From Alphaproteobacteria bacterium (GTDB taxonomy: Bacteria > Pseudomonadota > Alphaproteobacteria > UBA6615), in the NCBI GenBank assembly GCA_027297685.1, contig JAPUHN010000201.1:1-32257 (forward strand): DNA of 32,257 nt. Direction: 5' to 3'. The position numbers were made by a program, and so were the translations under genes. Below the pieces are notes generated by a model. The model did not search any database, was not told the origin of the DNA, and saw nothing but the letters and a program-made list of their open reading frames with translations. Positions 1-32,257 of the stretch are shown piece after piece; position 1 is the first letter of the stretch, and the number at the start of each line of letters is the position of its first letter.

Positions 1-30
1 GCGCGCAATTGCGCGCTGCGGAGTTGTTAG

Positions 31-62
31 CCGCCCCGATAGAAATATCGGGGCGGTTTTTA
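31..62 (+). terminator. Rho-independent terminator
   Basis: A perfect 10-bp GC-rich stem (31-40 pairing with 47-56) encloses a 6-nt loop and is followed by a short T-run at 57-61. The T-run lies only on the right, so it terminates a plus-strand gene lying left of the window. Confidence 0.85.
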
Positions 63-155
63 TTGCCCACCTTGGTCGATATTCCAGGATGGTTGCCCAC
101 CATCGGTGGAGCGCTACAGTGGCGCGGTGATTCGAGCGAACGCTGGATAGTAAGC

Positions 156-555
156 ATGTCGGTAACCGAACCTCGCGACGGTATCGCGATTCAATACGAA
201 AGCCATGGCGATGGTCCGTCCCTGCTCCTCATCAGCGGCACCGGCTACACCCTCGGCTTTTGGTCGGAGCAACTGCCATTCTTCGTACCAGAATTTCGAC
301 AATTGTTTTTGACAACCGCGGTGTCGGAGGATCGAGCGTGCCGCCGCCTGGCTTTTCAATGGCCGACATGGCCAACGACGACGCCCACGCCGACGAAATC
401 GATGCCCATTGCCAGTTTCTGCTGGAGCAATCGCCGGTTCACAGCAGCACATTCTGAAGGGGACCGGTCACGTCGCACTGATGGACGCGCCGGATGAGTT
501 CGCGGATATTTGCCTTGAGTTCCTAAGCATAGTATCGGGCGGCGCAACCGACTGA
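156..555 (+). pseudogene. Decayed alpha/beta hydrolase gene (frameshift plus internal deletion)
   Basis: Three pieces of one alpha/beta-hydrolase-fold protein lie in different frames. The first (ATG at 156 to about 285) reads MSVTEPRDGIAIQYESHGDG and continues to LLISGTGYTLGFW, the first strand and oxyanion-hole region. The second, one frame over (about 284-400), contains STIVFDNRGVGGSS, the strand and turn that normally follow. The third (about 430-555) reads LKGTGHVALMDAPDEFADI, the segment carrying the catalytic His, and stops at 555. The middle of the fold, including the nucleophile elbow and most of the cap, is missing: only about 133 codons remain where the family has about 260. So there is at least one frameshift near 284-292 and a large deletion near 400-430. 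No intact hydrolase can be made. A sequencing error could explain a single frameshift but not the missing centre. Confidence 0.8.
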
Positions 556-656
556 CCGCAGAAACGGGTCTTGAGCCGTATGCATTAGCGCCCGATAATC
601 ATCTCGTGAAGTCCAGCTATTCGGGGCTGGCGCATTTGTCGACTACGGGGAGTGCC

Positions 657-2285
657 ATGCGCGGACTTATTATGGATCGGCCGCTGTTAATTTCCAGCTT
701 GCTGGAGCACGCGGACCGGGTATCCGGTGATCGAGAGATCGTTTCGCGATCCGACGAGGGGCGGATCCACCGCTACACCTATCACGATGCCCACACAAGG
801 TCGCGCCAGCTGGCCAATGCGCTAACAGCGCTCGGCGTTCAGATTGGCGATCGCATCGCCACGGTGGCCTGGAACACCCACCGCCATTTGGAGATTTATT
901 TCGCTGTATCGGGAATCGGCGCGATAACTCATACCCTCAACCCGCGCCTCCATCCCTCGCAACTTGGCTACATCGCCAACCATGCCGAGGATTCCTACAT
1001 CTTCGTCGACACCAACCTAGTTCCCCTAGTTGAGGCGGTCGCGGGCGACCTGCCAGCGCTGAAGGGCGTCATCGTAATGACCGATAAGGCGAACATGCCG
1101 ACGGCCAAGATCGACAATTTGTTGTGCTACGAAGATCTGATCGATAACAATTCGGACGATCTCGTGTGGCCGGAGTTCGACGAAAACACCGCATCGTCGC
1201 TGTGCTACACCTCGGGCACATCGGGCAATCCCAAGGGAGCACTCTACAGCCACCGCTCGACGATTATCCACGCCTACGCAGCGGCCCTGCCCGACGTGAT
1301 GAATTTATCGGAGCGCAGTGTCGTTCTGCCAGTGGTGCCAATGTTTCATGCCAACGCTTGGGGCATCCCCTATAGCGCCGCGATGACCGGTTCCAAGCTG
1401 GTATTTCCCGGAGCGCATCTCGATGGTGCCAGCATTCACGAATTGCTGGTTGCTGAAGAGGTAACATTTGCCGCCGGTGTACCAACGGTGTGGCTGGCCT
1501 TGCTCAACCATTGGCGCGAAACCGGGACCAGGGTGCCATCGCTGGAGATGACTGTGATCGGCGGCTCGGCCATACCGCAATCGATGATCGAGGCCTTCCA
1601 GGAGGATTTCGGTGTCGCCGTGCGCCATGCCTGGGGCATGACCGAGATGAGCCCACTCGGTTCCGTTAGCATCGTCAAGCCGCGCCTTGACAGCGCCAGC
1701 AATGAAGAGAAATACCGCGTTCAAATCAAACAGGGACGCCCGGTGTACGGTGTCGAAGTACGAATCGTTGACGACGACGGGAATTTACTGCCGCACGACG
1801 GCGAAGCGTTCGGCGAATTGCAGGTGCGTGGGCCCTGGATCACCAGCAGTTATTTCAGGCTCGACACCTCCGAAGCGCACGGCGCCGATGGCTGGTTCGC
1901 AACGGGCGACGTCTGCACCATTGATCCGGACAGCTATATCGAGATCACCGACCGGGCGAAGGACGTTATCAAGTCGGGTGGCGAGTGGATCAGTTCGATC
2001 GAACTGGAAAATGTCGCCATGGGACATCCCGATGTGCTGCAGGCAGCCGTGATCGGTGTAGCGCATCCGAAATGGGACGAACGGCCGCTTTTGATTGTCG
2101 TTCCGGCACCCGGCAAACAACCCACCCATGATGATTTGACTGCTTTTTTGACTGACAAGGTCGCCAAATGGTGGCTGCCAGACGATATGGTGTTGGTCGA
2201 TGAGTTGCCGCTCGGCGCCACCGGCAAGGTGTTGAAAACCAAGCTGCGTGAGCAGTTCGGCGACCACAAGCTGCCAACGGCGTGA
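657..2285 (+). CDS. Acyl-CoA synthetase (AMP-dependent, medium/long-chain fatty acid type)
   Basis: An ANL-superfamily adenylating enzyme of 542 residues that activates a carboxylic acid to an acyl-AMP and then to an acyl-CoA. Visible motifs are the phosphate-binding loop YTSGTSGNPKG at residues 184-194, the HAWGMTEMSPLG aromatic/ATP motif, GWFATGDVCTID with the ribose-binding Asp, TDRAKDVIKSGGEWIS at the hinge, and the C-terminal catalytic lysine in LGATGKVLK (about K524). The substrate cannot be read from sequence. The overall pattern, with the N-terminus MDRPLLISSLLEHA, is that of fatty acyl-CoA ligases common in alphaproteobacteria. The start is taken at ATG 657, which has GGGGAG just upstream. 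A GTG at 606 would add 17 residues and an ATG at 672 would remove five. It converges on the BON lipoprotein with a 7-bp gap and no visible terminator between them. Confidence 0.93.
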   Translation: MRGLIMDRPLLISSLLEHADRVSGDREIVSRSDEGRIHRYTYHDAHTRSRQLANALTALGVQIGDRIATVAWNTHRHLEIYFAVSGIGAITHTLNPRLHPSQLGYIANHAEDSYIFVDTNLVPLVEAVAGDLPALKGVIVMTDKANMPTAKIDNLLCYEDLIDNNSDDLVWPEFDENTASSLCYTSGTSGNPKGALYSHRSTIIHAYAAALPDVMNLSERSVVLPVVPMFHANAWGIPYSAAMTGSKLVFPGAHLDGASIHELLVAEEVTFAAGVPTVWLALLNHWRETGTRVPSLEMTVIGGSAIPQSMIEAFQEDFGVAVRHAWGMTEMSPLGSVSIVKPRLDSASNEEKYRVQIKQGRPVYGVEVRIVDDDGNLLPHDGEAFGELQVRGPWITSSYFRLDTSEAHGADGWFATGDVCTIDPDSYIEITDRAKDVIKSGGEWISSIELENVAMGHPDVLQAAVIGVAHPKWDERPLLIVVPAPGKQPTHDDLTAFLTDKVAKWWLPDDMVLVDELPLGATGKVLKTKLREQFGDHKLPTA

Positions 2286-2292
2286 GGATCGA

Positions 2293-2910
2293 TCAACCGC
2301 CCTGCTGGACCTTCACGTAGTTGACGATACGGCGCACGTCGTCGCGCGCGTCGACAATGGCTACAGCCTTGTCGAGCTCTGACTGACTTTCAGCCAATCC
2401 CATCAGATACACCACGCCGTTTACCGAGCGGACGCGAAAATTCGATGAGTCGATGGCCGAATCGAACAGATAGTCGGCCTGGATTACCTTCTCGATGTAA
2501 ATATCGTCGACCAGACTGATGATGCCACCCTCGTCGGTGACCTGGATATCGTTAGTAACGCCGCTTACTTTCTCGGGTTTACGCCCGATCGCGCCGGCCC
2601 GCGCTTTATCCTCGGCGTTTTCGACATCACCCAGCAGATAAACATGACGGCGATACACGACCGTGCCCACATCCTTGAACAAACCCAGTCCATCTTCCAA
2701 CAACAGCTTGTTGAGCTCGAGCTTGATGCCGTTGTCGTCGACCACATCGTCCAGCGTACGCTCTTCCGATGCGGTATAGGCGCCATCGACGGCCAAGGAT
2801 AAGACGGTCGGCGCACAGCCGGCGAGCGCCAACGCAGAAACTAGGTAAATCAAGTAGCGTCTAAGTCGCCACCGTTCGGGCCTGTCTTCTGCAATCAAGT
2901 TCGGAGGCAT
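2293..2910 (-). CDS. BON-domain lipoprotein (OsmY/DolP-like)
   Basis: A secreted lipoprotein of about 205 residues. A basic stretch (RWRLRR) precedes a hydrophobic segment ending in the lipobox ALAGC, so Cys32 should be lipidated. The mature part holds two BON-type modules: one around VYRRHVYLLGDVENAEDKAR and one around RVRSVNGVVYLMGLAESQSE, which is followed by VDARDDVRRIVNYVKV. BON domains bind phospholipid surfaces or other envelope components. DolP and OsmY are the best-known relatives, and a periplasmic or outer-membrane location is inferred. The start is uncertain: ATG 2910 lies two bases after the stop of the preceding eipA-like gene, while ATG 2928 overlaps that gene by 16 bp and adds six residues. 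Neither has a strong ribosome binding site, which suggests translational coupling to eipA. Confidence 0.85.
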   Translation of the reverse strand: MPPNLIAEDRPERWRLRRYLIYLVSALALAGCAPTVLSLAVDGAYTASEERTLDDVVDDNGIKLELNKLLLEDGLGLFKDVGTVVYRRHVYLLGDVENAEDKARAGAIGRKPEKVSGVTNDIQVTDEGGIISLVDDIYIEKVIQADYLFDSAIDSSNFRVRSVNGVVYLMGLAESQSELDKAVAIVDARDDVRRIVNYVKVQQGG

Positions 2911-2912
2911 TG

Positions 2913-3494
2913 TTAGAACGGATTCCATGACCGTTTCTTCGTGTAGTGCAAATAGCCGACATTGGCCCCGGCACGCAGTCCTATGCCGGTGCGGATAGGC
3001 GCTAATATGATGTCGCCGGTCTGCTGATAATTCACGCCGACGCCGGCGACGAAGTAAAACGTACCTTCGACACCGGGAAACCGCTGATAGATCTCCTCAC
3101 TATCTTTGAGGTGGTAGATCAGTACGAAAACCTTTGAGGCGTTGCCGCCAGCGTCGAAACCGACCGACGGGCCCTGCCAATGGACCTTGCGAGTATCGCC
3201 GTTTTTGCGGTGCAGAGTGCCATCCCCGTATCTCAAGCCAATGATGAGTGCGGCGCTGATTTCCTCGCCGGTTAGAAAACCGTTAGGCCGCCCCTGGTCT
3301 GCGAATACGTGCTCGATGGCCTTGGCCAGACCTTCGGTGGTTTCACCGAAAAATGCGGACGCTTTGGCGAACATTTCGTCTTCACTAAATTCGTCGTCAT
3401 TGGTTGCCTGGGCCGCATTCGGGGCTAACGCGAGCAAAACCGCCAGCGCGAAGGCGAAGAGAAATACCTGGATTCGATCAGCGTGATGGGGCAT
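2913..3494 (-). CDS. eipA: EipA family (DUF1134) cell-envelope integrity protein
   Basis: A 193-residue periplasmic protein with a signal peptide (hydrophobic core FLFAFALAVLLALAP, likely cleavage after AQA near residue 29). The mature region matches the DUF1134/EipA pattern: an acidic N-terminal helix (EFSEDEMFAKASAFFG), then the conserved block LRYGDGTLHRKNGDTRKVHW, WQGPSVGFDAGGNASKVFVL, and a Gly-rich end (GIGLRAGANVGYLHYTK). In Brucella and Caulobacter, EipA is a small beta-barrel protein needed for envelope integrity and linked to cell division and LPS. The start at ATG 3494 is supported by AGGAGG at 3501-3506; an in-frame upstream start would place that site inside the gene. The BON lipoprotein follows at once, so the two probably form an envelope-maintenance operon. 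Confidence 0.88.
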   Translation of the reverse strand: MPHHADRIQVFLFAFALAVLLALAPNAAQATNDDEFSEDEMFAKASAFFGETTEGLAKAIEHVFADQGRPNGFLTGEEISAALIIGLRYGDGTLHRKNGDTRKVHWQGPSVGFDAGGNASKVFVLIYHLKDSEEIYQRFPGVEGTFYFVAGVGVNYQQTGDIILAPIRTGIGLRAGANVGYLHYTKKRSWNPF

Positions 3495-3563
3495 CGACAA
3501 CCTCCTGAACAATCTATGATCGTTACGCTGACACTATCACACGTGCGAGTCGCAAGTTGATTT

Positions 3564-4745
3564 TCAGTTGCGCAATATTTTTGTGTCGGCGCGCGGCCGC
3601 AAATTTAGGACAAGGCCAGCTGCTACCAGCAACGCGGCTGTCGCTACCATCGAGGGCAGTAAAAAGCTGTCGCCGAACCGGTAGGTAACGCCTGCAAAGG
3701 TCGGGCCGATCATCTGACCGAGACCGAACGCGGCGGTCATAAAGGCGAGGCTTCGACGAGGATCGCCTGCCGAGAGATCGCGTGCGTAGATGAACCCTAA
3801 TGCAGTAATTCCCATGAAAGTTCCGCCGAGCAACGCCGCGGCAACAAGTACCGCCATGGCGCTCGTTGTCAGAACGCTCAAAGCCACGCCGATCGCTTCA
3901 ACAATGCAGGCCAGCGCAAAGCTACGGTCATTTCCCCACCGCCGGCCAATCCATGTCCACAAGGCAATCGATGGTATGGCGGCGAGACCAACCACCAGCC
4001 AGACTACCGATTCGATCGATTGCAGGCCCGCAGCGGTTCGCACCATTGCCGAAATAAAGGTGGCGGTTACTACGTAGCCGAAGCCGAAAAGACCGTACGC
4101 CACGATCAGCGCGTAAAGGCGCCGCTCAATGGCGGTGTTGTGAGCTGCTGACGAGCGGTCCGCTTCCACCTCATCGGGCACCAGCCAGACCACCGCTGCG
4201 AGCGCCAGGAGAGCCACTGCGCCGCTCGCGATCCATTGGGTTTGCCAGCCGAAATCGCCAGCCGATAGTCCGGAAACGAGCACCGCTGACACCGCGATGC
4301 CGACACCGACACCGGCAAAATGGACAGCCGATAGCGCTGACCGGCCGGACGCCGCTAATCGATCGAGGACCAGCGCGGAGGCAAATACCAAGATGAATGC
4401 GCTGGCGACACCACCGACAAACCGAAGACTGAGGAAAACCGCCATCGACGTGGTCAGGCCCATGGCTCCTGTTGACACAGCGCTAACGCCAAGTGCGCCA
4501 ATTAACCAATTCCGTCGTCCGCCGGGCAAAACCGATGATGCGGCTGCTAGCGCACCGAGCAGGTAGCCGAGAAAATTTACCGAAGCGATGATGCCGGCTT
4601 GCGGTTTTGTCAGCCCGAGGGCCTCCTCCATGAAGGGCAGCAACGGCGTATAGACAAACCGCCCGATACCCATCCCAGCAGCCAGCGCGATGAGGCCTCC
4701 GAGAGCAATCCAGTTTGCTTTATGAGCACCTGATTCATCGCTCAT
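3564..4745 (-). CDS. YbfB/YjiJ-family MFS transporter
   Basis: A 393-residue polytopic membrane protein with about 12 hydrophobic segments. The N-terminal signature ALAAGMGIGRFVYTPLLPFM is typical of the YbfB/YjiJ branch of the major facilitator superfamily, which is presumed to act in drug or metabolite efflux or in sugar transport; the substrate is not known. FLGYLLGALAA and ALGFIYARDLSAGDPR are also family-like, and the C-terminus ends in a short basic tail. The start is taken at ATG 4745; a GTG at 4763 would add six residues without a hydrophobic segment. The gene lies 105 bp downstream of a LysR regulator on the same strand. The gap contains an AT-rich dyad (4805-4829), so control by that regulator is likely. 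Confidence 0.9.
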   Translation of the reverse strand: MSDESGAHKANWIALGGLIALAAGMGIGRFVYTPLLPFMEEALGLTKPQAGIIASVNFLGYLLGALAAASSVLPGGRRNWLIGALGVSAVSTGAMGLTTSMAVFLSLRFVGGVASAFILVFASALVLDRLAASGRSALSAVHFAGVGVGIAVSAVLVSGLSAGDFGWQTQWIASGAVALLALAAVVWLVPDEVEADRSSAAHNTAIERRLYALIVAYGLFGFGYVVTATFISAMVRTAAGLQSIESVVWLVVGLAAIPSIALWTWIGRRWGNDRSFALACIVEAIGVALSVLTTSAMAVLVAAALLGGTFMGITALGFIYARDLSAGDPRRSLAFMTAAFGLGQMIGPTFAGVTYRFGDSFLLPSMVATAALLVAAGLVLNLRPRADTKILRN

Positions 4746-4804
4746 ATTGTGCCTGTGTCCCACTTGTTACGAACCTACGTTAAGGCCGCACAACGATCAT
4801 GAAT

Positions 4805-4829
4805 ATTGAATTTATTTGATAGATTTAAT
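4805..4829. promoter_or_regulatory. AT-rich imperfect dyad between LysR gene and MFS gene (candidate operator)
   Basis: A 25-bp element beginning ATTGAATTTAT and ending ATAGATTTAAT is symmetric at 18 of 25 positions. It stands out as very AT-rich in otherwise GC-rich sequence. It lies about 60 bp upstream of the MFS start codon and just after the lysR stop. LysR-type regulators bind AT-rich interrupted dyads, which makes this a plausible binding site. The function is inferred. Confidence 0.4.
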
Positions 4830-4850
4830 CTGTTTTTGAGATAGGTAGGT

Positions 4851-5738
4851 CTAACCGGCAGCCCGAATTTGAAGCAAATTAGTTCGCGCGCGGTCAAGAA
4901 ATGATGCGAGCGCACTTGATACATAGCCGTCGCGACGGCGAATAAACAAGGTATCAGCGCGGGCTTCGGTTGCGGGTAATTTGTGCAGCGCGACGCGGTT
5001 GCGGTAGGCCGCTGATTCGAGAACGCCTCTGGGCAAGAGCGTTATGCCTAGCCCAGCTGCGACACAGCTTACTATCGTTTCAATGGTCCCGAATTCAAGC
5101 TGACGTAAGCCGACGGCTCCTCTGCGCGCCAATATTTCTTCGAGGCGCTGGCGGTATGAGCACCCGGCACGGAGGACAACGATCTTGATGTCTCCTTTGT
5201 CCGACAAATCATCGAGCGATCGCACGGACGGCGCTGTCGCGACAACCAACTCCTCGCGAAATACGCTCTCCTGTTCCAACGCCTCGTGTTCGACGGGGCC
5301 GCAAACAAATGCGCCTTCCAGCCGGCGTGCAAGCACGCCATCGATCAACTCTGCCGTGGTGCCCGTCCTCAGCACCAAATCGACTTCGGGATATGCCTCG
5401 ACGTACTGAGCGAGGATCGGCGAGAGGCGAAGCGCTGCGGTCGTTTCGAGCGAGCCGATGGTCAGGCGTCCGTTGGGCGTGCCATCGTCTTTGACGACAC
5501 GGCGCGCTTCGTCCAGCAGATGTTCCGCCCGCTGGGCGTAAGGCAGCAGGCGACGACCCGCTTCGGTCAGCGTCACACCTCGGCTATGCCGCTCGAAAAG
5601 ACGGGTTCCAAGTTCGTCTTCAAGTAAACGAACGCGACGGGTTACGTTCGACTGTACGGTGTTCAACTCTTGGGCGGCGCGATTCATGCCGCCTAGGCGC
5701 GCGACCACCTCAAATATTTTTAGAGCAGATGCGTCCAT
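4851..5738 (-). CDS. LysR-family transcriptional regulator
   Basis: A 295-residue regulator. Residues 1-60 form the winged helix-turn-helix typical of LysR proteins (MDASALKIFEVVARLGGMNR, with the recognition region LNTVQSNVTRRVRLLEDELG and then LFERHSRGVTLTEAG). A linker helix follows, then a periplasmic-binding-protein-like effector domain (LTIGSLETTAALRLSPIL to the C-terminus). The length is normal for the family. The effector is unknown. The start is ATG 5738, which gives the standard N-terminus; the reading frame is open far upstream, but that part is low-complexity basic sequence lying over the Sel1 gene. The gene is followed by the MFS transporter on the same strand rather than being divergent from it, the less common arrangement for a LysR gene and its target. 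Confidence 0.92.
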   Translation of the reverse strand: MDASALKIFEVVARLGGMNRAAQELNTVQSNVTRRVRLLEDELGTRLFERHSRGVTLTEAGRRLLPYAQRAEHLLDEARRVVKDDGTPNGRLTIGSLETTAALRLSPILAQYVEAYPEVDLVLRTGTTAELIDGVLARRLEGAFVCGPVEHEALEQESVFREELVVATAPSVRSLDDLSDKGDIKIVVLRAGCSYRQRLEEILARRGAVGLRQLEFGTIETIVSCVAAGLGITLLPRGVLESAAYRNRVALHKLPATEARADTLFIRRRDGYVSSALASFLDRARTNLLQIRAAG

Positions 5739-5818
5739 CGTTGCTGTCTCTTCCGCTGGCTGGCACGGTCGTACTATTCGCGAAGCGCGGTAGAGAGAAC
5801 AGCGCCGATAGGACAGCC

Positions 5819-6424
5819 CTATCGAGCGCGGTCCACGTCTGGAGCGCCCACGCCGGCAGCACGCTGCTCGGCTGCCGCCATAAGTTCGGCCGGCCACAGG
5901 GATTCGATCCGCGCGATGAACTTGGTGGCGGGCGCGACCCCCCGGTCGCGCGCTTTGATCAGCCAAACCAAGCCGCCGATCCGCTCGTCGTCGGTCGAAG
6001 CCGTGTTGAGTAGTATGATCCCCAGATTGTATTGCGCCGGCGCAAAGCCGTTTCGCGCTGCGCGTTCGTACCATTGAGCGGCAGCAGCCAAGTCAGCCGC
6101 CCGGCCCTGCCCACGCTCGAGCAACGTGGCGAGCTTGAATTGAGCTTCCATATTTCCTTGCTTTGCGGCCTTTTCATACCAGTTTGCCGCCTCGGCCAAA
6201 TCGCGCCCGACATCTGTGCCGGTTTCGTATTTAAGGCCGAGCAGAAACTGGGCTTGCGCGTTGCCGGCTTCAGCCGCCTTAAAATACCACTGCAAGGCTT
6301 CGCCGTAGGTTCCGCGGTCCAAATGCTCGCTGGCATAAATGGTCGTCGGTAAGATAAGTGCGCTCAGGCACAAAGCGAGCACGGTAATCCTGGCCAAGAT
6401 AATCTGCCCCCAACGTCCCGGCAT
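5819..6424 (-). CDS. Secreted Sel1-repeat (SLR) protein
   Basis: A 201-residue protein with an N-terminal signal peptide (hydrophobic ITVLALCLSALILP, possible cleavage after IYA). At least three Sel1-like tetratricopeptide repeats follow, spaced at about 36 residues: AEAGNAQAQFLLGLKYETG, AAKQGNMEAQFKLATLLERG and AARNGFAPAQYNLGIILL, each preceded by the WYEKA/WYERA/WYFKA helix. Such repeats are superhelical protein-binding scaffolds, often in the periplasm. No catalytic domain is visible and the partner is unknown. The C-terminal tail (WLIKARDRGVAPATKFIARI) looks like a degenerate further repeat. The next gene upstream on this strand is a small lipoprotein 83 bp away, so co-transcription is possible. 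Confidence 0.87.
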   Translation of the reverse strand: MPGRWGQIILARITVLALCLSALILPTTIYASEHLDRGTYGEALQWYFKAAEAGNAQAQFLLGLKYETGTDVGRDLAEAANWYEKAAKQGNMEAQFKLATLLERGQGRAADLAAAAQWYERAARNGFAPAQYNLGIILLNTASTDDERIGGLVWLIKARDRGVAPATKFIARIESLWPAELMAAAEQRAAGVGAPDVDRAR

Positions 6425-6507
6425 AATATTCCAGTATCAGATGTGACGTAAGACTGCGGTTCAGGCGACTAAACGCCACATTTCCGGTGTGGATTCAAGC
6501 CAACGCG

Positions 6508-6816
6508 CTAAGGCTTTGTCGGCGGTGGATCAATATCCGGTGCGGGACCCTCGAACCCGACGAGACGATTTCCACCGTCTTCGAGCGGCTCATCGTAGCA
6601 ATCCCCGTCGCCAATCGTCTCATAGCAATAAACCGGTTGCACTATTGCCGGTCTGGCCTCCACAGCTTTATCGCCAAACAACCAGCCCTTGGACAGGACA
6701 GTGTCGAGCGATGGAGCATCTTCAAACCAGGGTTTGTCGCAGGCTGCCAATGTCAAACAAAGGCAGGCGGCGAAGAAACCGCGGCGTAACTGGGTTGTCG
6801 GGATTGTGCGCATCAT
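6508..6816 (-). CDS. Small lipoprotein of unknown function
   Basis: A protein of about 102 residues. A basic N-terminus and hydrophobic stretch end in LTLAAC, a good lipobox with Cys26. The mature region is acidic and rich in Pro and Asp, with a compact two-Cys motif VYCYETIGDGDCYDEPL near the middle and a proline-rich tail. I recall similar CY-x-T-x(5)-CY lipoproteins in other alphaproteobacteria, but cannot assign a function. An ATG at 6816 or 6813 is the likely start; a TTG at 6835-6837 would extend the N-terminus by seven residues. The ribosome binding site is weak. The gene lies between the acuI-like and Sel1 genes on the same strand. Confidence 0.7.
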   Translation of the reverse strand: MMRTIPTTQLRRGFFAACLCLTLAACDKPWFEDAPSLDTVLSKGWLFGDKAVEARPAIVQPVYCYETIGDGDCYDEPLEDGGNRLVGFEGPAPDIDPPPTKP

Positions 6817-6874
6817 TCGGCTGCATCTATCAGACAACGGTTAACGTCTTGTTATTTATCCGCAATATTTCCTA

Positions 6875-7873
6875 TCAAGCATTTACGTCCACGACAGTGC
6901 GCCCCCGCACCTGTCCCTTCAGAATTTCAGACGCTAATTGCGGCACATCGGCCAGCGGCCGCACGGTCGTCATTGCGTCGAGTTTTTCCAGCGGCAAGTC
7001 ATCGACAATGCGTTGCCAGACTCGCTGGCGATTTTCCGCTGGTTGCATAACCGAATCGATGCCCAACAGATTTACGCCGCGCAGGATGAAAGGAAGGATA
7101 GTCGTGTTTAGACCATTGCCCCCCGCAAGTCCGCAAGCCGCAACTGCCGCGCCATACTTCATTTGCGCCAGAACCGTCGCCAATGTGGCTCCGGCGACAG
7201 AATCGACACATCCTGCCCAACGCTCTTTTTCAAGCGGTTTTGGTTCGCCCGCTGCCAGGTCGTCGCGATCGATTATTTCAGCTGCTCCCAAATCGCTCAG
7301 GTAACTGTCGAGCTCGCGGCGACCTGTCGACGCCACCACGGTGTATCCGCGCGCGCCCAAAATAGCGGTCGCGGCACTACCCACGCCACCGGCAGCGCCG
7401 GTCACCAAAACCTCGCCGTCACCCGGGACAAGTCCGTTCTGTTCCAGCGCATCGACGCACAGCATCGCGGTAAATCCGGCTGTCCCGACAGCCATGGCCT
7501 GGAGCGTCGATAGGCCGGCGGGAAGCGGCACCAACCAACCAGCTTGGACACGCGCGCGTTGCGCAAAACCACCCCAGTGCGCTTCGCCGACGCGCCAACC
7601 GGTTAAAACGACCTTGTCACCCGGTTTGTAATCCGGGCTATCGGAGTGTTCCACCGTGCCGGAAAAATCGATTCCCGGAACGTGGGGGAATGATCTAACG
7701 AGGCGGCCTTTATTGCCGTCGACAATCAAACCATCCTTATAATTGACTGTGGAGTATTCCACCGCAACGGTGATTTCGCCGTCCGGCAATTCGGCTTCCG
7801 AAAGCGATTTGAGCTCCACCGTAAGGTTCTCGTCGTCGTTTTCGAGCACGAGCGCTGTAAAGTCGTTCGGCAT
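6875..7873 (-). CDS. acuI: AcuI/YhdH-type acryloyl-CoA reductase (MDR family, NADPH)
   Basis: A 332-residue zinc-independent medium-chain dehydrogenase/reductase. Family signatures are VEYSTVNYKDGLIVDG near residues 34-50, FPHVPGIDFSGTV, GWRVGEAHWGGFAQRARV, and the dinucleotide-binding loop VLVTGAAGGVGSAA. YhdH/AcuI enzymes reduce acryloyl-CoA to propionyl-CoA with NADPH. They protect against acrylate made from DMSP or 3-hydroxypropionate and act in propionate-type carbon routes. The assignment to that subfamily rests on overall pattern, so a related quinone oxidoreductase activity cannot be excluded. The start is ATG 7873, which gives the usual N-terminus MPNDFTALVL. The gene is divergent from the PagL-like gene across 205 bp that must hold both promoters. 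Confidence 0.9.
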   Translation of the reverse strand: MPNDFTALVLENDDENLTVELKSLSEAELPDGEITVAVEYSTVNYKDGLIVDGNKGRLVRSFPHVPGIDFSGTVEHSDSPDYKPGDKVVLTGWRVGEAHWGGFAQRARVQAGWLVPLPAGLSTLQAMAVGTAGFTAMLCVDALEQNGLVPGDGEVLVTGAAGGVGSAATAILGARGYTVVASTGRRELDSYLSDLGAAEIIDRDDLAAGEPKPLEKERWAGCVDSVAGATLATVLAQMKYGAAVAACGLAGGNGLNTTILPFILRGVNLLGIDSVMQPAENRQRVWQRIVDDLPLEKLDAMTTVRPLADVPQLASEILKGQVRGRTVVDVNA

Positions 7874-8078
7874 GACTGGTCGGACCCCTGATTTACGCGC
7901 GGTATCACCGCACTTTGAGTTTCGGTAAAGGCGCACTTGGGTTTGCGTCGGACTGGGTGGACGCGGTAGCACTTAAGCTACAAAAAACCAAGCAGCCAAT
8001 CTCAGGGCAGGCATAAGTGGTTTCCAACGCGCCCGATCTTTCGATAGGGTCGGCGTGGCGGTAATTTTGAGGGAAGTA

Positions 8079-8588
8079 ATGGAGCTGAGCGCCAGGATAT
8101 TTTCGTTTATGGCGGCTTTCGCCGTGGCAATCGCTGTGATGGCGCCATCGGCGTCGGCCGACGATCCAAGCTTTATTAGCGTGGGTATCGGTTGGTACGA
8201 CATCAATGACGATCAAAGCGCCGTCGATATACGCGTCGAGTATCGCTCGAAGGCAAAATTTCTCGGCTTTGTAAAACCTTGGGTCGGCGTCGAACTAACG
8301 TCCGATATCGCCGCATACGGTGTTGCTGGTGTTCTCGCCGATATCTTTTTTGGCCGCCGGTTCGTCCTCACCCCAAGTTTCGGAGTCGGCGTTTATGCCG
8401 ACGGCGACGGCAAGGACTTAGGAAGCGCGATAGAATTTCGATCGCAAATAGAGCTCGGCTACCGGTTCGACGACAGATCGCGGTTGGCGTTCGCGTTTAG
8501 CCACATATCCAATGCCCATCTGACCGAGCAAAATCCGGGATCCGAGATCGCAACGATTTACTACCACATCCCTTTAGATAGGTTTTAA
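8079..8588 (+). CDS. PagL-like acyloxyacyl hydrolase / lipid A 3-O-deacylase
   Basis: A 169-residue outer-membrane beta-barrel candidate. Residues 1-27 are a signal peptide ending in ASA. The mature part alternates polar and hydrophobic residues, as in an eight-stranded barrel, and ends in a C-terminal aromatic (DRF). The diagnostic motif is FSHISNAHLTEQNPGSE: His142, Ser144 and Glu156 have exactly the spacing of the PagL catalytic triad (H126, S128, E140 in Pseudomonas aeruginosa). PagL removes the 3-O acyl chain from lipid A and so changes LPS signalling and permeability. The start is ATG 8079 with GAGGGAAG just upstream; a GTG at 8055 is possible but would give an unusual N-terminus. A strong terminator follows. 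Confidence 0.88.
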   Translation: MELSARIFSFMAAFAVAIAVMAPSASADDPSFISVGIGWYDINDDQSAVDIRVEYRSKAKFLGFVKPWVGVELTSDIAAYGVAGVLADIFFGRRFVLTPSFGVGVYADGDGKDLGSAIEFRSQIELGYRFDDRSRLAFAFSHISNAHLTEQNPGSEIATIYYHIPLDRF

Positions 8589-8608
8589 CGCGCGCCAAGA
8601 TTCGAAAA

Positions 8609-8640
8609 AAACGCCCCAAAGCGGGGCGTTTACTTTTTTG
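8609..8640. terminator. Bidirectional Rho-independent terminator
   Basis: A perfect 9-bp stem (8609-8617 with 8623-8631) has a 5-nt loop, an A-run on the left (8605-8611) and a T-run on the right (8634-8639). It lies between the convergent pagL-like gene and the thiolase gene and can serve both. Confidence 0.9.
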
Positions 8641-8660
8641 GTGTTGGGAAATTGCTGCGC

Positions 8661-9821
8661 TTAACGCATGCGCTCGAGCACCGACACATAGTTCGAGACC
8701 GCCGAGCCGCCCATGTTAAACACGCCGGCCAACTTGGGATCCGGCAGTTGCATGTCGCCGGCAGTGCCGGTGAGCTGCATCGAGGCAATGATGTGCATCG
8801 AAACACCGGTCGCCCCGAGGGGGTGACCCTTCGACTTAAGACCGCCGGAACGGTTTACCGGGAGCTTACCGTCGGCAGCGGTCCAACCCTCCTTGATCGC
8901 CATTTCGCCTTGCCCCCGCGGGGTCAGGCCCATGGCTTCATAGGTAAGCATTTCAGCGGTGGTAAAGCAGTCATGGACTTCGGCAAATCCGAGATCTTCC
9001 AAGGTTATGCCGGCCTCGGCGAATGCCTGACCCCACGCTCGTGTCGGTCCCTCGAAATCGATGACATTGCGGCGCGACATCGGCATGAAATCCTGCACGT
9101 GCTGGGCGGCGCGGAAATAAACTGCCTTGTCCATTTTCAGCGCCGTATCGACGTCGGCAAGGACCAAAGCCGCCGCACCATCGGACACCAGTGAACAGTC
9201 GGTACGCTTCAGCGGACCGGCAACGACCGGGTTCTTGTCAGACACGTTTCGGCAGAAATCGTAGCCCAGGTCTTTTTGCATCTGCGCGTAGGGATTGTCG
9301 CAGCCGTTTTTATGGTTCTTTGCCGCGATCATCGCCAACGCATCGGATTTGTCGCCGTAAGCCTGGAAATAGCGATCGGTGATCTGTCCGAAAATTTCGG
9401 CAAAGCTCGACGCCGATTCCTCACGCAAATACGACGCCTTAGATAGAATACCGCCGAGAACCTCTCCACTGACCTCGGTCATTTTCTCGACGCCGACAAC
9501 AAGGACAACGCGCGCTTTTTTCGCAGCAATATGATTCAATCCCTGATAAAGGGCGGCCGAACCGGTGGCGCACGCATTCTCCACATGGGTTGCCGGCTTG
9601 AAGCGCAAATCGTCGGAAACTTGCAGAACCAGCGACGCGGGAAATTCCTGACTCACAAATCCGCCGCCGAATGTCCCCAAATAGATGGCATCGACATCCT
9701 TGGGCTCGACACCGGAGTCCTCGAGCGCCCCGGCGGCGACCTGGACGATCATATCTTCAATATCTTCGCCTTCGTGCTTGCCAAACTTCAAATGGTCCCA
9801 ACCAACGATACACGCAGTCAT
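8661..9821 (-). CDS. Thiolase-family acetyl-CoA acyltransferase (SCP-x-like)
   Basis: A 386-residue thiolase-fold enzyme for beta-oxidation or condensation of acyl-CoAs. The nucleophile is Cys84 in VENACATGSAAL. His283 in EVHDCFTTAE and His333 in GGLKSKGHPLGATG complete the active site. EVHDCF in place of NEAF, together with the overall length, places it in the SCP-x-like, short-type thiolase branch rather than the canonical FadA/PhaA branch. Members often work with a separate OB-fold (DUF35) partner; none is present beside it. The start is ATG 9821, with AGGAGA seven bases upstream. The gene lies 133 bp downstream of asnB on the same strand. The acyl-CoA ligase and AcuI nearby suggest a loose acyl-CoA theme, but the genes are not one operon. 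Confidence 0.92.
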   Translation of the reverse strand: MTACIVGWDHLKFGKHEGEDIEDMIVQVAAGALEDSGVEPKDVDAIYLGTFGGGFVSQEFPASLVLQVSDDLRFKPATHVENACATGSAALYQGLNHIAAKKARVVLVVGVEKMTEVSGEVLGGILSKASYLREESASSFAEIFGQITDRYFQAYGDKSDALAMIAAKNHKNGCDNPYAQMQKDLGYDFCRNVSDKNPVVAGPLKRTDCSLVSDGAAALVLADVDTALKMDKAVYFRAAQHVQDFMPMSRRNVIDFEGPTRAWGQAFAEAGITLEDLGFAEVHDCFTTAEMLTYEAMGLTPRGQGEMAIKEGWTAADGKLPVNRSGGLKSKGHPLGATGVSMHIIASMQLTGTAGDMQLPDPKLAGVFNMGGSAVSNYVSVLERMR

Positions 9822-9954
9822 TTAGTTTCTCCTTTTGACAAGACCGGGCGAACCAGCTCGCGACCCAATTGGTCCCCGGCGGTGATATCCAACGGCAATT
9901 TTCTGGTGCGAACGCCGCAAGGAGCATTCGCACAATGCGTTCTTTGTCCTTTAC

Positions 9955-11733
9955 TTAAGCAGCTCGGCGCGCATCGTCCAGTACATCGAGCACACCACCG
10001 TCGACATCAGCATTACCGACAATGTGGTGATTATGCCATAGCGCATAAAACAGCAGCAACCAGGCAGCGAATCCCTGCCGTTTTCCACGGCGCTGGTAGA
10101 GATTCTCTACTTTTTTCGGTTCGCAAATCTCAGCGACGCCGGGCTGGCGCGCCACCAGCGGTCCGATTTCCGAGCCCCGTGCAAATATCCATTCGGCGAC
10201 CGGTACCGAAAACCCTCGCTTGCGCTCAAACGCGCCGGACATCGGAAGGCGACCGTCCAACCACCGCCGCAACAACCATTTGCCGAGCCCGTCGTTGATC
10301 TTTAATTGGTCCGACAGGCGAAAAGCCACCGCGGCCACCCGGGGATCGAGGTACGGCGTCCGGCCCTCGACACCATGGGCCATCAGGCACCGGTCGACTT
10401 TGGTCAACAAATCATTGGGCAGCCAATCGGCGCAATCGGCGGCTTGAGCGGCCTGCAAACGCGTCAACGAGCCGGTGTTGAGCATTTCTTCGGCAGCCGA
10501 TATCCCGTCGCGCCAGCCCGCCGGAATTTCCCGCAACACATCCAATCCATCGAGCATACCGCGCGTGCGCATGTTGCGCCCGCCTTGCCACCAAGGTCTG
10601 ACCACACTTCGGTAACGGCCATACCCGGCAAAAAGTTCGTCGCCTCCCTCTCCGGTCAACACCACCTTCAGGCCGCTGGCTCGTACAGCCTCACCGAGTA
10701 GGTATGTCGGAAGAATGGCATAGTCGGCGGCCGGATCATCTACCGCGGCGGCAATTTCCGGTAATCGTTGCCACAGATCGTTTTGAGTAATTCCCACATC
10801 GACGGTTTCCGCACCGACTGCATCGGCAAGGCGCCTGGCATGTATGCGTTCATCGGGAACCGAGGGATCGTCAAACCCGGCAGTGAAGGTTCGCACCGGC
10901 TGTTCATTCAATTCGGCCATCAGCGCCAGCAAGACCGAGCTATCGATACCACCGGACAGAAACATTCCATAAGGGACGTCTGCGCGCTGATGAACTTCGA
11001 CGCTATCATGCAACGCCTCATCGAGTAGTTCCAAAGCAGTATTGGCATCCCAATCGGCAGGCCCGTTCTGTGGCAATGCAAGTTTTCGGCGGCGGGCAAC
11101 AATGCGCCCGTCACGTATCACGAGAGTTTCACCCGGCAACACTCGTTGAATGTTTTTGAAGATGGTATCCGCACCGGTCGTATATTGCAGCTGCAGCAAT
11201 TCGGCGCGCGCCGTGGGATTGATAGCGCGTTCAACCAGACCCGCTTTCAACAAGGCTTGCGGCTCGGAAGCAAAACAGAAACCGGCCTCGGTTTCTGAGT
11301 AGTAAAGCGGTTTGATACCAAACGGATCGCGCGCCAGCACAAGTTGGCCCTCAACGGGATCGTACAGCGCAATTGCGTACATCCCGCGCAAATGATCGAC
11401 AAAATCGAGCCCGTGACGCCGATACAAGTGCAGCGGCGCCTCGCAGTCCGAAGCGGTCGCAAAGGTCGTACCGCTAAGATCGGCACGCAATTCGATGTAG
11501 TTATAAATCTCTCCATTGGCGACAAGCGCCGCCCCGCCGGGCTCGTATAGCGGTTGGTCGCCTGTCTCCAGATCGATGATGGCAAGTCGCGTCTGCGCCA
11601 TGGCGAAATTGCGGGCGCTGTAGCGGCCTTCGCCGTCCGGCCCACGGTGGCGTACCGCGTCGGTGAGTTCGGTCACCGTAAAATCGTCGGGCGACCGCCC
11701 GTCGCGCGTCATCAAACCCACTATGCCGCACAT
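9955..11733 (-). CDS. asnB: AsnB-type glutamine-hydrolysing amidotransferase
   Basis: A 592-residue two-domain enzyme. Cys2 (MCGIVGLMTR) is the N-terminal glutaminase nucleophile, supported by RHRGPDGEG, RLAIIDL and NGEIYNY. The C-terminal synthetase domain has the ATP pyrophosphatase loop SGGIDSS at 260-266 and LTGEGGDELFAGYGRY. It forms an amide from a carboxylate using glutamine and ATP; the classical product is asparagine. Here it is the last gene of a glycosyltransferase cluster and overlaps the GT4 gene by 13 bp. Homologues in such settings are thought to amidate sugar acids or other parts of surface polysaccharide, so the substrate may be a uronic acid. That is inference, and plain asparagine synthesis remains possible. 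Confidence 0.9.
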   Translation of the reverse strand: MCGIVGLMTRDGRSPDDFTVTELTDAVRHRGPDGEGRYSARNFAMAQTRLAIIDLETGDQPLYEPGGAALVANGEIYNYIELRADLSGTTFATASDCEAPLHLYRRHGLDFVDHLRGMYAIALYDPVEGQLVLARDPFGIKPLYYSETEAGFCFASEPQALLKAGLVERAINPTARAELLQLQYTTGADTIFKNIQRVLPGETLVIRDGRIVARRRKLALPQNGPADWDANTALELLDEALHDSVEVHQRADVPYGMFLSGGIDSSVLLALMAELNEQPVRTFTAGFDDPSVPDERIHARRLADAVGAETVDVGITQNDLWQRLPEIAAAVDDPAADYAILPTYLLGEAVRASGLKVVLTGEGGDELFAGYGRYRSVVRPWWQGGRNMRTRGMLDGLDVLREIPAGWRDGISAAEEMLNTGSLTRLQAAQAADCADWLPNDLLTKVDRCLMAHGVEGRTPYLDPRVAAVAFRLSDQLKINDGLGKWLLRRWLDGRLPMSGAFERKRGFSVPVAEWIFARGSEIGPLVARQPGVAEICEPKKVENLYQRRGKRQGFAAWLLLFYALWHNHHIVGNADVDGGVLDVLDDARRAA

Positions 11734-12761
11734 TCTCTTCGCGCCTTCTCGAAAAATGCCAAATATTGCGCCGTTACAGCGTCTTTCGTGAACTCTCGCT
11801 CGTAGGCCGTGCGCCCGGCAGCCGCCAGGCGCAGCGCCTTTTCAGGGGCTGCCAGTAGATCGCGAATTGCCCGCGCCAGTTCGGCTTGCTGATCCACCGG
11901 CACCAACACCCCGCGCTCATCGTTGCCGAGTAATTCCGCTGGTCCGGCAGCAGCGGCGGCAATGACCGGTCTTTCCGCCGCCCACGCCTCGAGGATGACA
12001 TTTCCCAATGGTTCGTGACGCGACGGACAGATGAATAAATCGGCCGCGCGCATGAGCGCATCGGAATCGTCGCGCCATCCGAGAAAACGAACCCGGTCGA
12101 TGACGCCGAGATCACGCGCGAGGCCTTTTAGGGCGGCGGCTTCCGGCCCCTCGCCGGCGATCCATAACCAAACGCCTGGCACATCGGATATCGCCCGCAA
12201 CAAAATATCAAACGCCTTGTTCTTGTGCAGCCGCCCCATCGCTAACAGCAGCGGCGCATCTAATGGCGTATCCAGCTCAACCTTGGACAAAGGCGCGCTG
12301 GTCGGTGGATGGACAAAATTTGGCAACCGCACGACGCGGTTACGATCGAAACCTTCGCTGATGACGTAATCGACAATATCGGCAGTGTTGCCCACCAGAT
12401 AATCGCAATGGCTGTAGTATTTTAAATCGTAGTAGCCGCCAAGGCGTCCAATGTGCACGTATTTGCCGGGCGCCGCCGGTGTCGCCCATGCGGCCCGGCT
12501 CATCCAGCTCAATATGACATCGGGACGGAAGCGTGAAATCTCGCGTTGCAGCGCCGGCCGCGTGCGAAAATCCATACGACCGCCGAAAGGAAGTTCGATC
12601 GGCGCTATTCCGCCCTCGCGAAGTGCGCGGGCGCGAAGGGGGTCGCGTCTAATCACGAGTTGCTGCGAAATATCCAAAGACTCCAACGCGATGGCCAAGC
12701 GGACAAAGAATGCCTCAGCTCCGCCCACCTCTGCGCCAGCCATTGTCTGCATGAGACGCAA
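11721..12761 (-). CDS. Glycosyltransferase family 4 (GT-B fold)
   Basis: A 346-residue retaining-type glycosyltransferase. The N-terminus RLMQTMAGAEVGGAEAFFVR is the usual first strand and glycine loop of the acceptor domain. The donor domain carries LLLAMGRLHKNKAFDILLRA and the E-x7-E motif EPLGNVILE (Glu250, Glu258), which contacts the nucleotide sugar. It probably adds a sugar to LPS core or a related envelope glycan on the cytoplasmic face of the inner membrane; donor and acceptor are unknown. The start is TTG 12761, needed to keep the first beta strand, with GAGG about 11 bases upstream. An ATG at 12752 would cut that strand. It begins 3 bp after the GT2 stop codon and overlaps asnB, so translation is likely coupled. 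Confidence 0.9.
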   Translation of the reverse strand: MRLMQTMAGAEVGGAEAFFVRLAIALESLDISQQLVIRRDPLRARALREGGIAPIELPFGGRMDFRTRPALQREISRFRPDVILSWMSRAAWATPAAPGKYVHIGRLGGYYDLKYYSHCDYLVGNTADIVDYVISEGFDRNRVVRLPNFVHPPTSAPLSKVELDTPLDAPLLLAMGRLHKNKAFDILLRAISDVPGVWLWIAGEGPEAAALKGLARDLGVIDRVRFLGWRDDSDALMRAADLFICPSRHEPLGNVILEAWAAERPVIAAAAAGPAELLGNDERGVLVPVDQQAELARAIRDLLAAPEKALRLAAAGRTAYEREFTKDAVTAQYLAFFEKARRECAA

Positions 12762-12764
12762 GGT

Positions 12765-13568
12765 CTAATCGTCCTCATATCGCGCCTTGAGGTAGCTTAG
12801 AATTGGATATAAGCCGGCCATCAAAGCTAATAGAAACCCGTACGCACCTTCGCGATATCCACGGCGGGAAACATAACATTTCCAAAACCGCGAAAATATC
12901 CGACGCACATTTTGCCCGAAACTGCCTATATCGCCGTTCGCGCGCAAGTCCCTAGCACGAGCCGACGTATAGCGGTCCAATCGTTGCAGCATGTCCGAAA
13001 TGTTTCTGTCGACGTAATGCGCCATCGGCTCTTTCAACGTTCCCGCAGTTCCTTTGAGATCGAGGCGCGGGTGGATTCGTTGATCTCCCCACTTTTTTGC
13101 CGGACCGTCTGGGCCGGCTGCAAACAGCCTCACAGTCGCGCTCACCCCCCATGACGCGCCCCAGCCGAATTTGACTAAGCGGTCGCCGATATAATTGTCG
13201 AACGGGATTAGGAAATGGCCGTATGGCGCTACGGCAATTGTGGCCCGTATTTCCTCGGCAAGCTTGGAGGACACGCGTTCGTCGGCATCTACTTCGAGGA
13301 TCCAATCGCCCGTACAGGCCTCGATGCCGGTATTTCGGCGCGGTCCCTCAAGTTCCCAAGCGCCCTCTACTAGTTGGGCAGCGCAACGTTCGGCAATGTT
13401 TTTAGACCCATCGGTGCATCGATCGAGCACAACCACAAGTTCGTCGGCAAACCGGACCGTCTCCAAGCACTCGGCCAGTTGTGCTTCCTCGTTATGAACG
13501 ACGACGAGCGCCGACAGGCGGGGCGATGTGGCGGAACCTGCGGTCACTGAGCGGCCATCTGTTCGCAT
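12765..13568 (-). CDS. Glycosyltransferase family 2 (WaaE/KdtX-like)
   Basis: A GT-A fold transferase of about 267 residues. The nucleotide-binding strand LSALVVVHNEEAQLAECLE leads to VVVLDRCTDGS, and the metal-binding DxD-type motif is in GDWILEVDADERVS. The C-terminal part (MLQRLDRYTSARARDL, then a hydrophobic GFLLALMAGLYPILSYLKARYED) resembles the WaaE/KdtX group of LPS core beta-glucosyltransferases, which have a C-terminal membrane-associated helix. The start is uncertain: ATG 13568 is chosen, and a GTG at 13577 adds three residues. It overlaps the end of the GT9 gene by about 25 bp, a sign of a co-translated cluster. The sugar transferred cannot be told from sequence. Confidence 0.87.
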   Translation of the reverse strand: MRTDGRSVTAGSATSPRLSALVVVHNEEAQLAECLETVRFADELVVVLDRCTDGSKNIAERCAAQLVEGAWELEGPRRNTGIEACTGDWILEVDADERVSSKLAEEIRATIAVAPYGHFLIPFDNYIGDRLVKFGWGASWGVSATVRLFAAGPDGPAKKWGDQRIHPRLDLKGTAGTLKEPMAHYVDRNISDMLQRLDRYTSARARDLRANGDIGSFGQNVRRIFSRFWKCYVSRRGYREGAYGFLLALMAGLYPILSYLKARYEDD

Positions 13569-14527
13569 TGTCGCCACAGTGCAACTGTAGCCGCGACAAC
13601 GGAATCGACAGACAAGGAATCCATCATCGTGTCGGTGTTTCGATGGTCGTAGCCCGGTCCTCCGACCAAGTCGTCATAGGCTTTCTCGGTTCGCACCGCG
13701 ACAGCGAGATCGCCCCACGGGCGGTAATTTTCCGCTCGGCTCGGGCCGAACAGGCCAACGGTTGGAATTTTGGCCGCCGCTGCCATATGCATTAATCCTG
13801 AATCGTTGCCGACGAACAGCGCGCACCGTTTAAGACACGCAGCCACCGTAGGCAAATCCTCCGTTCCCACTAAGTTTATGCACAAGTCCGCCGGTATTGA
13901 CTCGAGGACCGCCAAGGCGGCGGGTGTTTCCCCTGGCCCGCCAAAGATCGCGATGCGGGCATTCGGCAGGATCGCCTCTGTTCCAGTATCACCATCGGTT
14001 AGCCGTTCGATCAATTCGACGAAACGCACGTCACGCCATGTTTTGCCACGCCAATTCGCCGTCGGCGCAATCGCTAAAACGGGGCCGCCACCAGGGATCA
14101 GACGTTCGGCGCGCTTGTGATGTGGGTCGAGCGTCCATAGACAAGGCGCGGGGGGGTCGTCTGCACGGCCGATCGTGCGGGCAAGTGATACCACCCTATG
14201 CTCGCTCGCGTCAGCGGAGGGACCGAGAATGAGCCGGCGTTTTGCCCAAACGGTCCATGGAATAGCCGACCGCCGGAGGTCGACAACCAGGCTCCACCTG
14301 TTACCCACAACCTCGCGCCAAACTGTTAACCAATGACCGGATGCCGGCTTTTTCTCGATGGGAATCACGCGGTCGAGGTTTGGCACTCCGAAATACAGCG
14401 GCGCCGCTGCGGCACCACAAGCAACGGTAATTCGAGCTTGTGGGTAAGTCTCTGCCAAGTGCTGCACAAGCCCCGACGACAGCACAGCGTCGCCAATCCG
14501 GGTCGGTCCGATAAACAGTATTTTCAT
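13544..14527 (-). CDS. Glycosyltransferase family 9 (ADP-heptose:LPS heptosyltransferase-like)
   Basis: A 327-residue GT-B enzyme starting MKILFIGPTRIGDAVLSSGL, the classic WaaC/WaaF N-terminal loop. The donor domain contains ALFVGNDSGLMHMAAAAKIP followed by TVGLFGPSRAENYRPWG, also diagnostic. Heptosyltransferases add L-glycero-D-manno-heptose to the LPS inner core; some GT9 proteins use other sugars. The start is ATG 14527, since the in-frame extension upstream to 14647 has no family similarity. It is the first gene of the cluster GT9-GT2-GT4-asnB and is divergent from ygfZ across about 150 bp. No strong ribosome binding site is visible. Confidence 0.9.
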   Translation of the reverse strand: MKILFIGPTRIGDAVLSSGLVQHLAETYPQARITVACGAAAAPLYFGVPNLDRVIPIEKKPASGHWLTVWREVVGNRWSLVVDLRRSAIPWTVWAKRRLILGPSADASEHRVVSLARTIGRADDPPAPCLWTLDPHHKRAERLIPGGGPVLAIAPTANWRGKTWRDVRFVELIERLTDGDTGTEAILPNARIAIFGGPGETPAALAVLESIPADLCINLVGTEDLPTVAACLKRCALFVGNDSGLMHMAAAAKIPTVGLFGPSRAENYRPWGDLAVAVRTEKAYDDLVGGPGYDHRNTDTMMDSLSVDSVVAATVALWRQCEQMAAQ

Positions 14528-14678
14528 CGCAGAAATGCTTATACGCGTGCGACTCCAACCGTGCCACCATGTGCCAACGAACGCGGCGCCGCTCGCTTGC
14601 TTTATCGTCAGTCGCATCCATTTCAAACGCAGGTGCAATTTGCCCACGATGGCGTGTAATCCGAGATAAGATGATCAG

Positions 14679-15566
14679 ATGACCAAAGTTGGATATGTAA
14701 AACTTGATCGCGGGCTGGTGGCGATTACCGGCGCTGACCGGCAGACGTTTCTCCAGGGACTGATTTCGCAGGATGTCGATCGGGTCTCGGAGACGCGCGC
14801 CGCCTATGGAGCATTCCTGACGCCACAGGGAAAGTATCTCCACGATTTTTGTCTCGCCGAGATCGACGATCGCTTGATCCTCGATGGCGAACAGGGACGC
14901 GCCGACGAGCTCATTGCGCGTATGGGGCGCTTCAAGTTGCGCGCCAAAGTCGACCTCGCCGCCGCTGACGATCTCTCCGTGTTCGCAGTGTTCGGCGAAA
15001 ATGCACCTTCGTTACTAAATCTAGCGGAGAAACCCGGGACTGCGCGGCGGCTCGGCGATGGCCTCGCTTTCGTCGATCCGCGCTCGGCCAAGCTTGGATG
15101 CCGCTTGATTCTGCCGGTCGCTGTCTCCGCTGCGATACTGGCCGATCTGCCAATTGGCGAAAGTACGTTCGGGGACTACGACACCCTGCGAATACGCCTC
15201 GGTATTCCTGATGGCATGCGAGATATGGAAGTCGAGAAATCGATTCTTCTCGAATGCAATTTCGACTCGCTCAACGGAATCGACTGGGATAAGGGCTGCT
15301 ATATCGGTCAAGAAGTCACGGCGCGAACCAAATTCCGCGGTCTCATCAAACGCAATTTGGTGCCGGTCTCCGTCGAAGGCGGGCCACCCGCTCCGGGAAC
15401 TGCCATATGCGCCGACAACAAAAAGGTTGGTGAAATTCGCTCGATCCACGACGGATTCGCGATCGCGTCGCTACGGCTGGACGCAATGGAGAGCGCCGAA
15501 TTAGGACTCTCACTAACGGCCGACGGGGCTGTTATCTCACCCCTATCGACTGCATCGACCGATTAA
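14679..15566 (+). CDS. ygfZ: YgfZ/GcvT-domain folate-binding protein
   Basis: A 295-residue protein related to the aminomethyltransferase GcvT. The family signature KGCYIGQEVTAR is present with Cys207, and the N-terminus (LDRGLVAITGADRQTFLQGL, ISQDV) and the C-terminal barrel (NKKVGEIRSIHDGFAIASLR) fit. YgfZ-type proteins use tetrahydrofolate and support assembly or repair of certain iron-sulfur enzymes, including the tRNA thiolation enzyme MiaB; the conserved Cys is required. They act in the cytoplasm. The start is ATG 14679; no strong ribosome binding site is seen. A perfect inverted repeat (15572-15593) lies six bases after the stop codon and may stabilise or end the transcript. Confidence 0.93.
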   Translation: MTKVGYVKLDRGLVAITGADRQTFLQGLISQDVDRVSETRAAYGAFLTPQGKYLHDFCLAEIDDRLILDGEQGRADELIARMGRFKLRAKVDLAAADDLSVFAVFGENAPSLLNLAEKPGTARRLGDGLAFVDPRSAKLGCRLILPVAVSAAILADLPIGESTFGDYDTLRIRLGIPDGMRDMEVEKSILLECNFDSLNGIDWDKGCYIGQEVTARTKFRGLIKRNLVPVSVEGGPPAPGTAICADNKKVGEIRSIHDGFAIASLRLDAMESAELGLSLTADGAVISPLSTASTD

Positions 15567-15571
15567 CCGGA

Positions 15572-15593
15572 GCTAGGCTAAAATCCGCCTAGC
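15572..15593. repeat. Perfect 7-bp inverted repeat after ygfZ
   Basis: GCTAGGC and GCCTAGC flank an 8-nt loop TAAAATCC. No T-run follows, so it is not a canonical terminator. It may be a 3' stabilising hairpin or a protein-binding dyad. The loop shares TAAAA with the second repeat at 15635-15657. Confidence 0.6.
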
Positions 15594-15634
15594 ATGGTTA
15601 ATAATCTACTAAAGCCTTGATATTATGGAAAACA

Positions 15635-15657
15635 TGATATGCTAAAAACGCATATCA
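15635..15657. promoter_or_regulatory. Perfect 8-bp inverted repeat, candidate operator
   Basis: TGATATGC and GCATATCA flank the 7-nt spacer TAAAAAC. The repeat ends six bases before the likely -35 element of the promoter at 15664-15693, the usual position for an activator or repressor site. No known regulator motif is recognised. Confidence 0.5.
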
Positions 15658-15663
15658 CATTGA

Positions 15664-15693
15664 TTGAAAGTACCTTTTTCTGACCTATATATT
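15664..15693 (+). promoter_or_regulatory. Sigma70-like promoter for the small ORF
   Basis: TTGAAA at 15664-15669 is followed after 16 bp by TATATA (15686-15691), or after 18 bp by TATATT (15688-15693). The predicted transcript would begin about 25-30 bases before the ATG at 15727, which itself has GAGAGG in front. Assigned by eye only. Confidence 0.5.
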
Positions 15694-15726
15694 GCAGTGC
15701 ACACAGACATAAAGCAGTGAGAGGAT

Positions 15727-15879
15727 ATGATGAGAAACAATATAAACTATCTATACGATGCGGATATTATTCGTCGCGCGGAGCAGGAACGCAGCAAAGT
15801 CATCATCGAGTTCTTCACCGGACTGTTCAGCCGTGACAAGCACGATCATGCGTCTTCCAATGCGGTTGCCGCCGAATAG
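15727..15879 (+). CDS. Small unrecognised protein, 50 residues
   Basis: ATG at 15727 or 15730 starts a 50-codon ORF with GAGAGG at 15719-15724. The product opens with MMRNNINYLYDADIIRRAEQ and has a central amphipathic helix RSKVIIEFFTGLFSR, followed by a short polar tail DKHDHASSNAVAAE. There is no signal peptide and no complete membrane span. The helix could lie on a membrane or pack against a partner protein. I do not recognise the family. The case for a real gene is the ensemble: a promoter-like sequence and inverted repeat upstream, a ribosome binding site, and a terminator 45 bp after the stop. It is AT-rich at the 5' end compared with its neighbours. Confidence 0.65.
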   Translation: MMRNNINYLYDADIIRRAEQERSKVIIEFFTGLFSRDKHDHASSNAVAAE

Positions 15880-15921
15880 GCTTCGAATAAGCGCCGAATA
15901 ATCTCGGCAATTTCAACGCAC

Positions 15922-15964
15922 AAAAAAAGGCCGTGCCCGATCAAACCGGACGCGGCCTTTTTTG
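15922..15964. terminator. Rho-independent terminator (possibly bidirectional)
   Basis: The left arm, an A-run plus GGCCGTGCCCG, pairs with CGGACGCGGCC plus a T-run; the stem is long with one or two imperfect pairs and a loop of about 7 nt (ATCAAAC). T-runs occur on both strands. It ends the small plus-strand ORF and may also end the ppdK transcript from the other side. Confidence 0.85.
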
Positions 15965-15999
15965 TGGATCCACTATATTAACTGGCATCGTTCATCGCG

Positions 16000-18681
16000 C
16001 TAATCCTTAGACGCCGTCGCCGCTTGAGCCGCCGCAAGGCGGGCGATCGGCACCCGATAAGGCGAACACGATACGTAGTCGAGGCCGGCACGGTCGCAAA
16101 ACCGCACCGAAGCGGGATCGCCGCCATGTTCACCGCAAATACCAAGCTTGATATCGGGACGCGTGGCCCGACCCCGTTCAACCGCTATGGTCACCAACTC
16201 GCCAACGCCATCAACGTCGATGCTGACGAAAGGATCGACTTCAAAAATTCCATAGTGAAGATAATCGGGTAAAAAGCTCGCGGCATCATCGCGGCTGATG
16301 CCAAAGGTGGTCTGCGTGAGGTCGTTGGTCCCGAAGCTGAAAAATTCAGCCGTTTCAGCCAGCTCGTTTGCCCGCAAAGCGGCCCGCGGCAATTCGATCA
16401 TGGTGCCGACCGAATACGCCACTCGTTGTCCCGCCGCATCGAAAACGGATTCAGCAACCGAATCGATTTTCTCCTTGAGAATATCTAGCTCGCGCTTGGT
16501 CGCCGCCAACGGAATCATAATTTCCGGAATCACCGATCTCTCGGGCTCCGCGGCAACGGCGAGCGCGGCTTCGAATATGGCGCGCGCCTGCATTTCGTAG
16601 ATCTCCGGAAAGCTGATGCCGAGCCGACAGCCGCGATGGCCGAGCATCGGGTTGGATTCATGGAGACGTGCGGCGGTCGCTTGTATCGCCTTTGGATCTT
16701 TGCCCGACGCTTTCGCCACTTCGGCGATTTCAGCATCGGTACGGGGCAAAAACTCGTGCAACGGCGGATCGAGCAGCCGAATAGTGACCGGCAATCCCGA
16801 CATGATGCGAAAGAGCTCAATGAAGTCTGCGCGTTGAAACGGTAACAATTCGTCCAGCGCGGTACGCCGGCCGGCCTCACTCTCGGCCATAATCATCTGG
16901 CGAACGGCGACGATCCGTTCGGGGTCGAAGAACATATGCTCGGTCCGACACAAGCCGATTCCTTCGGCGCCAAACTCGCGCGCCCTTCGCGCATCGGCCG
17001 GGGTTTCGGCGTTGGCGCGCACCTTCAAGCGGCGCTGCTGATCGGCCCATTCCATGAGCTGTGCAAATTCGTCTGACACCTCGGGCTCAATGGTCGCCAC
17101 ACGGCCCTCGATGACCTCGCCCGCCGCGCCGTCGATTGTGATCAGATCGCCAGCAGCGAAATTGCGGCCGCCGATGGACATGACGCCTGCCGCATAATCG
17201 ACATTGATTTCGCTGGCACCGGTGACACAGGGCCGTCCCATTCCGCGCGCGACGACGGCAGCATGGCTGGTCATACCGCCGCGGGTCGTCAGGATGCCGC
17301 GCGCGGCGTGCATGCCATGAATGTCTTCCGGGCTGGTTTCTATGCGCACCAGGATGACATCTTCGCCCTTCTGCGACATGTCCTCGGCAATGTCGGCGCT
17401 GAAGACGATTTTACCCGTCGCCGCCCCGGGCGATGCCGGCAACGCCCTCGTCAAGACGTTTCGGGTCGCGCCGGGATCGAGACGGGGGTGCAGGAGTTGC
17501 TCGAGTTGAGCGGGATCGACCCGGTTGACCGCATCGACCTCGGTGATCACACCCTCGCCGACCATTTCCACCGCGATGCGGATCGCTGCTGCCGCGGTGC
17601 GCTTGCCCGATCGCGTTTGCAGCATGTAGAGCTTGCCCTGCTGCACAGTGAATTCGATGTCCTGCATGTCCTTGTAATGGACTTCGAGTAACTGGCGAAC
17701 GTCTGTCAGCTGGGCGAATACTCCAGGCATGACTTCTTCCATCGCAGGAAGATTTGAGGCGTTCCGCTGCTTGCCGACGAGCGTCAAATGCTGAGGCGTA
17801 CGGATTCCGGCAACGACGTCCTCACCCTGTGCGTTGACCAAGTATTCACCGTAGAACATGTTCTCACCGGTCGACGGATCACGCGTGAAGGCAACGCCGG
17901 TCGCACAATCCTCGCCCATGTTACCGAACACCATGGCCTGAATATTGACCGCAGTACCCCACTCCGCAGAGATGTCGTGAAGCCGCCGATAAGTGATGGC
18001 ACGCTGGTTCATCCACGACCCGAAAACCGCCCCGATGGCGCCCCAAAGCTGTTCCCGAGGATCCTGGGGGAACGATTCTTTTAGCTCGCGCTCGATAATT
18101 TTCTTGTATTCCGAGACAACCGCACGCCAGTCATCGGCGCTCAGATCGGTATCCAATATAAGGTCACGGTCGAGCTTGGTCTGCTCGAGCGTCTCCTCGA
18201 ACAGGTAATGGTCCACCCCCAGCACGACATCGCCGAACATCTGAATAAACCGTCGATAGCTGTCGTAGGCGAACCTGGAATCACCCGACCGGGTCGCCAG
18301 ACCTTCCACCGTCACATCGTTGAGGCCGAGATTGAGAACGGTGTCCATCATGCCTGGCATCGACGCCCGCGATCCCGAACGCACCGACACCAGCAACGGG
18401 TTGTCCGGATCGCCAAAGGCTGCGCCAACACGCTTTTCGATCTCGGCCAGCGCTTCGTCTACTGCTGCGCTCAGATCATCGGGGAAGACGTTATCGTAGG
18501 CGTAGTAGTGGGTGCAAACTTCAGTCGTGATCGTAAAACCGGGCGGCACCGGCAGACCAAGATTGCTCATCTCGGCCAGGTTGGCGCCTTTGCCACCCAA
18601 CAAATTTCGCATTTCGGCGCTTCCATCGGCGCGGCCATCGCCGAAACTGTATATCCACTTGGTCGTGGGCTTTCCCGCCAT
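16000..18681 (-). CDS. ppdK: Pyruvate, phosphate dikinase
   Basis: An 893-residue enzyme that interconverts pyruvate, ATP and phosphate with phosphoenolpyruvate, AMP and pyrophosphate. It is a key step in gluconeogenesis or in pyrophosphate-linked glycolysis. The ATP-grasp domain opens with WIYSFGDGRADGSAEMRN and GGKGANLAEMSNLGLPVPPG. The phospho-carrier His473 lies in GGMTSHAAVVARGMGRPCVT. The C-terminal PEP/pyruvate barrel has GLCRTEHMFF and the catalytic Cys849 in GICGEHGGDP. Both residues are offset by 18 from His455 and Cys831 of the Clostridium symbiosum enzyme, so the length and core are complete. ATG 18681 is preferred to ATG 18720, as it gives the common MAGKPTTKWIYSFGDG start with GAAGG upstream and begins 7 bp after the glyS stop codon. 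It is the last gene of the glyQ-glyS-ppdK unit. Confidence 0.96.
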   Translation of the reverse strand: MAGKPTTKWIYSFGDGRADGSAEMRNLLGGKGANLAEMSNLGLPVPPGFTITTEVCTHYYAYDNVFPDDLSAAVDEALAEIEKRVGAAFGDPDNPLLVSVRSGSRASMPGMMDTVLNLGLNDVTVEGLATRSGDSRFAYDSYRRFIQMFGDVVLGVDHYLFEETLEQTKLDRDLILDTDLSADDWRAVVSEYKKIIERELKESFPQDPREQLWGAIGAVFGSWMNQRAITYRRLHDISAEWGTAVNIQAMVFGNMGEDCATGVAFTRDPSTGENMFYGEYLVNAQGEDVVAGIRTPQHLTLVGKQRNASNLPAMEEVMPGVFAQLTDVRQLLEVHYKDMQDIEFTVQQGKLYMLQTRSGKRTAAAAIRIAVEMVGEGVITEVDAVNRVDPAQLEQLLHPRLDPGATRNVLTRALPASPGAATGKIVFSADIAEDMSQKGEDVILVRIETSPEDIHGMHAARGILTTRGGMTSHAAVVARGMGRPCVTGASEINVDYAAGVMSIGGRNFAAGDLITIDGAAGEVIEGRVATIEPEVSDEFAQLMEWADQQRRLKVRANAETPADARRAREFGAEGIGLCRTEHMFFDPERIVAVRQMIMAESEAGRRTALDELLPFQRADFIELFRIMSGLPVTIRLLDPPLHEFLPRTDAEIAEVAKASGKDPKAIQATAARLHESNPMLGHRGCRLGISFPEIYEMQARAIFEAALAVAAEPERSVIPEIMIPLAATKRELDILKEKIDSVAESVFDAAGQRVAYSVGTMIELPRAALRANELAETAEFFSFGTNDLTQTTFGISRDDAASFLPDYLHYGIFEVDPFVSIDVDGVGELVTIAVERGRATRPDIKLGICGEHGGDPASVRFCDRAGLDYVSCSPYRVPIARLAAAQAATASKD

Positions 18682-18688
18682 TGAACGA

Positions 18689-20770
18689 TTAGCCTTCGAT
18701 TTTTGAGAAGTCAGCGACATTATCCATTACCTGATGAATGTGAGCGAGCAAGCGCAACCGGTTACGCCTGATATCGGTATCGTCGACGTTGACGGTAACG
18801 TGTTCGAAAAACTTGTCCACGGGTTCGCGCAATTGCGCCAGTAATGACATGGCGTCAGCGAATCGATCCGCTTCCAGGGACGAGCTGGCTTTTTCCTCTA
18901 CCTCACCCAACGCAGTCCACAGCGCTGCCTCTACGCCGTTCGCTTCGGTCTGCCCAAGGACTGCATCGTAGGCTTCGCCGGCATACACCACGTCGTCTTT
19001 TTTCTGTTCTGCCCGCACGATATTTGCCGCGCGGCGATAGGCCGTCAGCAGATTGGCGCCATCCACCGATTCCAAGAACGACGCCAACGCATGAACGCGT
19101 TCGAGAAGGCGCACGAGATCGTCTTCGCCCGACAATGCAAAGACCGCCTCTATATGGTCGTGCGAAACGCCTTCGTCGCGAAGATGGACCTTCAGCCGGT
19201 CGGCGATGAAAGCCAGGAGATCGTCGTAGATCGTGCTGTCGTCGACGTCGAGTAAGCTACCTGCGGCGGCAAACGTCGCCCGCAAGGATAGCCGAAGCCG
19301 GTTCTCGAGAACGATCCGGATCACCCCCAGCGCCGCCCGACGTAAGGCATAAGGGTCCTTCGAGCCCGTCGGTTTTTCGTCGATCGCCCAAAAGCCGACC
19401 AAAGTGTCGATCTTGTCGGCCATCGCCACGGCGATGCTGGTTGGCGACGACGGACAATTATCCGTCGGCCCCATCGGCGAATAGTGTTCGGCGATCGCAT
19501 CCGCCACATCGGCTGCTTCGCCATCGGCGAGCGCGTAGTACCGCCCCATGATACCCTGCAATTCGGGAAACTCGCCGACCATTCCGGTCACCAGATCGGC
19601 CTTGGCCAGCCGCGCCGCAGAACGCACCCGGTCGCGGTCAGCGTCGGGAATTGCGGCCGCCAGATCGACGGCAAGCGCTTGAACCCGCTGTACCTTCGCC
19701 CCTAGGGAACCGAGCTTGGCGTGAAATACGATCTGGTCTAACGCGGGCAACCGGTCTTCGAGGCGAACCCTGCGGTCCTGATCCCAGAAATGTTGGGCGT
19801 CGGCCAATCGCGCCCGTAGAACCCGTTGGTTGCCGGCAACGATTTCGGCGCCGCCATCGTCGGTGACCATGTTGGCAACAAAGGCGAACTTCGACGCCAG
19901 CGTGCCGTCGGGCTGTTCCAGGGCGAAATATTTCTGGTGGCGTCGCATCGATGTCGTGAGGACTTCGGCCGGCAATTCCATAAAAGTGGGGTCAATATCG
20001 CCGGTCAACACGACTGGCCATTCGACCAACCCAGTCACTTCGTCGAGCAGAGCCGGATCGTCGCGGACTGCCAGGCCTAACGCCTGGGCCGCCTCGCCGA
20101 GGGCTTCCGCGATCGTGCTTCGTCGGCGTTCCCGGTCGATGGCGACGAATCCCTTGGCGAGTTTTTCGACGTAGTCGCCGTGATCGTTCACTGGTATCGC
20201 GCGAGGCGCCAAGAACCGGTGACCATAAGTTTGATCGGTAAATGCTAGCTCTCCGTCATCGAGATCGATACCGCCAGCCAGCGGCGCACCGTCGAATATC
20301 GCCAGGACATTGTGGAGCGGCCGCACCCATCGGAAACGGGATTCAGCCCAACGCATGGATTTCGGCCACGAAATTTTGGCGACCGCATCGCTGACGATGT
20401 TAGCCAGAACGTCTTTTACCGGTTGGCCGTGCTGCTCGATGACTGCGACATAGAAGGACCCCTTCTTGTCTTCGCGGACTTCGCAATCATCCAGTGACAC
20501 GCCGGCAGCCCCGAGGAACCCCTGGATCGCCTGCTCCGGGGCATTGGTTCGCGGGCCCTTTCGCTCGATCGTCCGGTCCGCTTGCACGGTCGGCAAGCCG
20601 TCGACGACCAAGGCAAGCCGGCGCGCCGCCGAATACGTCGTGGCGTCAGAGAATTCGATTTCGGCTTCGGCGAGCGCATCGACCACGAGGCGGCGCAGTT
20701 GATCGGCAGCGGGCGCCTGCATGCCCGCCGGGATCTCCTCCGACAATAGTTCCAAGAGTAGCTCGGCCAT
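18689..20770 (-). CDS. glyS: Glycyl-tRNA synthetase beta subunit
   Basis: A 693-residue subunit of the bacterial alpha2beta2 glycyl-tRNA synthetase. The N-terminus MAELLLELLSEEIPAGMQAP is characteristic. Family blocks visible are FIERKGPRTNAPEQAI-like sequence (TIERKGPRTNAPEQAIQGFL), WPKSMRWAESRFRWVRPLHN, MRRHQKYFALEQPDG and, further on, AMADKIDTLVGFWAIDEKPTG. The subunit supplies tRNA recognition and includes an HD-like domain and an anticodon-binding C-terminus. Its length matches the family. Translation starts 3 bp after the glyQ stop codon, so the two subunits are tightly coupled, and ppdK follows within 7 bp. Confidence 0.97.
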   Translation of the reverse strand: MAELLLELLSEEIPAGMQAPAADQLRRLVVDALAEAEIEFSDATTYSAARRLALVVDGLPTVQADRTIERKGPRTNAPEQAIQGFLGAAGVSLDDCEVREDKKGSFYVAVIEQHGQPVKDVLANIVSDAVAKISWPKSMRWAESRFRWVRPLHNVLAIFDGAPLAGGIDLDDGELAFTDQTYGHRFLAPRAIPVNDHGDYVEKLAKGFVAIDRERRRSTIAEALGEAAQALGLAVRDDPALLDEVTGLVEWPVVLTGDIDPTFMELPAEVLTTSMRRHQKYFALEQPDGTLASKFAFVANMVTDDGGAEIVAGNQRVLRARLADAQHFWDQDRRVRLEDRLPALDQIVFHAKLGSLGAKVQRVQALAVDLAAAIPDADRDRVRSAARLAKADLVTGMVGEFPELQGIMGRYYALADGEAADVADAIAEHYSPMGPTDNCPSSPTSIAVAMADKIDTLVGFWAIDEKPTGSKDPYALRRAALGVIRIVLENRLRLSLRATFAAAGSLLDVDDSTIYDDLLAFIADRLKVHLRDEGVSHDHIEAVFALSGEDDLVRLLERVHALASFLESVDGANLLTAYRRAANIVRAEQKKDDVVYAGEAYDAVLGQTEANGVEAALWTALGEVEEKASSSLEADRFADAMSLLAQLREPVDKFFEHVTVNVDDTDIRRNRLRLLAHIHQVMDNVADFSKIEG

Positions 20771-20773
20771 CGC

Positions 20774-21673
20774 CTAAGCTGCCTCACCGCGGCTCTCAAG
20801 CCACGCTTCACAGCAACCTTTGGCGAGTTCGCGCACTCGTAAAATATAGGATTGCCGCTCAGTGACCGAGATAACGCCCCGGGCATCGAGCAAATTAAAC
20901 AGGTGGCTGGCCCTTATGCATTGATCGTAGGCCGGCAGCGCCAGTTTGCTGTCCAACAAAGCCACGCACTCGATTTCGGCATCGGCAAAGTGGCGAAACA
21001 GGGCCGCGGTATTGGCGTGTTCGAAATTGTAGGCGCTGAACTCCTGCTCGGCCTGCAAGAACACGTCGCCATACCGGACGCCCGCATTGTTAAAGGCAAG
21101 ATCGTAGACGTTTTCGACGCCTTGGACGTACATCGCCAGCCGTTCGAGGCCGTAGGTCAGTTCGACGGAGACCGGGTCGCAATCGATGCCGCCAACTTGC
21201 TGGAAATAGGTAAATTGGCTGACTTCCATGCCATCGCACCAAACCTCCCATCCCAGTCCCCAGGCGCCCAGCGTGGGACTTTCCCAATCGTCTTCGACAA
21301 AGCGGATATCGTGGCGCGCCGGATCGATCCCCAACGCTTGCAGGCTCTCCAAGTAGAGCTCCTGACTGTCGGGCGGCGACGGCTTCAAAATGACTTGGAA
21401 CTGGTAGTAGTGCTGCAGGCGGTTGGGGTTGTTGCCGTAGCGACCATCGGTCGGCCGGCGCGACGGCTGAACATAGGCCGCGCGCCAGGGCTCGCGACCC
21501 AGCGCGCGTAGCGTGGTCGCCGGATGAAAGGTGCCCGCACCCACCTCCATATCGTAAGGTTGCAGGATCAGGCAGTCCTTTGCAGCCCAGAATGACTGCA
21601 GCGTCAGGATTAAATCCTGAAAGCTGGATACCACTTCCAGGGCATCCGACGCTCGAGTTTTATTACTCACCAT
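20774..21673 (-). CDS. glyQ: Glycyl-tRNA synthetase alpha subunit
   Basis: A 299-residue catalytic subunit that makes glycyl-AMP and charges tRNA-Gly. Diagnostic segments are [57 protein letters not shown], and later [20 protein letters not shown], all typical of the class II alpha-type catalytic core. The start is taken at ATG 21673; a GTG follows at once and there is no obvious Shine-Dalgarno sequence. A strong nested hairpin in the leader (21692-21744) lies about 20 bases upstream of the start. The gene is followed by glyS after 3 bp. Confidence 0.97.
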
Positions 21674-21691
21674 AATTTAGTGACTTTTACT

Positions 21692-21744
21692 GCCCGCTTG
21701 GTGCGCCGCAACATAAGTTGCGGCCCAGAGAGGGTCAAGCAGGC
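21692..21744 (-). promoter_or_regulatory. Nested hairpin in the glyQ leader
   Basis: On the minus strand an inner perfect 8-bp stem (21705-21712 with 21717-21724, 4-nt loop) lies inside an outer 9-bp stem (21692-21700 with 21736-21744) that includes one G-U pair. No T-run follows, so it is not an intrinsic terminator. It sits about 19 bases upstream of the glyQ start codon in a leader without a clear ribosome binding site. Regulation of translation is a possibility only. Confidence 0.45.
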
Positions 21745-21816
21745 GGGGTGGCGGCCAAATCCACCGACGCCTCGATCACGGACTCAAAAAACAGGACGGC
21801 TAACTAGCTAAAAACA

Positions 21817-22026
21817 CTACTTTTTATCGGAACGACTGCCCGTACCCTTGGGCACATAGGAGTCGGTTTCAGGATCGTAGACGGTATCGATGCGACTCGC
21901 CGAGTCAGAGTCGTCTTTGGTCGAGCGTTGCGCCGTACTGGCGCGTGCAATCATTTTGAACCCGTACAAGACCACAAACAGAATTACAGCCAGTACCAGG
22001 AGTTTACCGATCGAAAATCCAAACAT
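21817..22026 (-). CDS. Small membrane-anchored protein, unknown function
   Basis: A 69-residue protein: MFGFSIGKLLVLAVILFVVL opens with a single transmembrane helix, followed by a basic stop-transfer region (GFKMIARAS) and an acidic, disordered cytoplasmic tail ending DPETDSYVPKGTGSRSDKK. The topology suggests a short membrane anchor. Small proteins with this N-terminus occur next to S49 peptidases and glyQ in related alphaproteobacteria as I recall them; no function is known to me. The start is ATG 22026; a TTG at 22060-22062 would add 12 residues. It lies 58 bp after the S49 peptidase gene and 143 bp before glyQ. Confidence 0.72.
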   Translation of the reverse strand: MFGFSIGKLLVLAVILFVVLYGFKMIARASTAQRSTKDDSDSASRIDTVYDPETDSYVPKGTGSRSDKK

Positions 22027-22084
22027 GCCGGCAAATAGAAGCCGTTGCGCCAGCCACGTCAAGCGGCGGCGCGCGGTGCCGACC

Positions 22085-22963
22085 CTAGAGCCCGAAACGG
22101 CTCCATATTATACGGTCCTCAAGCGCTCCGATGGCTGTCTCGAACCAATCGTCGCCGCCGGCGAACCGACCCGGCGCGAGCCCGCTGCCAATGCCAAACC
22201 GGTCCTTCAGCCAACTTCTCCTCGGCGCAATCAAATTGAATCGCACCTTGTCACCAAACCGTTCGCGCATGACCGAGCGAAGATCGCCAATTCCGTCGAT
22301 CAACCCGAGTTTCTGCGCCTGCGTTCCGGTCCAAAATTCGCCCGAGAATATCTCCTTTTCCGGGGCCTTTAGTTTCCCCGACCGCCGGGTGCGGACCAAT
22401 TCCTTGAAACTTTCATGGATCCCCTCCTGGGCGGATTTGAGCCGCTCAACGTCATCGGGTTTTTCCGGCTGAAAGGGATCCAATGCCCCCTTGTGATCGC
22501 CGGCCGCATAGACGCGCCGTTCGATACCGTAGCGTTGAATAAACTCCTGAAAGCCGAAGCCGGCGGAAATAACCCCGATCGACCCGAGAATAGACGACGC
22601 GTCGGCATAGATTTCGTCCGCTGCGCAGGCCAGCCAATAGCCGCCGGACGCGGCGACATCTTCGGCGAACGCAAAGACCGGAACCTCCTTCTCCTCGGCC
22701 AGCGCTCGAACCCGTTTGGCGATCAACGAAGACTGCACCGGCGAACCGCCCGGTGAATTGATCAACAACACAACGGCGGCAACGTCGCGAAGCTTGAAGG
22801 CGCGCTCGAGCGGCGCAGCCAGCGATTTAATATTTAACTGCGAGGACCTGAACCCGGCCCGGCCGCTGGCGATGATGCCCTCCATCCGCACGACATTCAC
22901 GACCGGCCCGGTCTTACGAAAGCGTTTCGGTATCAGGCGCCGAAAGGGTCTGAGAATACCCAT
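22085..22963 (-). CDS. S49-family serine peptidase (SppA/SohB-like)
   Basis: A 292-residue signal-peptide-peptidase-type protease using a Ser-Lys dyad. The nucleophile Ser106 is in EDVAASGGYWLACAADEIYA and the general base Lys158 in AAGDHKGALDPFQ. The 52-residue gap equals that between Ser147 and Lys199 in Bacillus subtilis SppA. VVLLINSPGGSP is the oxyanion-hole segment. These enzymes cut residual signal peptides or membrane proteins. No true N-terminal membrane anchor is visible, only a basic start (MGILRPFRRLIPKRFRK), so it may act as a soluble or peripheral protein. The start is ATG 22963 with GAGGAA five bases upstream; a TTG farther up is not needed. Confidence 0.92.
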   Translation of the reverse strand: MGILRPFRRLIPKRFRKTGPVVNVVRMEGIIASGRAGFRSSQLNIKSLAAPLERAFKLRDVAAVVLLINSPGGSPVQSSLIAKRVRALAEEKEVPVFAFAEDVAASGGYWLACAADEIYADASSILGSIGVISAGFGFQEFIQRYGIERRVYAAGDHKGALDPFQPEKPDDVERLKSAQEGIHESFKELVRTRRSGKLKAPEKEIFSGEFWTGTQAQKLGLIDGIGDLRSVMRERFGDKVRFNLIAPRRSWLKDRFGIGSGLAPGRFAGGDDWFETAIGALEDRIIWSRFGL

Positions 22964-22993
22964 AAATTCCTCACGCAAATTATAACGTTTAAC

Positions 22994-23758
22994 TCATATG
23001 ACCAGCGGCGAGCCATTTTCAAGCACGGCGCGGGCGGTCGCGGTGTAGGCGCCTGATCTTTGATGCAAGACCAGACCCGATGACATCCGCAGCGGTGTCG
23101 AAACACCAACTCTGGCGCTCACCAAAATGCGCTTGGCCGGACGCCCCGATTTCGGCCATATCGGGAAAACAACGATCTCGCCGGCATGGCGGCGAAGTTC
23201 GGCAAGTATTTCGTCCAGGCGGTCTGCCCGATGAATCAAGGTAAGCCGGCCTTTCGGCTTCAACGCGGTGACCATGGCCTGGATCCACGCCCGCAGACTG
23301 ACAGATTTTTCGATATTGGCAGCGTCGCGTTGCGCGTTGCCGTCACCTCGGCCATCCACTCGTCCGGGCTGCAAATAGGGCGGGTTGGAAAACACATGGT
23401 CGAAGGCAATCGTGGTGATTTGCGCCGGCAGTTTGGCAACGTCGCCTTGCACGAATGTGACCCGATCCCCGGCATCGTTTGCTTGCGCATTTTGTCGCGC
23501 CAGCGCGAGCATATTCACGTCGTTTTCTAATCCGACGATCGTGCAATCGCGAACCCTATGGTGCAAACACAATGCCGCCGCGCCGGTGCCGCTGCCAAGA
23601 TCGAGCGCCACATCCCCGCCAACCGCTGCAACCGCCGCCGCCAAGAGAATGGGATCGATCGCTACACGGTAACCCGTCGCCGGTTGGTGCAAACGAACCC
23701 GTCCGTTCAGCAGCCAATCATCGGTGGTAGCAGAACCGCTGGCCAGGCGTTGGTTCAT
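22994..23758 (-). CDS. tRNA1(Val) adenine-N6 methyltransferase-like (TrmN6/YfiC family)
   Basis: A 254-residue class I SAM-dependent methyltransferase. The SAM-binding loop is VALDLGSGTGAAALCLHHR, followed by the acidic residue in VGLENDVNMLALARQNA. The catalytic NPPY motif is in FDHVFSNPPYLQPGR, which marks adenine-N6 methyltransferases. The N-terminal LNGRVRLHQPATGYRVAIDP is characteristic of the TrmN6 group, which modifies A37 of tRNA-Val. The exact nucleotide is inferred. The start codon ATG overlaps the stop of the DUF2007 gene (ATGA), so the two are translationally coupled. The S49 gene follows after 30 bp. Confidence 0.9.
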   Translation of the reverse strand: MNQRLASGSATTDDWLLNGRVRLHQPATGYRVAIDPILLAAAVAAVGGDVALDLGSGTGAAALCLHHRVRDCTIVGLENDVNMLALARQNAQANDAGDRVTFVQGDVAKLPAQITTIAFDHVFSNPPYLQPGRVDGRGDGNAQRDAANIEKSVSLRAWIQAMVTALKPKGRLTLIHRADRLDEILAELRRHAGEIVVFPIWPKSGRPAKRILVSARVGVSTPLRMSSGLVLHQRSGAYTATARAVLENGSPLVI

Positions 23759-23979
23759 GGTGCTTCTGGCGGCGGCAGTTCGCCGGCCTCCCGCAAAATG
23801 GTCACGGCATGATCGTAATCTTCGTCGATCACCATGAGGCGCCGCATGATCGCGCCGGCGCTTCCCTCAAGAATGGCTGTGTGACTATCCAGTATAATCC
23901 CTTCGATGCGCACGTCGGCCAATAGGGCGCATAGCCATGAAAGGCGCACCACATCGTTTGTGCGTAAGATTTCCTGCAA
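23755..23979 (-). CDS. DUF2007-family small protein
   Basis: A 74-residue protein. The pattern EILRTNDVVRLSWLCALLAD, then SHTAILEGSAGAIMRRLMV, IDEDYDHAVTILREAG, matches the DUF2007 putative signal-transducing family, whose members are one ferredoxin-like domain of 60-75 residues. The function is unknown. I take the start as TTG 23979, because it gives the family's length and has GGTGAG about four bases upstream. The frame stays open to 24099, but that extension is unlike the family. It is the first gene of the minus-strand run toward ppdK and is divergent from the polyprenyl synthase gene. Confidence 0.78.
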   Translation of the reverse strand: MQEILRTNDVVRLSWLCALLADVRIEGIILDSHTAILEGSAGAIMRRLMVIDEDYDHAVTILREAGELPPPEAP

Positions 23980-24158
23980 TTTCTCACCACTCCAATCGCG
24001 GGCTAATTTGTGGCACCGCACGTTCCAGTGTGCGGCAAACCGACACCTTGACCGCTTGCCAGACAGACCTATGCTCGCCGTACAGTTCCGGTACGTCAAT
24101 ATTGCGGACTTGCTGGACCATCATACCGGCTTGAACGTCCGCGCGAGGAGTATTTCCA

Positions 24159-25181
24159 TTGGCTGTCATCGCACATTTGGCAGGCGTTAGAAAATCCGGC
24201 GAGCCAACCCCGCTCGATGCGTTGCGCGACCTCTGCGCGGCCGATTTGGCGCGGGTCAATCAGGTCATTCTCGACCATATGCAGTCGGAAGTTCCGCTAA
24301 TCCCGCAACTTGCCGGACATTTGATTGCCGCCGGGGGCAAGCGTTTGCGGCCCCTGCTCACGCTGGCCAGCGCACGTCTCTGCAACTACCGCGGTGACGA
24401 TCACATCGGCCTCGCCGCGGCGGTAGAGTTTATTCACACCGCCACCCTTCTGCACGATGACGTCGTCGACGACTCCGATTTGCGCCGCGGTAGAGACACC
24501 GCAAACGCCGTGTGGGGAAACCAGGCGAGCGTTCTTGTCGGAGATTTTCTGTTTAGCCGCGCCTTTAGGTTGATGGTGCGCAGCGATTCGATGCGCGTGC
24601 TCGACATTTTGGCGAACGCCAGCGCAGTGATCGCCGAAGGCGAGGTCGCGCAGTTGACGACCGCCAACGACACGGCGACGGACGAGGACGATTATCTCGA
24701 CGTAATTCGGGCGAAAACAGCGGCGCTGTTTGCCGCCGCCTGCCGGATCGGGGCTGTAATCGGCGAACGTCCCGAAAGCGAAGAAACAGCGCTCGACCAG
24801 TACGGCCTGAACCTTGGAATCGCCTTCCAATTGGTCGACGATTATCTCGATTACGGGACGGCCGACGATCGGTTGGGCAAGGATGTCGGCGATGACTTCC
24901 GCGAAGGCAAAATTACCCTACCGGTAATTCTCGCGTTCCGCCGTGGCAACTCGGAGCAGCAATATTTTTGGCGCCGCACGCTCGAAGAGCTCGACCAACA
25001 TGAAGGCGACTTTGACCACGCGCGTCGTCTACTGACCGAGCAAAACGCGCTTTCAGACACGCAGGTCCGTGCTCGCGGATACGCTGAAACGGCCCGCGCA
25101 GCGCTCGATATTTTCCCCCAGGGTTCGCACCGCACGGCGTTGGAAGAAGTCGTCGATTTTTGCGTCGAGCGCTCGTATTAG
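24159..25181 (+). CDS. ispB: Polyprenyl diphosphate synthase (octa-/decaprenyl type)
   Basis: A 340-residue trans-isoprenyl diphosphate synthase that extends farnesyl diphosphate with isopentenyl units to make the side chain of ubiquinone. The first aspartate-rich motif is DDVVD (Asp100-Asp104) in LLHDDVVDDSDLRRG and the second is DDYLD (227-231) in QLVDDYLDYGT. GGKRLRPLL supplies the substrate-binding Lys and Arg. The chain length cannot be read with certainty; alphaproteobacteria usually make ubiquinone-10. The start is TTG 24159, supported by GAGGAG eight bases upstream. It converges on the cardiolipin synthase gene with only 8 bp between stop codons and no terminator. Confidence 0.93.
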   Translation: MAVIAHLAGVRKSGEPTPLDALRDLCAADLARVNQVILDHMQSEVPLIPQLAGHLIAAGGKRLRPLLTLASARLCNYRGDDHIGLAAAVEFIHTATLLHDDVVDDSDLRRGRDTANAVWGNQASVLVGDFLFSRAFRLMVRSDSMRVLDILANASAVIAEGEVAQLTTANDTATDEDDYLDVIRAKTAALFAAACRIGAVIGERPESEETALDQYGLNLGIAFQLVDDYLDYGTADDRLGKDVGDDFREGKITLPVILAFRRGNSEQQYFWRRTLEELDQHEGDFDHARRLLTEQNALSDTQVRARGYAETARAALDIFPQGSHRTALEEVVDFCVERSY

Positions 25182-25189
25182 CGCCACGA

Positions 25190-26659
25190 TTACAAATAGG
25201 GCGAGAACAACCGAGCGACGCCGTCGCGTAATTTGACGACGAGATTTCGGTTATTGAGATCGGCCAATGTCAAACGGCGGGCCTGAGATAATTCCGCTTC
25301 GAATATTCCGCCGAGCCGTTTCACCAGATCGGTGCCCTGACATTCCACATTGAACTCGAAATTCAGGATTAGGCTGCGGGGGTCCCAATTGGACGAGCCG
25401 ACGAGCGCCCAGCAATCGTCAACCAGCATCAGTTTGGAATGATTGAACGGCGGTGGGCCTAGCCATATCCGGCAGCCAACACCAATCAATTCGTCCAGCC
25501 GCGCCATTGCCGCCCAGGTCACAAAGGCGAGGTTGGTCTTCTTGGGCAATATAATATCGACATCGACACCGCGCAGCGCCGCCAGACGCAACCCGGCGGC
25601 CAGCGTTTCGTCGGGTAAAAAGTAAGGGGTCATGATACGCAGCGACTGGCGGGCTTCCGAAACCGCCGCCGCGATAATCCAACGCACCCGCTCGACAGAT
25701 TCGTGCGGGCCCGACGGAATACCGCGCGCGACGACGTCGCCGTTTCCAGTTAACGGTGGGAACCAGCTTTCGCCAACAAGGGATTCTTTAGTGGTAATGT
25801 GCCAATCGTCGGCAAACGCCTCCGTGAGATGAGCAACTAGAGGCCCCTCAACTTTAAAATGGACGTCCCGCACGATGCGTCGCGGTTGCGATGTGGTTCT
25901 GTTGGCGGCGCTGATGTTCATTCCGCCGGTGAATCCGACCTTTCCGTCGATCACCAGAATTTTTTGGTGATTGCGTAGATTGAGGTACGGCATTCGCCAC
26001 GGCCATAAGGAATACATGAAACGTGCGTGGGGAATTTCGGCGGCCCGCAACGCGCGCACGATCGGTGGCCAAGAATAGATTTGCCCAACCCCATCGACCA
26101 GAACACGCACCTCGACACCGCGCGCAACGGCACGTTCCAGCGCCGCCACGAATTCTCGCCCCACATCGTCGTATTTGAATATGTAGCTCTCAAAGCATAT
26201 CGAGCGCTCTGCGTCATCGATCGCTTGAACCATTTCCGGATAAGCGGCATCGCCCTTTAACAACGGCGTGATGGTGTTCGCCGCCGTAAGCCGGTTCGAA
26301 GCCAGGACATCGGTTAGGCGCGTCAAACCGCGATGCAGCCCAACCGCGCTTTGGGAGCCTACACCCTCTGGATCATCCGAAGACGCGCGACATGGCGCTG
26401 TTTGGAAATTCGTCGGCGAGGCCGGTTGTCCTACCGCATGCGGCCGCACCCGTACGGCACGACGGCGAATTCGATTGATGCCCAATAAAAGATAAGCGAT
26501 CGATCCGATGATCGGGGAGAGCAGAATGAGGCCAACCCACGCTATCGCGGCCCGTTCGTTGCGCTTGTATAAAATGACCGACGCCGACAGTACGACGGTC
26601 AACGCGACGACGAAGCTTGTCACGCCGAGCGCCCAATACTGCTGAAACAATTCGATCAT
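25190..26659 (-). CDS. cls: Cardiolipin synthase (phospholipase D family)
   Basis: A 489-residue membrane enzyme that joins two phosphatidylglycerols into cardiolipin and glycerol. The N-terminus has two transmembrane helices (TSFVVALTVVLSASVIL and AWVGLILLSPIIGSIAYLLL, the PLDc_N-type hairpin). Two HKD catalytic motifs follow, HQKILVIDGKVGFTGGMN (His231) and HSKLMLVDDCWALVGSSNWD (His407), each with the Lys and Asp in register. Between them lie family blocks such as RIMTPYFLPDE. The Arg-rich stretch after the second helix (RRRAVRVRPHA) is a cytoplasmic linker. The start is ATG 26659; a GTG three bases upstream is also possible. Confidence 0.95.
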   Translation of the reverse strand: MIELFQQYWALGVTSFVVALTVVLSASVILYKRNERAAIAWVGLILLSPIIGSIAYLLLGINRIRRRAVRVRPHAVGQPASPTNFQTAPCRASSDDPEGVGSQSAVGLHRGLTRLTDVLASNRLTAANTITPLLKGDAAYPEMVQAIDDAERSICFESYIFKYDDVGREFVAALERAVARGVEVRVLVDGVGQIYSWPPIVRALRAAEIPHARFMYSLWPWRMPYLNLRNHQKILVIDGKVGFTGGMNISAANRTTSQPRRIVRDVHFKVEGPLVAHLTEAFADDWHITTKESLVGESWFPPLTGNGDVVARGIPSGPHESVERVRWIIAAAVSEARQSLRIMTPYFLPDETLAAGLRLAALRGVDVDIILPKKTNLAFVTWAAMARLDELIGVGCRIWLGPPPFNHSKLMLVDDCWALVGSSNWDPRSLILNFEFNVECQGTDLVKRLGGIFEAELSQARRLTLADLNNRNLVVKLRDGVARLFSPYL

Positions 26660-26885
26660 CACGTCCCCAGTGCCGCCGCCGGAATACTAGAGCCTAATCC
26701 GACTTTTACCAGTCGGCGATCAGAACTAACCTGCAATTAATACGTAGAAACTTTGGGACGTCGCTCAAATTTTCCGCACTGTGCAATCACTGCTTGGCGG
26801 CGCACGGCTAACGCGGCCTAATGCGCGGCTAATTAGTTATTCGTAATGGTACAAGCCGTGTACCCATAACTGGAGACCGCACCTC

Positions 26886-27293
26886 GTGGACTTTCCCGCA
26901 CTCGTTCAGCGGATAATTTACCCGCGCACCGATACGCCGGAAGCCGCCTGGAGCGCGGCTGCCAATAGCGGATACGCCGCCGCTATTTTGGCGGCGAACC
27001 GCATGTTGTTCGGTGGTTTGTGGCTTTTCTCGCCGCTGCCTGTCGGACCGGGATTGGCGCATGTGGGCATCGGGTTTGTGTACGTCATTCTCGCTCGCCT
27101 CACCCTTCGCCGTTCTCGAATAATTAACAGCGTCATCCTGGTGCTGGCGGTGTTAGAAAGCCTGATCGAGGCAATGTTAATCGGTGAAGTCCGGTTTAAC
27201 ATTGTGATCGTGGCAGCAGCGTTCGTGCTCGCGGTGGGCGGCTTTCGGGGCGCAAATGCGATTTTTGCCCATCTCCGCAATTCGCGGCGCTAA
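26886..27293 (+). CDS. Small integral membrane protein, unknown function
   Basis: A 135-residue protein with about four hydrophobic segments (ANRMLFGGLWLFSPLP, HVGIGFVYVILARL, INSVILVLAVLESLIEAMLI, NIVIVAAAFVLAVGGF) joined by short basic loops. It is probably an inner-membrane protein with both termini in the cytoplasm. No conserved catalytic motif is visible and I do not recognise the family. The start is GTG 26886 with GGAGA nine bases upstream. It is divergent from cls across about 225 bp and converges on the small secreted protein gene. Codon use and GC resemble the neighbours, so transfer is not indicated. Confidence 0.72.
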   Translation: MDFPALVQRIIYPRTDTPEAAWSAAANSGYAAAILAANRMLFGGLWLFSPLPVGPGLAHVGIGFVYVILARLTLRRSRIINSVILVLAVLESLIEAMLIGEVRFNIVIVAAAFVLAVGGFRGANAIFAHLRNSRR

Positions 27294-27342
27294 AGTCCCG
27301 CGCCCACGCGGATCCAAAATCCCCGTTTACAAACATAGCGCC

Positions 27343-27681
27343 TTAGCTGGTTTTGTCCGTGGGCTTCACCTGCTTCAGCGTCTGCCAATGCTCGCCGGCG
27401 GCGGCGATACACGTCAAACCGTCCGGGCTGGTAATCAAAATGGTCCAGGTACCATCGGTCGAAATAAGCACTTCGAGTATGTTGCCCGTCGACGCCAAAC
27501 CGATGGCGATCGGTTGTTCGCCGAAACCTTTATCGAGTTTCGCGATGAGGCTTGTACGGGTCTCGCAGTTGGACTGAGCGTGTACTGACCCGCCGCCGAA
27601 GGCAACGGAGGTCAGTAGTGCGAGAACAACAATCAACCCACCCAGCATTGCCTTGGCAGTTCTTGTTGAAAGCGCAAACAT
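27343..27681 (-). CDS. Small secreted protein with two cysteines
   Basis: A 112-residue protein with a clear signal peptide (hydrophobic AMLGGLIVVLALLTSVAFGG, likely cleavage after VHA at residue 35). The mature domain has two cysteines, Cys39 (NCETRTSLIAKL) and Cys91 (LTCIAAAGEHW), that could form a disulfide in the periplasm. The pattern with STDGTWTILITSPDGLTC recalls a widespread small alphaproteobacterial periplasmic family, but I know of no assigned function. The start is ATG 27681 with a strong AGGAGG site. The stop lies 49 bp from the convergent membrane-protein gene, with no obvious terminator. Confidence 0.78.
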   Translation of the reverse strand: MFALSTRTAKAMLGGLIVVLALLTSVAFGGGSVHAQSNCETRTSLIAKLDKGFGEQPIAIGLASTGNILEVLISTDGTWTILITSPDGLTCIAAAGEHWQTLKQVKPTDKTS

Positions 27682-28017
27682 CTGTGACCTCCTTTCTCGA
27701 CCAAGGGCGGTAATTCCCCTGGCGCCACCGCGGCCAACAGAATCGTCAATGGCCGCTCTCCAGCGGGCAAGCCGTCGCAGAAAATCGCAGAAATCGAGGA
27801 TTTTCGGGTTACAAGCGACGGGACCAAGGACCGCCGGTATGATGTTTAAATAGGCTAAAAAGGCGCAAAATCCAGTCAGATCACGGCGAATTCACACTGA
27901 AATGTGGAAGGCTGAGTAGTCGTGAAATTGCCGAAAAACTGGCGTCCTTTTGGACACAAAAAAAGGGCCCGCCCCGATATGCGGAGCGGATCCTGTCTTA
28001 GTGGGAATTTATTCGTT
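27682..28017. other. Intergenic region, 336 bp
   Basis: This gap separates the substrate-binding protein gene from the small secreted protein gene on the same strand. It holds the ribosome binding site of the secreted protein at the left end, a short tandem repeat near 27775-27796 (TCGCAGAAA, then ATCGCAGAAATCG), and a terminator at 27958-27994. The rest should hold the secreted protein's promoter. I see no convincing ORF. Confidence 0.5.
27958..27994 (-). terminator. Rho-independent terminator of the BMP transporter operon
   Basis: On the minus strand a 12-bp stem (27965-27976 with 27982-27993, two G-U pairs and one mismatch) has a 5-nt loop and is followed by seven T residues. It lies 24 bases after the stop codon of the substrate-binding protein gene. 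Confidence 0.88.
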
Positions 28018-29109
28018 TTATTTCGGAATCTTACCGTCGACGCCTTCGACGTAGAAATCCATGCCTAAGAGCATACCGTCGGGTGCGACTTCACCGGCAG
28101 CCACGACAATCTTACCGGACTGGTCCTTGATCGGACCGGCAAACGGATGGACCGAGCCGTCGATAATGCCCTTGCGCGCCTTTTCGGCGAGCGCGACGAC
28201 ATCGGCGGGGATCGCCGAATTATACGGCGCCATCTGCACCATACCCGACTTGAAGCCGCCCCAGGTGTCACCTGACTTCCAGGTGCCGTCGAGTACCGCC
28301 TTGGTGCGCGCGACATAGTAAGGCGCCCAGTTGTCGATGATCGCTGTGAGGTGCGCTTTGGATCCAAACGCGGACATGTTCGAGGCCTGCCCGACGGCCC
28401 ACACACCGCGGCTCTCGGCTACCTGAATTGGCGCCGGCGAGTCGGTGTGTTGCATGATGATGTCGACACCTTGGTCGATCATTGTCTTGGCGGCATCTGC
28501 TTCTCTGCCCGGATCGAACCAGGACGAGACCCAAACCACCTTGATTTTGACGTCCGGATTTACCGAGCGTGCGGCAATCGCAACGGCGTTGATACCCCGA
28601 ATGACCTCCGGAATCGGGAACGAGGCGACATAGCCGATAACGTTGGTTTTGGTCATTTTACCGGCGATCAGGCCAGCGACATGACGGCCTTCGTAAAATC
28701 GCGCCGAGTAGGTGGCGACATTCTTGTCGCGCTTGAACCCGGTCGCATGTTCAAAGGCCACGTCCGGATGTTTCTTGGCCACGCGCACCGTTGGGTTCAT
28801 GTAACCGAACGACGTGGTGAAAATCAGTTTATGACCCGACGCGGCGAGCTGGTTGATGACCCGTTGCGCGTCTGCGCCCTCTGGCACCTTCTCGACAAAC
28901 GTCGTTTTTACCTTGTCGCCAAATTCCTTCTCGAGAGCCAGGCGGCCCTGGTTGTGCTCGTAAGTCCAACCATGGTCACCGACCGGCCCGACATAAACAA
29001 AGCCAACTTTCAATGGGTCCGACTGCGCCTGGGCGCCGCCCGACATTGCCATCGTTGCTGTCGCCAGCGCGGCAACCGTCAGCGAGGTCAATTTACCAAA
29101 TCTTTTCAT
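28018..29109 (-). CDS. BMP-family ABC transporter substrate-binding protein
   Basis: A 363-residue periplasmic binding protein of the basic membrane protein (PnrA/BmpA) family, with a signal peptide ending near AQA at residue 29. The mature start PLKVGFVYVGPVGDHGWTYE is the family signature; further blocks are HPDVAFEHATGFK, YEGRHVAGLIAGKMTKTNVIG and GVDIIMQHTDSP. Homologues bind nucleosides or related purine compounds, but riboflavin and other ligands are known in the wider family, so the ligand is inferred. There is no lipobox Cys, so the protein is probably soluble in the periplasm. The start is ATG 29109 with an AGGAGG site. The downstream gap and terminator make it the last gene of the importer operon, 28 bp after the second permease. 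Confidence 0.94.
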   Translation of the reverse strand: MKRFGKLTSLTVAALATATMAMSGGAQAQSDPLKVGFVYVGPVGDHGWTYEHNQGRLALEKEFGDKVKTTFVEKVPEGADAQRVINQLAASGHKLIFTTSFGYMNPTVRVAKKHPDVAFEHATGFKRDKNVATYSARFYEGRHVAGLIAGKMTKTNVIGYVASFPIPEVIRGINAVAIAARSVNPDVKIKVVWVSSWFDPGREADAAKTMIDQGVDIIMQHTDSPAPIQVAESRGVWAVGQASNMSAFGSKAHLTAIIDNWAPYYVARTKAVLDGTWKSGDTWGGFKSGMVQMAPYNSAIPADVVALAEKARKGIIDGSVHPFAGPIKDQSGKIVVAAGEVAPDGMLLGMDFYVEGVDGKIPK

Positions 29110-29137
29110 GATACCTCCTCCGTTTAAGTATTTATTA

Positions 29138-30064
29138 TCAACCGGATGCATGGAAACTCCTGCCGAGACAGGCAGGAGCATTAAGCCGCGCCCGTGTGTC
29201 ATCGCGTGAGATCAATACAAGCACAATGATCGTGGCGAGATAAGGGAGCATCGACAAAATTTGCGAGGGAACGTCCACTCCAAACCCCTGCGCATGGAGC
29301 TGGATGATGGTAATTCCGCCAAATAGATAAGCGCCGAAGAACGCCCGCCAAGGTCTCCAGGAGGCAAATACGACCAAAGCTAGGGCGATCCAACCCCGAC
29401 CCGCGGTCATATTTTCCACCCACAAAGGCGTGTGCGCCAGCGACAGATAAGCACCGCCAAGACCGGCCATGGCGCCGCCGAACAGGACCGCGGCCAACCG
29501 TATCATGGTGACCGAGAACCCGATCGAATGCGCAGCGTTGTGATTTTCGCCGACCGCACGCAACGCGAGGCCCCAACGGGTTCGGCTCAAAAACCAGGTA
29601 ACCAGGACCGCACTGGCGACCGACAGGTAGACCAGCACATCCTGGCCAAAGATCAGCGGGCCAATGCCTGGAAGGTCGCTCAAGCCTGGAATGTTCAGTT
29701 TTGGCAGTCCCGAGAACACCTTGCCGACAAAATTTTGTCCGAGCAGCGCGCTGAATCCGATTCCGAAGAGCGTCAACGCCAGCCCGGTCGCAACCTGGTT
29801 AGACAATAGAAACAGGGTGAGGAACCCAAATATAAACGCCAGCGCCATACCCGACAGAGCGCCGGCAAGAATCGCCAGCGTCGGATCGCCCGTGGTCACG
29901 GCGACGGCAAAAGCACCGATGGCGCCGACGATCATCATGCCCTCGATACCCAAGTTAAGGACGCCGGATTTCTCGACGACGATTTCGCCGATCGCTGCGA
30001 ATACCAAGGGTGTCGAGGCAGTGATGATGGTCAAGAGCGCGGGAATAATAAAATCGACGTTCAT
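29138..30064 (-). CDS. ABC transporter permease (BMP/nucleoside type, second)
   Basis: A 308-residue inner-membrane permease with about eight hydrophobic segments. The N-terminal IPALLTIITASTPLVFAAIG and the motif EKSGVLNLGIEGMMIVGAIG are diagnostic of the branch of the BPD_transp_2 family that works with BMP binding proteins (YufQ/NupQ-like). RAVGENHNAAHSIGFSV is the cytoplasmic coupling region that meets the ATPase. The start is ATG 30064 with GGGAGAG upstream; it overlaps the end of the first permease gene by 4 bp (ATGA), a sign of coupled translation. The frame is open far upstream, but that part lies over the other permease gene and has no membrane character. Confidence 0.92.
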   Translation of the reverse strand: MNVDFIIPALLTIITASTPLVFAAIGEIVVEKSGVLNLGIEGMMIVGAIGAFAVAVTTGDPTLAILAGALSGMALAFIFGFLTLFLLSNQVATGLALTLFGIGFSALLGQNFVGKVFSGLPKLNIPGLSDLPGIGPLIFGQDVLVYLSVASAVLVTWFLSRTRWGLALRAVGENHNAAHSIGFSVTMIRLAAVLFGGAMAGLGGAYLSLAHTPLWVENMTAGRGWIALALVVFASWRPWRAFFGAYLFGGITIIQLHAQGFGVDVPSQILSMLPYLATIIVLVLISRDDTRARLNAPACLGRSFHASG

Positions 30065-31143
30065 GCCGTGCTCTCCCGCGTCCGTGCCGAGCCAAATTTG
30101 ATGCGGTAGCTGATCAGAACGTCGCTTGCCAGCAGGAAGAACAGCAACATGCCCTGGAATACCCCGGTAACCGCGTTGGGCAGGTTCATGGTGATCTGCG
30201 CCGAATCGCCACCAAGATAAGTCAGCGCCATCAGGAGGCCGGCCAACACGACACCGATCGGATGCAGGCGGCCGAGAAAGGCGACGATAATTGCGGTGAA
30301 GCCGTATCCGGGAGAGACGACAGGCACGATCTGGCCTATCGGTCCGGCGACCTCGATCACCCCGGCGAGACCGGCTGCACCGCCGCTCATGAGCAGGGTC
30401 AACCACACCAGCCGTTTTTCCTTGAAGCCGGCGAAACTGGCGGCGGCCGGCGCCATGCCGATTACCCGAATTTGAAACCCGATGATGTGTTTGACGATCA
30501 ATATCCAGGCCAATACCGCGACAAAAAGTGCGATCAGCCAACCAATGTGCAGCCGTGTGCCCTCGAAAATGATCGGCAGCACAGCCGCGTCATGGAACAA
30601 TCTGGACTCGGGGAAATTAAACCCGTCAGGGTCTCGCAAGGGCCCGTGGATGAGGTAACTGAGAAGCAACAATCCGACGTAGGTCAGCATCAGACTTGTA
30701 AGAATTTCGTTGGTATTGTAGCGCGTTTTCAGAAACGCCGGTATCGCTGCCCACGCCATGCCGCCGATGATTCCGGCAATCAACATAGCCGGCAGCAAAA
30801 ACGGTGTATCGACATCGAAAAAGGCGAGCGCGAGTACACCGCCAAATATCGCGCCGAGGGTAAGTTGCCCTTCAGCCCCGATGTTCCAGATGTTCGCCTG
30901 AAAGCCAAGCGACAGCCCGATCCCGATCAACACAAGCGGCGTCGCTTTGACCAATAATTCGGCGAGGCCGTCCAGGGTTGAAATCGGTTCGATGAAAAAC
31001 GCGTGGATGGCCTGAAGGGGGTTGGTGCCTAAAACCCAGAACATCACCATGCTGGCAAGCAACGTGAGGACGACGGCGATAAGCGGCGATTGGTAAACCA
31101 TGGCGCGAGATGCTTCGCCTCTTGGCTCCAGTCTAATCAGCAT
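30061..31143 (-). CDS. ABC transporter permease (BMP/nucleoside type, first)
   Basis: A 360-residue inner-membrane permease with about ten hydrophobic segments. LSLGFQANIWNIGAEGQLTL is the signature of this branch (YufP/NupP-like), and the C-terminal half carries RVIGMAPAAASFAGFKEKRL, the coupling loop to the ATPase, and VSPGYGFTAIIVAFLGRLHP. It pairs with the second permease to form the heterodimeric channel. The start is ATG 31143, giving MLIRLEPRGEASRAMVYQSP; longer frames add only residues that lie over the ATPase gene. The start overlaps the ATPase end by 11 bp. Confidence 0.92.
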   Translation of the reverse strand: MLIRLEPRGEASRAMVYQSPLIAVVLTLLASMVMFWVLGTNPLQAIHAFFIEPISTLDGLAELLVKATPLVLIGIGLSLGFQANIWNIGAEGQLTLGAIFGGVLALAFFDVDTPFLLPAMLIAGIIGGMAWAAIPAFLKTRYNTNEILTSLMLTYVGLLLLSYLIHGPLRDPDGFNFPESRLFHDAAVLPIIFEGTRLHIGWLIALFVAVLAWILIVKHIIGFQIRVIGMAPAAASFAGFKEKRLVWLTLLMSGGAAGLAGVIEVAGPIGQIVPVVSPGYGFTAIIVAFLGRLHPIGVVLAGLLMALTYLGGDSAQITMNLPNAVTGVFQGMLLFFLLASDVLISYRIKFGSARTRESTA

Positions 31144-32257
31144 GTGCGGCAGCCTCGCTTGTTGGGCCGCTCGAAATGCCCCCCATGAGCAAACCAATTT
31201 CGTTGACATTCATCTCTTCGGTAATCCGAGCCGGCGATAACCGGCCTTCGCAAATCACAGAAAGCCGGTCGGCGATCTCGAACAACTCTTCCAGATCCTG
31301 CGAAATCACCAGTACCGCCGCGCCGTTCGCCGCCAGATCGATCAGGGATTGGCGGATGGCAGCCGCCGACCCGGCGTCGACACCCCAGGTGGGTTGCAGC
31401 GCGATGATGATACCGGGTTTTTGCAGTATCTCTCGGCCGATTATAAATTTCTGCAGATTACCGCCGGAAAGGCTCGACGCGATGTTGGCGATGCCCGGTG
31501 TCTTTACGCGGAATTTTTCAACAATGGTCGACGCGTAGTCTTCCGACTCCTTGATCCGCAAAAATCCGTTGTTCATCAAGTTCATCCGTGTCGCACCGGA
31601 CAGGAAAGCATTTTCCCATAATGACATCTGCGGTACCGCGCCATGCCCCAGACGCTCTTCAGGCACGAAGGCCATTCCCACCGAACGGCGCCGGTTTGGC
31701 CCGGAGGTGCCTACTGGATTGCCATCTATGATAATCGATTCAGGATCCTTCACCGACACTTCACCGCTCAAAACGTCCATCAATTCTTGTTGACCATTAC
31801 CGGCGATACCGGCGATGCCGAGCACTTCACCGTCCCGCACTTCAAAATTTAATTCTTTCAAATCAGTGCCATGGGAGTGGGACGACACGACGTTCAAATC
31901 CTTCACGATCAGTTGCGGCGCACCGAGCGTCGCCTTGCCGGTCCGTTCGGGTGGCGTCAAATTTGCGCCCATCATCATTTCGGCCATGCTGCGCGGTGTT
32001 TCCTCGGCTGGATTACAATCCGCGACAACCTCGCCCATGCGCATGATCGTGGCCGTGTGACATAAATCCTTAATTTCCTGGAGCTTATGGCTGATGTAGA
32101 GGATCGAGACTCCGTCGACCGCAAGCTGTCGAAGGGTATGGAACAGCACTTCCACCTCCTGCGGCGTCAGCACCGAAGTCGGCTCATCCATGATCAACAG
32201 TTGCTGATTTTGCAACAGGCAGCGAACAACTACGATGCGATGGCGTTCACCCACCGA
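31133..32257 (-). CDS. ABC transporter ATP-binding protein, tandem-domain, 5' end outside window
   Basis: The C-terminal part (374 codons) of a fused ATPase with two nucleotide-binding domains, as in sugar and BMP-type importers. The window edge cuts the first domain just upstream of its signature sequence: the visible part opens SVGERHRIVVVRCLLQ, then LLIMDEPTSVLTPQE is its Walker B and YISHKLQEI its switch His. The second domain starts near LIVKDLNVVSSHSHG and has a degenerate Walker A (GIAGIAGNGQQE), signature LSGGNLQKFIIGREI and Walker B region IIIALQPTWGVDAG. Loss of the Walker A Lys in the second domain is usual in this subfamily. It energises import through the two permeases that follow. 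No start codon is in the window. Confidence 0.93.
   Translation of the reverse strand, partial: SVGERHRIVVVRCLLQNQQLLIMDEPTSVLTPQEVEVLFHTLRQLAVDGVSILYISHKLQEIKDLCHTATIMRMGEVVADCNPAEETPRSMAEMMMGANLTPPERTGKATLGAPQLIVKDLNVVSSHSHGTDLKELNFEVRDGEVLGIAGIAGNGQQELMDVLSGEVSVKDPESIIIDGNPVGTSGPNRRRSVGMAFVPEERLGHGAVPQMSLWENAFLSGATRMNLMNNGFLRIKESEDYASTIVEKFRVKTPGIANIASSLSGGNLQKFIIGREILQKPGIIIALQPTWGVDAGSAAAIRQSLIDLAANGAAVLVISQDLEELFEIADRLSVICEGRLSPARITEEMNVNEIGLLMGGISSGPTSEAAAHAD

Follow-up and report, generated by a model that had tools for sequence, protein, structure and literature searches.

A conserved small-protein gene of an uncultured alphaproteobacterial order, with its own promoter and a predicted LsrB/VtlR-type operator

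Introduction

A short open reading frame (ORF) lying between ygfZ and ppdK in an alphaproteobacterial contig raises the question of whether it is a gene and, if so, what controls it and what its product may do. The window analysed here is the whole stretch of 32,257 nucleotides that contains it. Proteins of 49-50 residues of this kind are easily overlooked by gene finders. A preliminary description had read the ORF as a 50-residue protein with promoter, ribosome binding site and terminator of its own, with a central amphipathic helix and no recognisable domain, and had suggested a regulatory or a membrane-surface peptide.

Results

Gene signals and start of the small ORF

The ORF and its surroundings comprised the following features.

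14679-15566, plus strand: ygfZ, upstream neighbour (TIGR03317, 84.3 bits against a cut-off of 49; synteny)
15720-15725, plus strand: Shine-Dalgarno-like AGAGGA, read from the sequence; most relatives have a site of the GAGAGG or GTAGGAG type ahead of the gene
15727-15879, plus strand: small protein gene, 50 codons, with the second ATG at 15730 as likely start (49 aa); homologues, a common start column and dN < dS
About 15922-15963, no strand assigned: intrinsic terminator, probably bidirectional (small gene and convergent ppdK), with a GC stem, A and T tracts on both flanks and a fold of -21.6 kcal/mol
16000-18720, minus strand: ppdK, pyruvate phosphate dikinase, convergent neighbour (TIGR01828, 1397.6 bits against a cut-off of 843.45; synteny)

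The end of AGAGGA lies 1 nt from the first ATG and 4 nt from the second, and the starts of the relatives share the alignment column of the second methionine (16 rows, with starts chosen by hand and the GTG of L013 typed as M; L004 likewise has a second M ahead of the start column). Because of this common column and the better Shine-Dalgarno fit, the second ATG, at 15730, is the likelier true start, which would give a gene at 15730-15879 and a product of 49 residues. The 50-codon ORF thus stood as described, with a product probably one residue shorter, and the proposed ribosome binding site and terminator were both recovered. The terminator did not appear in the output of a simple scan; a comparable stem with a T-rich tail was found 3' of 14 of the 16 copies and was weak in L002 and L008 (the stems being the best of many windows). 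Since A and T tracts flank the stem on both sides, it probably terminates ppdK as well. Rfam gave no match at threshold in the window.

Distribution and coding constraint

The preliminary description had proposed a search of related genomes for homologues and a comparison of substitution patterns. With the single sequence, matches occurred in 16 of 60 genomes, all of them among the 24 of its own family (0 of 36 outside); the 16-row profile matched 17 of the order's 24 genomes at E ≤ 0.001. In a sample of the class the profile matched 13 of 385 genomes at E ≤ 0.01, five in the family and eight outside. Seven of these eight were short, involved the C-terminal half and fell in six cases in frames of at least 158 codons, and were taken as chance; the eighth (G288, L025) was an RSP_7527-like protein. 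Relatives occurred in five records from four named MAGs, two of whose names (MarineAlpha12_Bin1 and ALOHA_A2.5_4) suggest a marine origin.

The copies considered numbered 18, that is, 19 rows of the profile search minus the partial G010:C26 and counting the copy of G019, which has an in-frame TAG. In the fetched loci ygfZ and ppdK both flanked 15 of the 18; one copy had only ppdK (contig end), that of G003 only ygfZ, and that of G013:C351 neither. This last copy (L002/L047) is a second one in its genome, outside the ygfZ-ppdK site; its C-terminus is longer, and box and promoter are as in the other copies. The copy with the in-frame TAG (L016/L042, G019:C17) has kept the upstream TGC-N7-GCA, and an 84-codon frame at another locus (L052:1449-1703, G010:C26) gave a weak family match (E 1.4e-4) and may be a paralogue. 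Seven genomes of the order (G002, G005, G008, G011, G012, G017 and G021) were without a match to the small gene. Four of them (G002, G005, G021 and G017) showed, by eye, ygfZ followed by ppdK without the small ORF, ygfZ was not found in G011 and G012, and in G008 the ORF after ygfZ is one that we take to be rpmJ-like.

In all 11 pairs tested dN was lower than dS (dN/dS 0.05-0.35, dN 0.05-0.36, dS 0.25-2.4); the pairs were hand-chosen from 120, and the larger dS estimates approach saturation and are rough. Differences at codon positions 1, 2 and 3 amounted to 105, 87 and 215 in these pairs, and to 2355, 1970 and 3575 in all 120. Judged by these comparisons of sequences, the ORF at 15727-15879 is a real, conserved, protein-coding gene: homologues exist and the three codon positions do not change at equal rates.

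Structure and family relations of the protein

AlphaFold2, run with six sequences, predicted a single helix over residues 2-42 (mean pLDDT 79.5, with 95-96 over residues 11-30; pTM 0.47). The hydrophobic moment of the helix was 0.304 vs. a mean of 0.254 for shuffles of the same residues, 33% of which equalled or exceeded it. The long helix of the preliminary description was thus retained, and its amphipathicity was dropped as an argument because the moment does not rise above that of the shuffles. Most members share the motif AExER..aI..FF..LF and a C-terminal AAE/PAE, and the window product has a net charge of -1 (K and R minus D and E) and is not basic.

The absence of a recognisable domain held for Pfam, where the window protein had no match and none to PF06568 (DUF1127) at E ≤ 10; none of the 17 members matched DUF1127 at E ≤ 1. 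NCBIfam gave one sub-threshold match, to the RSP_7527 family (NF046098), with 15.3 bits against a cut-off of 26 (13.8 in the whole-genome search), so that the window protein lies below the curated cut-off for membership. Eleven of the 17 members matched NF046098 at E ≤ 1 (best 1.5e-6). Aligned by hhalign with RSP_7527-type proteins (13 of the 30 fetched loci described below, plus L025), the family gave 95.4% probability and an E of 1.6e-8 over 28 columns, which points to homology of the core helix.

A conserved promoter with a TGC-N7-GCA palindrome

A promoter scan picked up TTGAAA-18-TATATT near the small ORF, together with a total of 4 promoter-like sites per 1.2 kb vs. 1.0 ± 1.2 in shuffles, a result that is weak by itself. 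The alignment of the upstream regions gave the following elements.

15636-15656, no strand assigned: palindrome GATATGC-N7-GCATATC, a LysR-type transcriptional regulator (LTTR) box of the T-N11-A type and predicted LsrB/VtlR-type operator; TGC-N7-GCA in 16 of 16 aligned copies
15664-15666, plus strand: -35 element TTG, starting 25 nt after the box start in 16 of 16 copies
15685-15690, plus strand: -10 element CTATAT, of sigma70 or RpoH type, from the alignment, with a spacing near the consensus published for RpoD and RpoH1 of Alphaproteobacteria

The distance from the box start to the CTATAT-like element was 46-47 nt in 15 of the 16 copies; the remaining one, L014, was missed by the pattern because it reads CTTATAT. 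In the window copy TTG and CTATAT are one nt closer than in most relatives. With TTG taken as -36, the box falls at about -61 to -47. As far as such an alignment can tell, the small gene carries a rigid promoter of its own, and the promoter of the preliminary description becomes convincing through the comparison with relatives. Directly 3' of the -10, at window positions 15692-15703, stands TTGCAGTGCACA, present in L001, L002, L003 and L017 and lacking in the other 12 aligned copies; for TTGCAGTGCA, after the -10 in the same four of 16 copies, a link to PhaR is conceivable.

Exact ATATGC-N7-GCATAT occurred once in the genome of the window, upstream of the small gene. By chance alone the window should hold about one ATGC-N7-GCAT; the support for the palindrome is its conservation, and the chance count was not used. 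The search of this genome for palindromes with one mismatch found one just after a lysR gene. Two others, in C43 inside an ORF that is presumably cation-efflux-like and in C124 near no clear gene, were not used as evidence.

A sequence-only model of the whole promoter (R1) recovers its 16 training sites by construction, and only its other matches count as evidence. In eight genomes partial matches to the box portion lay directly downstream of one LysR gene, as judged from the coordinates. Several matches were not beside lysR (e.g., G014:C7 and G001:C1), and the lysR-side box of the window's own genome was not among them, having come from the palindrome search. In G003, which R1 did not match, a looser TGC-N7-GCA is all that precedes the copy, about 128 nt from its likely start. 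Another box-like site (L109, G001:C1:170371-170397; E 0.017 with R1) lies upstream of an ORF that we take to resemble a membrane-fusion efflux protein.

The LysR-type regulator and its box

The LysR gene beside these boxes encodes an LTTR represented by P0001 (299 aa, from G006), which had a counterpart at E ≤ 1e-60 in 21 of the order's 24 genomes, with 80% identity in the window's own genome. Its best solved structure was PDB 9HH1 (326 bits; next chain 118 bits), which is LsrB of A. tumefaciens (PMC11975290). The closest solved relative of the P0001-type regulator is the Agrobacterium LsrB, orthology being suggested by the PDB search and synteny; against orthology stands a section heading of a NAR paper of 2025, 'LsrB is a LTTR unique to Rhizobiales'. 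P0001 has one cysteine and none at the stretch corresponding to RACLLGIGIAC of LsrB, so the thiol switch of LsrB may not carry over, and redox sensing by that switch is doubtful in P0001.

Of 20 readable loci (L137 was unreadable), 18 had a box after the end of lysR, with both half-sites intact in 14 and one half degenerate in four, the window's own genome among these four; the pattern was widened after these four loci had been seen. In the two genomes without it (G002 and G005) the lysR stop is, by eye, almost directly followed by msrP-like sequence, and both also lack the small ORF. In the window's own genome (G000:C300, with the LTTR gene at 2675-3571) the order was trxB-lysR-box-RNA-msrP, the neighbours of lysR and the RNA being thioredoxin reductase and MsrP.

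The LsrB-like LTTR was not found in G007 (listed as 99% complete), G020 (87%) and G017, where the best LTTR matches had about 30% identity. The boxed small gene is present in G007 and G020 all the same, which speaks against its control by this regulator unless their assemblies lack the locus; missing contigs could explain the absence of the regulator in these two genomes. G021 and G008 showed the converse, with a lysR box (and in G021 the RNA too) and no small ORF, which indicates that the arms of the proposed circuit can be separated.

A conserved RNA beside lysR

Behind the lysR box, between lysR and msrP, the sequence is conserved over a stretch that contains CCUCCC loops and a terminator.

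G000:C300 (L129), about 2470-2667, no strand assigned, and the corresponding loci L117-L128: structured RNA candidate with CCUCCC loops and two-sided changes

RNAalifold on 12 of 20 loci gave -46.1 kcal/mol vs. -7.4 ± 3.8 for 30 column shuffles, which break up gap patterns too; of the boxed loci, one that was truncated and five that were divergent were left out of the alignment, along with the two boxless loci. The consensus had 35 pairs; changes on both sides occurred in 13 of them, and pairs other than standard ones in 31 of 420 cells. Rfam gave no match at threshold in the lysR-side RNA of L108, L113 and L114; below threshold, L108 matched SorX (24.8 bits, cut-off 46.6) and suhB/mmgR (24.5 bits, cut-off 41). 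From box to -10 the distance was 59-60 nt in those 12 of 18 loci that the pattern matched, in contrast with 46-47 nt at the small gene, which indicates that the two promoters are not copies of each other.

Control and role of the small gene

Taken with the published systems compared at the end, these observations make it likely that an LsrB/VtlR-type LysR regulator controls the small gene along with an AbcR-like RNA, with the palindrome as predicted operator. In this mechanism the LsrB-like LTTR would bind the TGC-N7-GCA palindrome and activate both the AbcR-like riboregulator RNA with its CCUCCC loops and the small protein, probably in answer to redox or metabolic stress, as the neighbours trxB and msrP suggest. 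The 49-residue single long helix would then be a small regulator that docks on another protein or RNA rather than an enzyme, a role proposed by analogy with DUF1127 small proteins and PhoR. The function of the small protein is in this way read from its presumed company, the DUF1127 proteins of Agrobacterium and Brucella. The regulatory peptide of the preliminary description is plausible, since small-protein genes regulated by LsrB/VtlR have a matching control region.

The gene might instead be a plain target of RpoH, the heat and oxidative stress sigma factor, with TTG-N19-CTATAT accounting for its control and the palindrome binding an unrelated factor. RpoH promoters are described with TTG at -36 to -34 and C-14, T-13 and A-12 (PMC3441632), and the RpoH1 consensus of S. 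meliloti is given as CTTGAA-N16-CCTATAT; the spacing and the CTATAT of the small gene fit both. From the sequence upstream of it, RSP_7527-udsC has moreover been described as dependent on RpoHII, and elevated temperature induces RSP_7527. However, the RpoD consensus, given as CTTGAC-N17-CTATAT (PMC8844928), has the same spacing. The small-gene promoter thus fits the two consensus sequences, and their likeness in spacing does not single out a sigma factor. The palindrome, for its part, is as invariant as the promoter and occurs also at the LsrB-like lysR locus. We therefore consider RpoH control as the whole explanation unlikely; RpoH is compatible with control by an LsrB/VtlR-type regulator, and both can hold.

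Quite unlikely, too, is a structural or membrane-surface peptide, a surface-active helix that does not regulate other factors. The single long helix and the largely conserved hydrophobic residues such as FF..LF would suit it, but the hydrophobic moment is that of shuffled residues, the charged A-E-x-E-R is among the conserved residues, and co-control with an RNA would suggest regulation; the membrane-surface role raised in the preliminary description thus found no particular support. That the transcript is mainly an sRNA or an sRNA precursor with an incidental ORF is highly improbable: Atu1667 is given as a putative sRNA (PMC7486931) and the sRNA UdsC arises from the 3'UTR of RSP_7527, but dN stays below dS in each pair, the protein motif and the C-terminal signature are conserved in most members, and Rfam found nothing in the window.

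The box upstream of RSP_7527-family genes of the class

NF046098 matched at E ≤ 0.001 in 52 of 372 genomes of the class, 38 of them over the cut-off, with none in the window's own family among the matches listed. From the 60 matches in these genomes 30 loci were fetched, and 29 were used, L080 being left out. Upstream of these loci (L057-L086), [AT]TGC-N7-GCA[AT] gave 15 sites in 12 of 29 loci, vs. an expectation of 0.14 with the remainder of these loci as background and of 1.2 with dinucleotide shuffles; one site each in L076 and L077 lies probably within the coding start. As L057, L059 and L061 belong to one genus and L076 and L077 to another, 9 of 23 genera were boxed. With A/T ends, spacer 6 gave 6 sites vs. 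0.97 and any other spacer at most 3. With loosened ends, spacers 3, 6 and 7 gave 19, 19 and 18 sites vs. 5.9, 4.6 and 4.4 expected, respectively; spacer 7 thus stands out upstream of these loci only with A/T ends. TGC-N3-GCA was itself enriched there about as much as N6 and N7 under loosened ends.

The LTTR was present at E ≤ 1e-60 in 27 of the 30 genomes with fetched loci. A spacer-7 box followed its gene in 11 of 26 readable loci of the class (13 sites vs. 0.94), several of them ahead of paired CTCCC motifs; spacer 6 was next strongest (6 vs. 0.56), and spacers 2, 8 and 10 showed small excesses. A link between RSP_7527 and LsrB/VtlR was not found in the open-access literature covered (main texts naming RSP_7527, otherwise titles and part of the abstracts).

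From these data we lean slightly towards an old, Alphaproteobacteria-wide three-part redox circuit, formed by an LsrB/VtlR-type LTTR beside trxB, an anti-Shine-Dalgarno (CCUCCC) sRNA next to it and a single-helix small protein of RSP_7527 type (or DUF1127 in Rhizobiales) under one TGC-N6/7-GCA operator, in which the window gene would be the lineage-specific protein arm, carried by an order of uncultured and at least partly marine bacteria. An orphan 50-residue ORF in this way becomes a testable component of a circuit described from rhizobia, Agrobacterium and Brucella. The RSP_7527-family proteins are suggested as members of an LsrB/VtlR regulon; studies of them would then have a regulator, its binding site and a partner sRNA to start from.

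Comparison with known systems

The regulon of LsrB/VtlR offers a close likeness. VtlR of Brucella and Agrobacterium is described as activating AbcR sRNAs and small-protein genes (PMC7486931, PMC12595884), among them BAB1_0914, BAB2_0512 and BAB2_0574 of Brucella and Atu1667 of Agrobacterium, and the LTTR there also activates the adjoining AbcR RNA. In S. meliloti, the intergenic region adjoining lsrB holds AbcR1/2, and on PabcR1 the box of LsrB is placed at -61 to -49, ahead of CTTGAC-N17-CTATAT (PMC8844928). Likewise, an LsrB/VtlR-type regulator stands beside a boxed RNA in the window's own genome (it was not found in G007 and G020), and all 16 aligned copies have a box near -61 with half-sites TGC and GCA upstream of the promoter. 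T-N11-A is the generic LTTR motif; the spacing of the half-sites is unlike that of the published box, with a spacer of 7 here vs. 6 there. The Brucella VtlR motif CAATGCAGCCATGCA contains TGC-N6-GCA (PMC12595884), and the published form for Rhizobiales is GCAT-N3-TG-N3-T. The RNA beside lysR also differs in remaining below the Rfam threshold. The Brucella proteins are described as DUF1127 proteins, whereas the 17 members here are without Pfam DUF1127.

With the RSP_7527 family the window protein shares a common core of about 28 residues, and the upstream TGC-N7-GCA occurs in 12 of 29 loci of that family; it differs in its sub-cut-off score and in the C-terminal AAE/PAE signature of its own. 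The DUF1127 small proteins (CcaF1, YjiS and the Agrobacterium SDPs) are of similar size. Those of Brucella are described as linked to fucose use and peroxide-induced (PMC12595884), and those of Agrobacterium as binding the sensor kinase PhoR (PMC12501420). Unlike these proteins, the window product has no DUF1127 module and is not basic, and PhoR is for this reason only a candidate partner. In two proteins matching RSP_7527 (L075 and L080), one chain holds an RSP_7527-like helix and, after it, a DUF1127 domain; since they continue in this way, the RSP_7527-like helix and the DUF1127 proteins may be related modules of common ancestry.
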